This document shows positions 1-64,000 of a DNA stretch of 64,000 nucleotides, one piece after another (positions within the stretch are counted from its first letter, which is position 1; the number at the start of each line of letters is the position of its first letter). The notes under the pieces were generated by a model. The model saw only the letters and a program-made list of their open reading frames with translations, was not told where the DNA came from and searched no databases. The translations under genes and the position numbers were made by a program. This stretch comes from Sulfitobacter noctilucicola (GTDB lineage: Bacteria > Pseudomonadota > Alphaproteobacteria > Rhodobacterales > Rhodobacteraceae): contig NZ_JASD01000008.1 in NCBI RefSeq assembly GCF_000622385.1, positions 1,054,001 to 1,118,000 on the forward strand. Direction: 5' to 3'.

Positions 1-2087
1 AGATCGACGCCATCACGCCCGAGAATTACGGCCCTGAGCTGTGCCGGATGATCGCGCGTGTACGGCCTGAACTCGATGCGTATCTGGTCACCGAACGGTC
101 GGTAGAGGACATCGCGGGCCATGATCTGGGTATTTGCAGGCGGGTATTCTACAATCAGGAGGACTTCATGGAGTTGCACCTGAACATCCTGCGCGGAGTT
201 CAGTCTCGCAATAAATCCCCGTTCTTCACGGCACTGGTGGAATACTCCAAACAGCCAACCGGTGTTTTCCACGCTATGCCAATCAGTCGCGGCAAATCTA
301 TTACGCGGTCGCACTGGATTCAGGATATGGGCGCATTCTACGGGCCCAATATTTTCCTAGCTGAAACCTCTGCCACGTCCGGCGGGTTGGACAGCCTTTT
401 AGAACCCCATGGCCCGATCAAAGAGGCACAGGAACTGGCGGCGCGGGCCTTCGGCTCCAAGCAGACCTTCTTTGCCACAAACGGCACCTCGACCTGTAAC
501 AAAATCGTTGTGCAAGCGCTTATAAAACCTGGCGATATCGTGCTGGTAGACCGCGATTGCCACAAATCGCATCACTACGGAATGGTGCTGGCTGGCGCGC
601 AGGTTTGTTATCTCGACAGCTATCCCCTGAATAAATACTCGATGTATGGTGCCGTTCCGCTGCACGACATCAAAAAGCAATTGCTTGATCTGAAGGCCGC
701 TGGAAAGCTGGATCAAGTCCGGATGTTGTTGCTGACCAACTGCACTTTTGACGGGTTGGTCTACAATGTTGAGCGGGTCATGGAAGAGTGTCTCGCGATC
801 AAGCCTGATCTGATCTTTCTTTGGGATGAGGCATGGTTCGCATTTGCCCGCTTCAACCCGACGTATCGCCAGCGGACAGGTATGAATACGGCAAATATGC
901 TGCGCGAAAAGCTCAAGTCGGAAGCCCATGCGCAAAGATATGAAGCGCAACAGGTCGCCCTTAAAGATGCTGACGATGAGGAGCTGCTAAACACTCGGTT
1001 GATCCCGCCACCGCATGCGCGTGTTCGGGTCTATGCAACCCAATCGACCCATAAAACGCTGACCTCCTTGAGGCAGGGTTCCATGATCCACGTCAACGAT
1101 CAGGACTTCAAAGGCGAGGTCGAACAGTCGTTTCACGAAGCCTACATGACGCATACATCGACCTCCCCCAACTATCAGATCATTGCGTCGTTAGATGTAG
1201 GGCGCAGACAGGTCGAACTTGAAGGCTTCGAGTTTGTGCAAAGGCAGGTCGAAGCGGCGATGTCCATGCGGCGCGCCATCAGCGACCATCCTTTGCTAAG
1301 CAAGTATTTCAAGGTCCTGACCGCAGGCGATATGATCCCCGAAGAGCACCGTGAGAGCGGCCTGACCAGCTACTATGATACCGAGCAAGGCTGGACGGAC
1401 ATGTGGGAGTGCTGGGAGAATGATGAATTCGCCCTCGACCCCACACGGGTCACCTTGTCGGTCGGAAATACAGGTTGGGACGGGGATACCTTTAAAACGG
1501 ATATCTTGATGGATCGTTACGGCATCCAGATCAACAAGACCTCTCGCAATACAGTTCTGTTCATGACCAACATCGGCACCACGCGTTCTTCGGTTGCCTA
1601 TCTGATTGAAGTGCTGGTCGAGATTGCCAAGTCGCTGGACGAGCGGCTTGACGATGCAAGCCGGATGGAGCGGTTGTCTCACGACAAACGTGTCTCCAAT
1701 CTGATGGAACACTACCCGCCGCTGCCTGATTTCAGCCGCTTCCATGATGCGTTCAAAGCGGACAGCACCACAGACGGTGACATCCGGACGGCGTATTATC
1801 TGAGCTATGACGACACGAATTGTGACTATCTTGATCTGGATGGCTCGCTGAAACATGCGATGGAAGAAGGCAAAACTATCGTGTCGGCTTCGTTCATCAT
1901 CCCGTATCCCCCCGGTTTCCCGATCCTCGTGCCAGGGCAGGTCATCTCGGACGAAATACTGTCGTTCATGCGCGCTTTGGATGTGAGCGAAATCCACGGC
2001 TACCGTCCTGATCTTGGCCTGCGTGTCTTTACGGACGAAGCATTGGCCAGCGTCAGCGCAAAACAACTCTCGAACTCAAAAGCTTAA
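1..2087 (+). CDS. Orn/Lys/Arg decarboxylase family protein (5' end outside window)
   Basis: PLP-dependent fold-type I decarboxylase of the ornithine/lysine/arginine class, predicted to convert a basic amino acid to its amine and CO2. The reading frame is open from base 3 with no upstream stop, so the true start lies before the window; the first in-window ATG is at 48. The PLP lysine is the codon at 1053-1055, in the motif ATQSTHKTLTSLRQGS, and FFATNGTSTCNK (near base 470) is the expected phosphate-binding region. The C-terminal third (HGYRPDLGLRVF at the end) matches the family's C-terminal domain. Which amino acid is used cannot be decided from sequence alone. It is the first of four tightly packed genes; only 16 bases separate it from the ATP-grasp gene. 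Confidence 0.88.
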   Translation, partial: IDAITPENYGPELCRMIARVRPELDAYLVTERSVEDIAGHDLGICRRVFYNQEDFMELHLNILRGVQSRNKSPFFTALVEYSKQPTGVFHAMPISRGKSITRSHWIQDMGAFYGPNIFLAETSATSGGLDSLLEPHGPIKEAQELAARAFGSKQTFFATNGTSTCNKIVVQALIKPGDIVLVDRDCHKSHHYGMVLAGAQVCYLDSYPLNKYSMYGAVPLHDIKKQLLDLKAAGKLDQVRMLLLTNCTFDGLVYNVERVMEECLAIKPDLIFLWDEAWFAFARFNPTYRQRTGMNTANMLREKLKSEAHAQRYEAQQVALKDADDEELLNTRLIPPPHARVRVYATQSTHKTLTSLRQGSMIHVNDQDFKGEVEQSFHEAYMTHTSTSPNYQIIASLDVGRRQVELEGFEFVQRQVEAAMSMRRAISDHPLLSKYFKVLTAGDMIPEEHRESGLTSYYDTEQGWTDMWECWENDEFALDPTRVTLSVGNTGWDGDTFKTDILMDRYGIQINKTSRNTVLFMTNIGTTRSSVAYLIEVLVEIAKSLDERLDDASRMERLSHDKRVSNLMEHYPPLPDFSRFHDAFKADSTTDGDIRTAYYLSYDDTNCDYLDLDGSLKHAMEEGKTIVSASFIIPYPPGFPILVPGQVISDEILSFMRALDVSEIHGYRPDLGLRVFTDEALASVSAKQLSNSKA

Positions 2088-2103
2088 GAAAAGGACCACA
2101 AAT

Positions 2104-3561
2104 ATGGCTACTGTTCTGAAAAATATCTCTGAAATCCGCCGGTTCTTTCACCGAAACGAAGACCCGATCTATTTCATCTCGGCTACGAACTTCAACCTTC
2201 TGGGCCTTGATGAGTGGGTCAAGAATTTCAAATACATCTGCTACATCGACTGCTACGGGGGCAAGCACCCGAACGTCTTTTGCCCGTCCGAGCAGCCGCA
2301 TGCGGAATTCCAGTCCATCGAGGACATCAACAACTACCTGTTGCAGCACAAAGAAGTCATCGACTTTATCAAGCGGCGCGGCGGCAAGCCGAAGTTTGTC
2401 TTCTTGATGTTTGATGAGGAAACTGAACGCCTGTCAAAAGAGCTGGGTGCCAGCGTCTGGTTCCCGAAAGCCAAGCTGCGGACGTCGATGGACAACAAGA
2501 TCGAAACCGTACGCATCGGCAACAAGGCAGGTGTGCCATCGGTGCCGAACGTTCTGGCCGAGGTCAAATCATATGACGACCTAAAGAAGACATGCGAGAA
2601 AGCCGGTATCGGACACGATCTGGTGTTGCAGTCCGCTTTCGGTGACAGTGGTCACACGACTTTCTTCATCAAAAACGAAGCAGACTTCCGCCGCCATGAA
2701 TCAGAGATCATCGGCGAGGGTGAGATCAAGATCATGAAGCGGATCGACTGTCGGGGTGCTGCGATCGAGGCTTGTGCGACGAAAGAAGGCACGATTGTTG
2801 GCCCCCTGATGACTGAGCTTGTAGGCTTCAAGGAGCTGACGCCCTACCGCGGCGGCTGGTGCGGGAATGAAATTCTCGCGACCGCTTTCCCACCCAAAGT
2901 GCGCGACAAAGCACGCGAGTTGACCTTCAAATTCGGTGAGCAACTTCGCAAAGAAGGATATCGCGGCTACTTCGAATTGGATTTCCTGATCGACAAGAAA
3001 ACAGGTGATCTGTGGCTGGGCGAGCTGAACCCGCGTATCACAGGGGCGTCGTCCATGACCAACCATGCCGCGTTCGCACATGCCGATGCGCCGCTGTTCC
3101 TTTTCCATCTCCTCGAATTTTCAAAGAAAAAATTCAACCTTGATGTGGATGAGCTGAACGCACGGTGGGCCGATCCAGACAACATCGACGGTTGGTCGCA
3201 GATGGTAATCAAGCATACCGAAGACAGTGTCGATATCTGCACCGCAGCACCCGAGACCGGCATCTACAAGATGAAAGAAGACGGCAGTGTTGTGTTTGAC
3301 CGCTTCGATTATCACCGTCGCGCAGTAGAGAGCGAGAACGAAGCGTTCTTCCTTTCCATTTTGCGTCCGGGCGAATACCGCTACGAAGGGGCCGACATTG
3401 GCATCCTTGTGACACGCGGCCGTTCGATGACGAAGGGTTTCCAGTTGAATGAGCGGGCGAAAAAGTGGATTCACGGGATCAAACAATCGGTTGATGGCAA
3501 ACCGCTTCCCACGGCGCAAGCCGGTCCTGAACTGTCTGATCCGGCGTTCAAAATTCTTTAA
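2104..3561 (+). CDS. ATP-grasp domain protein (biotin carboxylase-like ligase)
   Basis: A 485-residue ATP-grasp enzyme. The family joins a carboxylate, activated as acyl phosphate, to an amine or other nucleophile. The metal-binding end of the fold is visible as WLGELNPRITGASSMTN near residue 310, and lysines in IKIMKRIDCRGAA fit the nucleotide-binding region. An N-terminal preATP-grasp-like segment (FISATNFNLLGLDEWVKN) precedes it. The start at 2104 is preferred over an in-frame upstream codon at 2014 because a purine-rich AAAAGGA sits just before it and 2014 lies inside the decarboxylase. No biotinyl partner is encoded nearby, so carboxylation is unlikely. An amine produced by the upstream decarboxylase is a plausible co-substrate, but that is inference. 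Confidence 0.8.
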   Translation: MATVLKNISEIRRFFHRNEDPIYFISATNFNLLGLDEWVKNFKYICYIDCYGGKHPNVFCPSEQPHAEFQSIEDINNYLLQHKEVIDFIKRRGGKPKFVFLMFDEETERLSKELGASVWFPKAKLRTSMDNKIETVRIGNKAGVPSVPNVLAEVKSYDDLKKTCEKAGIGHDLVLQSAFGDSGHTTFFIKNEADFRRHESEIIGEGEIKIMKRIDCRGAAIEACATKEGTIVGPLMTELVGFKELTPYRGGWCGNEILATAFPPKVRDKARELTFKFGEQLRKEGYRGYFELDFLIDKKTGDLWLGELNPRITGASSMTNHAAFAHADAPLFLFHLLEFSKKKFNLDVDELNARWADPDNIDGWSQMVIKHTEDSVDICTAAPETGIYKMKEDGSVVFDRFDYHRRAVESENEAFFLSILRPGEYRYEGADIGILVTRGRSMTKGFQLNERAKKWIHGIKQSVDGKPLPTAQAGPELSDPAFKIL

Positions 3562-3573
3562 CGAAAGGCTCCG

Positions 3574-4545
3574 ATGTACTGGCGCGCTTTAGATATTGAA
3601 ACGCCCGGTCCCAAGTGGGCCGGGCTTTTCGCTGAATACTGGCCTGACTACCGCAAGTGGTGGTTGCAGGAAGGTGAAACGGCGCGTCCGACGTACCGTG
3701 AATGCCGCCGTGCGCTTGCTACGCACATGCCAGAGCTGATCCCCCTGTATGAGGATCTTTGCGCACAGGCAGGCGGCGGCGATTTGGCCGCGCGTTTCCT
3801 AAGCTTTTATAATCCGCCCCCCTACTTGTCAGGCTGTTCACAAGCAATCTGGGCTGGCAAGGAACCGGTCATGGTGCGCAACTATGACTACAACCCCAAC
3901 GCTTTTGACCAACTGGCGCTGAACACGAAATGGTCAGGCCGTCAGGTGCTTGGCATCTCTGACGGACTATGGGGATTGGTGGATGGCGTGAATGATGCGG
4001 GCCTGTCCATATCGCTGACATTTGGCGGCCGTCGCATCGTCGGAGAAGGTTTTGGGGTGCCGCTGATCCTACGCTATGTGCTGCAAACTTGCGAAACTGT
4101 GGACGAAGCGACCGCCGTTCTGGCGCGTGTTCCAACGCATATGAGCTACAATGTTACCGTATTGGACCGCAAGCGCCGCTACGCCACGGCCATGATGGCA
4201 CCGGATCGGGAAACACTCATCACCCATGCCGCAGTTGCGACCAACCATCAGGAAAACGTGGAATGGATCAGCCACGCCCGTTTCACCGCAACGGTTGAGC
4301 GAGAGCGATTTCTGCTAAACCGCTTGAGGATGCACAAAGATCCCGAGGAAAAATTCATCGGCGCGTTTCTCAAGCCGCCCTTGTATTCGACAGCGTTTTC
4401 CGCCGGTTTCGGGACGCTTTATACAGCGGTGTACCGGCCGCGTAAGCGCGAAATGGAACTCCGCTGGCCGGGTACAGTCTGGCCGCTTTCGATGGATCAC
4501 TTTGTAGAGGGGGCACGTGAAGTGCTTGTACCGGGGGCGGCATGA
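3574..4545 (+). CDS. C45-type autoproteolytic acyltransferase/amidohydrolase (Ntn fold)
   Basis: A 323-residue protein of the acyl-CoA:6-aminopenicillanate acyltransferase / linear amide C-N hydrolase superfamily. These precursors cleave themselves before a cysteine that becomes the N-terminal nucleophile. The expected sequence is SGCSQAIW with Cys88, followed by VRNYDYNPNAF and SDGLWGLVDGVNDAGLSIS, both typical of the C45/C59 group. Self-cleavage would release a pro-segment of about 87 residues. The gene is 12 bases after the ATP-grasp gene with a GAAAGG ribosome site, and overlaps the next gene by 4 bases, so translation is probably coupled. Whether it forms or hydrolyses an amide is unknown. 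Confidence 0.82.
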   Translation: MYWRALDIETPGPKWAGLFAEYWPDYRKWWLQEGETARPTYRECRRALATHMPELIPLYEDLCAQAGGGDLAARFLSFYNPPPYLSGCSQAIWAGKEPVMVRNYDYNPNAFDQLALNTKWSGRQVLGISDGLWGLVDGVNDAGLSISLTFGGRRIVGEGFGVPLILRYVLQTCETVDEATAVLARVPTHMSYNVTVLDRKRRYATAMMAPDRETLITHAAVATNHQENVEWISHARFTATVERERFLLNRLRMHKDPEEKFIGAFLKPPLYSTAFSAGFGTLYTAVYRPRKREMELRWPGTVWPLSMDHFVEGAREVLVPGAA

Positions 4546-5657
4546 GCAAGGGTCCACTCGCAACTCTGAAAGTAATCGAATTCTCCGGGCTTGGTCCTGC
4601 ACCATTAGTGGGTCAGTTGTTGGCCGATCTGGGTGCGGATGTAGTCACCATTGATCGTGAGTTTGCACCTGCCGATAAGACGGACATCAACCGGCGGGGC
4701 AAACGCTCCGTTGTGTTGAACCTCAAATCGGATGCCGGCCTGTCAGCTGCCAGGCTGCTTGTCGCGCAAGGCGACGTCGTGATTGAGGGGTTCCGCCCCG
4801 GTGTTATGGAACGGCTTGGTTTAGGTCCGGATGCGTGCCCCGACACCGTAATCTATGCGCGGATGACAGGCTGGGGGCAGGACGGGCCGTGGTCACATAC
4901 GGCAGGGCACGACATCAATTATCTGGCTCTGACAGGTGCGTTGCACGCGATGGGAGACGGCGGCGCACCGCCTGTGCCGCCTATGAACCTTGTCGCGGAT
5001 TATGGCGGCGGCACGATGTTCCTGATTTTCGGTGTCCTTGCTGCCGTTATCGAAAGGGGTGTGTCCGGCAAAGGACAGGTTGTCGATGCGGCGATGGTCG
5101 ATGGCGTCCCTGCGATGATGGGTCTGATCTACGGCATGCTCGCGCAGGGTACATGGAGCGAGCAGCGTGCGCAGAACTGGCTGGACGGGGCTGCACCATT
5201 TTACCGTTGCTACACATGCGCGGATGGCAAGTTTGTCTCGGTAGGCGCGTTGGAGCCGCAGTTTTATGCAATCTTGCTGGAGAAGCTGCACATGCCGGCG
5301 GAATATGCTGTGACCCAGAATGACCGCAGCACGTGGGCAGAGCGTACGCGGGAGTTTGCAGAAATCTTTGTTCGGCAGTCGCGGGATGCTTGGGCCGATC
5401 TGTTTGAAGGCACGGATGCTTGCATTGCCCCTGTGCTGACCTTTTCGGAAGCGGCAAACCACCTCCACATGGCAGCGCGCAAAAACCTTGTGCGCCCGGA
5501 TGATGTGCTTCAGTCCGCAACCGCGCCGCGGTTCAGCCGGTTCAACCCGTCTGCATCTCAGCCTGTTACGGGAAAGGGTGCTGAAACGCAGAGCATTCTG
5601 GAAGGCCTAGGCTTGTCAGCAGGAGAAATAGCAGCGGCCAGCAAAAAGACCCCCTGA
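4542..5657 (+). CDS. CaiB/BaiF family CoA-transferase or alpha-methylacyl-CoA racemase-like protein
   Basis: A 371-residue family III CoA-transferase-fold protein. The N-terminal KVIEFSGLGPAPLVGQLLADLGADV and the run GWGQDGPWSHTAGHDINYLA near residue 110 match the alpha-methylacyl-CoA racemase branch, in which a conserved His-Asp pair acts on the alpha carbon of acyl-CoA. Family members either move CoA between carboxylates or epimerise acyl-CoA thioesters. The ATG overlaps the stop of the C45 gene (ATGA), and a terminator follows at 5643-5670, closing the operon. In this setting it may prepare or epimerise an acyl group for the cluster's product, but the role is unknown. Confidence 0.8.
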   Translation: MSKGPLATLKVIEFSGLGPAPLVGQLLADLGADVVTIDREFAPADKTDINRRGKRSVVLNLKSDAGLSAARLLVAQGDVVIEGFRPGVMERLGLGPDACPDTVIYARMTGWGQDGPWSHTAGHDINYLALTGALHAMGDGGAPPVPPMNLVADYGGGTMFLIFGVLAAVIERGVSGKGQVVDAAMVDGVPAMMGLIYGMLAQGTWSEQRAQNWLDGAAPFYRCYTCADGKFVSVGALEPQFYAILLEKLHMPAEYAVTQNDRSTWAERTREFAEIFVRQSRDAWADLFEGTDACIAPVLTFSEAANHLHMAARKNLVRPDDVLQSATAPRFSRFNPSASQPVTGKGAETQSILEGLGLSAGEIAAASKKTP

Positions 5658-5670
5658 AAAGGGGGCCTTT
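5643..5670. terminator. Bidirectional intrinsic terminator
   Basis: CCCCCT (5650-5655) pairs with AGGGGG (5660-5665) around a GAAA loop. A-run 5643-5647 and T-run 5668-5670 flank the stem, so it can stop transcription from both the CaiB gene and the convergent PfpI gene. Confidence 0.75.
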
Positions 5671-5690
5671 CTGTTCTGGCGATAAGAGAG

Positions 5691-6251
5691 TTATGCGGCT
5701 TTGCGCTCGTGTTCGCCCTCTTCGATTTCTTCGACGATTTTCGAAACAAATGCGTCGAGATCTTCTGGTGACCGGCTGGTGATAATGCCTTGATCAACCA
5801 CCACTTCGCTGTCTTCCCAGTGTGCGCCAGCATTGATCAGATCGGTTTTGATTGATCCGTAAGAGGTGGCCTTGCGGCCTTTGATCAGGTCGGCTTCGAT
5901 CAGCAACCACGGTGCGTGACAGACAGCGGCAACAGTTTTGCCGCCGTTGCCGAACGCCTTGATGAGCGCCACAGCATCTTTGTTTGCACGCAGAATGTCT
6001 GGGTTAATCTGGCCGCCCGGCAGGACGATCGCGTCATAGTCATCTACGTTGACGTCTTTGAGCGCGATATCGGCGCTCACCGTGTCGCCCCAGTCGTCAG
6101 TGTCCCACCCTTTGATGTCTGAACCGTCAGGCGTGGCCACGTGAACGGCAGCTCCTTTTGCCTTCAGATCTGCCAGTGGCTTCTCCAGCTCTGACTGTTC
6201 AAAGCCGTTGGTGGACAGGATGAGAATTTTTGCGTTTGTAATGGAAGTCAT
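5691..6251 (-). CDS. PfpI/DJ-1 family protein (class I glutamine amidotransferase-like)
   Basis: A 186-residue DJ-1/PfpI superfamily protein. The nucleophile elbow AAVCHAPW (Cys about residue 109, followed by His) is intact, and the N-terminal strand AKILILSTNGFEQSELEKPL is typical of PfpI/YhbO proteins. Members act as intracellular proteases, glyoxalase III-type hydratases or deglycases in stress protection; which activity applies here cannot be read. The start has a GAGGAATGAT ribosome site. It is a single gene, convergent with the CaiB gene and divergent from the pqi operon. Confidence 0.88.
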   Translation of the reverse strand: MTSITNAKILILSTNGFEQSELEKPLADLKAKGAAVHVATPDGSDIKGWDTDDWGDTVSADIALKDVNVDDYDAIVLPGGQINPDILRANKDAVALIKAFGNGGKTVAAVCHAPWLLIEADLIKGRKATSYGSIKTDLINAGAHWEDSEVVVDQGIITSRSPEDLDAFVSKIVEEIEEGEHERKAA

Positions 6252-6405
6252 ATCATTCCTCGCATGTTAGTGTTTTGCATCATTGCTTGGCACCTTAACG
6301 TGCAGCGATTGCAGTTGTTCCAAAGAGACGGCAGCGGCTTCTCGCTGGCACCGATGACGCAGAATCTCCGTGTCTTCTGAGGGGCAGCACCCTATATTGA
6401 ACGGT

Positions 6406-7056
6406 ATGCGCGATTTTGCCGAACCACAGACCACCGAGCATTCGCTGGAAGACCTTATCGTCTGTCCGCAATGCGACGCTGTGTTTCGTTTCCAGAAACC
6501 CAAGAACGGCGAACGCGCCGCATGTCAGCGGTGTCATAAGGCGCTGATCACGCCCCGTCGGAATGCGGGCTTGCATATCATCGCAGTTGCGTTTGCGGTG
6601 TTGTTCCTGATCATCGGGGCTGCGGTCTTTCCTTTCCTGACGATTGACGCTGCGGGCAACCGAAATGCAGTGTCCATTCTGGATGCGGCATTGGCGTTCT
6701 CGGGTGGTCCGATGATTTTTCTGTCACTCGCCACGGCGGGCCTGATCATTTTTGTGCCCCTCATTCGGGTTATTCTGACGTTATACGTGCTTGTTCCTGT
6801 CGTTCTTGACAGGCCAGCGGCGCGCCACGCGATTGGTGCATTTCGTCTGTCAGAAGCACTGCGCCCTTGGTCAATGGCCGAAATTTTTGCCATCGGATGT
6901 GCGGTCGCTCTGGTCAAAGTGGCTGATCTGGCGCAGGTCGGGTTCGGACCGGCATTCTGGATGTTCGGTATTCTTGTTGTTCTTGTGATCGCGCAGGACA
7001 GCTTCATGTGTAAGTGGTCAGTATGGTATCGTCTGGAACATCCGAAAAATTCGTAA
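6406..7056 (+). CDS. Paraquat-inducible protein A-like membrane protein (first copy)
   Basis: A PqiA-domain inner-membrane protein of about 216 residues. An N-terminal zinc-ribbon-like segment (CPQCDAVFRF then CQRCHKAL) is followed by four hydrophobic segments, including HIIAVAFAVLFLIIGAAVFPF. PqiA proteins partner with PqiB/MCE proteins in lipid trafficking between the inner and outer membranes. A GTG at 6370 would add 12 residues; the ATG at 6406 is preferred, though neither has a strong ribosome site. The gene overlaps the second PqiA-like gene by 34 bases. In E. coli PqiA is a single protein with two such domains; here they are encoded separately. Confidence 0.82.
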   Translation: MRDFAEPQTTEHSLEDLIVCPQCDAVFRFQKPKNGERAACQRCHKALITPRRNAGLHIIAVAFAVLFLIIGAAVFPFLTIDAAGNRNAVSILDAALAFSGGPMIFLSLATAGLIIFVPLIRVILTLYVLVPVVLDRPAARHAIGAFRLSEALRPWSMAEIFAIGCAVALVKVADLAQVGFGPAFWMFGILVVLVIAQDSFMCKWSVWYRLEHPKNS

Positions 7057-7676
7057 CCGCCCGCGAGATGGGGATCGTCGCGTGCAGGCGGTGTACGAAG
7101 GCGTGGCCGATTGACCGCGAAACCTGCGGCCGTTGCGGGCATTCCCTACAGTCACGCGACCGGCACAGTCTTCAAAAGGTGTGGGCGTATTGGTTGGTCG
7201 GGCTGATCTGCTATATCCCCGCAAATATCTATCCGATGTTGCGGACACAGACGCTGTTTCAGGTCGATGAAAGCACCATTATCGGCGGCGCTGTCGACAT
7301 TGCACACTACGGCAACTACGGCATTGCGGCGATTATCCTGATCGCCTCGGTTGTCATCCCGCTGGCCAAATTCTGGGCTGTCGCCTATCTGGCCGTCAGC
7401 GTCAAAAGCCCCACCCGTGTATCCAACCACCGGCGTCAGCTTTTGTACGAAATCGTTGAATATATCGGGCGTTGGTCCATGATCGACATTTTTGTGGTTG
7501 CGATCCTGTCTGCGCTGGTGCAACTCAAGACATTGGCATCCATTAACCCCGGTATCGCGAGCATCTTCTTCGCGCTCTCGGTGATTTTCACAATGCTTTC
7601 TGCGCAGTCGTTTGACTCCCGCCTGATCTGGGACGCCCAAGCGAAAGAGGGGGGTAAACGACCCGATGAACGATGA
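7023..7676 (+). CDS. Paraquat-inducible protein A-like membrane protein (second copy)
   Basis: The second PqiA-domain protein, about 217 residues. It has a cysteine pair motif (CRRC, CGRCGHSL) and several membrane segments, such as VWAYWLVGLICYIPANIYPML, which carries the YIPAN-YP signature of the family, and YGIAAIILIASVVIPLAK. A GTG nine bases upstream (7014) is an alternative start. It ends inside the start of the PqiB-like gene (11-base overlap), so the two are probably translationally coupled. Together the two genes correspond to the two halves of E. coli PqiA. Confidence 0.82.
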   Translation: MVSSGTSEKFVTAREMGIVACRRCTKAWPIDRETCGRCGHSLQSRDRHSLQKVWAYWLVGLICYIPANIYPMLRTQTLFQVDESTIIGGAVDIAHYGNYGIAAIILIASVVIPLAKFWAVAYLAVSVKSPTRVSNHRRQLLYEIVEYIGRWSMIDIFVVAILSALVQLKTLASINPGIASIFFALSVIFTMLSAQSFDSRLIWDAQAKEGGKRPDER

Positions 7677-10113
7677 GCTGCCCACCGTGTCGGTGTCGCC
7701 TGCCCGCAAGGTTTTCCTGAGCGGAGCCTCCTTCGTCTGGCTGATCCCGATTGCTGCGCTTTTTGTCGCTCTGTTCGTGGCATGGCAGTCGTACAACGCG
7801 CGTGGCCCGCTCATCACAGTGGTGTTTGAAAAAGGTGCCGGCATCAAATCGGGCGAGACAGAGCTCCGATACCGCGACGTGACCGTCGGGGTTGTTGAAA
7901 AGGTCGGCTTTACACAAGGTCTGGGTCAGGTCACGGCCAGCATTCGCGTTGACAAGGACGTTGCCCCCTTCATCGACAGCGGCGCATTGTTCTGGATTGT
8001 CCAACCCGAAGTCACGGCACAAGGCATCACCGGTTTGAGTACAGTCCTGAGCGGTGTCTACATCGAAGGGTCGTGGGACGAGGAGCCAGGTGTTCCTCTC
8101 GCTCAATACCAAGGTTCATCCGAAGCGCCGTTGATCCGCCCTGGTCAGGGTGGGCTTGAGATTGCGTTCCGAACAGTCGCAAACGGGCAACTGACGGACA
8201 ACGCTCCGATCCTCTACAAAGGTATCGAAGTTGGCCGCGTCGGCCGCGCCCGCATTTCGCAGCAGGGCAACTTTGCGATTGTTGAGGCGTTGATCTACGA
8301 AGACCACCGCCAGTTAATCAATGAATCCACACGTTTCTGGGATACGTCAGGTTTCAGCGTCAGCATCGGCCCTTCAGGTGCTGAGATTGATTTCTCTTCC
8401 ATCGCGACCCTTGTGGGTGGCGGTATTACTTTCGACACCTTCGTGTCTGGTGGTGGACGTGTGTTTGATGGCACGGTCTTTGAAATCTACCCTGACAAAG
8501 AATCCGCCCGCAGTTCGCTGTTCAACGCATCTACGGTCGATCCGCTTGAGATCAGCGTTATTTTTGAAGAGAATATTTCCGGCCTCGCGGTTGAGGCTCC
8601 GGTTGAATTGAGCGGTCTGAAAATCGGGCAGGTGACGTCCCTTTCGGGAATTGTCGACTATGATCAGTTTGGCGACAGCCGTGTGCGGCTGAAGGTTAAT
8701 CTATCGATCCAGCCCGCGCGTCTTGGCCTGCCTGGAGAAGTGACTGCAGAGAACGCCCTCACCTTCTTGCAAAGCAGTGTGGCGTCCGGCCTGCGCGCCC
8801 GTCTCGCTTCGGCCAGTCTTTTGACGGGCGGGTTGAAAGTAGAGATGATTACGGTTGACGATGCACCGCCAGCAAGACTGACCGCAGCACCAAATGAATT
8901 GCCGGTCATGCCGACGACCAAGAACGAAACTTCAGATGCATCAGCGACTGTTGAAGGTGTGTTCACCCGCATCAACAACCTGCCTATCGAAGAGCTACTC
9001 AATTCCGCGATCAACTTCATGGATTCAGCGGAGTCGTTCGTTTCAAGTGATGATCTGCGCGAAACGCCGGGTGATATTCGCGGATTGTTGGGCGAGCTGC
9101 AGGGATTGGTGGCGTCAGACGATGTGCAGAACATTCCTGTTTCTCTAAATGCGACGCTGATGCGGGTCGAAGCCTTGGTGGCGCAGCTTGAGCAGGAGCA
9201 GGTCGCCGCGCGTCTGTCAGAGGTGCTGGAAGCCGCCGCAAGCGCTGCATCTGTCGTGGAAACGTCGATGGCGGGTGTGCCCGACCTGATCAGCCAGATC
9301 GAAGCGGTTGCAGCCAAAGCCGAAACCCTTGCCGTCGAAGATCTGATTGCGGAAGTCACTGCACTTATCAAATCTGCCGACGCCGTGGTGAGTGCTGAAG
9401 ATACGGTTGCCTTGCCGGGCGCTTTGAAAGCCGCGCTCGATGAAGTGAACGGCGCATTGCAGGAACTCAGAGCGGGCGGCGCGATTGCTAATGTGAACCA
9501 GGCGCTTTCTGCCGCACGCACAGCCGCCGACCGTATCGCGGTTACATCAAATGAACTCCCCTTGATTGTCGAGCGCCTGACCGGTGTGCTGGACTCAGCA
9601 GCGAACGCGGCATCTGCAGTAGAATCCTCTGTTGCGGGTGTGCCGGATCTGGTGGCGCAAATCGAAGCGGTTGCAGCCAAGGCGGAATCACTTGAAGTGA
9701 ATGAGCTGATGGATGAGTTGACCAACCTAGTCCGGTCAGCCGAGGCAGTCGTCGGAACCGATGATGCCGTTGCTTTGCCCGGCTCACTCAAGCGCGCGCT
9801 GGATGAAGTCAACTACACGCTTCAGGAATTGCGCGAAGGCGGGGCGATCGAGAACGTGAACCAGACGCTCGCGTCGGCGCGAAACGCGGCTGATAGCATC
9901 GCGGTTTCATCCAAAGACCTGCCTCAGATCGTGACGCGCCTGACACAGCTGTTTGCTCAGGCCGGCCGTACCATCGAAGGATACAATCGCGGCGATGAGT
10001 TGAGCCGGTCCGCGATGTCTGCGCTGCGCGACATACAGAAAGCCGCTGATGCGCTTGCCTCTCTGGCAAAAACCATCGAACGTAATCCGAATTCTCTGCT
10101 GCTGGGAAGATAG
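7666..10113 (+). CDS. pqiB: PqiB-like MCE-domain intermembrane transport protein
   Basis: An 815-residue protein with an N-terminal transmembrane anchor (FVWLIPIAALFVALFVAWQS) and three MCE/MlaD-like modules in roughly the first 400 residues (ITVVFEKGAGIKSGETELRY; LEIAFRTVANGQLTDNAPIL; EISVIFEENISGLAVEAPVE). A long Ala/Glu/Leu-rich helical region follows. In E. coli, PqiB forms stacked MCE rings with a C-terminal coiled-coil needle across the periplasm. The C-terminal part here contains a clear tandem duplication of 121 residues (about 521-641 and 642-762). The family role is phospholipid movement across the envelope. It overlaps the PqiA-like gene and is one base from the PqiC-like gene. Confidence 0.88.
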   Translation: MNDELPTVSVSPARKVFLSGASFVWLIPIAALFVALFVAWQSYNARGPLITVVFEKGAGIKSGETELRYRDVTVGVVEKVGFTQGLGQVTASIRVDKDVAPFIDSGALFWIVQPEVTAQGITGLSTVLSGVYIEGSWDEEPGVPLAQYQGSSEAPLIRPGQGGLEIAFRTVANGQLTDNAPILYKGIEVGRVGRARISQQGNFAIVEALIYEDHRQLINESTRFWDTSGFSVSIGPSGAEIDFSSIATLVGGGITFDTFVSGGGRVFDGTVFEIYPDKESARSSLFNASTVDPLEISVIFEENISGLAVEAPVELSGLKIGQVTSLSGIVDYDQFGDSRVRLKVNLSIQPARLGLPGEVTAENALTFLQSSVASGLRARLASASLLTGGLKVEMITVDDAPPARLTAAPNELPVMPTTKNETSDASATVEGVFTRINNLPIEELLNSAINFMDSAESFVSSDDLRETPGDIRGLLGELQGLVASDDVQNIPVSLNATLMRVEALVAQLEQEQVAARLSEVLEAAASAASVVETSMAGVPDLISQIEAVAAKAETLAVEDLIAEVTALIKSADAVVSAEDTVALPGALKAALDEVNGALQELRAGGAIANVNQALSAARTAADRIAVTSNELPLIVERLTGVLDSAANAASAVESSVAGVPDLVAQIEAVAAKAESLEVNELMDELTNLVRSAEAVVGTDDAVALPGSLKRALDEVNYTLQELREGGAIENVNQTLASARNAADSIAVSSKDLPQIVTRLTQLFAQAGRTIEGYNRGDELSRSAMSALRDIQKAADALASLAKTIERNPNSLLLGR
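9226..9951 (+). repeat. Tandem 121-codon duplication within the pqiB-like gene
   Basis: Two in-frame units of 363 bases (9226-9588 and 9589-9951) encode similar 121-residue blocks. Shared runs include IEAVAAKAE, VALPG, ALDEVN, LQEL and GGAI-NVNQ. A more degenerate partial copy precedes them around 9000-9120 (SAESFVSSDDLRETPGD). This lengthens the predicted helical needle. Confidence 0.8.
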
Positions 10114-10114
10114 A

Positions 10115-10678
10115 ATGAACTTTGCCGCCCGCATTTCCACTGTCCTTATGCTCGCCACAATGGCCGCTTGCGGATCGGCTGAACGCTTTGCCGTCAGCCC
10201 GCCGGAAATTACCAAACAACAACGTATCGCTTTTGCCTCCGTTGAGGTGCGCGATGTATCGCTGCCCAGCTACGCCGCTGCCGACGAGATTACGCAGCAG
10301 CAGGAAGACGGGACGCTGACCAGCTCTTCCGATGTGCTGTGGGCCGATGCGCCGGAACGCGCCATTGCGCTTGAGCTGAGCCGCAATCTGGCGCGTCTTT
10401 CGGGCCGCCGCATCGCATCTGAGCCTTGGCCGTTTGAGGAATTCCCTGACGCGCGCCTCGAAATCCGCTTTGCCGATCTGGTGGCGACCACCTCAGGTGT
10501 TTTCCGTACCTCAGGACAGTATTTTGTCGCCGTGAGTGACGGACGCCGTGAACGTTCAGGATTGTTTGATCTGGTGGTGCCGTTTGACCCCAAGGGTGGC
10601 CCCAATGCGATTGCGCAGGCGCGCGGTCAGTTGATCCTTGACCTCGCGGAATTTATCGCGCGTGACGGGCTGAAATAA
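10115..10678 (+). CDS. pqiC: PqiC-like envelope lipoprotein (ABC-type transport auxiliary component)
   Basis: A 187-residue protein beginning with a lipoprotein signal (VLMLATMAAC, lipobox cysteine at about residue 20), so the mature protein is lipid-anchored in the envelope. The rest matches the PqiC/YmbA type of auxiliary lipoprotein, with a conserved LEIRFADLVAT segment and a C-terminal helix (LILDLAEFIARDGLK). PqiC docks the PqiB needle at the outer membrane in E. coli. The start ATG is one base after the pqiB stop; an in-frame upstream codon at 10049 lies within pqiB and was rejected. It is the last gene of the operon and converges on gyrB. Confidence 0.8.
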   Translation: MNFAARISTVLMLATMAACGSAERFAVSPPEITKQQRIAFASVEVRDVSLPSYAAADEITQQQEDGTLTSSSDVLWADAPERAIALELSRNLARLSGRRIASEPWPFEEFPDARLEIRFADLVATTSGVFRTSGQYFVAVSDGRRERSGLFDLVVPFDPKGGPNAIAQARGQLILDLAEFIARDGLK

Positions 10679-10702
10679 GCCCGCCACCCTCTCAGGCACC
10701 TA

Positions 10703-14307
<3,605 letters not shown>

Positions 14308-14317
14308 CGGGAAGGCT

Positions 14318-14362
14318 CGTTTTCTTTTGAAGAAAACGGCACGGAATTTTCAGAAAATTCCG
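14318..14362. repeat. Two tandem perfect hairpins between dnaN and recF
   Basis: CGTTTTCTT (14318-14326) pairs with AAGAAAACG (14330-14338) around TTG. Three bases on, CGGAATTTT (14342-14350) pairs with AAAATTCCG (14354-14362) around CAG. Both have 9-bp perfect stems. They look like a dispersed REP-type or transcript-stability element; I recall similar AT-rich hairpins in roseobacter intergenic regions but cannot verify copy number. Confidence 0.6.
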
Positions 14363-14369
14363 CAGCCCT

Positions 14370-15488
14370 TTATACACGCATCGGCATCACGACATAGACG
14401 GCAGACATGTCGTTGCCTTCGCGCATCAGCGTTGGATCGCCCGAGGAGTTGAACATGAATACCGCATTCTCGCGGTCCACCTGGCTTGCGATCTCAAGCA
14501 GATATTTTGCGTTAAAACCGATTTCCAAGCGCTCGTCCCCGTATGCGACCACCAGTTCTTCTTCGGCAGCACCGCTATCAGGCGCATTGACAGAAAGAAC
14601 CAGACGATCCTCATCAAGCTGCAGCTTTACAGCGCGGGAGCGTTCGGAGCTGACAGTGGCAACGCGGTCTACGGCTTGCGCAAAATCAGATGCATCGACT
14701 TCCATCTTGCGGGTATTGCCCTGCGGAATCACGCGCGTGTAATCGGGGAAGGTGCCGTCAATAACTTTGGATGTCAGCGTGATGTCAGGTGTCGCAAAAC
14801 GTACCTTGGTCTCCGAGACAGACACCGCGATCTTCATCTCGTCATCATCCAGCAGCTTGCGCATTTCGCCGACTGTTTTGCGAGGCACAATAACACCAGG
14901 CATCTCGGCTGCGCCTTCCGGCAGATCCGCATCAATGCGTGCCAGCCGGTGTCCGTCTGTTGCGACGCAACGCAGCACCTTACCGCCGTCTGCGTCAGAG
15001 ATGTGCATGTATACACCATTCAGGTAATACCGCGTCTCTTCTGTAGAGATGGCAAATTTTGATTTGTCGAAAAGACGGCGCAGTACGGGAGCCGGTGCGC
15101 TGAAGTTCGAGGCATATTCGGATGATGCCATCACTGGAAAATCTTCGCGTGGCAATGTCGCCAGCGAGAAATTCGAACGTCCGGCTTCTACTGTCATCCG
15201 ACCCGCGGCACTGTCGGCGATGATGTTGATCAACGCACCATCAGGCAGTTTACGGACAATCTCATGCAAAAGCGTTGCAGACACGGTGGTTGCGCCAGCG
15301 CGTTCCACCTGCGCACCCACTTTGAATACCACCTCGATGTCCAGATCGGTCGCGCGGAAAGACACATCACTGCCCTCTGCTTCGATCAGGACGTTCGCGA
15401 GGATCGGAATGGTGTTGCGCCGCTCTACGACAGACTGGGCCTGACTGACCGCCTTGAGGAGCGCCGCGCGTTCGATGCTGAATTTCAT
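14370..15488 (-). CDS. dnaN: DNA polymerase III beta subunit (sliding clamp)
   Basis: A 372-residue beta clamp giving processivity to DNA polymerase III. It begins MKFSIERAALLKAVSQAQSV and ends with YVVMPMRV, the conserved clamp C-terminus used for partner binding. Three clamp domains fit the length. The ATG at 15488 is chosen because MKFSIE is the typical family N-terminus; the upstream extension to 15548 is not conserved-looking. It follows dnaA in the classical replication cluster. Confidence 0.96.
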   Translation of the reverse strand: MKFSIERAALLKAVSQAQSVVERRNTIPILANVLIEAEGSDVSFRATDLDIEVVFKVGAQVERAGATTVSATLLHEIVRKLPDGALINIIADSAAGRMTVEAGRSNFSLATLPREDFPVMASSEYASNFSAPAPVLRRLFDKSKFAISTEETRYYLNGVYMHISDADGGKVLRCVATDGHRLARIDADLPEGAAEMPGVIVPRKTVGEMRKLLDDDEMKIAVSVSETKVRFATPDITLTSKVIDGTFPDYTRVIPQGNTRKMEVDASDFAQAVDRVATVSSERSRAVKLQLDEDRLVLSVNAPDSGAAEEELVVAYGDERLEIGFNAKYLLEIASQVDRENAVFMFNSSGDPTLMREGNDMSAVYVVMPMRV

Positions 15489-15579
15489 GTGCCTACTCCC
15501 TGAGGACTGCCGGGAAAGGCAGACTACCCGGTTCCCCCGCTTGCGCAAGACTTTTGGGCCTTTGCGGGGTCAATTGCAA

Positions 15580-15599
15580 GAGGGGCCGCAAGGCCCCTC
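15580..15599 (-). terminator. Stem-loop after dnaA
   Basis: GAGGGGCC and GGCCCCTC form a perfect 8-bp stem closed by a tetraloop (GCAA on the plus strand). It lies 30 bases past the dnaA stop on the minus strand. The T-tract is poor (CTTGCAATTG), so termination may be partial, allowing read-through into dnaN. Confidence 0.5.
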
Positions 15600-15629
15600 G
15601 AGATTGCGTAGATATGTGGAAAATTTACG

Positions 15630-17000
15630 TCAGCCCTTGAGCGCGCGGCCAAGCAATTCAAGGTCTTCGGCGATTTGCCCGTCCGATTGCTTGAGCTCTT
15701 CGATCCGACGCACACCATGCATGACGGTGGTGTGATCCCGGCCACCAAAGCGCCGCCCGATTTCGGGCAGCGAGCGGGTGGTCAGTTGCTTGCACAAATA
15801 CATCGCAATCTGGCGTGGGCGGGCATAGCTGCGCAAACGCTTCGGTCCGATCATGTCGCTCAGACGGATGTTGAAATGCTCGGACACCTTGCGCTGGATC
15901 TCTTCGACAGTGATCTTGCGTTCGCTGGAGCGGAGAATATCGACAAGGCAATCCTGGGTCAGGTCCATATCGATCTCGCGGCCTACCAGCGATGCGAATG
16001 CAAAAAGCCGCGTTAGGGCGCCCTCAAGAACGCGTACATTTGACGTGATCCGGTGTGCCAGGAATTCGAGCACACCATCGGCCACGTCCAGACCCGGATA
16101 GGTCTTTTGCTGCGCTTCGACTTTGTTCTGCAAGATGCCCAGACGCAGTTCGTAGTCTGTGGGATGCAGATCAACTACCAGACCGCACTGCAAACGGGAC
16201 TGAACACGTTCTTCCAGATCCTTGATGTCAGTGGGCGCGCGGTCAGCCGAAATGATGATCTGCTTGTTCTGGTCCACCAACGCATTGAAGGTGTGAAAGA
16301 ACTCTTCCTGCGTGCTGTCCTTGCCTGCGATGAACTGCACATCGTCAACCATCAGAACGTCGACTGAGCGGAACAGATCTTTGAAATCAAGCATCTTTCT
16401 GTCTCGCAGAGCTTGGACAAAGCGGTACATAAACTGTTCTGCGGATAGATAAAGAACAGTCATTTCCGGCTTGCGCTCTTTCAGTTCACGCGCGATCGCG
16501 TGCATCAGGTGCGTTTTGCCCAAACCTACACCACCATAAAGAAACAGCGGATTGAAAGTCACAGGTCCGCCCTCGGCAACGCGGCGGGCGGCCGCGTGGG
16601 CCAGCTCGTTTGGTTTGCCGACCACAAAATTATCAAAACTAAAGCGGGGATCGAGCGGCGCAGTCGAGGTAATATCCGTGCGGGATTCGGATGCGGCCGT
16701 TTTGGAGGGGCTGTTTTCTACCGCCTTGGTGGCAAGGGCGGGCGCATTCGCTACCTTCTCAGGGTTCATCGCGAAATTCAGGCGCGACACTTCAATTCCT
16801 TCGGCGTTGATCTCATGCAAGATCAGATCGGAGAAATTCTGGCTGACATAATTGCCAAAGAAGTTCGTTGGAACGTTCAAAGTCGCGATGCCTGCTTCAA
16901 CGTTGCCGGGTATGATCGGCTCAATCCAGTTTTTGTAGTTATTCTGACCGACTGTCTTAAGTAGCCGCTGCCTGATTTCGCCCCATTGCTCATGTGTCAT
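15630..17000 (-). CDS. dnaA: Chromosomal replication initiator protein DnaA
   Basis: A 456-residue AAA+ initiator. Domain I begins THEQWGEIRQRLLKTVGQNN. The Walker A is YGGVGLGKTH and Walker B VLMVDDVQF. The C-terminal DNA-binding signature GGRDHTTVMHGVRRIEEL is intact. The ATG at 17000 is preferred over in-frame codons further upstream (to 17072) because alphaproteobacterial DnaA usually starts at this point. A candidate promoter with overlapping palindromes lies 143-177 bases upstream. Confidence 0.95.
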   Translation of the reverse strand: MTHEQWGEIRQRLLKTVGQNNYKNWIEPIIPGNVEAGIATLNVPTNFFGNYVSQNFSDLILHEINAEGIEVSRLNFAMNPEKVANAPALATKAVENSPSKTAASESRTDITSTAPLDPRFSFDNFVVGKPNELAHAAARRVAEGGPVTFNPLFLYGGVGLGKTHLMHAIARELKERKPEMTVLYLSAEQFMYRFVQALRDRKMLDFKDLFRSVDVLMVDDVQFIAGKDSTQEEFFHTFNALVDQNKQIIISADRAPTDIKDLEERVQSRLQCGLVVDLHPTDYELRLGILQNKVEAQQKTYPGLDVADGVLEFLAHRITSNVRVLEGALTRLFAFASLVGREIDMDLTQDCLVDILRSSERKITVEEIQRKVSEHFNIRLSDMIGPKRLRSYARPRQIAMYLCKQLTTRSLPEIGRRFGGRDHTTVMHGVRRIEELKQSDGQIAEDLELLGRALKG

Positions 17001-17142
17001 CGTCAACCATATTCCCACACTTTTCAGCACCGGATGCATGCCCGGCACAATATTATGAACGCCCGCAGGCACGACGCTGGGTTCGGAGCCCGATGGGCCC
17101 CGCTCAGCATCCTGCGGATACTTAGAAAAAGCCTCGGCAACA

Positions 17143-17177
17143 TTAAGGTATCCTTAAGAAGGATACGTGTCGGTCAA
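17143..17177 (-). promoter_or_regulatory. Candidate dnaA promoter with two overlapping palindromes
   Basis: On the minus strand TTGACC (17172-17177) could serve as a -35 element. Directly downstream lie a perfect inverted repeat GTATCCTT-AAG-AAGGATAC (17148-17166) and, overlapping it, TTAAGG-TAT-CCTTAA (17143-17157). The position between -35 and -10 suits an operator. No strong -10 hexamer is seen. Confidence 0.4.
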
Positions 17178-17442
17178 GGCTAACCGTTTTAGTCATGTGA
17201 CAGGGCAAATGTGCGGCAGCACTACCTGCATTTCATCGTCTCGAACGTACCGTCCTGAGATGGTCCCCGAGGTCCCGGTAACGCCGCTCTTGCGTTGCCG
17301 TTTGTCTGGGCCTGTCCCCCCTGCGAAGTGAATCGCCTGTATGTCATAGCGAGTGTTTGGGTAGCGCTTCAACATATCTTCATTCTTGACTCACAAATTG
17401 CCTGAAAAGAATCTGTGGCGGCGCCAACGCGAGTTCTGAGCA

Positions 17443-17474
17443 ACAAAAAAAGGCGCCAGAACCTGACGCCTTTT
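17443..17474 (-). terminator. rpsT intrinsic terminator
   Basis: AGGCGCCAG (17451-17459) pairs with CTGACGCCT (17463-17471) with one internal mismatch. On the minus strand it is followed by an uninterrupted run of about eight T (17443-17450). Confidence 0.8.
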
Positions 17475-17517
17475 CTTTCAACTGATTAGCCGATTCCCCT
17501 GATCGGGAATCGCGGGG

Positions 17518-17781
17518 TTAGCTCAGCGCTTTGACGCGAGCGGACAGCCGCGACATTTTGCGCGATGCTGTGTTCTTGTGGAAAACGCCTTTTGTAACGC
17601 CGCGCATCAGCTCTGGCTGGGCTGCTTTAAGCGCCGCAACCGCGTCATCCTTAACGCCGGATTCGATGGCTTCCTCAACCTTACGCAGGTACGTACGGAT
17701 GCGCGAACGGCGTGCTTTGTTGATCTGGAAACGCTTTTCGTTCTGACGTGCGCGTTTTTTGGACTGTGCTGTATTTGCCAT
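17518..17781 (-). CDS. rpsT: 30S ribosomal protein S20
   Basis: An 87-residue, very basic protein that binds the 5' domain of 16S rRNA. It begins [17 protein letters not shown] and ends LSARVKALS, the usual S20 pattern. It is monocistronic, with a strong terminator at 17443-17474. A 13-base palindrome (CCGGAA-G-TTCCGG, 17837-17849) lies about 56 bases upstream of the start in the leader; its role is unknown. Confidence 0.97.
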
Positions 17782-18007
17782 GCTGATCTACCTTTGGGTC
17801 ATATTCAAAATTTCGGCACGTGATGCCAAACCCTGACCGGAAGTTCCGGCCCCGCCAAACGGGAGGTGATTCTAGCCAAAGCGGGCTGCACGCGCATGTA
17901 TGACGCGGGCTATAGCGGGATTAGGGAGCATTTGTAAAGAGAGGGCTGGTGAGGGTCCGGTTCCAGCCCAGAGCCAGAGATGCTGCGACTTGTCCAAAGG
18001 TCACTTC

Positions 18008-18583
18008 CTATCGAGTCTTATCGGAGGCCCGCAAGCGGCTCAGTGTGACAGGAGTGACACCCAGAAAGGACGCAATCAGCGTATGAGGAAAGATGTCTTC
18101 GTAGCCCGGGAATTCTTTGCGAAACCAAGCAAGCCGTTCAGCCCCACCAAGAGCCGCGAGGCACCACTCTCGATCCACCTTCCGGCTCAAAGCTTCCCGC
18201 AGAATACCATTGGCCCAATTTCGAACGGGTTCAGACGCAATCATCCTGTCCGAAAGCTTATCACTTTCGACCCGTGCCAGCCGCGCATCGGTCGTTGCGA
18301 CAATAGAGACAAGCGACAGCCCGTTGCGCGTTCTTGCTATGTTTGGCGTGACAACGCATGGACCCACATAAAACCCGACGCAAACTTCTTTGCCGTCTTG
18401 GTCACAAATACTACTCGCCAAACATCCTGCCAAAAGAATGAATTCATCTGTTTGGGAGTGTTCCTGCCGCGTCAGGTGCGCGCCCTTATCTAAACGAATT
18501 TGCTTCCAGGCAGATGCGAACTCGTCGGCGCTGGCCCAGCCCAACAGGTCAGGTGACTGCATCAGAAACGTCCGTAGATCCAT
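18008..18583 (-). CDS. Crp/Fnr family transcriptional regulator
   Basis: A 191-residue protein with an N-terminal cyclic-nucleotide-binding-type beta barrel (HLTRQEHSQTDEFILLAGCLASSI) and a C-terminal winged helix-turn-helix (IFPHTLIASFLGVTPVTLSRLR). No four-cysteine Fnr iron-sulfur motif is present, so the effector is not obviously oxygen. It is divergent from a membrane protein gene; a symmetrical site with Crp/Fnr spacing (18595-18608) lies 12 bases upstream of its start, suggesting autoregulation and joint control of the neighbour. Confidence 0.85.
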   Translation of the reverse strand: MDLRTFLMQSPDLLGWASADEFASAWKQIRLDKGAHLTRQEHSQTDEFILLAGCLASSICDQDGKEVCVGFYVGPCVVTPNIARTRNGLSLVSIVATTDARLARVESDKLSDRMIASEPVRNWANGILREALSRKVDREWCLAALGGAERLAWFRKEFPGYEDIFPHTLIASFLGVTPVTLSRLRASDKTR

Positions 18584-18594
18584 CTTGGCTTACC

Positions 18595-18608
18595 TTATCA
18601 AATGATAA
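18595..18608. promoter_or_regulatory. Crp/Fnr-type palindrome in the divergent intergenic region
   Basis: TTATC-AAAT-GATAA: two perfectly symmetrical 5-base half-sites separated by 4 bases, the spacing used by Crp/Fnr-family regulators (for example TTGAT-N4-ATCAA). It lies 12 bases upstream of the regulator's own start and 54 bases upstream of the divergent gene. Confidence 0.6.
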
Positions 18609-18661
18609 TGCAGGTGAATGCGTCGGAGTGCATGTGTGGTTCAGATCAAGGAGTTTATGAA

Positions 18662-19219
18662 ATGACGAAAAGAATTCTTTCAAAGCATGCTGGATTTATT
18701 GCGGTTGGTTCAGGATTGGTCGCTGCATCTCTTTATTTGCTGATGATAACTGTCACGCTTGCCCATATCCAAGCGATTTCAGGACAGGTCCCCTTCGACA
18801 TGCGTCCGTTCGGCTATGGCCCTATAGAGGCCGCCACGCTTCTAGAGGCTTTGGGAGCGAAAGGACGCGCGTACTATCTCAGCTACCAGATCACTTTGGA
18901 CACACTTTATCCAGCAATGCTCGCGCTAACCTTAATCTCGACAATCCTCTGGTTCGGGAAACGCATGTCAAACAGAAGGCCTATTCACGTTGGCGTTGCC
19001 CTTTCGATTGCCAGCACTTTGTTCGACTATGTCGAAAACCTTGGCATTCTGGTCATAATCCGGAGCTGGCCAGAGCTTTCTGTTTCACTGGTATACGTCG
19101 TCAGCACAGCCACAATTCTTAAATCCCTTGCAACAACCTTGGCGGTGGTGCTCGTTCTGCTCGTGGGATTTGGTTGGGCACGGCAATGTAAAAGCATACG
19201 TTCTCTTGCAGTAAGATAA
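18662..19219 (+). CDS. Membrane protein of unknown function
   Basis: A 185-residue protein with about four hydrophobic segments (FIAVGSGLVAASLYLLMITV; LYPAMLALTLISTILWF; VGVALSIASTLFDYVENLGI; LATTLAVVLVLLVGFGW). I do not recognise a named family. The start at 18662 is set by AAGGAG about ten bases upstream; the in-frame codon at 18602 overlaps the palindrome and lacks a ribosome site. It is divergent from the Crp/Fnr-type regulator and is its most likely target. Confidence 0.7.
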   Translation: MTKRILSKHAGFIAVGSGLVAASLYLLMITVTLAHIQAISGQVPFDMRPFGYGPIEAATLLEALGAKGRAYYLSYQITLDTLYPAMLALTLISTILWFGKRMSNRRPIHVGVALSIASTLFDYVENLGILVIIRSWPELSVSLVYVVSTATILKSLATTLAVVLVLLVGFGWARQCKSIRSLAVR

Positions 19220-19252
19220 CGGAAAGTTCGTACCGCGCAGCTGATCTTGTAC

Positions 19253-20029
19253 CTACTTATCCCGGAACTGCGCCTCGCGCTTCTCAAGGAAGGCTGACAT
19301 GCCTTCTTTCTGGTCTTCCGTTGCAAACAGCGAATGGAACACTCGCCGCTCGAACAGCAGACCTTCGCGCAGCGGTACCTCGTAAGCACGGTTCACGGCC
19401 TCTTTGACGACCATCACGGAAACCATGGATTTCTCGGCGATCTTGCCCGCAGCACCCAGGGCTTCGTCCATCAACTTTTTCACTGGCACAACGCGGGACA
19501 CCAGTCCGGAACGTTCGGCCTCTTCAGCATCCATGAAACGGCCTGTCAGGTTCATGTCCATCGCTTTGGACTTGCCAACGAGGCGCGTCAGGCGCTGTGT
19601 GCCGCCGATGCCAGCCACAACACCAAGATTGATCTCGGGCTGGCCAAATTTGGCCGTCTCGGAGCAGATGATAAAATCACACATCATCGCCAGTTCGCAC
19701 CCGCCGCCCAGCGCATAGCCTGACACGGCAGCGATGATCGGTTTGCGCACACGCATGATCTGATCTGTCTCGGGTGTGAACAAATCACCGGTGAACGCGT
19801 CGACAAAGGACTTGTCCTTCATCATGGCAATGTCGGCACCGGCGGCAAAAGCCTTTTCCGATCCGGTAATCACGATGCAGCGGACTTTATCATTGTCCTG
19901 ACAACCCTTCAGGGCATCTGCCAGTTCAGTCATCAGCACGTCGTTCAGCGCGTTAAGCGCGTCTGGCCGGTTCAGCGTGACCAGTGCCACATGATTGTCC
20001 ACGTCCAGTGTGATCGTTTCGTAAGCCAT
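19253..20029 (-). CDS. Enoyl-CoA hydratase
   Basis: A 258-residue crotonase-fold enzyme adding water to 2-enoyl-CoA in fatty acid or amino acid breakdown. The oxyanion-hole segment ([10 protein letters not shown]) and the catalytic-glutamate segments ([15 protein letters not shown] and [20 protein letters not shown]) are intact, as in short-chain enoyl-CoA hydratase. The ATG at 20029 (MAYETITLD) is used; the preceding TTG is not needed. The length is normal. Confidence 0.92.
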
Positions 20030-20093
20030 CAAGGATGCTCTCGTCTGTTGCGCTTAAGCTCTTGTGCATACCATGGGTTAGAGCCGTTTCAAG

Positions 20094-20945
20094 CTATCTT
20101 TGGCATTGACGGCAATAGAAAGAGGAACGCCCCGATTGCACGATCCGCTGGATGGGTGCACCGCAATCGGGGTTGCGGCAGCTCTCTCCTTCGCGGCCGT
20201 ATACATCGAAACTATGCTGGAAATAGCCAAGCTCTCCGTCCGCCTGGCGAAAGTCGCGCAAGGATGAACCACCTGCTTTGATCGCCTCTGACAGCACGTC
20301 GCGGATGATCGGGACAAGGCTTGCTACACGGGTCTTCGCGATGCGGCCTGCTTTGCGGGCGGGATGGATGCCCGCGCGGTAAAGTGCTTCGCAAACATAG
20401 ATATTTCCAAGCCCAGCAACCAGTCGCTGGTCCAGGAGGGCCGATTTTACAGGCGTGTTACGACCCTCGAACGCCGCGATCAAATGCGCTTCGTGGAAAT
20501 CGTTTCCCAGCGGTTCCGGCCCAAGAACGGACAGTAATTTGTGTTGCGATGCGGTGGCGGTTTCCATCAGATCCATCGCCCCAAAGCGGCGCGGATCATT
20601 GAATGTGATGCGTGCGCCGTTATCCATGTGCAGCACTACATGATCGTGTTTTTCAGCCGCCGGATGTTCATGCACAAATTGGCCCAAGGGATCGCCCGAA
20701 ACCAGCATCCGCCCCGACATCCCCAGATGGACAAGCAGTGATTCCCCCGATGCGAGATCCGCAAGGATATACTTGGAGCGGCGTCTGAGTTGCAGCACCT
20801 GCTGGCCTGCAAGGCGTTGCGCCATTTGCGGCGGGAAGGGCCAGCGCAGGTCAGGGCGGTTCACATCGGCGCGCGCAATGACCGCGCCCTGCATGGCCGG
20901 GGCCAGCCCGCGCATCACGGTTTCGACTTCGGGAAGTTCGGGCAT
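20094..20945 (-). CDS. mutM: Formamidopyrimidine-DNA glycosylase
   Basis: A 283-residue bifunctional glycosylase/lyase that removes 8-oxoguanine. It begins with the catalytic [10 protein letters not shown] (Pro2 nucleophile, Glu3) and ends with a complete four-cysteine zinc finger (CRNPDC ... CRQC). Lys in [10 protein letters not shown] is the usual active-site region. An AGGAGAAAGC ribosome site precedes the start. It is divergent from ubiE, a common arrangement in alphaproteobacteria. Confidence 0.96.
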
Positions 20946-21054
20946 GCTTTCTCCTGCTCGCGCGCCTGCGGCAAATGGCTGTTTGTATCTAAGGCATTGG
21001 CGCTATATCTGCACTTTGACACTATCGGGACCAGCCAGATTTAGGAATGGGGCC

Positions 21055-21798
21055 ATGACAGACAAGACGACGCATTTCGGATCGCAGACCATACCCGAGG
21101 ACGATAAGGCCGGCATGGTCCGCAGCCTGTTCTCTGACGTGGCCAATAAATACGACATCATGAACGATGTGATGAGCGTTGGAATCCACCGCATCTGGAA
21201 AGAGGCGATGATGGATTGGCTGGCACCGCGCCCGGGTCAAACTCTGCTGGACGTGGCAGGCGGTACGGGAGACGTATCGTTCAAGTTCCTCAAACGTGCG
21301 GGCCATGGTCATGCAACGGTGTGCGACCTGACCGAAGGGATGCTAGTTGAGGGCCGCAAGCGTGCTGAAGCGGATGCAATGGCAGATAGCCTTGATTGGG
21401 TCGTGGGTGACGCGATGGCATTGCCGTTCGAGGATAACACTTTTGATGTTTACACAATCAGTTTTGGCATCCGGAACGTCACCCGCCCACAAGAAGCGCT
21501 GAACGAAGCGTACCGCGTTCTGCGCCCCGGTGGCCGCCTGATGGTGCTGGAGTTCAGCCAACTGCCCAACCCGATGATGCAAAAGGCCTATGATCTTTAC
21601 AGCTTTAACGTGATCCCGCGCATGGGACAGGTGATCGCGAATGACCGCGACAGTTATCAGTACCTTGTCGAATCCATCCGTAACTTCCCCGACCAGGAAA
21701 CGTTTCTGGGCATGGTACGGGACGCAGGATTCGAGCAGGCCAAGTACCGCAATATGACGATGGGCATTGCCGCGTTGCACTCCGGTTGGAAGCTCTGA
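21055..21798 (+). CDS. ubiE: Ubiquinone/menaquinone biosynthesis C-methyltransferase
   Basis: A 247-residue SAM-dependent C-methyltransferase of ubiquinone synthesis. Motif I is [15 protein letters not shown]. The family signatures [20 protein letters not shown] and the N-terminal [17 protein letters not shown] are present. The start at 21055 gives the standard N-terminus; the frame continues upstream only as antisense of mutM. ubiB follows three bases later, so the two are one operon. Confidence 0.96.
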
Positions 21799-21801
21799 AC
21801 C

Positions 21802-23334
21802 TTGCGCGGACCTCATAACATATGGCGGCTTATCCGCACCGGTGCCACGCTTGAGCGTGCGGGGGCGATGAATGTCGTGCTCGACGCGTTTGAGGCGACA
21901 CCGACGCTTCGCTTTGTTGCCCGTGCGCTGGGCCTACCGTTCAAATACCTCGGCTACCGTGGTGATCCTACGATGCCGCCTGCGACCCGTGCGCTGACCG
22001 CGCTTGGTCCGGCTTACATCAAGTTCGGTCAGGTACTGTCGACCCGGCCCGATGTGGTTGGTGATGAACTGGCCGTGCAGTTGCGCGTCTTGCAGGACAA
22101 GCTGCCGCCTTTCAGTATCGAAGAAGCCAAAGCCGAAGTGCAGCGTGAGCTTGGCATGCCGGTGGATCAGATATTCTCCGAGTTCAGCGAGCCTGTTGCC
22201 GCTGCTTCTATCGCGCAGGTTCACAAGGCAAAGCTGGTCGAGGGCGGAGACTATGTCGCCGTTAAGGTGCTGCGTCCCGGAATTGAGAAAGCGTTCCGTA
22301 AGGATGTCGACGCATTCTACCTCGCCGCCCGTATGGTTGAGATCTTTTCGCCCGGATCGCGGCGTTTGCGGCCCATGGATGTGATCGAACACTTTGACGG
22401 TGTGGTGCGTGGAGAGCTGGACTTGCGGCTCGAATCCTCTGCCGCGTCAGAATTTGCCGCCAACACTAAGAATGACGAAGGGTTCCAACTGCCCGCAATC
22501 AAGTGGAACCACTCCTCACGCCGTGTGATGACGCTTGAGTGGGCTGATGGTGTGTCGATGGGCGACAATGATGCCATCGATGCGGCGGGTCACGACCGCG
22601 TCGAACTTAGCAATCGTGTGCTGCAACTTTTCCTCAACCACGCGCTGCGTGACGGGTATTTCCACGCAGATATGCACCAAGGCAACCTCAAGGTCGCACC
22701 CAATGGTGACATCATCGCCTATGACTTCGGAATCATGGGATACATTGATGAATACACCCGCCGTGTTTATGCCGAGATTCTGTACGGGTTCATCCGCAAA
22801 GATTACAAGCGCGTAGCCAAGGTGCATTTCGAAGCCGGATATGTACCTGCCGACAAGGATGTCGATGAATTTGCCCGCGCCTTGCGCGCCGTAGGCGAGC
22901 CGATTTTTGGCATGGACGCGACCCGTATCTCTATGGCACGGCTGTTGGCCTATCTCTTTGAAGTAACCGAACGTTTCGGGATGGAAACGCGCACCGAACT
23001 TATCCTGTTGCAACGCACTATGGTCGTTGTGGAAGGGGTCGCACGCTCGCTCAATCCGCATATGAACATCTGGGAAGTCGCCAGCCCGATTGTGACCAAC
23101 TACATCACCAAATCCATTGGACCACGGGCTGTTATTTCTGATCTGACAAGCACCGCGATGGTGCTAGCCCGCTTTGGTCCGCGCCTGCCGGGGCTGGTTG
23201 AGGACGCCTTGATGCGTCAGACAAACCCGCCCCACGTGGACCGCCGCCCACGCAAACGCTGGTTTGTGTTAACGGCGATTGCGGGGGCTGTTGGCGGGGC
23301 GGGCATCATTGCCCTGATAGACGCGATTTTCTAG
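21802..23334 (+). CDS. ubiB: UbiB family protein kinase-like factor for ubiquinone synthesis
   Basis: A 510-residue atypical kinase/ATPase of the ABC1/ADCK family needed for ubiquinone assembly. It shows the KxGQ-type motif (AYIKFGQVLSTRPD), the A-rich loop (VAAASIAQVHKAKL), the catalytic lysine segment VAVKVLRPGI and the metal-binding YDFGIMG. A C-terminal membrane segment (WFVLTAIAGAVGGAGIIALI) follows. The start is a TTG directly after ubiE; no better ATG precedes it. Confidence 0.93.
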   Translation: MRGPHNIWRLIRTGATLERAGAMNVVLDAFEATPTLRFVARALGLPFKYLGYRGDPTMPPATRALTALGPAYIKFGQVLSTRPDVVGDELAVQLRVLQDKLPPFSIEEAKAEVQRELGMPVDQIFSEFSEPVAAASIAQVHKAKLVEGGDYVAVKVLRPGIEKAFRKDVDAFYLAARMVEIFSPGSRRLRPMDVIEHFDGVVRGELDLRLESSAASEFAANTKNDEGFQLPAIKWNHSSRRVMTLEWADGVSMGDNDAIDAAGHDRVELSNRVLQLFLNHALRDGYFHADMHQGNLKVAPNGDIIAYDFGIMGYIDEYTRRVYAEILYGFIRKDYKRVAKVHFEAGYVPADKDVDEFARALRAVGEPIFGMDATRISMARLLAYLFEVTERFGMETRTELILLQRTMVVVEGVARSLNPHMNIWEVASPIVTNYITKSIGPRAVISDLTSTAMVLARFGPRLPGLVEDALMRQTNPPHVDRRPRKRWFVLTAIAGAVGGAGIIALIDAIF

Positions 23335-23335
23335 C

Positions 23336-24517
23336 TCAAGCGAAACGTTCAATCGCCAGCGCAATTCCTTGACCGCCACCGATGCACATGGTGATCAACG
23401 CCCGCTTGCCTTGAATGCGCTCCAGTTCATAAAGCGCTTTGACGGTGATGATCGCACCTGTCGCGCCGACGGGGTGACCCAAGGCAATCGCACCACCGTT
23501 GGGGTTCACTTTGGCGGGATCAAATCCGAGGTTCTTTGACACGGCCAATGCCTGCGACGCGAAGGCTTCGTTGCTTTCGATGACGTCAAAGTCGGCAGCA
23601 GACATTCCAATGCGCGCCAGCAGCTTTTCCACCGCTGGTACCGGACCGATACCCATGACCTCGGGCCGGACACCCGCATGGGCATATCCCAGAATACGCG
23701 CGCGCGGTGTCAAGCCGGCCTTTTCCGCTGCTTCAGCCGTAGCTAGTACCACTGCTGCCGCGCCATCGTTGATACCACTTGCATTGCCTGCAGTGACGCT
23801 GCCGTCTTTTTGGAACACAGCACGCAGGCCATTCAGCGCATCAAGCGTTGTGGCCTTGGGGTGTTCATCGACCTCGAACGGAACCATGTCGCGTTTCACG
23901 CGCACTTCGACCGGCGTGATCTGCTCTTTGAAAAACCCTGCATCAATGGCAGCCGCCGCACGGCGCTGGCTTTCCAATGCAAAGGCATCCTGATCCGCAC
24001 GGCTGATCTGATGTTCGGCCGCCACGTTTTCAGCAGTCACCCCCATGTGACCCGTCCCGAAGGGACAGTTCAGCGTGCCAAGCATCATATCTATGGTTTT
24101 GACATCGCCCATCTTCTGACCCCACCGCGCATCTTGCAGCACATACGGAGAACGCGACATATTCTCGGCACCGCCTGCCAGTGCGAAATCTGCATCGCCC
24201 AGCATTAGCGATTGCGTGGCTGACACGATCGCCTGCACACCGGACCCACACAGACGGTTCACGTTCATTGCAGGCACGGTATCCGGTACACCCGCCTGCA
24301 TCGCGGCGACGCGTGACAAATACATGTCGCGCGGTTCGGTGTTAATCACATGCCCGAACGCGACATGCCCGATCTGTGCGCCTTCAACGCCTGCTCGCTC
24401 CAGCGCACCTTTGGCAGCAGCGGTTCCCAGATCAATAGGGGTGGTCCCTGCCAAAGACCCCCCAAAGGTTCCGATTGCCGTGCGTGCACCGCCCAGAATG
24501 ACAATCTCTTTTTCCAT
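23336..24517 (-). CDS. Acetyl-CoA C-acyltransferase (thiolase)
   Basis: A 393-residue thiolase that condenses or cleaves acyl-CoA. The acyl-accepting Cys is in NRLCGSGVQA, the His in ALGHPVGATGA, and the second catalytic Cys in MCIGGGQG. The start at 24517 (MEKEIVILGGARTAIG) is the usual thiolase N-terminus. It may serve beta-oxidation or polyhydroxyalkanoate synthesis; the neighbours do not decide. It is convergent with ubiB, one base apart. Confidence 0.93.
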   Translation of the reverse strand: MEKEIVILGGARTAIGTFGGSLAGTTPIDLGTAAAKGALERAGVEGAQIGHVAFGHVINTEPRDMYLSRVAAMQAGVPDTVPAMNVNRLCGSGVQAIVSATQSLMLGDADFALAGGAENMSRSPYVLQDARWGQKMGDVKTIDMMLGTLNCPFGTGHMGVTAENVAAEHQISRADQDAFALESQRRAAAAIDAGFFKEQITPVEVRVKRDMVPFEVDEHPKATTLDALNGLRAVFQKDGSVTAGNASGINDGAAAVVLATAEAAEKAGLTPRARILGYAHAGVRPEVMGIGPVPAVEKLLARIGMSAADFDVIESNEAFASQALAVSKNLGFDPAKVNPNGGAIALGHPVGATGAIITVKALYELERIQGKRALITMCIGGGQGIALAIERFA

Positions 24518-24627
24518 AGTCTGTACTCCTGATCTTTTGGCCACAGTATGCGCCTTGCGCTTCACAGTGTCACCCGCACAAGGCTGAGAAATATTTGAAC
24601 AAACGGGACGTTGCTGCGTTGGTATGC

Positions 24628-25629
24628 ATGTTGAAAAATGCGCTTCACAAAACTGTCTGGTCCGTTGAGAAAATTTTTGACCGTATACGTGGTCAACGGG
24701 ACAAACGCCGGATCATCGAACCCTATGCGGGATACGCCACTCCAACCAATCTCATTGTACGGGGGCGGGTTCTTACGTCTTTGAGGCGGGGAAACCCTAA
24801 ACCGGATCAATCACGATGGACCAATTTCAAGCAGATGTTGGCGCTGTTTCTCACCGATGAGGTCGGGGATGTCGAGGTGAGCGCGCGCGGTGTTACCGCG
24901 CGGACAGATGACGAGGGGTACTTCACGCTGCCATTGCCCCGCGAAGGTAATCACGGCTGGGTGGACGTTGGCGTGCGCATTGCGGGGGATGAGGCGACAG
25001 CTACCTGTCCGGTCCTCATTCCGCAGCCTACCGCACAGTTCGTGATCGTATCCGACATCGACGATACGATGCTACAAACGGGTGCCTATTCATTGGCCAA
25101 GAACCTCTGGACATCATTGACCGGCAATATCTCGACCCGCCGCGTTTTTGAGGACGCTATCCGGTTTGTAGGGGCTCTCAGTGCTCAGGGGAGAAATCCG
25201 GTTTACTATGTCAGTTCAAGTCCCTGGAATATGTACCATTTCCTCAGCTCGATTTTTGATCGGTCCGGGTTGGTGAAGGGGCCCAAATTTCTACGTGACC
25301 TTGGTATCAGCAAGACACAGTTCATTACGGGCACCCACGGGGACCACAAAGGGGCAAGCATCGATGCCTTGCTCGCGGCGAACCCTGAATTGCCGCATGT
25401 GCTTTTGGGCGATACAGGTCAACACGACGCGTTTGTCTACCGCGATGCGATAATACGCCATCCGGGCCGAATTGCCGCTGTCATATTGCGAGAGCCAGGA
25501 CCGGGGCCGGATGAAGAAAGCCTCGCCGCCATGAAAGAGATTGAGAAGACAGGCGTGCTGTTGTTGCATGCCCCGAACTTCGAAGGCTTTGCCCCGCAGG
25601 TCGTGGCACACATTGATGCTCTGGGTTGA
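24628..25629 (+). CDS. App1-like phosphatidate phosphatase (DUF2183) protein
   Basis: About 333 residues. The C-terminal half contains a HAD-type DxDxT motif (IVSDIDDTMLQTGAY) and YYVSSSPWNMYHFLSSIFD, both characteristic of the App1 phosphatase domain; the later GDTGQHDAFVY provides the acidic HAD motif. The family dephosphorylates phosphatidate in yeast; bacterial substrates are unproven. An in-frame TTG at 24595 could be the start, adding 11 residues. It is convergent with the metallophosphatase gene. Confidence 0.8.
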   Translation: MLKNALHKTVWSVEKIFDRIRGQRDKRRIIEPYAGYATPTNLIVRGRVLTSLRRGNPKPDQSRWTNFKQMLALFLTDEVGDVEVSARGVTARTDDEGYFTLPLPREGNHGWVDVGVRIAGDEATATCPVLIPQPTAQFVIVSDIDDTMLQTGAYSLAKNLWTSLTGNISTRRVFEDAIRFVGALSAQGRNPVYYVSSSPWNMYHFLSSIFDRSGLVKGPKFLRDLGISKTQFITGTHGDHKGASIDALLAANPELPHVLLGDTGQHDAFVYRDAIIRHPGRIAAVILREPGPGPDEESLAAMKEIEKTGVLLLHAPNFEGFAPQVVAHIDALG

Positions 25630-25632
25630 AAA

Positions 25633-26364
25633 CTACTCCGGCAAAAGCGGTGCCCGCCCCTCATGGCCAAGCACCCAGCAATCCGCTCCTTCAAACACCG
25701 CCGCAGTAAGCGGCTTTCCGTAACCCGCCCCTGAATCAAGGTTGATCCGATTCCCGTAATGGGTCGCGCGATCAACCGGCGTGTGGCCGTGGACGATCAG
25801 CTTTGGATGGGCTCTGGTATCATCATGGAATTCTTTCCTGATCCAAAGCAGATCTTCTTCGTCCTGTGCGGCCAACGCCACGCCGGGGCGAATGCCTGCA
25901 TGGGCAAAGAACAGCTCGTCCGTTTCAAACGAGAGCACCGCATCCTTCAGGAATTGGACATGGGCATCCGGTACGTTCTTTAATGCCATCTTGTGCACGT
26001 CCAGCTGTCGGCTCTTTTCAGTGAACTTGATGCCATATGACGCGAGCGTGGTGTCACCACCCAACCGCGGGTGCAGCCAATAAAGCTCTACCGGCAAGTA
26101 GGCTTCGTGCTGGGGGTAATCCCGCATAAACCAGTGGAACATGCGATCATGGTTCCCTTGCAGGAAAGTCCAGTTTCGCCCTGCTGCCTGTCCTTCGATC
26201 AGCAGATCCAGAACGCCGCAACTGTTTGGCCCTCGGTCGGTGTAGTCGCCTAGGAACACGACTTTGGCATCATCGCCACCGTCCGCCTTGATCAGGTCGA
26301 GTACGCGGTGAAGCTCAGCAAGCTGGCCGTGAATGTCGCCAATGGTATAGATCGGTGCAGTCAT
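25633..26364 (-). CDS. Metallophosphoesterase (serine/threonine phosphatase 1-like)
   Basis: A 243-residue calcineurin-type phosphoesterase with all metal and phosphate motifs in order: IGDIHGQ, FLGDYTDRGPNS, LQGNHD, and HGHTPV near the end. This is the PrpA/PrpE/ApaH-like group, acting on phosphoproteins or dinucleoside polyphosphates. It lies downstream of serA behind a hairpin, so it may be transcribed separately or by read-through. Confidence 0.88.
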   Translation of the reverse strand: MTAPIYTIGDIHGQLAELHRVLDLIKADGGDDAKVVFLGDYTDRGPNSCGVLDLLIEGQAAGRNWTFLQGNHDRMFHWFMRDYPQHEAYLPVELYWLHPRLGGDTTLASYGIKFTEKSRQLDVHKMALKNVPDAHVQFLKDAVLSFETDELFFAHAGIRPGVALAAQDEEDLLWIRKEFHDDTRAHPKLIVHGHTPVDRATHYGNRINLDSGAGYGKPLTAAVFEGADCWVLGHEGRAPLLPE

Positions 26365-26386
26365 TACATGTCCTTAGAAACAGAGT

Positions 26387-26412
26387 GGCCCGCCTTGATA
26401 CCAAGACGGGCC
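26387..26412 (-). terminator. Stem-loop after serA
   Basis: GGCCCGCCTTG (26387-26397) pairs with CAAGACGGGCC (26402-26412) with one mismatch around ATAC. The downstream minus-strand sequence is only moderately T-rich (ACTCTGTTTCT). It separates serA from the metallophosphatase. Confidence 0.6.
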
Positions 26413-26438
26413 GTTCCGGTTTAACAGTGTGTCGCTTT

Positions 26439-28034
26439 TCAGGCCACGTCGAATTGAAGTGGTTTGATCTGTCTGAACATGCCTGTTGCGGCCAGCTTGT
26501 CGATGACCGGTGCAGGCACCTGTTCATCAACATAAAGCAGCGCAATCGCCTCGCCCTTTGCCTCGGACCGGCCAAGGGTAAAGTTTGCGATGTTCACGCC
26601 GTTTTCGCCCATGGTCTGACCCAAGGTCCCGATGATGCCCGGCACGTCCTCGTTCGTGGTATAAAGCATATGCGCGCCGATTTCGGCGTCGACCTGAATA
26701 CCTTTGATCTGGATGAAGCGCGGCTTGCCATCGGAAAATACGGTGCCCGCGACAGAGCGCTCGCGCTTGTCGGTTACAACGGTCACCTTGATGTAGCCGT
26801 CGAATACGCCGGATTTGTCCTGATTGGTTGTGCTGATCTGAATGCCCTTTTCACGGGCAACCACGGGGGCGCTGACCATGTTCACATCCGGGTTGGCTCG
26901 TTTCATGATGCCTGCAACAACGCCACAGTTCAGTGCCTCAAGGTTCATTCCGGATACTGTACCATCATAAAGGATGTTGATCGCCTTGATCGGTTCATCC
27001 GTCATTTGGCCGATAAAGGCACCCAAGTGTCCGGCTAGGTTGATCCAGGGGGTCATGACCTTTGCTTCTTCCGCGGTGACGGACGGCATGTTCAACGCGT
27101 TGCTGACCGCACCTGTAAGCAGATAATCCGACATTTGTTCGGCCACTTGCAGAGCCACGTTTTCCTGCGCCTCGGTTGTCGCAGCACCAAGGTGCGGTGT
27201 GCACACAACGTTCGGCAGGTTGAACAGCGGGTTTTCCTTAGCGGGCTCTTCCTTGAACACGTCAAAGGCCGCGCCCGCAACGTGACCGGACTTCAGCAGA
27301 TCGGCCAGCGCTTCCTCGTCCACCAGACCGCCACGCGCACAGTTGACGATGCGGACGCCTTTTTTCGTTTTCTCAAGGTTTTCGCGGCTCAGGATATTTG
27401 CGGTCTGTTCGGTGAACGGAACGTGCAGGGTAATGAAATCGGCACGTGTCAGCAGTTCGTCCAGCTCAACCTTTTCAACGCCCATTTTCTTGGCCTTTTC
27501 CTCACCAAGGAAGGGGTCATAGGCCACAACCTTCATCTTGAGGCCGCGCGCGCGGTCACAAACGATACCGCCGATGTTGCCTGCACCGATCACGCCCAGC
27601 GTCTTGCCTGTCAACTCGACACCCATGAACTTGGATTTTTCCCATTTGCCGGCATGCGTTGAGGCGCTGGCTTCGGGGATCTGGCGTGCAACGGCAAACA
27701 TCATCGCGATGGCGTGCTCGGCGGTGGTGATCATGTTACCGAAAGGCGTGTTCATCACGATCACACCCTTTTTGGAGGACGCGTCTTTGTCGATGTTGTC
27801 CGTCCCGATCCCTGCGCGGCCAATCACCTTGAGGTTTGGCGCATTGGCGAGGATCTTTTCAGTGACCTTGGTCGCGGAGCGGATGGCAAGGCCGTCGTAG
27901 TTGCCGATGACTTCGGCCAGCTTGTCCTTGTCTTTGCCAAGGTCCGGCTGGAAATCGACGTCGATGCCGCGGTCACGGAAAATCTGAACAGCTGCTTCGC
28001 TGAGGCTGTCGGAGATGAGTACTTTGGGGGCCAT
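26439..28034 (-). CDS. serA: D-3-phosphoglycerate dehydrogenase
   Basis: A 531-residue long-form SerA, the first step of serine synthesis (3-phosphoglycerate to 3-phosphohydroxypyruvate, NAD). Visible are the NAD fold (LGVIGAGNIGGIVCDRARG), catalytic Arg in NCARGGLVDEEAL, Glu/His region with VCTPHLGAATTEAQ, an intervening ASB domain, and a C-terminal ACT domain (LYTTNEDVPGIIGTLGQTMG) that binds serine in feedback control. It follows serC on the same strand and the two are probably one operon. Confidence 0.96.
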   Translation of the reverse strand: MAPKVLISDSLSEAAVQIFRDRGIDVDFQPDLGKDKDKLAEVIGNYDGLAIRSATKVTEKILANAPNLKVIGRAGIGTDNIDKDASSKKGVIVMNTPFGNMITTAEHAIAMMFAVARQIPEASASTHAGKWEKSKFMGVELTGKTLGVIGAGNIGGIVCDRARGLKMKVVAYDPFLGEEKAKKMGVEKVELDELLTRADFITLHVPFTEQTANILSRENLEKTKKGVRIVNCARGGLVDEEALADLLKSGHVAGAAFDVFKEEPAKENPLFNLPNVVCTPHLGAATTEAQENVALQVAEQMSDYLLTGAVSNALNMPSVTAEEAKVMTPWINLAGHLGAFIGQMTDEPIKAINILYDGTVSGMNLEALNCGVVAGIMKRANPDVNMVSAPVVAREKGIQISTTNQDKSGVFDGYIKVTVVTDKRERSVAGTVFSDGKPRFIQIKGIQVDAEIGAHMLYTTNEDVPGIIGTLGQTMGENGVNIANFTLGRSEAKGEAIALLYVDEQVPAPVIDKLAATGMFRQIKPLQFDVA

Positions 28035-28063
28035 GATGTTGGTCCTTTAATCAAATAGGGGGT

Positions 28064-28116
28064 GGCGGGGTGAACCCCGCCCTACGGAATATGGGGAAGG
28101 CGGGAATGCTCCCGCC
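28064..28116. repeat. Two GC-rich hairpins between serC and serA
   Basis: GGCGGGG-TGAA-CCCCGCC (28064-28081) and GGCGGGA-ATGC-TCCCGCC (28099-28116). Both are perfect 7-bp stems with 4-base loops. Neither has a T-tract, so they look like a REP-type pair or mRNA-processing element rather than a terminator. Confidence 0.55.
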
Positions 28117-28121
28117 TGCGA

Positions 28122-29261
28122 TCAGGCGTCGATTTCGGCGTTGAACGCCCAGTCCAGCCACGGCAGCATCGCTGCGATGTCGGAGGTTTCAACCGTGCCG
28201 CCACACCAGATGCGCAGTCCCGGAGGGGCATCACGGTAGGCGCCGATGTCAAGCGCGACGTTCTCATCTGCCAGACGTTTTGCAACTGCCTTGGCGAATG
28301 CCGCACCATCAGTGATGCGGTCGTCATTGAACTTGAGGCACACAGAGGTGTTCGACCGCGTTGCCGGATCAGCAGCGAGGAATTCGATCCAATCGTGCTG
28401 TTCGACAAAATCGGCAATCGCCTGTGCATTTGCATCCGCGCGGGAGATCAGCCCTTTCAGGCCACCTACGGATTTGGCCCATTTCAGCGCTTGCAGGTAA
28501 TCCTCAACGCACAACATCGAAGGAGTGTTGATCGTCTCACCCTTGAAGATGCCCTCAATCAACTTGCCGCCTTTGGTTAGGCGAAAAATCTTGGGCAGTG
28601 GCCATGCTGGTGTATAGTTTTCCAGCCGCTCGACTGCACGTGGGCTGAGGATCAACATGCCGTGGGCCGCTTCGCCGCCCAGAACTTTCTGCCAGGAGAA
28701 AGTCGTCACATCGAGCTTGTCCCAGGGCAAATCCATAGCAAATGCAGCAGAAGTTGCATCGCAAAGGGTTAGACCGGCACGGTCGGCAGGGATTGCGTCA
28801 CCGTTTGCCATGCGCACGCCGGATGTCGTGCCGTTCCATGTAAAACAAACGTCATTGTCATAATTCAGGGTCGTCATATCGACGATCTCGCCATAATCGG
28901 CGGTGTGCGTGGTCGCCTCAATCTTCAGCTGTTTGACCACGTCTGTGACCCAGCCTGCGCCGAATGATTCCCACGCGACCATCTCGGCAGGGCGTTCACC
29001 AAGCATGGACCACATGGCCATCTCGAACGCGCCGGTGTCGGATGCAGGTACGATTCCGATCTTGTAGTCGGCCGGAACACCCAGAATCTCGCGGGTGGTC
29101 TCGATCGCCTCAAGCAATTTGGATTTGCCTTCGGCCGCACGGTGACTGCGACCCAAAGGCGCGTCCGCGAGGTTCTGCAAATCGAATACGGGGGGTTTGG
29201 CACAGGGGCCTGATGAAAAACGCGGATTGGCCGGCCGCGTTGCCGGTAGTTGAGTAGCCAT
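28122..29261 (-). CDS. serC: Phosphoserine aminotransferase
   Basis: A 379-residue PLP aminotransferase, the second step of serine synthesis. It is the alphaproteobacterial type beginning [12 protein letters not shown], with the PLP lysine in [16 protein letters not shown]. The start at 29261 follows an AGAGGA ribosome site; the frame extends to 29345 but that part covers the predicted regulatory leader. serA lies 87 bases downstream and serB is divergent. Confidence 0.95.
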
Positions 29262-29280
29262 TGATGCTATCCTCTCAGAT

Positions 29281-29320
29281 ATGCGCCCTTCGTTGGGGAA
29301 GGGTGTCCCACGGATGCGTC
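29281..29320 (-). promoter_or_regulatory. Candidate serC RNA motif in the serC leader
   Basis: On the minus strand a perfect hairpin CCCTTC-CCCAAC-GAAGGG (29286-29303) sits within GACGCATCC-GTGGGACA, 20-60 bases upstream of the serC start. A conserved RNA element upstream of serC, the serC motif, is described in alphaproteobacteria. Position, gene and hairpin fit, but I matched it from memory, not by covariance search. Confidence 0.6.
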
Positions 29321-29418
29321 TAAAGGGCCGCGCGGGCTGGCACAATCGCTAAAAGGGGTCTAGACCGCCGCCCTATCGCATTTTAACGACATTAATGGCG
29401 CGGATCGGAAACTTACCC

Positions 29419-30294
29419 ATGTTCACAGTTATATTGCTCAGTTCTCCTTCACAGCCCGCGTTGGAAGGTGCTCTGGTCGAAAGCTTGCGTAATGCATGGG
29501 GTGGGCGCCATGCTGTTTGGCTGGCATCCGATGAAGCGGCTGAATTCGAGGTGGCGCAAAAGCCCGATAACCTTTGGGAGGTTTGGGAGAACTGCCAGGC
29601 AATGGGCGTTGACCTGATTGTGGTGCCCAGCGCAACCCGACGCAAAAAGATGCTGCTGGCCGATATGGACAGCACGATGATCGAACAGGAATGCATCGAC
29701 GAATTGGCAGACGAAGCTGGTGTTGGTACGCGCGTCAAGGACATCACAGCGCGTGCGATGAACGGTGAGCTGGATTTTGACGGGGCACTGCGCGAACGTG
29801 TCGGTCTATTGAAAGGATTGGATGCGAGCATCATCAGCAAAGTGCTGGCGGAACGGATCACCTTCATGCCGGGGGGCAAGGCATTGCTGGCTACGATGAA
29901 GGCGCAGGGCGGTTACGCGGCTTTGGTCTCAGGTGGGTTTACCGCCTTTACCGCACGCGTGGCGGCAGAGCTGGGGTTTGATGAGAACCGCGCCAATACA
30001 CTCATCATCGAAGATGATAAACTGACAGGTGAGGTGGGGATGCCCATCCTTGGCAAACAGGCCAAAGTTGACGCGCTGGAGCAGATCACCGTCCGGCTTG
30101 GCCTCACCGAAGAGGATGTCATTGCCGTAGGGGACGGAGCGAATGATTTAGGCATGTTGCACCGCGCGGGGTTGGGCGTGGCGCTACATGCCAAACCCTC
30201 CGTCGCGGCAGAGTGCGACGTGAGGGTGAACTTTGGTGACCTTACGGCGCTCTTGTACGTGCAGGGTTACAGCAAAGCTGATTTTGCCGGCTGA
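29419..30294 (+). CDS. serB: Phosphoserine phosphatase
   Basis: A 291-residue HAD phosphatase, the last step of serine synthesis. The nucleophile motif is LLADMDSTMIEQECIDELAD, followed by SGGF (motif II) and VIAVGDGANDLGML (motif IV). A short N-terminal ACT-like region precedes the HAD domain. The ATG at 29419 (MFTVILLSS) is preferred over the one at 29395. It is divergent from serC, so the 158-base gap carries both promoters. Confidence 0.94.
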   Translation: MFTVILLSSPSQPALEGALVESLRNAWGGRHAVWLASDEAAEFEVAQKPDNLWEVWENCQAMGVDLIVVPSATRRKKMLLADMDSTMIEQECIDELADEAGVGTRVKDITARAMNGELDFDGALRERVGLLKGLDASIISKVLAERITFMPGGKALLATMKAQGGYAALVSGGFTAFTARVAAELGFDENRANTLIIEDDKLTGEVGMPILGKQAKVDALEQITVRLGLTEEDVIAVGDGANDLGMLHRAGLGVALHAKPSVAAECDVRVNFGDLTALLYVQGYSKADFAG

Positions 30295-30296
30295 GG

Positions 30297-31277
30297 TCAG
30301 GCAAAAACCGCCGCTGGCCGCAGGATACCCGTTTCAATGCCGCGCCAGTTCTTGATTGGAGCGTTCAAGCGCTTCAGCGTTGCAGGGTGAGCGGCATCCA
30401 AAACGCCCAGCTTTACCAGCAACGCGGCAATCGCACATTCAGCGGCACGGGTTGTGCCACAGTCTGCTTTCAACGCGATACCCAGTTTCTGTTCTGGAAG
30501 AATCGCAATGAAGAAGCCTTCAGCACCTGTCTTTAACGCCACCTTACCATTCATGGCGCGCATCAATTCGGTACAGGCGCGGGTTTCGCCAGCGACCAGT
30601 TCGGGGTGCAGGCGCATCGCCTGATGCAAACGGGCCTCGGCGGATCCGTCAGGAGCGGCTGCAAAGTGAGCCATTGCGCGCGCCATTCCACGAAGGGTGC
30701 AGGCGAAATTCGGGGCGGAACATCCGTCGATCCCGTATCCGGGCGAGGTTTCCTGCGTCACGGCCTCGAATGCTTCGAGGCAGGCGCGCTGAAGCGGATG
30801 ATCCGGGTCTACATACTCCGGTCCGGCCTTGAGGTGCTGGGTCAGTGTCAGGAAGCCCGCATGTTTGCCCGAACAATTGTTATGGATTTGGCAGGGTTGC
30901 TCATGAGCGCGAATCAAAGCCTCGTGCGCGTCTTTGTCCGCCGGGTCTTGCGGGCCGCACCGGAAATTATCATCGGAAAGGCCAAGCGCACCCAGCCAGA
31001 CACCGACACGTTCGGTATGAATCGCCGCCCCCTGATGGGATGCGCAGGCAAGCGCGAGCTGCTCGGTCGACAGGTCGTAGGCATCAGCGGCACCTGAGGT
31101 GATCAGTGGCAACGCCTGTATCATCTTCGAAGAAGAGCGCGGCAGTACAATCTTGTCAGGATCGCCCCAGCTTTCGACGATTTCACCGGTGTCGTCACAG
31201 ATGACGGCATGGCCCGAGTGAACACTTTCAAGAAACGGGCCGCGCCAGATTTCCGTAAAGGGGGCTGCTTGTGTCAT
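30297..31277 (-). CDS. Asparaginase of the Rhizobium etli (class 3) type
   Basis: A 326-residue enzyme hydrolysing L-asparagine to aspartate and ammonia, of the type unrelated to E. coli AnsA/AnsB. The residues reported for the R. etli enzyme fall in register: Ser48 and Lys51 in RSSSKM, Ser80 in ACASHQG, and the zinc ligands Cys135 and Lys138 in NNCSGKHAG, with a further Cys at 186 near the expected third ligand. It is convergent with serB, two bases apart. Confidence 0.9.
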   Translation of the reverse strand: MTQAAPFTEIWRGPFLESVHSGHAVICDDTGEIVESWGDPDKIVLPRSSSKMIQALPLITSGAADAYDLSTEQLALACASHQGAAIHTERVGVWLGALGLSDDNFRCGPQDPADKDAHEALIRAHEQPCQIHNNCSGKHAGFLTLTQHLKAGPEYVDPDHPLQRACLEAFEAVTQETSPGYGIDGCSAPNFACTLRGMARAMAHFAAAPDGSAEARLHQAMRLHPELVAGETRACTELMRAMNGKVALKTGAEGFFIAILPEQKLGIALKADCGTTRAAECAIAALLVKLGVLDAAHPATLKRLNAPIKNWRGIETGILRPAAVFA

Positions 31278-31453
31278 AATTCACCTGTAAATTAAGCGAA
31301 AACCTGCCAATCAGGGTTTCGTCTGTCGCCTGTTTCGCGTTAATATGTTCTTTGTCGGCAAGATAACAGGCACTTGGGACAAGAGCGGTGAGCAAAGCAT
31401 CGCCAACAGGGTCTGGACGGTATTGAGGTTAAGGACAGCTTGGAGGCTGGACA

Positions 31454-31984
31454 ATGGGAATAGTAAAGACATTTGCGGGTGTCGCAGGGTTAGCAGCATT
31501 GCTGGCCACCGGCGTATCTGCGCAGCAGCAAAGCACAAACCGGGTCGCGGCAAAAACCGACTGGAGTGTATTTGTTGAGGACAATCCAACTGAATGTTGG
31601 GGTGTGTCCACACCGACAGAGACAGTGAATTCGCGCGATGGTCGCGTTGTCGCGGTGAACCGTGGTCAGACATTGTTGATGGTATTCTATCGGCCCTCAG
31701 CGGGTGCCAAGGGTCAGGTGGCTTTTACCGGCGGCTATCCCTTTGCGTCGGGATCGACGGTGAGCATGAATATCTCCGGCAACACCTTTGAATTGTTCAC
31801 TGAAGGGGAGTGGGCGTGGCCTGCGACCACTGACGACGATTCAAAGATCATCACAGCAATGAAGCGTGGCGCGAGTGCAATCCTGTCTGGCCGGTCCGGT
31901 CGTGGGACAAATACCAAAGACACGTTCTCTTTGCTTGGGTTTACTGCTGCTGTTGAAGATGCTGCAAAGCGCTGCGGCGGTTAA
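31454..31984 (+). CDS. Invasion-associated locus B (IalB)-like exported protein
   Basis: A 176-residue protein with a signal peptide (VKTFAGVAGLAALLATGVSA, cleavage near residue 23) and an IalB-like domain (TDWSVFVEDNPTECWGVS). The name comes from a Bartonella invasion protein; in free-living marine bacteria the role is unknown and pathogenicity should not be assumed. Two cysteines (WECWG-type and C-terminal RCGG) could form a disulfide. It stands alone, ending at a terminator shared with the convergent DUF922 gene. Confidence 0.82.
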   Translation: MGIVKTFAGVAGLAALLATGVSAQQQSTNRVAAKTDWSVFVEDNPTECWGVSTPTETVNSRDGRVVAVNRGQTLLMVFYRPSAGAKGQVAFTGGYPFASGSTVSMNISGNTFELFTEGEWAWPATTDDDSKIITAMKRGASAILSGRSGRGTNTKDTFSLLGFTAAVEDAAKRCGG

Positions 31985-32021
31985 TCCGGCCACAGCCTAT
32001 CGGTTTTGTTAAGAGATTGAT

Positions 32022-32045
32022 AAGAAAGCCTGTTATGGCTTTCTT
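32022..32045. terminator. Bidirectional intrinsic terminator
   Basis: AAGAAAGCC (32022-32030) and GGCTTTCTT (32037-32045) form a perfect 9-bp stem with a 6-base loop between the convergent IalB-like and DUF922 genes. Confidence 0.7.
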
Positions 32046-32046
32046 T

Positions 32047-32637
32047 CTACTGTATCGTTTTGTTTAAGGCGGGGCCGTGTCCCTTGGAGTTGTGAAACTT
32101 CTTGTGTGCCGCCTCCAGCCGCGCATCGACGTTCGCTTGTGAATACTTCGCTCCGAAGTCGCGCTTGTAGGATTTGATGGCATCTTTGAACGCCGTCTGC
32201 TTGTCTTTGCCAGTGCCTTTGAACTTCATTGCGTCGATCTCGGTGCCCATGACCTTGGCTTCCTTGCCCGTCACATCGACATGCCCTTGCTCATGGACGT
32301 TAAGCTGCGCGATAAAGCGCTTCCATTCGGCCTTTGCCGCTTTGCTCAGGTTCTTATCGCTGGCAAGCTTTGGCATCTTTATGGTGCACTTGTATTCAAG
32401 CGTGATCGACTTGTGCCACATCTCTGCGTCATAGCCGCCCTTTTTGCCGGGAGTGAACTTCTGATCGAACTTCGTCGAAGCGGGGTTCACGGTCACAGGG
32501 CAGGTTGTCAGCCCCGCGACATTCTTCCCATGCGCTTTGGGGCCTTTGGCTTCGATACTGGCCCAGATGTCGGCCAACGTATCGCCTTTGACGTTGTAAT
32601 ACTTCACCGAAGTGCCGGAATGCTTGACCTTATACAT
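32047..32637 (-). CDS. DUF922-type putative zinc-dependent protease
   Basis: About 196 residues. NVHEQGHVDV supplies an HExxH zinc motif, and SVKYYNVKGDTLADIWASIE is the usual DUF922 N-terminal block. Family members are predicted secreted metalloproteases of unknown substrate. The start is uncertain: the ATG at 32637 gives no signal peptide, while the frame stays open to a TTG at 32751, adding 38 mildly hydrophobic residues and overlapping the next gene's 5' end. The region upstream is unusually AT-rich. Confidence 0.7.
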   Translation of the reverse strand: MYKVKHSGTSVKYYNVKGDTLADIWASIEAKGPKAHGKNVAGLTTCPVTVNPASTKFDQKFTPGKKGGYDAEMWHKSITLEYKCTIKMPKLASDKNLSKAAKAEWKRFIAQLNVHEQGHVDVTGKEAKVMGTEIDAMKFKGTGKDKQTAFKDAIKSYKRDFGAKYSQANVDARLEAAHKKFHNSKGHGPALNKTIQ

Positions 32638-32735
32638 CTCGCTGCATCCAAATTTGTTTTCTGCAAAACATGATGAATTTAGCACAGAATCAGTGTTAAT
32701 GATAGAAAGAGTTGACGTAAGGGAAAGATTAGCTT

Positions 32736-34412
32736 GTGTCAGAAAAATCAATAACCGCGCAAGCCGGACTACATCGCACTTTGGCCTACCAGCCCAAGGC
32801 GGGTCTTGTTCTCGAAGACTATCGCCCGGTATTTTCCTGTCTGGATTTCCGTCTATCGCGCAGGTTCTGGGATCTGCGGGGTGTCGACGCCTTTGTCGGC
32901 GGCGATGTTCCCTATGTCGTTACCAATGACGGCCACCTTGCGGCCAACGGGCTAAGCACATTTCTGGCAGCCGCAGACACGAACCAAACCGAATACAACG
33001 TGGTCGAGCTTGGTGCGGGGTCTGGCCTATTTGCCAAACAGTTTATGGATCAGCTGCGTGACAGAGCGCCGGAAGTTTACGCGAAAACCACATATTACGC
33101 CACTGATGGCTCGCAGGGTATGGTCAATGCCTGGGCCGAAAACGGTGTGTTTTCGGAGCATAAAGATCATATCGTACCCCTGATCGCAGAGCTGCCCGGC
33201 CTCTCCAACGCACTGCCTAAAGGTCTGAAAATCGACGCGGCATTTGCCAACTATATCTTGGACAGCTTACCGTTCTCGTTGCTGGCGCTGTCGGGATCAG
33301 AGGCTTGGGAACTGGAACTGCGCACTGCTTTGGACCGCGATGTAGATGCAGAGCGTGTCGTGAGGATGTCTGAAAGTGATATTCTGAGCTGTATCGCGAA
33401 CGACACATCAGACGATTTGGCTGCGCTTGTCGACCTTTACCCCGCCCTGGTTCTTGATGCGCGTTACACGCCGATCAAGCGGTCGGATATTCCGCTTTGC
33501 GATGCGTTGCCGGCACCTGAAGGCGGCGGAGCTCGCGCGAAACCTTATCTGCATTCCCACGGCGCTATCGAGACTTTGAAAGATGTCGTAAAGTGTCTGA
33601 ACCCTGGCGGGTTCATCGCCATTGCGGACTATGGGCATAACCCAGCGGCGGATGAACAGGATGTCTTTGAGTTCCAACATTTTGGCGGGTCGGTGGCGAT
33701 TGGACTGAACTTTTCAGCGATTGATCGTGTGGTGTCAGGCTGGCAAGGCATAGATGTTGTCGCACCAGCAACCGATAATGGTCAGCTTATGATGCGGCTG
33801 ATCGGGTCAAAGCTGAGTGAAGCGATTCAGGAGACGTTTCTGTTGGTGGCTGGCAAAGAGAACTGGGATAGGCTGACCGACCCTCTGCACAAGGCGCAGG
33901 AACTGACATCGAACGGACAGTTTGAAGCGGCACGCTGGAAATACGAAGAGGCACTGCGGCTACAGCCACATAACTGGGCACTGATAGAAGAGGTGGCGGG
34001 CTTTCTTACCTATCGGCTGGATGCCTACGAGGCGGGCCTGATGATGGCAAAAGCGGGGATAGAGCGGAACAGCCTGTCACCGGGCCTATGGAACATCGCT
34101 GGCGATTGTCTGTTCTACACGGATCACTATGCAGAGGCCGAAGAAGCCTATCACAAAGCGCGATTGGCAAGCCCAAGAGATATCCGCAGTCTGCTTAACC
34201 TTGCCTGGGTTGCTGAACGCACGGGCCGTGATGATCTGGCGCTCGATCTGATTGCAAAGGGGTTGGCGATGGATAACACGGATGCCTTTCGCGATGCGCT
34301 GATCGCCAAGCAAACCCAAATTCTGGATCAACGCTGGGCGCGTCACCGTACAGATACGTTGCGGTCGATCAACCGCATACGGGGTCACCGTGACCTGCCG
34401 AGACGTGAATAA
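32736..34412 (+). CDS. MidA-like SAM-dependent methyltransferase with C-terminal TPR repeats
   Basis: A 558-residue protein. Residues about 85-120 carry a SAM-binding motif (YNVVELGAGSGLFAKQFMDQ). FANYILDSLPFSLLAL and GGFIAIADYGHNPAADEQD resemble the MidA/NDUFAF7 (DUF185) methyltransferases, whose eukaryotic member methylates an arginine of a complex I subunit. From about residue 390 several TPR-like units follow (QELTSNGQFEAARWKYEEAL; AEAEEAYHKARLASPRD), a protein-protein interaction module not usual in MidA. Start is a GTG; the ribosome site is weak. Confidence 0.72.
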   Translation: MSEKSITAQAGLHRTLAYQPKAGLVLEDYRPVFSCLDFRLSRRFWDLRGVDAFVGGDVPYVVTNDGHLAANGLSTFLAAADTNQTEYNVVELGAGSGLFAKQFMDQLRDRAPEVYAKTTYYATDGSQGMVNAWAENGVFSEHKDHIVPLIAELPGLSNALPKGLKIDAAFANYILDSLPFSLLALSGSEAWELELRTALDRDVDAERVVRMSESDILSCIANDTSDDLAALVDLYPALVLDARYTPIKRSDIPLCDALPAPEGGGARAKPYLHSHGAIETLKDVVKCLNPGGFIAIADYGHNPAADEQDVFEFQHFGGSVAIGLNFSAIDRVVSGWQGIDVVAPATDNGQLMMRLIGSKLSEAIQETFLLVAGKENWDRLTDPLHKAQELTSNGQFEAARWKYEEALRLQPHNWALIEEVAGFLTYRLDAYEAGLMMAKAGIERNSLSPGLWNIAGDCLFYTDHYAEAEEAYHKARLASPRDIRSLLNLAWVAERTGRDDLALDLIAKGLAMDNTDAFRDALIAKQTQILDQRWARHRTDTLRSINRIRGHRDLPRRE

Positions 34413-34511
34413 TTGCGCGAAAGGCTGATTTACGCCGAAGACAGACTCTCTTTTGCAATTCTGGCCACGACCTATATAGAGGCACATCACACCAGCATAC
34501 GGGTCCATTCC

Positions 34512-35690
34512 ATGTCCGCAAACGCACCGATCACCCAAGACGTACATACCATCCCGCGCAAGCTGCCGGACGGACCGATGAACCTTATCGGTATGACCAG
34601 AGAAGCCATGCGCGACGCTCTGATTGCGCAAGGCACGCCGGAAAAGCAGGCAAAGATGCGCGTTGGCCAGATTTGGCAGTGGATCTATCAATGGGGCAAA
34701 CGCGACTTTGACGAAATGACGAACCTGTCCAAGGCATTTCGGGCAGAGTTGGCGGAAAAGTTTGTGATCGAGGTGCCGGAGGTCGTGACCCGACAGGTAT
34801 CCGAAGACGGCACGCGCAAATACCTTGTGCGGATCGCAGGCGGGCATGAAGTAGAGGTCGTTTATATCCCCGAGGATGGACGCGGTACGCTCTGTGTGTC
34901 TTCTCAGGTCGGTTGCACGCTTACGTGTTCTTTCTGTCATACTGGCACTCAAAAACTGGTGCGTAACCTGACAGCCGCAGAAATCATCGGTCAGGTGATG
35001 GTCGCCCGCGATGATCTGGACGAATGGCCCGAAGTGGGTGCGCGCCGCGTCGAAACCCGTCTACTGTCGAACATCGTACTGATGGGGATGGGGGAGCCGC
35101 TTTATAACTTTGAGAATGTGCGCGATGCGATGAAGATTGCGATGGACCCCGAGGGTATCCAGCTGTCCCGCCGTCGCATTACTTTGTCGACCTCTGGCGT
35201 CGTGCCAGAAATTGCGCGGACAGCCGAAGAGATTGGATGCCAGCTAGCGGTCAGCTTTCATGCAACGACCGACGAAGTCCGCGATAAGCTTGTGCCGATT
35301 AACAAACGTTGGAATATCGAAACCCTGCTGGAAGCACTGCGCAGCTATCCGAAAGTTTCCAATTCTGAGCGGATCACCTTTGAATACGTCATGCTGCACG
35401 GTGTGAATGACAGCGATGATGATGCCCGACGGTTGGTTAAGCTGATTGAGGGGATCCCAGCGAAGATCAATCTGATCCCGTTCAACGAATGGCCGGGCGC
35501 ACCGTATAAGCGTTCATCAAACAATCGTATCCGTGCCTTTTCTGAGATCGTCTACAAAGCCGGTTACGCATCACCTGTGCGCACGCCGCGTGGCGAAGAC
35601 ATCATGGCTGCCTGTGGTCAGCTGAAGTCAGCGACAGAACGCGCACGTAAATCCCGCAAGCAGATCGAGGCCGAAGCAGGGCTTTCATAA
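34512..35690 (+). CDS. rlmN: Dual-specificity 23S rRNA/tRNA adenine-C2 methyltransferase RlmN
   Basis: A 392-residue radical SAM enzyme methylating A2503 of 23S rRNA and A37 of some tRNAs. The iron-sulfur motif is CTLTCSFC within [33 protein letters not shown] and the C-terminal methyl-accepting Cys in DIMAACGQL are present. The start at 34512 yields the usual N-terminal extension; the upstream open frame to 34413 is not supported. The next gene's GTG abuts its stop. Confidence 0.95.
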
Positions 35691-36200
35691 GTGCCATTCC
35701 AAAGCTTTCAGGTTCCGATCAAGGGATCGGGAGCTTTGTCGTTGATGCCTTGCCCACCGGCAGACTCGTTGAACGATGCATTGGCGGATCTAAGGGCGCG
35801 GGGCGTGACGACGGTCCTTTCCATGCTGTCGCCAGACGAGGCCGCCGATCTGGGGATGGTGCAGGAAGACGAAGCCTGCGCTGCGCAATCAATGACGTTC
35901 GTCGGACATCCGATCCCCGATTTCGGCCTGCCTGAGATGTTTGCGTTTAAGAATTTGATTGCCGCGATTGTTGCCCGTATCCGCGATGGTGAACATGTTG
36001 CAGTGCATTGCCGCGCAGGTATTGGCCGGTCCGGCATGGTGGCCGCATCGACGCTGATCGCTTTGGGCCAATCCCATGATACCGCGCGAGACATTGTAAG
36101 TGGTGTGCGCGGTGTTTCAATTCCCGACACAGTTGAACAAGCCACATTTCTTGCCTTGTTCGAAAACGCCGTGAAACATGACGTTCAAATAAGCGACTGA
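35691..36200 (+). CDS. Protein tyrosine/dual-specificity phosphatase-like protein
   Basis: A 169-residue protein with the CX5R phosphate-binding loop VHCRAGIGRSGMVAAS. The general-acid Asp is probably in the segment VGHPIPDFGLPE. It resembles small cysteine-dependent phosphatases of bacteria whose substrates are unknown. Start is a GTG directly after the rlmN stop, so it is likely cotranscribed and translationally coupled. Confidence 0.82.
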   Translation: MPFQSFQVPIKGSGALSLMPCPPADSLNDALADLRARGVTTVLSMLSPDEAADLGMVQEDEACAAQSMTFVGHPIPDFGLPEMFAFKNLIAAIVARIRDGEHVAVHCRAGIGRSGMVAASTLIALGQSHDTARDIVSGVRGVSIPDTVEQATFLALFENAVKHDVQISD

Positions 36201-36348
36201 ATCTAAACGCATAATGTATAAATCGACCTTAGGTCAATTAAGCGCGCACTTCGCGAAATAACCTCCGATCAGCCGCATTTCAGCGCAATTGTTGCCATGG
36301 TTCGGAACCAGATTGTTTCCAGTATCGACACACAAAGGAAACCTGAAA

Positions 36349-36561
36349 ATGGCAATGATGTTTAACAAAGACCCCTTTATCACCGCACAGGTGATCGAAC
36401 TTGTCCTACGCGAACGGGAAAGCGCTCTGTCTGCCCGCGAATGGAAGCACCGTCTTGCCGGATATGGCTATGCGATCAAAGACACCGACCACGGTCAAGT
36501 AGTAGAGACACTACCGCATCACGTCGAAATCGGTGTCCTGCCTGCCGAGATGAGCGCCTGA
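36349..36561 (+). CDS. Small conserved-looking hypothetical protein (70 residues)
   Basis: Begins MAMMFNKDPFITAQVIELVL and ends LPHHVEIGVLPAEMSA. A clear AAAGGAAACCTGAAA ribosome site precedes the ATG, and the composition is that of a soluble protein. I do not recognise a family. An 11-base palindrome GACCT-T-AGGTC (36225-36235) lies 114 bases upstream and could be an operator. Confidence 0.7.
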   Translation: MAMMFNKDPFITAQVIELVLRERESALSAREWKHRLAGYGYAIKDTDHGQVVETLPHHVEIGVLPAEMSA

Positions 36562-36586
36562 GCCCAAGCCGAGAAGACCAAATGGG

Positions 36587-37432
36587 TTAACGGCCCGGAA
36601 TACTGTCCCGAGCAGTTGGCGCATCCCAGTTTTCAATCAGGTCCATCGCCTCTTGTGCCGATTCGACAAAGCGGAACAGGTCTAGATCTTCGGCGGAAAT
36701 GGTGCCGGCATCTGCCAGCGCATCCCAGTTGATGATTTTCTCCCAGAACGCCTTGCCGAAAAGCAGGAAGGGCACACGCTGCATACGTCCTGTCTGGATC
36801 AACGTGAGGGACTCAAACATTTCGTCCATGGTGCCAAAACCACCAGGGAAGACACAGATCGCCTTTGCCCTCATCAGAAAATGCATCTTGCGAATGGCAA
36901 AGTAGTGAAAGTTGAAGCACAGCTCGGGTGTGACGAATTCATTCGGAGCCTGTTCATGCGGCAACACAATATTCAGCCCAATGGACTTGCCACCGGCGTC
37001 GACTGCGCCGCGGTTGCCAGCTTCCATCACTCCGGGACCGCCACCCGTAACAATCACGTCCTGCGTGCCTCCGCTTTCCATTGACTTCAGCGTCATAAGA
37101 CGTGCGAATTCGCGTGTTTCGTCATAGAAATGTGATAGCTCTGCAAGTGTCTGCGTGCGTGCCTCGTCTTTCTTGGCAGGCTCTGGAATACGGGCACCCC
37201 CGAACAGTACAATCGTCGACGTGATGCCTGCTTCATCCAGCATCATCTGCGGCTTGAGCAGTTCCAGTTGCAGACGTACAGGTCGCAGTTCATCGCGACA
37301 CAGGAAATCATCGTCGTTAAACGCCAGACGGTAAGCAGGCGCGCGCGTCTGCACCGTATCAGGGGCTGACTCTGCTGCAGAAATGTCTGCATGGGCATCC
37401 CGCAATGGATGGCGTTTGGGTTCGTCTTTCAT
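36587..37432 (-). CDS. LOG family protein (nucleoside 5'-monophosphate phosphoribohydrolase-like)
   Basis: A 281-residue Rossmann-like protein of the LOG/TIGR00730 family, which releases the base from cytokinin or purine nucleotides. The active-site signature is split as in the family: GGGPGVMEAGNRGAVDAGG and VFPGGFGTMDEMFESLT. The N-terminal 70 residues are an extension common in the longer bacterial members. The start at 37432 has GGAG upstream; the frame runs open to 38041 but only as antisense of the thioredoxin-like gene. Confidence 0.88.
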   Translation of the reverse strand: MKDEPKRHPLRDAHADISAAESAPDTVQTRAPAYRLAFNDDDFLCRDELRPVRLQLELLKPQMMLDEAGITSTIVLFGGARIPEPAKKDEARTQTLAELSHFYDETREFARLMTLKSMESGGTQDVIVTGGGPGVMEAGNRGAVDAGGKSIGLNIVLPHEQAPNEFVTPELCFNFHYFAIRKMHFLMRAKAICVFPGGFGTMDEMFESLTLIQTGRMQRVPFLLFGKAFWEKIINWDALADAGTISAEDLDLFRFVESAQEAMDLIENWDAPTARDSIPGR

Positions 37433-37564
37433 GGGGTACTCCGGCACTTGTTTGGTGCAGGGTGGCTTGGTTGGTGGCAACATGCAAGGGAGCGCAGGCT
37501 TTGCCATTGACCTGTGGACCACTCTCGCAGCAAATTTACGGAATCTCTCGGGAAAGGAACTGAT

Positions 37565-38113
37565 ATGCTGCTTAACTCGAAAGGGTTTGATGCGGGGCAG
37601 CCTGCACCGGATTTCAATTTGGCCACGCCCGATGGCACACGTTATTGCAGGGATCAGATCAAGGGGCCGAAAGGTATGCTTGTCGCATTCATCTGCAACC
37701 ATTGTCCCTATGTGATTGCGCTGATTGACCGGCTGGCAAGCGACATGCAGGCACTGGCAGATAGTGGCATCGGATGTGTCGCAATCATGTCGAACGATTA
37801 CAAAAGCTATCCGGCTGATACGCCCGACCAGATGGTAAAGTTTGCCAAGGCTCACAGCCTGCGCGTGCCTTATCTGGTAGATGAAGATCAGTCGGTGGCG
37901 AAAGATTATGGCGCGGTGTGCACGCCGGACTTTTTCGGCTTTGATGCTGTCGGTGGACTGCAATACCGCGGCCGCTTGGACAACATCGGAATGCGCGGCG
38001 ATCCTGCTGGGCGCGAACCTGAATTGCTGAACGCGATGCATCAGATTGCGAGCACCGGCAAAGCGCCCGAGAACCAGACACCTTCAATGGGCTGTTCGAT
38101 CAAATGGCGCTGA
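37565..38113 (+). CDS. Thioredoxin-fold, AhpC/TSA-like protein
   Basis: A 182-residue thioredoxin-like protein. [13 protein letters not shown] carries a CxxC motif (CNHC) in the position of the redox site, and [14 protein letters not shown] is the usual peroxiredoxin-like N-terminus. Probably a thiol reductase or peroxidase; partner unknown. The start at 37565 follows GGGAAAGGAACTGAT. It is divergent from the LOG gene. Confidence 0.85.
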
Positions 38114-38177
38114 GCGATTGCGCTACCCTTGGGGCAGCGATATAGCGCGTAAAACCCTTTTTATCAGGAGCCGCCAG

Positions 38178-39005
38178 ATGTCTAACGCACAGCTTGAGAC
38201 CGCCATCGAAGCCGCATGGGACGCCCGTGACGAAATCACATCAGCCACCACCGGTGAAACACGCGACGCGATTGAAGAGACGCTGAATGCGCTCGACAGT
38301 GGTAGCCTGCGGGTGGCGGAAAAGCTGGATAGCGGCGACTGGCACGTAAACCAGTGGGCCAAGAAGGCCGTTCTTCTGGGCTTCCGCATTAAAGATATGG
38401 AGCATCAGGAAGGTGGTCCGCAGGGTGCCGGATGGTGGGACAAGGTTGATAGTAAATTCAAAGGCTGGGGTGATGCGCAGTGGAAAGAGGCCGGTTTCCG
38501 TGCCGTTCCTAACTGTGTTGTACGCCGCTCCGCTTACATCGCACCCGGCGTGGTGTTGATGCCATCCTTCGTGAACATCGGTGCCTATGTCGATAGCGGC
38601 ACAATGGTCGATACTTGGGCCACTGTTGGTTCTTGTGCTCAGATTGGTAAAAACGTGCATCTTTCCGGCGGTGTCGGCATCGGTGGCGTTCTTGAGCCTA
38701 TGCAGGCTGGTCCGACAATTATCGAAGACAACTGCTTTATCGGTGCGCGTTCCGAAGTTGTCGAAGGCTGTATCGTCCGCGAAGGCTCGGTTTTGGGCAT
38801 GGGTGTCTTTATTGGCCAGTCGACAAAGATCCTCGACCGTGAAACCGGCGAAGTGATGTACGGCGAAGTGCCTGCGGGGTCGGTCGTCGTGGCAGGCTCC
38901 ATGCCGTCCAAGAATGGCGTGAACCTTTACTGCGCAGTGATCGTGAAGCGCGTGGATGAAAAGACACGCTCAAAAACTTCGATCAACGATCTTCTGCGCG
39001 ACTGA
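38178..39005 (+). CDS. dapD: 2,3,4,5-tetrahydropyridine-2,6-dicarboxylate N-succinyltransferase
   Basis: A 275-residue left-handed beta-helix enzyme of the succinylase branch of lysine and meso-diaminopimelate synthesis. Hexapeptide-type repeats ([38 protein letters not shown]) form the catalytic domain. Start: CAGGAG eight bases before the ATG. dapE, the desuccinylase of the same branch, lies 3.7 kb downstream on the same strand. Confidence 0.96.
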
Positions 39006-39064
39006 TCGGAACCTTTTACGGTCTTTGTTCGTTCACCTGTCGAACCTTTTACGGGAGAACGAAC

Positions 39065-39319
39065 ATGACCGGACTTGGCTGGTTTGCATCCATTATCGTA
39101 GGCGGCCTCGCGGGCTGGCTTGCAGAAAAATTTATGAACCGTGAGCATAATCTGATGCTGAACGTGTTCATGGGCATCGTCGGTGCCATGCTGTTCAACG
39201 CTGTTTTGGTCTTTATCTTTGGATCGACCCTTGGTGGCTGGATCGGCCAGCTTTTCGTCGGGTTTGTCGGTGCCTGTGTGCTTATCGCAGCAATCAATAT
39301 GTTCCGCAGCAGGGCATAG
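39065..39319 (+). CDS. GlsB/YeaQ/YmgE family stress-response membrane protein
   Basis: An 84-residue protein with three hydrophobic segments (WFASIIVGGLAGWLAEKFM; MLNVFMGIVGAMLFNAVLVF; IGQLFVGFVGACVLIAAINM) and the glycine pattern of the transglycosylase-associated family. Function unknown. A GGGAGAACGAAC ribosome site precedes it. A terminator-like hairpin follows at 39348-39379. Confidence 0.85.
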   Translation: MTGLGWFASIIVGGLAGWLAEKFMNREHNLMLNVFMGIVGAMLFNAVLVFIFGSTLGGWIGQLFVGFVGACVLIAAINMFRSRA

Positions 39320-39347
39320 ACCTTTTCACCAACCATAGATCACGCTA

Positions 39348-39379
39348 GGGCTACTTTTCGAACGAAAGGTGGCCCTTTT
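39348..39379 (+). terminator. Hairpin and T-tract that also covers the next ribosome site
   Basis: GGGCTACTTTTC (39348-39359) pairs with GAAAGGTGGCCC (39364-39375), including two G-T pairs, around GAAC, followed by TTTT (39376-39379). It fits an intrinsic terminator for the GlsB-like gene, but the AAAGGTGG within its right arm is the only ribosome site for the gene starting at 39381. Confidence 0.6.
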
Positions 39380-39380
39380 C

Positions 39381-39719
39381 ATGTCTGATACCAAGAAGCC
39401 AAAGAAACCGTCACGCCAACAGGTTTACACTCTGCTTGTGCAGATCGGCCGAAAAGATGGCGACGGCTTGCCGGCGAAGGCAACCGGCGCTGCATTGATG
39501 TGTTTCGCTTCAGGTATTGATGAAGCGGAAGCCGTCAGAGAAACCGTTGCAATCCTCAAACAGGCCGAGACGAACCCGCTTGATGTGACCGGTTACGGCA
39601 CCCTTGCCGAGCGGGAGGCAGAAGGATATGAGATAGACCAGGAAGAACGCGATCTGATGCAGCGTGCCCTGGACGAGAACTCGGTCATCATCGCACAAAT
39701 GACGCCCTTCTTCGACTGA
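39381..39719 (+). CDS. Hypothetical protein (112 residues)
   Basis: Begins MSDTKKPKKPSRQQVYTLLV and has an acidic C-terminus with no membrane segment or known motif. I do not recognise the family. The ATG at 39381 lies directly after a hairpin containing its ribosome site; a GTG at 39369 is an alternative start inside the hairpin. It converges on the Hint-domain pair. Confidence 0.7.
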   Translation: MSDTKKPKKPSRQQVYTLLVQIGRKDGDGLPAKATGAALMCFASGIDEAEAVRETVAILKQAETNPLDVTGYGTLAEREAEGYEIDQEERDLMQRALDENSVIIAQMTPFFD

Positions 39720-39743
39720 ATCGCCTCATCAAAAGTCTGTCGG

Positions 39744-40838
39744 TTAAGCAGCCCGCCTGCGCGCCAGATGGATCGCGTCATACCAACGTAAAACGTGGTG
39801 TGCGGGGCGGGAATGCTCCGGTAGATGTGAACGATCATTGCCATTTAACAAACTGCTGGAGAGGTTTTGATCGCTGCGTCTGATGCGCCCTATATAGAGG
39901 CTTTCGGCACAGGTTCCCGCCGCGAGAAGGGTCTCATGGCGCGGCAAAAGAAGTTGCGCATACGTAATGATCGGGCCGCAGGGTTCGGTCAACGCTGCAA
40001 AACCGTTGACCAGGTGGCGCGCTGGTACCAGCACCGCTTCTTGTCCAAACAGATATTCAACTTCCGGCCCGTCAATCAGCAACCTTTGGTCAGGCGCAAC
40101 GATAATATCCTGCTTCAACCCAAAATATGGGGCACGCAAGCGGATGGGTCGATAGCTCCCTCGCGCGGGAACGCTTCGCGCGACCGTCTGGAGGATTGGC
40201 ACAACACCGTCATCACGTGTGTGCACGGTATCGCCCCGCTTCAAATCCGATGCGCGCTTGTATCCCCATGGTGTCGCGATCGGGGTAGAGGGCAATAACG
40301 TCGGCATCGGACCAATAGGTTCGATCTGATCCGAAAGTGCCGCAAATATCATATCGCTTGCGAAGGTTTGTTCCGAGCGGCCCAGCATCAGATCCCTGAT
40401 GTCATCCAGCGAAAGCGGTCTGGGGTTTTCGACAACGACACTGATTACAACAGTTTCTTCGGGTTTCTCCAGCGTCATACGGCCCCATTTAAGGGTGCTG
40501 TCCCATGAATAGGTGATCCGCACGACATCGGTTCGACCCGCTTCGGCGTGTTCAATAGCGGCATGGGTAATGTCCTCACCCTGTACCTGCACCATGGCGA
40601 TGCCACCGCCCGGAATCGCCTGAAAAGTCAGGCTGCGCAACCACGGGTAGGTTGTCTTGTAACCAAAAAGTACTTGTGGCCTGCCATCTGCCGACAGGCG
40701 TGTTTCGAACATGATACTGCCACGGGTCAGAAGAGTGCGCGGGGTATCTTCAAGCAAGGGCTCGCTTTTCTTGTCAGCGCCGAGGCCCCGCAAAGAGAAC
40801 CGTCTATCGTCGTGATCGCACAGAGCAAGCCAGGTCAT
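39744..40838 (-). CDS. Hint-domain protein lacking the catalytic cysteine
   Basis: A 364-residue protein. The C-terminal half (from about residue 180) aligns with the Hint (hedgehog/intein) domain of the upstream gene: TPIATPWGYKRASDLKRGD corresponds to TLIATPDGECPAERLRPGD there, and LRAPYFGLKQDIIVAPDQRL and VEYLFGQEAVLVPARHLVNG follow in the same order. The Hint cysteine expected seven residues before IATP is missing, so self-splicing or cleavage is unlikely. The N-terminal half has no recognised domain. Its ATG follows directly on the stop of the upstream gene. Confidence 0.78.
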   Translation of the reverse strand: MTWLALCDHDDRRFSLRGLGADKKSEPLLEDTPRTLLTRGSIMFETRLSADGRPQVLFGYKTTYPWLRSLTFQAIPGGGIAMVQVQGEDITHAAIEHAEAGRTDVVRITYSWDSTLKWGRMTLEKPEETVVISVVVENPRPLSLDDIRDLMLGRSEQTFASDMIFAALSDQIEPIGPMPTLLPSTPIATPWGYKRASDLKRGDTVHTRDDGVVPILQTVARSVPARGSYRPIRLRAPYFGLKQDIIVAPDQRLLIDGPEVEYLFGQEAVLVPARHLVNGFAALTEPCGPIITYAQLLLPRHETLLAAGTCAESLYIGRIRRSDQNLSSSLLNGNDRSHLPEHSRPAHHVLRWYDAIHLARRRAA

Positions 40839-42419
40839 TCAGGCCACCTTTGCCGCGCGCAGCAGATCTGCTTCATAGCGTTTGAGTGTGCGCCGCGCTG
40901 CCGGCGAATATCCCCGACCAGTTTCAGGGTCAATTTCAGGAAAAATGGCACAAATTTCGTCGACAATTTCCCTTTCGAAGCTGCTGGTCGTTTGTGGCCC
41001 GGGCAGAAAACTCTCGGTTTCCAGTCCTTCGGAAAACACCACTTGATGGCGATCAAACAGCAAGTGGACATAGGTGACTTCACCACCGACACGGCGCCTG
41101 ACAGACCGGTCGTTCACAAGATCACGGGCGGCAACCAGTACTTCGCTTTCACCGAATAAAAGCTCGGCCAAGTTGTCGCGGATCAGCACCCGGTGCAACG
41201 GCGACACCAACAGGTCCCGGTGTTTGCCGAATGTATTGGCCCGAATATGAATGGGCGCAAAGTCACCCAAGGCTGCGACCTGACGTGTACCGGACCAACG
41301 CAGCGGTTGCGGTCCTTCATCTTGGGTCAGAACAAGGTCTCCGGGGCGCAGACGTTCTGCCGGACATTCTCCATCCGGCGTCGCGATCAAAGTGCCTGCG
41401 ACAAAGCAAGGCACGCCCGTCGCGTTTACAAAGCCTACATCTGTATCGACGCCATTGTCGACGGTATAGGTGAAGTTGAAGTTCTCGACGTCACCGTCAC
41501 CTGTAACCGTGAAGGTGCCATCGGCGTTCAGCTTGACGGTCTGCCCTGTTGGCAAGGTGATGATGTCGCCTGCCGACACGTCCACGCCATTAATCTGCAC
41601 GATGGTCAGCGAGCCGGGGCCGTTGTTGATGTCATTGGCCAGAACGTCGATGACCTTGTCGCCCTCCGGGAACAGCTCAATATCGTCCGAAATCGCAACC
41701 AGGTCGGTCTGGACGGAATCGCCCGCAATCAACAGGTTTGAATCGTAGTTGCTGTCTGCTACGTCCGCGATGGCGATGCGCATGGAGTTCGTAACCCCGA
41801 CGTTGACGTTCAGCGTGAGCGTTAGCGTGATGGTAAATCCGTCCATCTCGGTGTTGAATTCGTCATTCTGGTTATTGACGTACATGTTGATGTTGTTGGT
41901 GGTATTGACGTTGCCGGGGTCGACGTCCCCGTTGCCGACATCCATCGGTACAAGTGTGCCGTTTATCCAGACACCTACGAAATCCTGATAGATCGAGTTC
42001 TCGAATTCCGGATATTCTTCGGACGAAAAGATGAACTGCATCGTCATCGTGTCGGTATCGGGAATGAAGTCGACGTCCAGCGTGGCAGCGTCATAGGTCG
42101 CGGCACCAGCAGCGTTGTTGTACTGATTAAAGCCATTCGTGCCGGAGGTATTCGTCGAGGTGTTGGCCCGTTGGTTCGCATCGCCATTGGAGTTGGTGAA
42201 GTCTTCGGCATTACCGGTAGACATGATGACACCGGTATCTCCGGGCGCGACACCGGGCGCGACAGAGTCTCCACCTGAATAGATACCGGCGCTGTCGATA
42301 TCACCATAGTAGGTTGCACCGGTTACAGTGACGCCATTCCCGAAGATAGAATTGGCCATGTCCGTAGCCGTTGTGCCTTCACGCACCGTATTAATCGGAA
42401 GCTCTGATGCTGCTACCAT
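40839..42419 (-). CDS. Surface protein with choice-of-anchor L-like region and C-terminal Hint domain
   Basis: A 526-residue protein rich in Asp, Asn and Thr. Residues about 1-240 (TMTMQFIFSSEEYPEFENSI and QDFVGVWINGTLV) match choice-of-anchor L extracellular domains; about 250-335 looks like a bacterial Ig/cadherin-like fold. The Hint domain begins GVPCFVAGTLIATPDGE with an intact catalytic Cys and extends to FLPGPQTTSS. There is no signal peptide, so export by a type I system is possible, as for many roseobacter Hint proteins. The stop abuts the start of the second Hint gene. Confidence 0.82.
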   Translation of the reverse strand: MVAASELPINTVREGTTATDMANSIFGNGVTVTGATYYGDIDSAGIYSGGDSVAPGVAPGDTGVIMSTGNAEDFTNSNGDANQRANTSTNTSGTNGFNQYNNAAGAATYDAATLDVDFIPDTDTMTMQFIFSSEEYPEFENSIYQDFVGVWINGTLVPMDVGNGDVDPGNVNTTNNINMYVNNQNDEFNTEMDGFTITLTLTLNVNVGVTNSMRIAIADVADSNYDSNLLIAGDSVQTDLVAISDDIELFPEGDKVIDVLANDINNGPGSLTIVQINGVDVSAGDIITLPTGQTVKLNADGTFTVTGDGDVENFNFTYTVDNGVDTDVGFVNATGVPCFVAGTLIATPDGECPAERLRPGDLVLTQDEGPQPLRWSGTRQVAALGDFAPIHIRANTFGKHRDLLVSPLHRVLIRDNLAELLFGESEVLVAARDLVNDRSVRRRVGGEVTYVHLLFDRHQVVFSEGLETESFLPGPQTTSSFEREIVDEICAIFPEIDPETGRGYSPAARRTLKRYEADLLRAAKVA

Positions 42420-42459
42420 TGTCCTGCCTCAAATTTCGGCCCGAACAGCAATGGTCAGC

Positions 42460-42492
42460 ACAGACAAAAAGGCGCAAAACGCCTGTGTCTGT
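42460..42492 (-). promoter_or_regulatory. Two-level hairpin in the leader of the Hint gene pair
   Basis: Outer ACAGACA (42460-42466) with TGTCTGT (42486-42492) encloses inner AGGCG (42470-42474) with CGCCT (42480-42484) and a CAAAA loop. It lies 41-73 bases upstream of the 42419 start and may be a leader structure or operator. The rest of the 284-base gap to dapE shows no gene. Confidence 0.4.
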
Positions 42493-42703
42493 TTGGTGGT
42501 GATGCGGTCAAATCGGCCCTGTTTTCAGGTGCTCTGTCTGTCCGCAATACTGCTGATGCCCTGCCTCGGGTCATATTATTGACATAATGCTAACAGCCAA
42601 CAGCGGCACTGTTAAGCATTTCCTGCATCTCCCCCCTTGGCACCGCGCCATTTTCGCCACAAAAGAAGGGGGTTACCCGATTTCTGCCTGAAAAGGAGCC
42701 GAT

Positions 42704-43861
42704 ATGGCCCGCGTTCATGATGCCGTTGACCCTGTAGACCTAACTGCAAAGCTGGTGCGCTGCGCCTCAGTGACGCCTGCGAACGACGGGGCATTGGAGA
42801 TACTGGAAGAGTTGCTGTCTGAGGCCGGTTTCAGCTGCGCATGGGCAGATCGCGGCGGTATCCGTAATCTTTTTGCCCGGTGGGGAAACAAGGGCAACAC
42901 CAAGTCATTCGGGTTCAATGGCCATACGGATGTTGTTCCCGTCGGAAATCCCGATGACTGGTCTATGCCACCCTTCGGTGCCGAGATCAAAGACGGCATT
43001 ATGTACGGTCGGGGCACCACAGATATGAAGTCAGGAGTTGCCGCCTTTGCCGCAGCAGCCATTGATTTCGTGCGGGAAACACCTCCTGACGGCTCTGTCA
43101 TTCTGGCGATTACCGGCGACGAAGAGGGCGATGCCATTGATGGCACCACTGCGTTGCTTGAGCGTATGGAAAAGAATGGCGAGCGGATGGATGTCTGCCT
43201 TGTCGGCGAGCCGACCTGCCCCGAGAAGATGGGTGAGATGATCAAGATCGGGCGGCGTGGATCAATGACCATCTGGTTCAATGTCGTCGGAAAGCAGGGT
43301 CATTCTGCCTATCCGCACCGTGCCTTGAATCCCTTGCCTGCGATGGTGCGTCTGATGGACCGGCTGGCCAGCCATGAACTGGATCAGGGGACAGCCCACT
43401 TTGATCCCTCCACACTCGCAGTGGTGACGGTGGACACCGGTAACCCCGCCACCAATGTGATCCCGGCGTCTTGTTCCTCGGCTGTGAATATCCGTTTCAA
43501 CGACACCCATTCCGGTGCAAGCCTGACAGAGTGGATCGAGGATGAAGTTGCAAAGGTCAGCGATGAGTTTGGCGTTGTGATCGATAGCAAGATAAAGATT
43601 TCCGGCGAAAGCTTTATCACTCCGCCGGGTGAACTATCCGCTTTGGTTGCCACAGCGGTGGAGAGCGAGACAGGAGTTGCTCCGATGTTGTCCACCACTG
43701 GTGGCACGTCAGACGCTCGCTTTGTCAAATCTCACTGTCCCGTGGTCGAATTCGGCTTGGTCGGTCAATCCATGCATCAGGTTGATGAGCATGTCCGCGT
43801 TGAACACATCCATCAGCTCAAGGCGATCTACGGTCGGATTTTGCGGGATTATTTCGCATGA
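42704..43861 (+). CDS. dapE: Succinyl-diaminopimelate desuccinylase
   Basis: A 385-residue dinuclear zinc hydrolase releasing succinate and LL-diaminopimelate. Zinc and catalytic residues are seen in [10 protein letters not shown] (His), [10 protein letters not shown] (bridging Asp), [11 protein letters not shown] (catalytic and metal Glu) and [10 protein letters not shown] (C-terminal His). A GGAGCCGAT sequence precedes the ATG. It overlaps the GNAT gene by 4 bases and completes the pathway step begun by dapD. Confidence 0.95.
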
Positions 43862-44274
43862 CAGCAGAAATCGCGCTGACGGATGACATTGCGACATGCC
43901 ACGCCTTGCGCCGCGCTGTTTTCATCGAGGAGCAGGGCGTTTCCGAAGCCGATGAACTCGACGAACTTGATGACATCGCCTTGCATCTTCTTGCTATGGC
44001 GGAGGCTGAGCCGGTAGGCACCGCGCGCATTGTCATTGCTGATGGGGTTGCCAAAATCGGGCGCGTTTGCGTGGTCAAGGCACATCGTGGCACCGGTCTT
44101 GGCGCGGCTTTGGTGCGCATGGCGATGGATGTGTCACGGGGGAAGGCCGCAAAGGCAAAGCTTGGTGCGCAGGTTCAAGCAATAGCCTTTTACGAGGCTT
44201 TGGGGTTCACCGCTTTCGGGCCGGTCTATGATGATGCGGGTATCGATCATCGGGACATGGTGTGTGATCTTTGA
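43858..44274 (+). CDS. GNAT family N-acetyltransferase
   Basis: A 138-residue GNAT protein. The acetyl-CoA pyrophosphate-binding segment is [16 protein letters not shown] (Q/RxxGxG/A type), followed by [20 protein letters not shown]. It resembles the ElaA/YjcF-like small acyltransferases with [14 protein letters not shown]. The substrate is unknown. It overlaps dapE and the following gene by 4 bases each, so the three are one operon. Confidence 0.88.
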
Positions 44275-44855
44275 AGCGAACGCTGATTATCATGGTCAAA
44301 GAGCCACGCCCCGGTCGCGTCAAAACGCGGTTGGGCAGGGATATCGGTATGACAGCGGCTGCGTGGTGGTTTCGCCATCAAACACGCAAGCTGTTGCGCC
44401 GGATCGAAGATCCGCGGTGGTCTGTCGTGCTTGCCGTATCACCTGACCGCGCGGGGCTGCAAAGCCGTGTCTGGCCCCAGCACATGTCGCGGCAGGCGCA
44501 AGGTCGGGGTGATCTGGGTGATCGGATGAAGCGTATGCTGGCCTGCGCAGAAGGCGGTCCGGCCTGTGTGATCGGTGCTGATATTCCCGGTATCCGTAGG
44601 CACCATATTGCACAGGCTTTTGCGGCGTTGGGTGCTCGTGATGCTGTTTTTGGTCCGGCCCCGGATGGCGGCTATTGGCTGATTGGTTTGAAGCATCCCC
44701 AGCGGCAGCCGCCGGATTTTCTGACGCATGTCCGCTGGTCAACCAATCATGCGCTGGCCGATAGCCGTGCCAGCCTGCCGGATTACCGTATCGCGACGAT
44801 AGCCACGCTGCATGACGTGGACACTGTTGAAGATTTGTCCATGACGAACCCCTAG
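44271..44855 (+). CDS. DUF2064 family glycosyltransferase-like protein
   Basis: A 194-residue protein of the DUF2064/TIGR04282 family, with a nucleotide-diphospho-sugar transferase fold: IIMVKEPRPGRVKTRLGRDI at the start, CVIGADIPGI and FGPAPDGGYWLIGLK later. Some members act in arsenosugar synthesis, but no arsenic genes are nearby. Start is a TTG overlapping the GNAT stop (TTGA); an ATG at 44292 is the alternative. Confidence 0.8.
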   Translation: MKRTLIIMVKEPRPGRVKTRLGRDIGMTAAAWWFRHQTRKLLRRIEDPRWSVVLAVSPDRAGLQSRVWPQHMSRQAQGRGDLGDRMKRMLACAEGGPACVIGADIPGIRRHHIAQAFAALGARDAVFGPAPDGGYWLIGLKHPQRQPPDFLTHVRWSTNHALADSRASLPDYRIATIATLHDVDTVEDLSMTNP

Positions 44856-44876
44856 GCGCGTGCTACGTGCCTATGT

Positions 44877-47132
44877 ATGAACAAACTCCCTACCAAAGCC
44901 GAGATCCTCGAATGGATCGAACAGAACCCTACCAAGGCCGCGAAGCGTGATATCGCCAAAGCCTTTGGCATCAAAGGTGCCGCACGGATCGACCTCAAGC
45001 GGATGCTGAAAGAGCTGGAAGCCGAAGGGCATCTGGAAAAACGTAAAAAGAGCTATAGCGACCCTGATCGCCTGCCGCCCGTTTCCGTTCTGGTGGTAAC
45101 AGGCGTGGACGGGCAGGGGGATCTTTTTGCCAAGCCGATGGAATGGCAGGGCGCAGATGATCTTCCGGTCGTACTGATGGTGACCAAGCCGTCCGATCCT
45201 GCGCTTGGCGAAGGGGACCGGATTCTGGCCCGGCTCACGCAGGTCAAGGCAGATGATCATGCCTACGAGGGCCGGCTGATCCGCCGTATCGGCACCAACC
45301 CCAAGAAAGTTCTGGGCGTGTTTCGCAAGCGCACTGAAGGTGGGCGGATCGTGCCTATCGACAAAGGGGCAGACCGCGAATGGTCTGTGGCGGATGGTGA
45401 CGTAAACGGTGCCAAGGACGGTGAACTGGTCGAGGCAGAACAGGCGGGTCCGAAGGGCCGCATGGGTCTGCCGCGTGCGCGCATTGTCAACCGGTTGGGG
45501 GATCCTTCTGCGCCCAAGGCTGTATCTTTGATCGCCATTCATCAACATGGAATACCTGATGATTTCCCCGACGATGTGATCGCGGAGGCAGATGCCAAGT
45601 CACCGATTGATTTAGGCAAACGCGAAGATCTGCGCGACATGCCTTTGATCACGATTGATCCATCGGATGCCCGCGACCATGACGATGCCTGCTACGCGCA
45701 TGCCGATGATGATCCGAAGAACGAAGGCGGTCATGTTGTCTGGGTCGCGATTGCCGATGTCGCGGCTTATGTAACGCCGGGTTCAGCGTTGGACCGCGAG
45801 GCACGCAAGCGCGGCAACTCCACCTACTTCCCCGACCGCGTAGTGCCGATGTTGCCTGACCGGTTATCCGGCGATCTGTGTTCGTTGCACGAGGGTGTCG
45901 ACCGGGCCTGTATTGCGGTGCGAATGGTTCTGGACACGAACGGGGCTAAAATATCGCACAGCTTCCATCGCGGCCTGATGCGGTCCCCTGCTTCGCTGCA
46001 CTACGAAGAAGTGCAGGACGCTATCGATGGCAGGCCGAACGACCGCACAGGCCCCTTGTTAGAGCCTGTTTTGCAGCCTCTTTATGCGGCCTACGCTGCA
46101 CTGAAAAAGGCGCGCGCCCAACGTCAACCGCTCGATCTGGATTTGCCTGAACGGCGTGTTGAGCTCGACGAAGACGGGACAGTCAAGTCTATCAACTTCA
46201 AGGACCGGCTGGATGCGCACCGGTTGATTGAAGAGTTCATGGTACTGGCCAATGTTGCCGCCGCCGAGACATTGCTGGCCAAAAAAACGCCGCTGCTGTT
46301 CCGCATTCACGAAGAACCGACGCAGGAAAAACTGGAAAGTCTGCGCGAAACGGCACAGGCGGCCGGGTTCAACCTTGCCAAAGGTCAGGTTTTGCAAACG
46401 TCTCATCTGAACAAGCTGTTGAATGATGCCGCAGGCACAGACGAAGCGGAGCTTATCAACCTCTCGACGCTCCGCTCGATGACGCAGGCCTACTATGGCC
46501 CCGCGCATATCGGGCATTTCGGTCTGGCGTTGCGGTCATACGCGCATTTCACCTCGCCGATCCGGCGGTATGCGGACCTGATCGTCCACCGTGCGCTGGT
46601 CACGGCGCATGGCTGGGGCAAAGACGGGCTGCAACCGGAGGACTTCGACACGCTTGAGCAGACCGGCGCGCATATCTCTGACACAGAGCGTCGCTCCATG
46701 ATTGCCGAGCGGGACACAACCGACCGTTATTTGGCAGCTTACCTGTCGGAACGTGTCGGCAATGAGTTCACGGGCCGGATCAGCGGAATCGCACGTTTCG
46801 GTGTCTTTGTGAAACTGGATGAAACCGGTGCTGACGGTCTGCTGCCAATGCGGGCATTGGGGCGTGAATATTTCCACCATGATGCCGAAAGCCAGACACT
46901 GCGTGGCGCAGATACGGGGCTGATCATATCGCTGGGGCAGCACGTGAAAGTCAGGCTGGCAGAGGCTACACCGGTAACGGGCGGTATTTTATTGGAGCTT
47001 CTGGAGATCGAGGATCAAAAAATCTCTCAAGGGTCCAGGTCGCCTGCAGGCCGGTCACCACGTCGGAAATCGGCGAAGGCCAAACAGAAGAAAGACAAGA
47101 TCAAGCGCAAAGTTTCGCGGACGCGGCGTTAG
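44877..47132 (+). CDS. rnr: Ribonuclease R
   Basis: A 751-residue 3'-5' exoribonuclease degrading structured RNA. An N-terminal helix-turn-helix-like region (KAAKRDIAKAFGIKGAARID) is followed by cold-shock/OB domains. The RNB catalytic aspartates lie in TIDPSDARDHDDACYA, the S1 domain is FTGRISGIARFGVFVKLDE, and a lysine/arginine-rich tail (RRKSAKAKQKKDKIKRKVSR) ends the protein. The last 32 bases overlap the 3' end of the convergent GST gene. Confidence 0.95.
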   Translation: MNKLPTKAEILEWIEQNPTKAAKRDIAKAFGIKGAARIDLKRMLKELEAEGHLEKRKKSYSDPDRLPPVSVLVVTGVDGQGDLFAKPMEWQGADDLPVVLMVTKPSDPALGEGDRILARLTQVKADDHAYEGRLIRRIGTNPKKVLGVFRKRTEGGRIVPIDKGADREWSVADGDVNGAKDGELVEAEQAGPKGRMGLPRARIVNRLGDPSAPKAVSLIAIHQHGIPDDFPDDVIAEADAKSPIDLGKREDLRDMPLITIDPSDARDHDDACYAHADDDPKNEGGHVVWVAIADVAAYVTPGSALDREARKRGNSTYFPDRVVPMLPDRLSGDLCSLHEGVDRACIAVRMVLDTNGAKISHSFHRGLMRSPASLHYEEVQDAIDGRPNDRTGPLLEPVLQPLYAAYAALKKARAQRQPLDLDLPERRVELDEDGTVKSINFKDRLDAHRLIEEFMVLANVAAAETLLAKKTPLLFRIHEEPTQEKLESLRETAQAAGFNLAKGQVLQTSHLNKLLNDAAGTDEAELINLSTLRSMTQAYYGPAHIGHFGLALRSYAHFTSPIRRYADLIVHRALVTAHGWGKDGLQPEDFDTLEQTGAHISDTERRSMIAERDTTDRYLAAYLSERVGNEFTGRISGIARFGVFVKLDETGADGLLPMRALGREYFHHDAESQTLRGADTGLIISLGQHVKVRLAEATPVTGGILLELLEIEDQKISQGSRSPAGRSPRRKSAKAKQKKDKIKRKVSRTRR

Positions 47133-47829
47133 ACGGCTTACCCATCGCATCACTTGATCTTTCGACATAGTGGCGCAAGACGGCGTCCTCTGAAATTCGG
47201 GTCTTCAGAAGTGTTTGACCCGGAGTAGCGATCATGTTTGCTAGCATTGCCGCGACCGATGCATCTGCCGCTGTTGGCTGATCCCCGAACAAGAACCGCC
47301 CGTGCCAAAGTCGTGTTGTTATGGCCTGCAAGTCAGGCTCGATACGCGCCAGCCGTTCTTGCGGGGATAACCGGCCCAAACCCTGCGCATGCATCCCGTC
47401 GAGACATGTTTTGCGCAGTTTGCGGGTTACGATCCCGCGCAATAGCCTGGGTATCATTCCGAAATAGGTGTCCCGAATGGTGGGCCAGACACTATCGTCC
47501 CCCCAGCGGTCAAGAACCACGTGAAAATACATATGTTCCTCTGCCATACGAATGAATGCGCGTGAAGTAGCCTTGTCCAACTCGGATAGCCCTCTGTCGA
47601 AGTCAGCTCCCTGTTGCTCCAGATAGTGCCGGATATTGTCACTGTCGGGTATGATATCGTCACCCGCCCGAAGGGCCGGTAGTTTTTGACGCGGCACCGA
47701 TCGCGGGTCTGCGATATCTTCGCGCTGCCATGGCTGGCCGGACATATTCAGAAGCCAGATCGCTTTTACGCAAAACGGGCTTGCTGCGGGTTGACCGAAG
47801 GAAGGGGCGAAGGTGACGAGCGTAATCAT
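47101..47829 (-). CDS. Glutathione S-transferase family protein
   Basis: A 242-residue GST-fold protein. The N-terminal thioredoxin-like half (APSFGQPAASPFCVKAIWLL) contains a Ser/Cys region typical of the metaxin-like GST branch, PALRAGDDIIPDSDNIRHYL gives the glutathione-binding cis-Pro and D-S motif, and FLFGDQPTAADASVAAMLAN is the C-terminal N-capping signature. The substrate is unknown. It is divergent from a WYL regulator that probably controls it. Confidence 0.86.
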   Translation of the reverse strand: MITLVTFAPSFGQPAASPFCVKAIWLLNMSGQPWQREDIADPRSVPRQKLPALRAGDDIIPDSDNIRHYLEQQGADFDRGLSELDKATSRAFIRMAEEHMYFHVVLDRWGDDSVWPTIRDTYFGMIPRLLRGIVTRKLRKTCLDGMHAQGLGRLSPQERLARIEPDLQAITTRLWHGRFLFGDQPTAADASVAAMLANMIATPGQTLLKTRISEDAVLRHYVERSSDAMGKPSNAASAKLCA

Positions 47830-47907
47830 GGTATACTCCTGAAAAGTTCACCGCTGGTCTAACATCCGATGCTGTCAATTATTGTCAGGATAGAATATGG
47901 TTTGTGG

Positions 47908-48621
47908 ATGACCAGAACCCATCGCCTGTTTCAATTGATGACAACATTGCGACGCCTGCCAGCGCCGGTGCGTGCGACCCAGCTCGCAGAAGAACTGGGC
48001 ACATCGCTCCGTACTGTGTACCGCGATATTGATGCACTTCGTGGTTTGGGTGCCGTTATCGATGGAGAAGCCGGTTTCGGCTATACACTGATTGAAGATG
48101 CCGCCTTGCCGCCGCTTGGCTTTGAGAACGACGAATTGGAGGCACTTGTTTTGGGGCTGCGTGATGTCGCGGTGATCGGTGACCCTGCGCTGGCAAAAGC
48201 TGCGAAATCGGCACTGGCTAAAATCACATCACGGGTACCGCCAAGGCAGGCGCATCGCTTGCAACATGCCGTTCTGGATGCGCGCCGCTTTGTCAGCCCC
48301 ACGCCGCCCAAGGTAGATGTAGCAGACCTGCGCGCCGCAACGTGGGACGAGGAAACAGTGCGGTTTTCCTATGTTGACGGAAAAGGGGAGCCGACCCAGC
48401 GAGAGGTTGATCCGTTGGGTATCATTTACATGCAAGACACCAACATGTTGATGGCATGGTGCCATTTGCGCCGTGATTTCCGTGTGTTTAGGCTCGACCG
48501 GATGGATGACCTTGCCCGCACTGGTGCGAGTTTCCGCCCCAGACGTGTTCCTATGCTGCGGGAGTATACCGAGAAACTGCGGGCCGAAGCCCAAGCAAGA
48601 GCGGAAGGCCGCGCGCAATAG
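47908..48621 (+). CDS. YafY-type HTH/WYL-domain transcriptional regulator
   Basis: A 237-residue regulator: an N-terminal HTH_11 domain (RATQLAEELGTSLRTVYRDI) and a C-terminal WYL domain (VRFSYVDGKGEPTQREVDPL), which senses nucleic acid or other ligands in related proteins. The start at 47908 begins MTRTHRLFQLM, the common family N-terminus; an upstream in-frame ATG at 47869 is less likely. It is divergent from the GST gene across 78 bases. Confidence 0.87.
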   Translation: MTRTHRLFQLMTTLRRLPAPVRATQLAEELGTSLRTVYRDIDALRGLGAVIDGEAGFGYTLIEDAALPPLGFENDELEALVLGLRDVAVIGDPALAKAAKSALAKITSRVPPRQAHRLQHAVLDARRFVSPTPPKVDVADLRAATWDEETVRFSYVDGKGEPTQREVDPLGIIYMQDTNMLMAWCHLRRDFRVFRLDRMDDLARTGASFRPRRVPMLREYTEKLRAEAQARAEGRAQ

Positions 48622-48693
48622 CTTACGAGGCTTTTCCGTTTCTGATATAGGCGTTACGCTTCGCGTGAGCAGGCATAGCGGGCAGGGCAGAGC

Positions 48694-49962
48694 ATGGATT
48701 GGCGTATACTTTCGGCGGCTATTGTTTTGATGGCCGCGGCCAGTGACAGCGGGGCGACCGGCCCTGCTACGTCGATCAGACCGGCAGAGCGTTCTGGCGA
48801 TATCGATTCTCGCGTTAAGACGAAGCAGACTGCGACGCAGGCAGGTCTTGAGCAATGGGTAGAGAAATTCCGCCCCCGCGCTCAGGCAAAGGGAATCACC
48901 GACGCAACTTTTGAAGTCGCCATGCGCGGTGTGCAATATGATGCGGGTGTCATTAAACGGGACCGAAATCAGGCAGAGTTCACCAAAACGATTTGGGACT
49001 ACCTCGATACGGCAGTTTCTGATCTGAGAATTGCTAACGGGCGCAAGGCATTGGCGAAGTGGGACGACACTCTGTCAAAGATTAATAAACGGTTCGGTGT
49101 CGAAAAGGAAGTGATAGTCGCGATATGGGGGCTGGAAAGTGCGTACGGCACGTTTCGCGGATCGGAACCGGTGATCAATGGGCTGACTACGTTGGCTTAT
49201 GATGCCCGGCGGGCCGAGTTCTTTGAAGATGAACTGATCCACGCGCTGCACATCTTACAGAACGCCGACACCACGGCGGCGCGGATGCGAGGCAGCTGGG
49301 CAGGGGCGATGGGGCATACCCAATTCATGCCATCATCGTTTCAAGCACATGCCGTGGACTTCGATCAGGATGGCCGCCGCAACATCTGGGAAGACAATCC
49401 GCGTGATGCTCTTGCCTCTACTGGCGCCTACCTGCGCCACTTTGGTTGGGTAGAAGGTCAGCCGTGGGGGGTGGAAATCAACCTGCCTGAAACTTTCGAC
49501 TACACCTTGGCCGATCGTGATGACACACGTCTTCCGAGTGAATGGGCCAATTTGGGGATCGCGCCCGTGAACGGTGCTTTCGATGATGCCCATGGCGTGG
49601 GCAGCATATTGTTGCCGGGCGGGTCGGAAGGGGCCGCTTTCATGGTTTTTTCGAACTTCGCAGTGATCGAAAAATACAATACCGCTGATGCTTACGTCAT
49701 CGGGGTGGGTCATTTAAGCGATCGCATCGTGGGTGCGGCTGCATTCGAACATGAATGGCCCCGCAGATTGCGCGCGCTTAGCAAACCGGAACGGATCGAA
49801 TTGCAGGAACGTTTGACCGCGGCAGGTTTCGATACGGTCAAGATTGATGCCAAGATGGGGCCGCTCACTATCAACGCGGTGCGTCAATTTCAGAAAGCCA
49901 AGGGGCTGGTGCCCGATGGCTTTCCGTCATTGGACGTGCTGGAACGGCTTCGCGCCTTATGA
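48694..49962 (+). CDS. Lytic murein transglycosylase (MltB-like) with peptidoglycan-binding domain
   Basis: A 422-residue periplasmic enzyme cutting peptidoglycan glycan strands. After a short hydrophobic N-terminus (DWRILSAAIVLMAAAS) comes the SLT_2 domain with catalytic Glu in IWGLESAYGTFRG and the signature GSWAGAMGHTQFMPSSFQ. The C-terminal 60 residues are a peptidoglycan-binding domain 1 (MGPLTINAVRQFQKAKGL). The last 6 bases overlap the convergent aminotransferase gene. Confidence 0.92.
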   Translation: MDWRILSAAIVLMAAASDSGATGPATSIRPAERSGDIDSRVKTKQTATQAGLEQWVEKFRPRAQAKGITDATFEVAMRGVQYDAGVIKRDRNQAEFTKTIWDYLDTAVSDLRIANGRKALAKWDDTLSKINKRFGVEKEVIVAIWGLESAYGTFRGSEPVINGLTTLAYDARRAEFFEDELIHALHILQNADTTAARMRGSWAGAMGHTQFMPSSFQAHAVDFDQDGRRNIWEDNPRDALASTGAYLRHFGWVEGQPWGVEINLPETFDYTLADRDDTRLPSEWANLGIAPVNGAFDDAHGVGSILLPGGSEGAAFMVFSNFAVIEKYNTADAYVIGVGHLSDRIVGAAAFEHEWPRRLRALSKPERIELQERLTAAGFDTVKIDAKMGPLTINAVRQFQKAKGLVPDGFPSLDVLERLRAL

Positions 49963-51354
49963 GGCGGCCTTGAGCATGTCTTTGTCTTTGAGGTCTTTGT
50001 AGGTCGCATCCAATGCCTGCGTCGCCCGCTTGGTAAAGACCTCGATCTCTTCGGGTGTGATAACCAGCGGAGGGGAGATGATCATACGGTCACCCACATG
50101 GCGCATCACAAGGCTGTTCGCAAAGCAATGCTCGCGGCACATATAGCCGACAGCACCACCTTCGCCCGCAAACTTGGCGCGGCTTTCCTTGTGCGGTGTC
50201 AGCGGCAATGAGGCCATCATGCCGGATTTGTTGACAGTACCGACAAGGGGATGTTCGCCCAGCGTTTCAAGCGCAGCATGCAGGGCAGGAGCCGCCACAT
50301 TGTGCACATGAGAAAGAATGTCTTCCTCTTGCATGATACGAAGATTTTCCATCGCTACTGCGGCGCAAACAGGATGGCCGGAATAGGTGTAGCCGTGGTT
50401 GAATTCACAGGCGTTGATCACTTCAGCGATCTCATCCGACACGATCGAGCCGCCAATCGGGGCGTAGCCCGAAGACAATCCTTTGGCAATTGTGATGATG
50501 TCAGGCGTGATGCCCATGGTTTCGCAGCCAAACCAATTGCCGGTTCGACCGAAACCGCAGATCACCTCATCGGCAATCAAAAGCACATCATATTTCTTAC
50601 AAATGCGCTGGATCTCTGGCCAGTAAGTAGACGGTGGCACAATAACACCGCCCGCGCCCTGAACCGGCTCGCCGATAAAAGCAGCAACGTTTTCGGCACC
50701 AAGCTCAAGGATTTTCTCTTCCAGCTCTTGTGCCCGGGCCAGACCAAATTCCTCTGGCGTGTGGTCGCCACCTTCTGCCCACCAATCAGGTTGCCCAATA
50801 TGATGAATGCCCGGAATCGGCATACCGCCTTGGGCGTGCATATAGGTCATGCCACCCAGTGACCCTGACCCGATGGAGGAACCGTGGTAGGCATTCTTGC
50901 GGCTGATCACGTGGCTTTTTTGCGGTTGGCCTTTTTCGGCCCAATAAACCCTTACCATACGCAGGTTGGTGTCGTTGGCCTCGGAGCCCGAGCCGGCGTA
51001 GAAGACGTGGTTGAGGTGCGCGGGCGTCAGCTTGGCAAGTTCAGCCGACAGGGCAATCGCGGGCACATGTGTCGTCTGGAAAAATGTATTGTAGTAGGGC
51101 AGTTCGTTCATCTGTCTTGCAGCGACCTGACCCATTTCTGGGCGGCCATAGCCCAGGTTCACGCACCACAGACCCGCCATTGCATCGAGAATTTCATTTC
51201 CTTCGCTGTCTGTCAGATAGACGCCCTTTGCCCGTGTGATCACCCGCGCGCCTTTAGCGTTCAGTTCATCCCCGGTGGTGAAAGGGTGCATGTGATGTGC
51301 AGCATCCAGCGCCTGCAGTTCGGCGGTGGGCAGGTGGTTTGTAACAAGTGTCAT
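49957..51354 (-). CDS. spuC: Class III aminotransferase, probably putrescine/polyamine-pyruvate type
   Basis: A 465-residue PLP enzyme. The PLP lysine is in DIITIAKGLSSGYAP and the cofactor Asp in LLIADEVICGFGRTG. The N-terminal HHMHPFTTG and the pattern GYTYSGHPVCAAVA match the SpuC-like omega-transaminases that use pyruvate as acceptor. The adjacent polyamine transporter and PuuB-like oxidase support a polyamine substrate, but beta-alanine or taurine transaminases of this class look similar. An ATG at 51354 is chosen over the TTG at 51360. A motif TGATCAAATT lies 44-53 bases upstream and recurs before potF. Confidence 0.82.
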   Translation of the reverse strand: MTLVTNHLPTAELQALDAAHHMHPFTTGDELNAKGARVITRAKGVYLTDSEGNEILDAMAGLWCVNLGYGRPEMGQVAARQMNELPYYNTFFQTTHVPAIALSAELAKLTPAHLNHVFYAGSGSEANDTNLRMVRVYWAEKGQPQKSHVISRKNAYHGSSIGSGSLGGMTYMHAQGGMPIPGIHHIGQPDWWAEGGDHTPEEFGLARAQELEEKILELGAENVAAFIGEPVQGAGGVIVPPSTYWPEIQRICKKYDVLLIADEVICGFGRTGNWFGCETMGITPDIITIAKGLSSGYAPIGGSIVSDEIAEVINACEFNHGYTYSGHPVCAAVAMENLRIMQEEDILSHVHNVAAPALHAALETLGEHPLVGTVNKSGMMASLPLTPHKESRAKFAGEGGAVGYMCREHCFANSLVMRHVGDRMIISPPLVITPEEIEVFTKRATQALDATYKDLKDKDMLKAAS

Positions 51355-51397
51355 GGACAACGACCTTTGATGGCTGAAATGAGTTGTTCGCAGAATA

Positions 51398-51407
51398 TGA
51401 TCAAATT
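51398..51407. promoter_or_regulatory. Candidate operator upstream of spuC
   Basis: TGATCAAATT, containing the palindrome TGATCA. The identical 10 bases recur at 52208-52217 before potF, flanking the GntR-family regulator gene on both sides. Confidence 0.4.
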
Positions 51408-51424
51408 AGGCAAAGTCAATCGAA

Positions 51425-52114
51425 TCAGGTGTCCTGCAATACGGTTTCAATCTGACTGGCCCCCTGCATGACGTCTTCCAACATCGCTCTTGCGGCATCT
51501 TCGGGGTCCCGCCGCCCGATAGCCTCTAGAAGGTCCTTATGCTTGTCAGGCAGGTTGCTGGTTCCGAACCGGCCACAGACCACACGCAACGAAGGGCCAA
51601 ACCGAAGCCAAAGACGATCCACCGTCGCGGCCATTATCGGCGCGTTGGCAGCTTCATAAATCATCGCGTGAAAGCGATAGTTCTGTGTAAGGTAGCCGCC
51701 GATATCGCCATGGGCGATTGCGCGGTTAAGCTCTGTATCACATGCCGTAATCGCGGCCAGTCGGCTGGCGTCGATATTCATAACGGCCCGTCGGGTCAGC
51801 TCCGGCTCTAGCGTTTTACGCATAAAACCAAGCTCGTTTGCGCAATCGGGTGTCAGGATAGGAACACTGACGCGGCGGTTGCCTTGATGGGTCAGCGCAC
51901 CTTCTGCAATCAGGCGGCGCAGCGCTTCTCGCACCGGGGTCATGCCCGCGCTCAACTGGGTTGTTAGGCCCTGGATCGTGACCGCTTGACCAGGTGCCAG
52001 ATCACCAAACAGAATCATCGCACGGACCTGTTCATAGACCACCTGATGAGCAGGCATTTTCCCGGCATCTTCTGCGAGGAAGGGGTTTGCAGGGGCGATC
52101 ACATCCAAATTCAT
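51425..52114 (-). CDS. GntR family (FadR/FCD subfamily) transcriptional regulator
   Basis: About 229 residues. The N-terminal winged helix (AVTIQGLTTQLSAGMTPVREALRRL) is typical of GntR, and the all-helical C-terminal part with HAMIYEAANAPIM and HKDLLEAIGRRDPEDAARAM is an FCD ligand-binding domain. The start at 52114 is preferred; in-frame ATGs up to 52186 are possible. It lies between spuC and the divergent potF operon and is the likely polyamine-responsive repressor of both. Confidence 0.85.
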   Translation of the reverse strand: MNLDVIAPANPFLAEDAGKMPAHQVVYEQVRAMILFGDLAPGQAVTIQGLTTQLSAGMTPVREALRRLIAEGALTHQGNRRVSVPILTPDCANELGFMRKTLEPELTRRAVMNIDASRLAAITACDTELNRAIAHGDIGGYLTQNYRFHAMIYEAANAPIMAATVDRLWLRFGPSLRVVCGRFGTSNLPDKHKDLLEAIGRRDPEDAARAMLEDVMQGASQIETVLQDT

Positions 52115-52207
52115 TTCAATTGGCCCGATTATTGCACAAAATGGGCCACCTTGCGCAGGTGTACCCTGCATGAAAGCATAAAGCATCTTGCCGACAGAGG
52201 CAAAACT

Positions 52208-52243
52208 TGATCAAATTCACGCAATTCCGGGATCAACCCGGAA
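52208..52243. promoter_or_regulatory. Candidate operator and inverted repeat upstream of potF
   Basis: TGATCAAATT (52208-52217) repeats the motif upstream of spuC. Seven bases later a perfect inverted repeat TTCCGGG-ATCAA-CCCGGAA (52225-52243) lies just before the potF ribosome site (GGGAG), so it could be an operator or an mRNA hairpin affecting translation. Confidence 0.45.
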
Positions 52244-52261
52244 ACCTTATGGGAGTAAGAA

Positions 52262-53347
52262 ATGACATATCGTATTCTGAGTGGCGTTGCTGCGGCCGCG
52301 CTGATGGCGGGGACGGCGTTTGCCGAAGAGGTTCGCGTCTACAACTGGTCCGACTACATTGACGAAGCGCTGTTGGAGAAATTCGAGGAAGAAACCGGCA
52401 TTGATCTGATCTACGACGTTTTTGACAGCAACGAAGTGCTGGAAACGAAGCTGCTTGCAGGTGGATCGGGCTACGACGTGGTTGTGCCATCGGGCACGTT
52501 CCTGCAACGCCAGATCACTGCTGGCGCATTCCAGAAACTGGATGCTTCCAAGCTGCCGAACTCCGCTAACATGTGGGATGTGATCAACGACCGGCTCAAG
52601 AAATATGACCCGACAGCGGAATACGCGATCAACTACATGTGGGGCACAACCGGCATCGGTGTGAACGCAGGTAAGGTCAAAGAGATCCTTGGCGACGACG
52701 CTCCGGTGGATTCGCTGGCGCTGGTTCTCGATCCCGCCAACATGGAGAAATTGCAGGATTGTGGTGTTCACTTCCTTGATGCCCCTGCCGAGATTATTCC
52801 GGCAACACTTGCCTATATCGGTGAGGACCCTGACAGCCAGGACCCCGATGTGATCGCAAAGACAGAGCCGGTGCTGACGGCGATTGCCCCTTATGTTCAG
52901 AAATTCCACAGCTCCGAATATATCAATGCACTGGCGAATGGTGACATCTGCGTCGCAATCGGTTGGTCGGGTGATATTCTTCAGGCGCGTGACCGTGCAG
53001 CAGAAGCTGATAACGGCGTAGAAATCGAATACTACGCACCGAAAGAGGGTGCGTTGATGTGGTTCGATAACATGGCGATTCCCGTGGATGCGCCAAACCC
53101 TGATGCCGCGCACAAGTTCCTGAACTTTATCATGGACGCGCAAAACATGGCGGATGCTTCGAACTACGTCTATTACGCCAATGGCAATAAAGCGTCACAA
53201 GAGTTCCTTGAGGAAGATGTGATCGGTGACACAGCGATCTATCCTGATGAGGCAACGCTGGAGAACCTCTATACCACGTCGCCCTATGGCCCCAAGGTAC
53301 AGCGGACGGTGACGCGCATGTGGACCAAGATCAAATCTGGCACCTAA
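52262..53347 (+). CDS. potF: Polyamine ABC transporter substrate-binding protein
   Basis: A 361-residue periplasmic binding protein. A signal peptide (ILSGVAAAALMAGTAFA, cleavage near residue 21) is followed by VRVYNWSDYIDEALLEKFEE, the classical PotD/PotF start, and the ligand region NYMWGTTGIGVNAGK. It captures putrescine or a related polyamine for the permease encoded by the next three genes. A hairpin after its stop may raise its expression relative to the membrane components. Confidence 0.93.
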   Translation: MTYRILSGVAAAALMAGTAFAEEVRVYNWSDYIDEALLEKFEEETGIDLIYDVFDSNEVLETKLLAGGSGYDVVVPSGTFLQRQITAGAFQKLDASKLPNSANMWDVINDRLKKYDPTAEYAINYMWGTTGIGVNAGKVKEILGDDAPVDSLALVLDPANMEKLQDCGVHFLDAPAEIIPATLAYIGEDPDSQDPDVIAKTEPVLTAIAPYVQKFHSSEYINALANGDICVAIGWSGDILQARDRAAEADNGVEIEYYAPKEGALMWFDNMAIPVDAPNPDAAHKFLNFIMDAQNMADASNYVYYANGNKASQEFLEEDVIGDTAIYPDEATLENLYTTSPYGPKVQRTVTRMWTKIKSGT

Positions 53348-53358
53348 ATTGATGAACG

Positions 53359-53388
53359 GGGCGTGGTTGTCATCAACCGCGCCCTTTT
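53359..53388 (+). terminator. Stem-loop between potF and potG
   Basis: An 11-bp stem GGGCGTGGTTG (53359-53369) with CAACCGCGCCC (53374-53384), one G-T pair, TCAT loop, followed by TTTT. It looks like a partial terminator within the operon, commonly used to make more binding protein than permease. Confidence 0.65.
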
Positions 53389-53421
53389 CCAACCTGTACC
53401 GATCAAAGGGACTACCTGCGC

Positions 53422-54549
53422 ATGAGCCAGAACGTGTTCGCCCCATGGGATGACCCTGCCGAAAAGCCGCTGATCCGGTTTCAGAATGTTACCAAGCGCT
53501 TTGGTGAATTTGTCGCGATTGACGATCTGACGCTGGATATTTTCGAGCGGGAGTTTTTTGCGCTACTTGGCCCATCGGGGTGTGGCAAGACGACGATGAT
53601 GCGGATGCTGGCTGGTTTTGAGACAGCGACCGAGGGCCGGATCGAGCTGGCAGGTCAGGATATCGGCCACGTTCCGCCCAACGAACGGGCGGTCAACATG
53701 ATGTTCCAGTCCTATGCATTGTTCCCGCATCTGAGCGTTTGGGAAAATATTGCTTTCGGACTGAAGCGCGCCCGCCAAGGCAAGCAAGAGATTGAAGCCC
53801 GCGTTGACGAGATGCTTAAACTGGTCCGGCTCGAAAAATTCGCCAGCCGGAAACCACATCAGATTTCCGGGGGCCAGCGCCAGCGTGTCGCACTGGCGCG
53901 GTCATTGGCCAAAGCACCGAAACTGCTGTTGCTTGATGAACCTTTAGGTGCGCTGGACAAAAAGCTGCGGCAGGATACCCAGTTCGAGCTGATGGATATT
54001 CAGGAAACCACAGGCACCACATTTGTAATTGTTACCCACGATCAGGAAGAGGCGATGACTGTTGCCAGCCGCGTGGCCGTCATGGACGAAGGGCGGATCA
54101 TTCAGGTGGCTACGCCTTCAGCAATTTATGAGCATCCGAATTCAGTCTACGTCGCCGATTTCATCGGGGATGTGAATATTATCGAAGGCAAGGCCAGCGC
54201 GTCGGGGCATGAGGAATACACGCTTGACTGGGCCGACGGGCAGCGCCCGATCACAGCGACATCACAAAAGCCGTTCTCAGACGGACAGACTGCCCACTTA
54301 GCTATCCGGCCCGAGAAGATACGGATTTCCAGCGATGCACCAACCGATGCGCCGAACGCGCTGCAAGGTAAAGTGCTTGATATCGCCTATCTGGGAAATC
54401 TGAGCACCTATCACGTGGAACTGCCGGGCGGTCAGGTGATCAAAGCGCAGACCGCAAACACCCGCCGCATCGCCCGCCGCGACATTACCTGGGAAGACCC
54501 CGTCTGGATTTCATGGAGCGCCACCGCAGGTGTGATGCTGGAGCAATGA
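53422..54549 (+). CDS. potG: Polyamine ABC transporter ATP-binding protein
   Basis: A 375-residue ABC ATPase: Walker A GPSGCGKTTMM, Q-loop FQSYALFPHLSV, signature ISGGQRQRVALARSL, Walker B LLLLDEPLGALD, and switch His in IVTHDQEEAM. A C-terminal TOBE domain (LAIRPEKIRISSD) is typical of PotA/PotG. It energises the potH-potI permease. Its stop overlaps the potH start. Confidence 0.95.
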   Translation: MSQNVFAPWDDPAEKPLIRFQNVTKRFGEFVAIDDLTLDIFEREFFALLGPSGCGKTTMMRMLAGFETATEGRIELAGQDIGHVPPNERAVNMMFQSYALFPHLSVWENIAFGLKRARQGKQEIEARVDEMLKLVRLEKFASRKPHQISGGQRQRVALARSLAKAPKLLLLDEPLGALDKKLRQDTQFELMDIQETTGTTFVIVTHDQEEAMTVASRVAVMDEGRIIQVATPSAIYEHPNSVYVADFIGDVNIIEGKASASGHEEYTLDWADGQRPITATSQKPFSDGQTAHLAIRPEKIRISSDAPTDAPNALQGKVLDIAYLGNLSTYHVELPGGQVIKAQTANTRRIARRDITWEDPVWISWSATAGVMLEQ

Positions 54550-55427
54550 GACTGAGCCGTGTCGCCCTAATTCTTGTTCCGTATCTTTGGCTTCTGGTGC
54601 TGTTTTTTGCACCGTTCCTTATTGTTCTCAAAATCTCGCTCTCGGACGCGGCGCTTGCCATTCCGCCCTATACGCCAACCTTCAAGGACGGCATTGCGGC
54701 TCTCATCAGCGAGCTTGATTTCGAGAATTTCATCTTTCTGACCGAAGATGATCTCTATTGGAAAGCTTATCTGTCTTCGTTCCGCATTGCGCTGGTATCG
54801 ACGCTGCTGACGCTCTTGGTGGGCTACCCGATCGCATACGGAATGGCCAAAGCACCGGACGAATGGCGTGCCACGCTGATGATGCTGGTGATCCTGCCGT
54901 TCTGGACCTCCTTTCTGATCCGGGTCTACGCATGGATGGGTATTCTCAGCAATGAGGGGTTGTTGAACCAACTTCTGATTTGGCTTGGCCTGATCTCGGA
55001 ACCGCTCACCATCCTCAACACCACGGCGGCCGTTTACATCGGTATCGTCTACACCTATCTGCCCTTCATGATCCTGCCGATCTACGCCGCCCTCGACCGG
55101 CTCGATACATCGCTGAATGAAGCTGCAGAAGATCTTGGGTGTACCCGTACACAAGCCTTCTGGCTGGTAACCATCCCGCTGTCGAAGAACGGCATTGTCG
55201 CCGGATCATTCCTGGTCTTTATCCCCGCGCTGGGCGAATTCGTGATCCCATCACTCCTGGGCGGGTCCGGCACCTTGATGATCGGTAAAGTGCTTTGGGA
55301 AGAGTTCTTTAATAACCGCGACTGGCCTGTGGCCTCTGCGGTGGCGGTTATTCTGCTGTTGATCCTGATCATTCCGATCGTGCTGTTCCAGCGTAACCAG
55401 CAAAAGCAGCAGGAGGCCGAAGAATGA
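54546..55427 (+). CDS. potH: Polyamine ABC transporter permease (first)
   Basis: A 293-residue inner-membrane permease with about six membrane segments (for example RVALILVPYLWLLVLFFAPF; ILLLILIIPIVLFQ) and the EAA loop EAAEDLGCTRTQAFWLVTIP that contacts the ATPase. The ATG at 54546 overlaps the potG stop (ATGA), replacing an earlier in-frame codon inside potG. Confidence 0.94.
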   Translation: MRLSRVALILVPYLWLLVLFFAPFLIVLKISLSDAALAIPPYTPTFKDGIAALISELDFENFIFLTEDDLYWKAYLSSFRIALVSTLLTLLVGYPIAYGMAKAPDEWRATLMMLVILPFWTSFLIRVYAWMGILSNEGLLNQLLIWLGLISEPLTILNTTAAVYIGIVYTYLPFMILPIYAALDRLDTSLNEAAEDLGCTRTQAFWLVTIPLSKNGIVAGSFLVFIPALGEFVIPSLLGGSGTLMIGKVLWEEFFNNRDWPVASAVAVILLLILIIPIVLFQRNQQKQQEAEE

Positions 55428-56245
55428 GACGTATGTCATGGTTCAACGTCACGTCCCTGACGCTTGGCTTTGCCTTCCTCTACCTGCCAATGCTGGTTCT
55501 CATCATCTACAGCTTTAACGCGTCGAAACTTGTCACAGTCTGGGCGGGTTTTTCAACGAAGTGGTACGGCACTTTGTTTCAGAACGAGGCGTTCCTTGAT
55601 GCGGCTTGGGTCACAATCAAGGTCGCGGTGGTTTCATCAACTTTGGCAACGGTGCTTGGGACGATGGCGGCCTATGTGCTGGTCCGCGGCGGGCGTTTCA
55701 TGGGCCGCACGTTGTTCTCCGGCATGATTTACGCCCCGTTGGTTATGCCTGAAGTGATCACTGGACTATCGCTTCTTCTGCTCTTTATCGGGATCGGGCT
55801 TGATCGCGGTGTGCTGACAATCGTTTTGGCCCATACGACATTCTCGATGTGCTACGTGTCAGTTGTCGTTTCGTCTAGACTGGTCAGTTTCGACCGGTCT
55901 CTCGAAGAAGCAGCGCTTGATCTTGGCTCCACTCCTTGGGAGGCATTCCGGCTTGTGACGTTGCCGATCATCGCCCCTGCCGTCATTTCTGGCTGGTTGC
56001 TCGCCTTCACGCTCAGCCTCGATGATCTGGTGATTGCCTCCTTCACCTCCGGTCCCTCTGCCACCACCCTCCCGATCAAGATATTCTCGGCGGTGCGGTT
56101 GGGCGTCTCACCTGAGATTAATGCTTTATCTACCATCATGATCCTTATCGTGACGATCGGTGTTGTGACGGCATCACTTGTGACGAAACGAAATGCTGTA
56201 CGTGCCCAGAAAGATGCCCGGAAAGCCGAGCGTGCGGAGGCATAA
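55424..56245 (+). CDS. potI: Polyamine ABC transporter permease (second)
   Basis: A 273-residue permease pairing with PotH. The N-terminal membrane segment (LTLGFAFLYLPMLVLIIYSF) and EAA loop EAALDLGSTPWEAFRLVTLP are standard, and it ends with a basic cytoplasmic tail. It overlaps potH by 4 bases and the following oxidase by 1 base (TAATG), indicating translational coupling. Confidence 0.94.
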   Translation: MRRMSWFNVTSLTLGFAFLYLPMLVLIIYSFNASKLVTVWAGFSTKWYGTLFQNEAFLDAAWVTIKVAVVSSTLATVLGTMAAYVLVRGGRFMGRTLFSGMIYAPLVMPEVITGLSLLLLFIGIGLDRGVLTIVLAHTTFSMCYVSVVVSSRLVSFDRSLEEAALDLGSTPWEAFRLVTLPIIAPAVISGWLLAFTLSLDDLVIASFTSGPSATTLPIKIFSAVRLGVSPEINALSTIMILIVTIGVVTASLVTKRNAVRAQKDARKAERAEA

Positions 56246-57573
56246 TGCGTCACATCTATCCTGACTTCGCTTATTCTGACGCGCCGCGCGTGGGATGCTG
56301 GTGGGATGAAACCTGCGAAATACCGGACCGGCACGCACTAGACGGCGATCATAGCTGTGACGTCGCCATCATCGGAGGTGGCTTTACAGGTATATCTGCA
56401 GCCTTGCATCTGGCCGAAGCTGGTGTCTCTGTCAGTGTTCTTGAAGGTCGTCGGATCGGCTGGGGGGCGTCAGGCCGCAATGGCGGATTTTGTTGCTTAG
56501 GCGGAGGAATGCTTGGCAACGATGCACTTGAACAAGCTTTTGGCCGTGTGGGGCGCGATGAATGGCGACAAAGCGAAGTTGCGTCGATCCGTCTGGTTGA
56601 AAGCCTGTTGGAACGTTTTGGCTTGGATGTGGATCGCCATTCAGAGGGCGAAACCCAAATGGCGCACCGAGCCAAAGACTATGAAGCCATGGCCAGCGAA
56701 GTGGCGTTCTATAAAGATACCTATGGGCTTGATGCCCGTCTGACGCCCAAAGCACAGCTTGCCACCGAAGGGCTCAATGCGGGCTTTCACGGCGCGATCA
56801 CCGTACCCATCGGCTTTGGATTGAACCCGCGTAAATACATCAAAGGTCTCGTTGCTGCGGCTGAGGATGCCGGAGCAGATGTGTTTGAACGAACCTTGGT
56901 TACGGAAATAGAACGCCGTAATGGCGGGTTTGACCTGCGGACAGCGCAGGGTTCCATTCGTGCCAAACGCGTTATCGTCGCAACGAATGGCTACTCTGCT
57001 GAAGACATGCCGGACTGGCTCGCGGGCCGATATATGCCCACCCAATCCACCGTGATTGTGACGCGCCCAATGAGCCAGTCAGAATTGGGTGCCCAAGGTT
57101 GGACGAGTGTCCAAGCCGCATACGACACGCGCCATCTTCTACATTACTTCCGCCTTATGCCCGATAACCGGATGCTTTTCGGCGTACGCGGCGGGCTTTT
57201 GGCGACGCCCGGTTCGGAAGAGCGCGCCGTTCGCAGGGCGCGGGCGGATTTTGATAGAATGTTCCCTGAATGGCGACAGGTGCAGACGCCGTACAGCTGG
57301 TCGGGAATGGTCTGCATTGCGCGCGACCGGATGCCATTTGTCGGCGAAGTTCCTGGTGAACCCGGAATGTACGCTAGCCTGTGCTACCATGGGAATGGCG
57401 TCGCTATGGCAAGCTATTGTGGGGCGATTCTGGCCGACCTTTTGCAGGATCAGGCTCCGAACAGAATTTATCCGCGAGCGGTTCAACGACCACTTGCCAA
57501 GTTCGAACTGGGCCGGTTGCGGCGCGCAGTCATGCCGATCGCTTATGCGGGTTTTGCATTGTCGGACCGCTGA
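56245..57573 (+). CDS. puuB: FAD-dependent oxidoreductase, probable gamma-glutamylputrescine oxidase
   Basis: A 442-residue DAO-family flavoprotein. The dinucleotide-binding motif is VAIIGGGFTGISAALHLAEA near residue 40, and GWGASGRNGGFCC and the late GMVCIARDRMPFVGEV are typical of the PuuB group. Translational coupling to potI supports oxidation of an imported polyamine derivative. No puuA glutamylputrescine synthetase is seen in the window, so the substrate may be a free or differently modified amine. Confidence in the family is high, in the substrate moderate. Confidence 0.85.
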   Translation: MRHIYPDFAYSDAPRVGCWWDETCEIPDRHALDGDHSCDVAIIGGGFTGISAALHLAEAGVSVSVLEGRRIGWGASGRNGGFCCLGGGMLGNDALEQAFGRVGRDEWRQSEVASIRLVESLLERFGLDVDRHSEGETQMAHRAKDYEAMASEVAFYKDTYGLDARLTPKAQLATEGLNAGFHGAITVPIGFGLNPRKYIKGLVAAAEDAGADVFERTLVTEIERRNGGFDLRTAQGSIRAKRVIVATNGYSAEDMPDWLAGRYMPTQSTVIVTRPMSQSELGAQGWTSVQAAYDTRHLLHYFRLMPDNRMLFGVRGGLLATPGSEERAVRRARADFDRMFPEWRQVQTPYSWSGMVCIARDRMPFVGEVPGEPGMYASLCYHGNGVAMASYCGAILADLLQDQAPNRIYPRAVQRPLAKFELGRLRRAVMPIAYAGFALSDR

Positions 57574-57594
57574 GAAAACTGGTATTAAGGCAGC

Positions 57595-58278
57595 CTAAAT
57601 ACCGCTCGCTGGTTCGCGCAGGCCTGTAACATCGGTAGCCAGTAGACCAGAACCGCCTTCAAGGATCAGCACCGTTTCCCCATCCTGCAACCGTGTTTCT
57701 ACAATGCGTCCGTATGTTTCTGCCGGCTCTGAGAGTACGATTTCGCCATTCGCCCAACTCTCGACATCAAAGCTGAAAAGGCCCTTGTCTAGGGGCCTGC
57801 CATCACTTGAGACCCCAGCCCAGCTTATGGGTTCTGCGGAAACGGGTATCCGCAAACGCTGCACTTCCTGGCCGGTGCCATCACGAACGATAAGAAAGAC
57901 TTTGTCCGAGACGGCTGCTGGATTCGGCGATATCTCAATCGGAGACCCGTCAAAAAGAACAGGAGCAGTCGTACGCGTTTCCATGCCGATCCAATTTGCC
58001 ATCTGACCCAGATTTCCTGCCGCCAGTTGGGAAGACAGAGAGCTTAGAAAATCGTTCGCCAACACTTGCTGCTCCACCATCGAAAACTGAGCAAGCTGGG
58101 CTGCGTATTCAGATGAATCAATCGGCTCCAGCGGATCTTGGTATCTTGCCTGCGCAGTAAGCATTTTAAGAAATGTCTCAAAATCCGAAGACAGGACAGA
58201 AGCATCCTGCGTAGGTGCGTTACTTTGCGGGCTGGCTGCCGATACAGTTGCTGCTGCGGTAGCGGGACTGATTTCCAT
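57595..58278 (-). CDS. flgD: Flagellar hook assembly (capping) protein FlgD
   Basis: A 227-residue hook-cap scaffold. The conserved N-terminal segment (FETFLKMLTAQARYQDPLEP; AQLAQFSMVEQQV) is followed by a FlgD Tudor/Fn-like region (APVLFDGSPIEIS). It guides hook polymerisation. It lies 13 bases after fliK on the same strand. Confidence 0.93.
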   Translation of the reverse strand: MEISPATAAATVSAASPQSNAPTQDASVLSSDFETFLKMLTAQARYQDPLEPIDSSEYAAQLAQFSMVEQQVLANDFLSSLSSQLAAGNLGQMANWIGMETRTTAPVLFDGSPIEISPNPAAVSDKVFLIVRDGTGQEVQRLRIPVSAEPISWAGVSSDGRPLDKGLFSFDVESWANGEIVLSEPAETYGRIVETRLQDGETVLILEGGSGLLATDVTGLREPASGI

Positions 58279-58291
58279 AGTTTTTTCCTGT

Positions 58292-59923
58292 TCAAAGCCG
58301 AATATCGAGACCGGACGTTACTCCGGTAGAGACTGTGATATGGTCCGGTGGATGAGAAACGTCCGCGTCTAACGACAGCTTTTGTGTGGCTTTTGGTGAT
58401 GCTTGATCTGCTGTTTCGTTATCAGCACCACCACCGCCGCTGAAAGAGAAGGAGATATCCCTATAACCAATTTCCTCAAACGCAGCTTCAAGCGAAGAAA
58501 TATGCCGACGCATCATGTCGAGCGTCTCAGGTCGCTCGGTCAGGACGTTGACCATAATTCCGGTCTCTGACGATGTCATGGCAAGGCGCACACGACCCAA
58601 TTCTTCGGGACTAAGCGAAATTTCAATGGGCCTGCTTGGCATATGCTGCATAACGTCGGCGATTTGACGGGCGATATGATGGGGCAAATCCATGCGGGTC
58701 GGACTGAATTGAGTTTGCAGCGTTGCCTGTTGCTGCACGGCTTCTGTCCTTAGAGAAAAGGCATCGGTTTCCAATGACCCTCCGGCATCCCGAAGCGCAA
58801 ACGAAGGGGACATCACCTGAGGGGTTGTTTGCTTGGACAAGATTGCGCTGTGGCCAGAACGCGCTTGAGAAAATCCACTGTAAGTCAGTTTCGTTTGCTG
58901 GTCCGGCAGAGCGTGCGTCGATTCAGAGATGGTCTTTTCAGGCGTCTTTCGCGAGGGGGGATGTACGTTCGGCAGGGATTGCACGGGCGTATTTGCCAGT
59001 GTGATATCCGCTTTCTTGACCGAAAGCGCCACTGTTGGACTTGCCGTGCTGCTTTGCACCCCCGCATCTAGATTTATTGGTTCACGTCGTCCTTCTTGCT
59101 TATCGGTCACTTGCGGATAGAACTCAATTTTGCTTCCGCGGAGGAACACGCCGTTGGCGCCCTGCCCGATTTGGGATGGCGGTTTTTCCATCCCCGCTTT
59201 TGGCGGATGGTCCGAAACTGGCTGGCGCTTTAACTCTCCATCAACGGAGACGGCACGGGCGGCTTTTTCTACTGTTGACATCTCTCTATTCTCTGGCGTG
59301 ACAGAGGAATTTGTCGGCTCGGTCTGTTCACTGTTGAAAGGATGCCGTGCTTCGGGAGGCGGTTTTGCGATGCTGGCAGCGGTTTCAAGATTTGTATGGC
59401 CATTCTGGCTTTTGGGATGTGGCGGGGCCTCATCGCTCCGCCTCCTGTCCGCAACCTTGTGATCGCTAGTGTGATTTAACGCTGGCCTCGGCCTGTCATT
59501 TACGAACTCCTTAGCGCTTTCAGCTGGTTTCGAAATCTCCAGTGAGGCTGGTGATGGACCTTCATCTGCTGTTTCAATCGGTTGGATTGGCTCGGTAATC
59601 GTCGAGGTCTGCACCGCAGCATCTGCCGGTGCGCGTTTTTGACGGACTGGTCCATTATTCTCGGACAATGCTTGATCCGGAGTTTTTTCATCAGCATCAG
59701 AGTATATCTCAATTACCGCTTCAGAATTGGCGGCGGCAGGCAGAGGCTCTTTCGAAACCTCATTCAGTTGCGCCAGAACGCTGCCGAATGGAAGCGGATC
59801 AGTCACCATCTCTTTTGAGTTGTCCCCCTGTAGAGGCGCTCCTGGTATCGTCATTTTTTGCCGGGACGTTTGAAGATCGGCACCCTTTGAATTCGATAAA
59901 GTCAGAAGTGGATTGGCCTGCAT
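58292..59923 (-). CDS. fliK: Flagellar hook-length control protein FliK
   Basis: A 543-residue protein with a long, low-complexity, Pro/Ser/Thr/Glu-rich N-terminal part and a C-terminal Flg_hook domain (about residues 435-515: RPIEISLSPEELGRVRLAMT). FliK measures hook length and switches export to filament proteins. The ATG at 59923 (MQANPLLTLSNS) is preferred over an in-frame upstream codon. It is divergent from the flgJ-like gene. Confidence 0.88.
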   Translation of the reverse strand: MQANPLLTLSNSKGADLQTSRQKMTIPGAPLQGDNSKEMVTDPLPFGSVLAQLNEVSKEPLPAAANSEAVIEIYSDADEKTPDQALSENNGPVRQKRAPADAAVQTSTITEPIQPIETADEGPSPASLEISKPAESAKEFVNDRPRPALNHTSDHKVADRRRSDEAPPHPKSQNGHTNLETAASIAKPPPEARHPFNSEQTEPTNSSVTPENREMSTVEKAARAVSVDGELKRQPVSDHPPKAGMEKPPSQIGQGANGVFLRGSKIEFYPQVTDKQEGRREPINLDAGVQSSTASPTVALSVKKADITLANTPVQSLPNVHPPSRKTPEKTISESTHALPDQQTKLTYSGFSQARSGHSAILSKQTTPQVMSPSFALRDAGGSLETDAFSLRTEAVQQQATLQTQFSPTRMDLPHHIARQIADVMQHMPSRPIEISLSPEELGRVRLAMTSSETGIMVNVLTERPETLDMMRRHISSLEAAFEEIGYRDISFSFSGGGGADNETADQASPKATQKLSLDADVSHPPDHITVSTGVTSGLDIRL

Positions 59924-60039
59924 AAATTCCCCGAGAGTTCTTCTCTGTATTCGTCGCTTATGCGCCAACAGGGTTACCAGATATTTACTGAATGCGAGGC
60001 AGGATCACAAAAATAGCCCGCAATTTAAGGACCTCTCTC

Positions 60040-60321
60040 ATGACCCAGATCCAGCCCATCGGCAGCAGTCTATCGCTTCCGAAGAATGAGAGCGCTTTGC
60101 GGGAGGCCGCTCAACAACTCGAAGCCAGCTTTCTAGCGGAAATGCTCAAATCTGCAGGACTTGGAACATCGAGAGAAAGCTTCGGCGGCGGGGCCGGAGA
60201 GGACCAGTTTGCTTCTTTTTTGGTGAAAGAACATGCGCTGGCGATGGTACGCGCAGGCGGTATCGGGTTGAGCGAATCGATATATGAAGCGTTAAAGGAG
60301 AAAGACAATGTCGGCCGGTAG
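60040..60321 (+). CDS. Rod-binding protein, FlgJ N-terminal-like (CheL-type)
   Basis: A 93-residue protein equal to the rod-binding half of FlgJ without the muramidase domain: AQQLEASFLAEMLKSAGLGT and FASFLVKEHALAMVRAGGIG. Such short forms are named CheL or FlgJ in alphaproteobacteria. The start at 60040 follows TAAGGACCTCTCTC. It overlaps the flgN-like gene by 14 bases. Confidence 0.85.
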   Translation: MTQIQPIGSSLSLPKNESALREAAQQLEASFLAEMLKSAGLGTSRESFGGGAGEDQFASFLVKEHALAMVRAGGIGLSESIYEALKEKDNVGR

Positions 60322-60667
60322 AAACAGCCAGAAGATAACAGAGCTGAATGAACTGTTGGATGCAGAACGTGAGGCGCTGCTGAAAGGGGATTTAGAGAGT
60401 TTACAGGCTTTTTTTGTGCCGAAAGAGGCGCTCATTGATGCGATGAACGAGGTGCCGCAGACAGATCTGGCGGCCATGCGATTGCTCGACCAAAAAGTGA
60501 AGCGGAACCAAAAACTCATGGATGGCACCATGGAAGGCATCCGCTCAGTGGCAACGCGGATTGCCAATTTGAAAGACGTGAAGGGTGCTTTGGAAACCTA
60601 CGGAGCTGATGGAAAACGGCGCGATATTTCGCTGGGTATCGATGCATCGGTGGAACGGCGCGCATGA
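60308..60667 (+). CDS. flgN: FlgN-like flagellar export chaperone
   Basis: A 119-residue, mostly helical protein (ITELNELLDAEREALLKGDL) typical of FlgN, the chaperone for the hook-filament junction proteins FlgK and FlgL. A strong AAAGGAGAAAGACA ribosome site lies inside flgJ. Its clients are not encoded at their usual place nearby, because the locus is interrupted after the next gene fragment. Confidence 0.8.
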   Translation: MSAGRNSQKITELNELLDAEREALLKGDLESLQAFFVPKEALIDAMNEVPQTDLAAMRLLDQKVKRNQKLMDGTMEGIRSVATRIANLKDVKGALETYGADGKRRDISLGIDASVERRA

Positions 60668-60857
60668 GCGTTTGAATAAAAACAGGCCGAAATGGCTTTG
60701 TAGGGTTCAACATTCATTAATCTAGATAGGCCAAATCTGGAACTGCATCCGAGGTCGGGTGGCGCGTCGTATTCTAATCAAGCGGCTGCATTCGTCAGAA
60801 AGACATGTCGTTCAGCCCCGTCAGGGGTGGGACATAACGGACGCAAAGCGTCAATGA

Positions 60858-62270
60858 CTAAAGGAACAGCTTCATGTCGAGCATTCTTACAAACAACAGT
60901 GCAATGGTCGCACTGCAAACTCTCAAGTCTATCAACTCGAACCTCGCCGGGACGCAGAACGAAATCTCAACCGGTAAATCCGTCTCTAGCGCCAAGGATA
61001 ACTCGACTGTCTGAATCACCTTTGCGTTTGAACTATAGGCGCGCTGGGTCTGGATCATTGATGTCAGCTCCCCCGCGACATCAGTTGTCGACTCCTCAAG
61101 CGCGAAGGACAGGATATCGCCTGTCGGACCATCACTTGCGTCCCACAGAAAGAATGATCCGCTATCCACAGAAGGTTGGTAGGTCTGTTGATCCAGTGCG
61201 ACCATGCCGTTCGGATTGGGCAGATCAACCAGTGGCACCTGATAGATGACCCGGGTGATCCCGGTGTCGAAATAGGCAAAAACATACCCGTTGGGGTCGA
61301 CTTCGATATTGGTCATGTTCCCCACGGGCGATCCGTCTTTGGAGATTGAGATTGGTGCGAAGTTATCGGAGAGTTGCGTGATGCCGTCGCTTTCTCCGAT
61401 CTGCCCGATATCAATTTCAATCGGCCCACCAGCGACATCCACGATCAGGGTTCCCGTCGCGGGATCATATGTGCCGCCCGGACCAGCAGAAGTGACGGAG
61501 AGCAAGGTCCCCCCGGCCGTTCGGTCATCGGCAAACTCCAACGTATACTCCCCAATGGTCACCGCCGGATCGACCGAATCTGTCATGGTCAGCGTCCAGG
61601 TATTTGATGATCCGGTGGCAGGCACTGTCGGTGTGAAAGTGATGTTGATATTCTCGGACGTACCAAGATTGTCGTAGTACTCTACGGAGAGCTCTGAAGG
61701 GTCCCCTACAGAACCGGCGTCAGTTTCTGTTGCCGGAAGATTGACGCCCAGCGTCATCCGCGTTGTCGGTTCACCCGAGAACTGGTTCACATTGATCTGG
61801 ACAGGTTCCAGACCGTCGGCAGTGTCGCGAGGGTAGCTTGGGATCGTCCCGTCCGGTTGCGCAGGCCACCCCAACAGAACTAGACCGGAATTTGACCGCA
61901 AATATCCTTCTGAATCTGTGCGGAATGAACCGGTCGTCGTGAGGTACATTGGCGTATCACCATTGGCGACCTGCACCTCAGATGCTTGCGCCACCGGCAA
62001 AAAACCACGGCCACGCACGGCGAGGTCTGTGGCGTTGTTGGTGGACACGAGGGATCCGCGTTGGTCGATCAGCCGTTCCGTAACAGCGCGCACGCCGCCC
62101 GCAGAATAGGTGCCGCCGCGCGATGCAATCACGATTGAATGAAAGTCAGTCTCGACCCGTTTGTATCCGAAAGTAGATGAGTTCGCGATATTGTCAGAGA
62201 TAGAGGCAAGCCGCGTTGCGTTCGCCTGCAGGCCTGCCACCCCGGCATTGAGCGAAGAAGAAATAGTCAT
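60858..62270 (-). CDS. flgE: Flagellar hook protein FlgE with chimeric C-terminus
   Basis: The first 422 residues are FlgE: SLNAGVAGLQANATRLASIS and DNIANSSTFGYKRV at the N-terminus, and the C-terminal helix MIQTQRAYSSNAKVIQTV. FlgE normally continues for about ten to fifteen more residues (DEML...-type end). Here, from 61004 down, the frame runs 48 residues through the antisense of the flagellin remnant and its leader, ending at 60858. The lost tail belongs to the D0 helix needed for hook polymerisation, so function is doubtful. Confidence 0.85.
   Translation of the reverse strand: MTISSSLNAGVAGLQANATRLASISDNIANSSTFGYKRVETDFHSIVIASRGGTYSAGGVRAVTERLIDQRGSLVSTNNATDLAVRGRGFLPVAQASEVQVANGDTPMYLTTTGSFRTDSEGYLRSNSGLVLLGWPAQPDGTIPSYPRDTADGLEPVQINVNQFSGEPTTRMTLGVNLPATETDAGSVGDPSELSVEYYDNLGTSENINITFTPTVPATGSSNTWTLTMTDSVDPAVTIGEYTLEFADDRTAGGTLLSVTSAGPGGTYDPATGTLIVDVAGGPIEIDIGQIGESDGITQLSDNFAPISISKDGSPVGNMTNIEVDPNGYVFAYFDTGITRVIYQVPLVDLPNPNGMVALDQQTYQPSVDSGSFFLWDASDGPTGDILSFALEESTTDVAGELTSMIQTQRAYSSNAKVIQTVELSLALETDLPVEISFCVPARFELIDLRVCSATIALLFVRMLDMKLFL
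60874..61014 (+). pseudogene. fliC: Flagellin gene remnant (first 46 codons only)
   Basis: MSSILTNNSAMVALQTLKSI and the following NSNLAGTQNEISTGKSVSSA form the canonical flagellin N-terminus, with an AAAGGAACAGC ribosome site and a structured leader (GACGC-AAA-GCGTC at 60842-60854). After KDNSTV, where flagellins usually continue with a tryptophan codon TGG, the sequence reads TGA and continues as the antisense of flgE. About 85-90 percent of a normal flagellin is missing, so no filament protein can be made from this gene. Confidence 0.85.
61003..61013. other. Junction joining fliC to the antisense 3' end of flgE
   Basis: TCGACTGTCTG fits both sides: the flagellin coding sequence (S-T-V and the first bases of a Trp codon) and the antisense of flgE (Q-T-V-D). 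A crossover between two direct copies of this 11-bp stretch would delete everything between and leave one copy, as seen. The exact parental sequences are inferred from conserved family residues. Confidence 0.65.
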
Positions 62271-62388
62271 AAGTAAGACACGCCTTTCTGATGTATCAAA
62301 TCCGTCCGTTTAACGCATAGGCTGCCGCGCTTAATGCCGCGCTAACAGATAAAATGCCGTGTATTTGCATTCTGACATCTGGTCCGGG

Positions 62389-63234
62389 TCAGTCCCGCGA
62401 TGTGTCCCGCAACAGGATAATTTCAACACGGTTGTTCCGCTTGGCCATTGTGTTCGATAGCACCGGTTCGCGGTCTGCGTGACCTGTCACTCTCATGACC
62501 CGCTTTGCGGAAATCTCCGACTCTCCAAGCATCAACCGAATGCGTGTGGCCCGTCTTTCAGACATTTCCCATGCCGGGCTTTGCGCAATCACGATCGGAC
62601 TGGCTGCCACATGCCCCCCAACAGCGATATCGTTCGAAACAGCCTTGGCTGTAGAGGAAATGACCGTAACCAGATCTTTCAGCAATTGCGTCGGTGTATC
62701 GGTGCCTTCCTCAAACAGCGGAACCTGTTCTAGTTCGAAAAGCTCGATCACCAGACCTTCGTCGGTGATCCGTGTCACGATGTGACGCATCAGGTTTTCC
62801 ATCACCTGAGTTTCACCACCACGTCCTACAAGAGCTTCTTCTATTGCACGCAGCTCATCCGTTTCGCGAGCAACAACAGTCGTTTCGGCACCGGTATCGC
62901 CCCGGGCGTTCTGTTCTTGCGCAGTGCGCGTTTCAGTGCCTCCGGTGCCGTTTTGAGGCAACGTCATTTCGGAAAAGATGCTGTCGCCGCCAAAGGCACC
63001 GTCACCGCCCCCTGATATCCGGTTGATCGGAATCGTTGGCGTAAAGTAATCCGCAAGACCCTTGCGTTGTTGTTCAGTTGTTGCATTCAGCAGCCACATC
63101 AACATGAAAAAGGCCATCATCGCGGTTACGAAATCCGCGTATGCGACTTTCCAGGCACCGCCATGATGCCCTCCGCCGCCAACGACCTTTTTACGTTTGA
63201 TGATGACTGGCGCTGCGTTCGCTTGCGCACCCAT
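62389..63234 (-). CDS. motB: Flagellar motor stator protein MotB
   Basis: A 281-residue stator subunit. The single membrane segment YADFVTAMMAFFMLMWLL contains the proton-carrying Asp34 (start at 63234). The C-terminal OmpA-like peptidoglycan-binding domain is VGGHVAASPIVIAQSPAWEM and VTGHADREPVLSNTMAKRNN. A GGTGGAG ribosome site supports the ATG at 63234 over the upstream GTG. It precedes flgE on the same strand, as in other Rhodobacterales. Confidence 0.93.
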   Translation of the reverse strand: MGAQANAAPVIIKRKKVVGGGGHHGGAWKVAYADFVTAMMAFFMLMWLLNATTEQQRKGLADYFTPTIPINRISGGGDGAFGGDSIFSEMTLPQNGTGGTETRTAQEQNARGDTGAETTVVARETDELRAIEEALVGRGGETQVMENLMRHIVTRITDEGLVIELFELEQVPLFEEGTDTPTQLLKDLVTVISSTAKAVSNDIAVGGHVAASPIVIAQSPAWEMSERRATRIRLMLGESEISAKRVMRVTGHADREPVLSNTMAKRNNRVEIILLRDTSRD

Positions 63235-63379
63235 CTCCACCACCTTTATTCACCCAAGGACCTGCATAGGGGGATGGGGCTAAGGAGAGCTTAACAGCTA
63301 AAATCGCTGCTACTTTTGTGAAGCACTTGCACACTCCCTAGCTTTGGCGCTTGATGCTGATGAAGGACGGGACATTACC

Positions 63380-64000
63380 ATGTCAGCACAATCAATGGAC
63401 ACAGACAGCGGTTATGCTTGGTGCCGTTTGGGCATCACCATGCTGGTGGCGATTGTCGCCAATGCAGGCATGTGGGCTATCGTGGTCATCATGCCCGCAG
63501 TGCAGGCAGAATTCGGCGTCAGCCGCGCGGAGGCATCACTACCCTACACATTGAACATGATCGGGTTTGCGCTGGGCAACTTTGCAATAGGGCGCGCGCT
63601 TGACCGGTTCGGAGTGACAGTCTCGCTGATATTGGCGGCACTTGGAATACTGGCGGGCTTGGGGCTCGCCATTCTATCACAGTCTATTGCCGTGCTTTCG
63701 TTTGCCCAACTGATTATCGGCTTTGCTTCTGCCGTGGGCTTTGGTCCTTTGATCGCGGATATCTCTCATTGGTTTGTGCGGCGCAGAGGGATCGCAGTCG
63801 CCTTGGTGGCGAGCGGTAATTACCTGTCCGGCGCGATCTGGCCGATGGTCTTGGCTGGTGTGTTGGAAAACGACGGGTGGCGGGCGACGTATGGGCTGCT
63901 CGCCCTTGTAACGGCCCTCACAGTCACGCCCCTCGCGCTTCTTTTGCGCAGGCAGGTCAGCGTGCAGACAAGAAATCTGGCGCAGGCCGTTTCGGTACAG
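63380..64000 (+). CDS. MFS transporter (3' end outside window)
   Basis: 207 codons are visible, with at least six membrane segments (CRLGITMLVAIVANAGMWAI; SLPYTLNMIGFALGNFAIGR; AQLIIGFASAVGFGPLIADI). GRALDRFG and WFVRRRGIAVALVASGNYLSG are the MFS loop motifs, the latter as in the monocarboxylate/oxalate-formate antiporter branch. The ATG at 63380 begins MSAQSMDTDSGYAWCRLG. It is divergent from motB and unlikely to be part of the flagellar cluster. Confidence 0.88.
   Translation, partial: MSAQSMDTDSGYAWCRLGITMLVAIVANAGMWAIVVIMPAVQAEFGVSRAEASLPYTLNMIGFALGNFAIGRALDRFGVTVSLILAALGILAGLGLAILSQSIAVLSFAQLIIGFASAVGFGPLIADISHWFVRRRGIAVALVASGNYLSGAIWPMVLAGVLENDGWRATYGLLALVTALTVTPLALLLRRQVSVQTRNLAQAVSVQ

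Follow-up and report, generated by a model that had tools for sequence, protein, structure and literature searches.

Programmed site-specific excision is known from the skin element of Bacillus and the nif elements of cyanobacteria, where a large segment is removed between fixed sites, and the lacI gene of E. coli is a short-repeat deletion hotspot, where the same endpoints are reused. The locus that we describe here is like both in these respects. Unlike programmed excision, however, it has no recombinase gene that we could identify and no att-like DNA that we could see, and the wobble positions of its flgE site look, by eye, free to vary; unlike lacI-type hotspots, its ends have little or no more homology than other offsets do, and its product recurs across genera. 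The locus belongs to the fla1 flagellar gene cluster of roseobacters, a group of marine bacteria that are abundant and lead a swim-and-stick life (PMC12363192), and sporadic losses of this cluster have been reported in the Rhodobacterales (Tomasch et al., 2025, PMC12363192). In the part of that paper considered here, the losses involve the same cluster and the same order, scattered among flagellated relatives, as in our data. In contrast to the exact join that we find, that part of the paper counts losses as absences, without a breakpoint, a stub, or a common join. Scattered loss of fla1 was thus known before as absence, whereas one exact deletion accounts for all 10 resolved flgE loci that lack flgK. 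Our searches of open-licence papers turned up no account of the shared breakpoint.

The window is the whole stretch of 64,000 nucleotides that was analysed (G000:C8:1054001-1118000, from Sulfitobacter noctilucicola, assembled in 8 contigs). Near its right end, a flagellin gene begins with an ATG at 60874 and runs for 46 codons (MSSILTNN...AKDNSTV) to a TGA at 61012-61014. The earlier note had read this frame as a flagellin that turns into the antisense of flgE after KDNSTV. The arrangement is real, except that the stub has 44 codons: the final TV of the "flagellin" frame is encoded by flgE-derived codons. The sequence from 61006 onward is antisense flgE, and the two genes meet head-on at 61003-61006 (Table 1). 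Codon 44 of fliC is TCG here (61003-61005), with the exchange within its CN bases. The Pfam family Flagellin_N matches stub residues 4-43 (profile positions 1-40 of 139). FlgE' has the domains Flg_bb_rod, FlgE_D2, and Flg_bbr_C, the last of which stops at profile position 36 of 46, and relative to FlgE of the intact relative L034 it has lost 12 C-terminal residues (DEMLQETTNIKR). The 11-mer TCGACTGTCTG has one mismatch-free occurrence in the window, and an Rfam scan of positions 57000-64000 gave no match. The relic keeps the gene order of fla1, with flgD-fliK-flgJ-flgN-fliC to the left of the join and flgE-motB to its right.

Table 1. Features of the fused fla1 locus of G000, with positions in the window
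Feature	Position	Strand	Remarks
Transport operon and oxidoreductase	52262..57573	+	left syntenic flank, common to the intact G018; operon presumably potFABC-like
flgD, hook cap	57595..58278	-	retained; PF03963, PF13860
fliK, hook-length control	58292..59968	-	retained; PF02120
flgJ-like rod-binding protein	59992..60321	+	retained; PF10135
flgN-like gene	60308..60667	+	retained; upstream of fliC; FlgN match just below the Pfam cut-off
fliC stub	60874..61005	+	first 44 flagellin codons including the start codon; then TV and TGA
Junction block	61003..61014		exchange in CN of fliC codon 44; flgE antisense (ACNGTYTG...) from 61006 onward
flgE'	61006..62270	-	flgE without its last 12 residues; frame runs on to 60858 (470 aa)
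motB	62389..63243	-	retained; PF13677
MFS-type transporter (named by appearance)	63344..64000	+	right flank, common to L036, L042, L108, and G001

Two minor features of the stub can be added. On the minus strand, the flgE' frame stays open across the antisense of the stub (60858-61005); tails of this kind occur in 15 fused loci, with lengths from 17 to at least 99 residues, and they are open because fliC and flgE have a common codon phase at the join. Also, codons 37-40 of fliC (60982-60993) form a short variable patch within an otherwise conserved N-terminus, with 0.37 differences per base when the nearest intact flagellins are compared.

Flagellin_C, FlgI, FlbT, FlhA, and FliF have no match anywhere in the G000 genome, which is 99.97% complete, and its only match to Flagellin_N is the stub. 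(Among 14 control genomes, each of these five families had a match in 1 to 4.) The fla1 core genes flhA, fliF, and flgI are among those missing. In the intact Sulfitobacter sp. M05 (G018), both flanks are present and arranged as in G000, from potF to flgD-fliK-flgN-fliC on the left and flgE-motB on the right, with about 26 kb between fliC and flgE that include FlhA, FliF, and FlgG-like genes. (We name the other genes of this interval by position, and take them to be flaF, flbT, fliI, flgH, motA, fliH, fliN, and fliP.) The G000 locus is the G018 locus minus the interval. As FlgI, FlbT, FlhA, FliF, and the flagellin C-terminus are absent from the genome, the interval of about 26 kb is gone: this is a deletion, not an inversion or an artefact. 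The earlier note had proposed that the filament, junction, and P-ring genes were deleted, to be checked by searching the genome for the 3' end of fliC, flbT, and flgI and by comparing synteny. None of the three is present and the flanks match those of G018, so the proposal was right, and FlhA and FliF are gone as well. The same absence of Flagellin_C, FlgI, FlbT, FlhA, and FliF from the whole genome rules out the inversion that the note had offered as an alternative. The expected outcome is a cell without a fla1 flagellum.

The earlier reading did not foresee that the identical join recurs across genera. In a survey of 92 flgE loci (some genomes are present twice), flgK lies next to flgE in 80, flgE itself is truncated in two (L015 and L071), and the remaining 10 have the exact join. 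These are G000, G001, L036, L042 (S. sediminilitoris), L108 (S. mediterraneus), L084 (Lutimaribacter saemankumensis), L096 (Roseovarius litoreus), L097 (a Marinibacterium MAG), L100 (Roseivivax halotolerans), and L102 (MAG MSM9). In a sample of the family (394 genomes, 393 genera), 204 genomes contain the flgE site and 8 contain the join, namely G000, G458 (the L097 contig), and six new cases (G209, G175, G351, G208, G172, and G197). In a genus sample of 62 genomes, the site was found in 23, and 5 of the 23 have the join. With G506, a second Roseivivax, the join has been read as DNA, to the nucleotide, in 17 genomes, which include Sulfitobacter, Roseovarius, Lutimaribacter, and Roseivivax. Many of the genomes compared are drafts or MAGs; the 10 cases from the 92-locus survey were found without any junction pattern, and for the other 7 of the 17, the search or the reading used patterns that already require part of the join. 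Among proteins, 28 of the best 120 matches to FlgE' have the join (27 by pattern and one by eye), a list that is enriched for it because the query is itself fused, and some of the 28 belong to species that are also among the DNA cases. For 19 of the 28, the only source labels are ena, lgn, or jgi, which probably stand for metagenomes. When plasmids were searched with the window DNA or with FlgE', the matches listed (20 of 62 and 15 of 213, respectively) were other flagellar loci, and none of those listed for FlgE' extends past residue 432.

All 17 joins have the same structure: the fliC part stops in codon 44 and flgE starts at ACNGTYTG. Codon 44 is either Ser (TCN) or Ala (GCN), and the first base of the Ala codon is not derivable from flgE, so the exchange must lie within the bases CN of this codon. 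Everything between the two ends is lost, the outer genes are kept, and several genera have the join at one and the same base pair. The exchange point is identical in events that appear to be independent, judging, with reservations, from trees and from the resemblance of the stubs to intact flagellins. A plain chance deletion does not explain a recurrent identical join.

We propose that the fla1 cluster contains a deletion hotspot with fixed ends that has been reused independently and recently, and we put the probability of this at roughly 60%. The left end would be inside fliC codon 44 and the right end 12 codons before the flgE stop, with the core of the cluster removed, and the same deletion would arise repeatedly from intact clusters. 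Repetition of this kind would call for a standing process, that is, a break, nick, or exchange tied to the pair of sites. Both sites contain a 12-bp block (TCN-RCN-RTY-TGG) that agrees imperfectly between the two genes but has one orientation and one codon phase in both, and the product would keep flgE's version of it. First, the agent could be a putative site-specific exchange at the site pair. The wobble positions of the flgE site are, by eye, free to vary among the matches listed, which would be odd for a sequence-specific enzyme. We recognised no recombinase by eye among the listed ORFs of intact intervals, and at the locus we found none either, nor an attachment site or long homology. Second, a break at flgE might be repaired by a copying strand that switches into fliC at the left edge of the block, which would also keep flgE's version. 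It is conceivable, though doubtful, that a putative conserved recombination activity of the Roseobacteraceae excises the fla1 core between the fixed sites in fliC and flgE, which would give natural populations a standing minority of non-motile cells and lineages and would act as an off-switch for swimming at the DNA level. As the join is exact and shared, and as near-identical fused and intact alleles exist, the process is testable. Either answer would be interesting: an excision that is site-specific but has no known enzyme, or a deletion allele that crosses genera.

The second of these answers is that one old junction was spread through the family by homologous recombination (for instance, by gene transfer agents), after which the flanks were replaced by each recipient's own sequence. 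We consider this possible but improbable. It explains the exactness best, because it would give an exact join without local homology, and it explains why flgE's version of the block is retained. The trees speak to it in both directions. On a single-gene FlgE tree of 86 rows with 10 fused (8 duplicate or partial loci were left out, as were matches with <55% identity or <380 residues), the fused label changes 10 times, at least 8 of them forced by well-supported branches; shuffled labels average 9.7 changes, the label is not clustered, and the fused alleles lie among intact relatives. A larger single-gene FlgE tree, made by a quick method from best-hit proteins, 6 more genomes, and a hand-picked part of the loci (147 rows, 40 fused), has 25 changes, at least 14 of them forced, against a shuffled mean of 35.3, and 0 of 500 shuffles are as low. 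Here the fused label is clustered, as spread of one junction would have it, in part because near-copies are included. (The fused Roseivivax P0069 and P0115 are sisters on this tree and could share one event.) A tree of the short stub plus leader (42 rows, 15 fused) has 12 changes, at least 7 of them forced; 231 of 500 shuffles are as low, and the label is not clustered.

In favour of a single junction that spread, four of the stubs (G000, L036, L042, and L225) are mutually nearest among the DNA rows of the stub tree. However, stubs and flgE' mostly track their own lineage. The stub of Roseovarius litoreus L096 is identical to its congener G053 at 44 of 44 residues, an intact flagellin likewise shares all 44 residues of the L036 stub, the G000 stub agrees with three intact flagellins at 42 of 44, and the Marinibacterium L097 stub has AKDGS, as does the related intact G064. 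In Roseivivax, the G506 stub matches the intact G503 at 117 of 131 bases and the fused L100 at 102 of 131. The choice of Ser or Ala at codon 44 agrees between ten fused genomes and an intact partner chosen by genus or tree; if the nearest stub alone is taken as the partner, then three rows disagree (L100-G058, L228-G052, and L229-G044). Spread also predicts foreign tracts or decay. The sole candidate tract is in P0011, where a cluster of differences at fliC codons 38-40 matches the fused L036 within a stub that is otherwise of its own type. These codons vary anyway (0.39 differences per base in fused pairs and 0.37 in intact pairs), so the tract is ambiguous as a sign of import. Given this control and a comparison with intact flagellins, we rejected P0011 as proof of import. 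Fused and intact pairs show no general excess of mismatches beside the junction. (The fliC of G056, which is another flagellin type, was left out of this comparison and of the stub tree.) A viral carrier was also rejected: the viral contigs of IMG/VR have no exact match to the fused pattern, nor to one form of the intact flgE site. Regain of the cluster after an old loss is unlikely because fla1 is reported, in the part of the source considered here, to be strictly vertically inherited (PMC12363192).

An old neutral junction should have decayed, yet AKVIQTV is intact in 11 of the 11 joins that were found without a junction pattern. Some fused alleles are nearly identical to intact ones, with 1 difference in 421 aligned FlgE residues (fused P0027 and intact P0059), 2 in 423 (P0011 and L038), or 8 in 422 (L036 and P0029). 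In 16 of 17 fused loci, both flgE' and motB are free of stops and frameshifts (motB of L096 was compared over residues 91-272). In the other retained genes, the alignments contain stops in flgD of G351, in flgJ of L084, and in flgN of both G000 and L042, where gene starts are unclear (in the window itself, the flgN frame is open), and L097 has its fliK split in two pieces. The dN/dS of flgE is 0.03-0.12 in pairs that contain a fused allele, compared with 0.05-0.15 where both alleles are intact (saturation affected 4 of the 23 pairs, and L042 was left out for its stop codon); this lack of decay is a coarse test because synonymous sites are near saturation in most pairs. Either the joins are young, as the hotspot with fixed ends would have it, or the remaining genes may still be under selection, which would be hard to see in strains without FlhA. 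The one exception for flgE' and motB among the 17 loci is S. sediminilitoris (L042 9035-11264), a decaying relic whose motB is frameshifted and whose flgE' contains a stop.

Another explanation is ordinary microhomology-mediated deletion at an imperfect repeat, as at lacI. The block is in phase, and its copies agree at 10 of 12 bases in the best two of 16 intact genomes. Across these 16 (of 19 intact genomes; the site pattern was not found in the other three), 2-7 of the 12 bases are mismatched between the fliC site and the flgE site, and among all possible offsets this match comes 403rd of 9,745 at best and 10,080th of 10,184 at worst. In a seventeenth intact genome, Roseivivax G503, 3 of 12 are mismatched. 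Homology does not select the deletion site. Also, a pattern that allowed flagellin-type bases inside the block had 8 matches, none of which contained them; the exchange was at the left edge of the block in all 8. We therefore regard this explanation as quite unlikely. The single deletion between 11-bp direct repeats that the earlier note had suggested does not hold up for the same reason: in intact relatives, the sites match little or no better than other offsets.

Could the join be kept because the fused locus (FlgE', the stub, FlgD, FliK, and MotB) has a function of its own? The retained genes are mostly open across genera, and in the Roseivivax pair L100-G506, flgE' has a dN/dS of 0.075 at a dS of 1.2. 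However, FlhA is missing from 9 of the 15 fused genomes surveyed (the 17 minus G197 and G506), including G000, and there FlgE' would have no export gate. FlhA is present in the other 6. In four of these (G042, G045, G046, and G049), a second flagellin is no more than about 26 kb away, so FlhA there seems to belong to another system; the remaining two are G175 and G172. Along with the broken genes of L042, and because selection does not explain identical breakpoints, this makes a function for the fused locus very unlikely as the explanation. An assembly artefact, which the earlier note had also raised, is hardly credible, as the same join is found in isolates, MAGs, and other public contigs, the core genes are missing from the whole assembly, and G209, which has the join, is a one-contig genome.

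If a deletion takes whatever lies between its ends, then genes outside the interval should persist, and Roseivivax provides a control. FliF is missing from 9 of 11 fused genomes, and the two that have it are both Roseivivax. In the intact Roseivivax G503 and G501, no fliF, fliH, fliN, or fliP was found between fliC and flgE (the interval is 20 kb in G503), and in the fused G050 and G506, FliF has an open frame and lies 92-93 kb from the join. Thus the deletion removes just the interval, and the operon outside it persists after the join has formed. This operon, fliL-fliF-fliH-fliN-fliP, is at L277 9166-13125 in G050 and at L278 9290-13330 in G506, and it survives the loss of the core.
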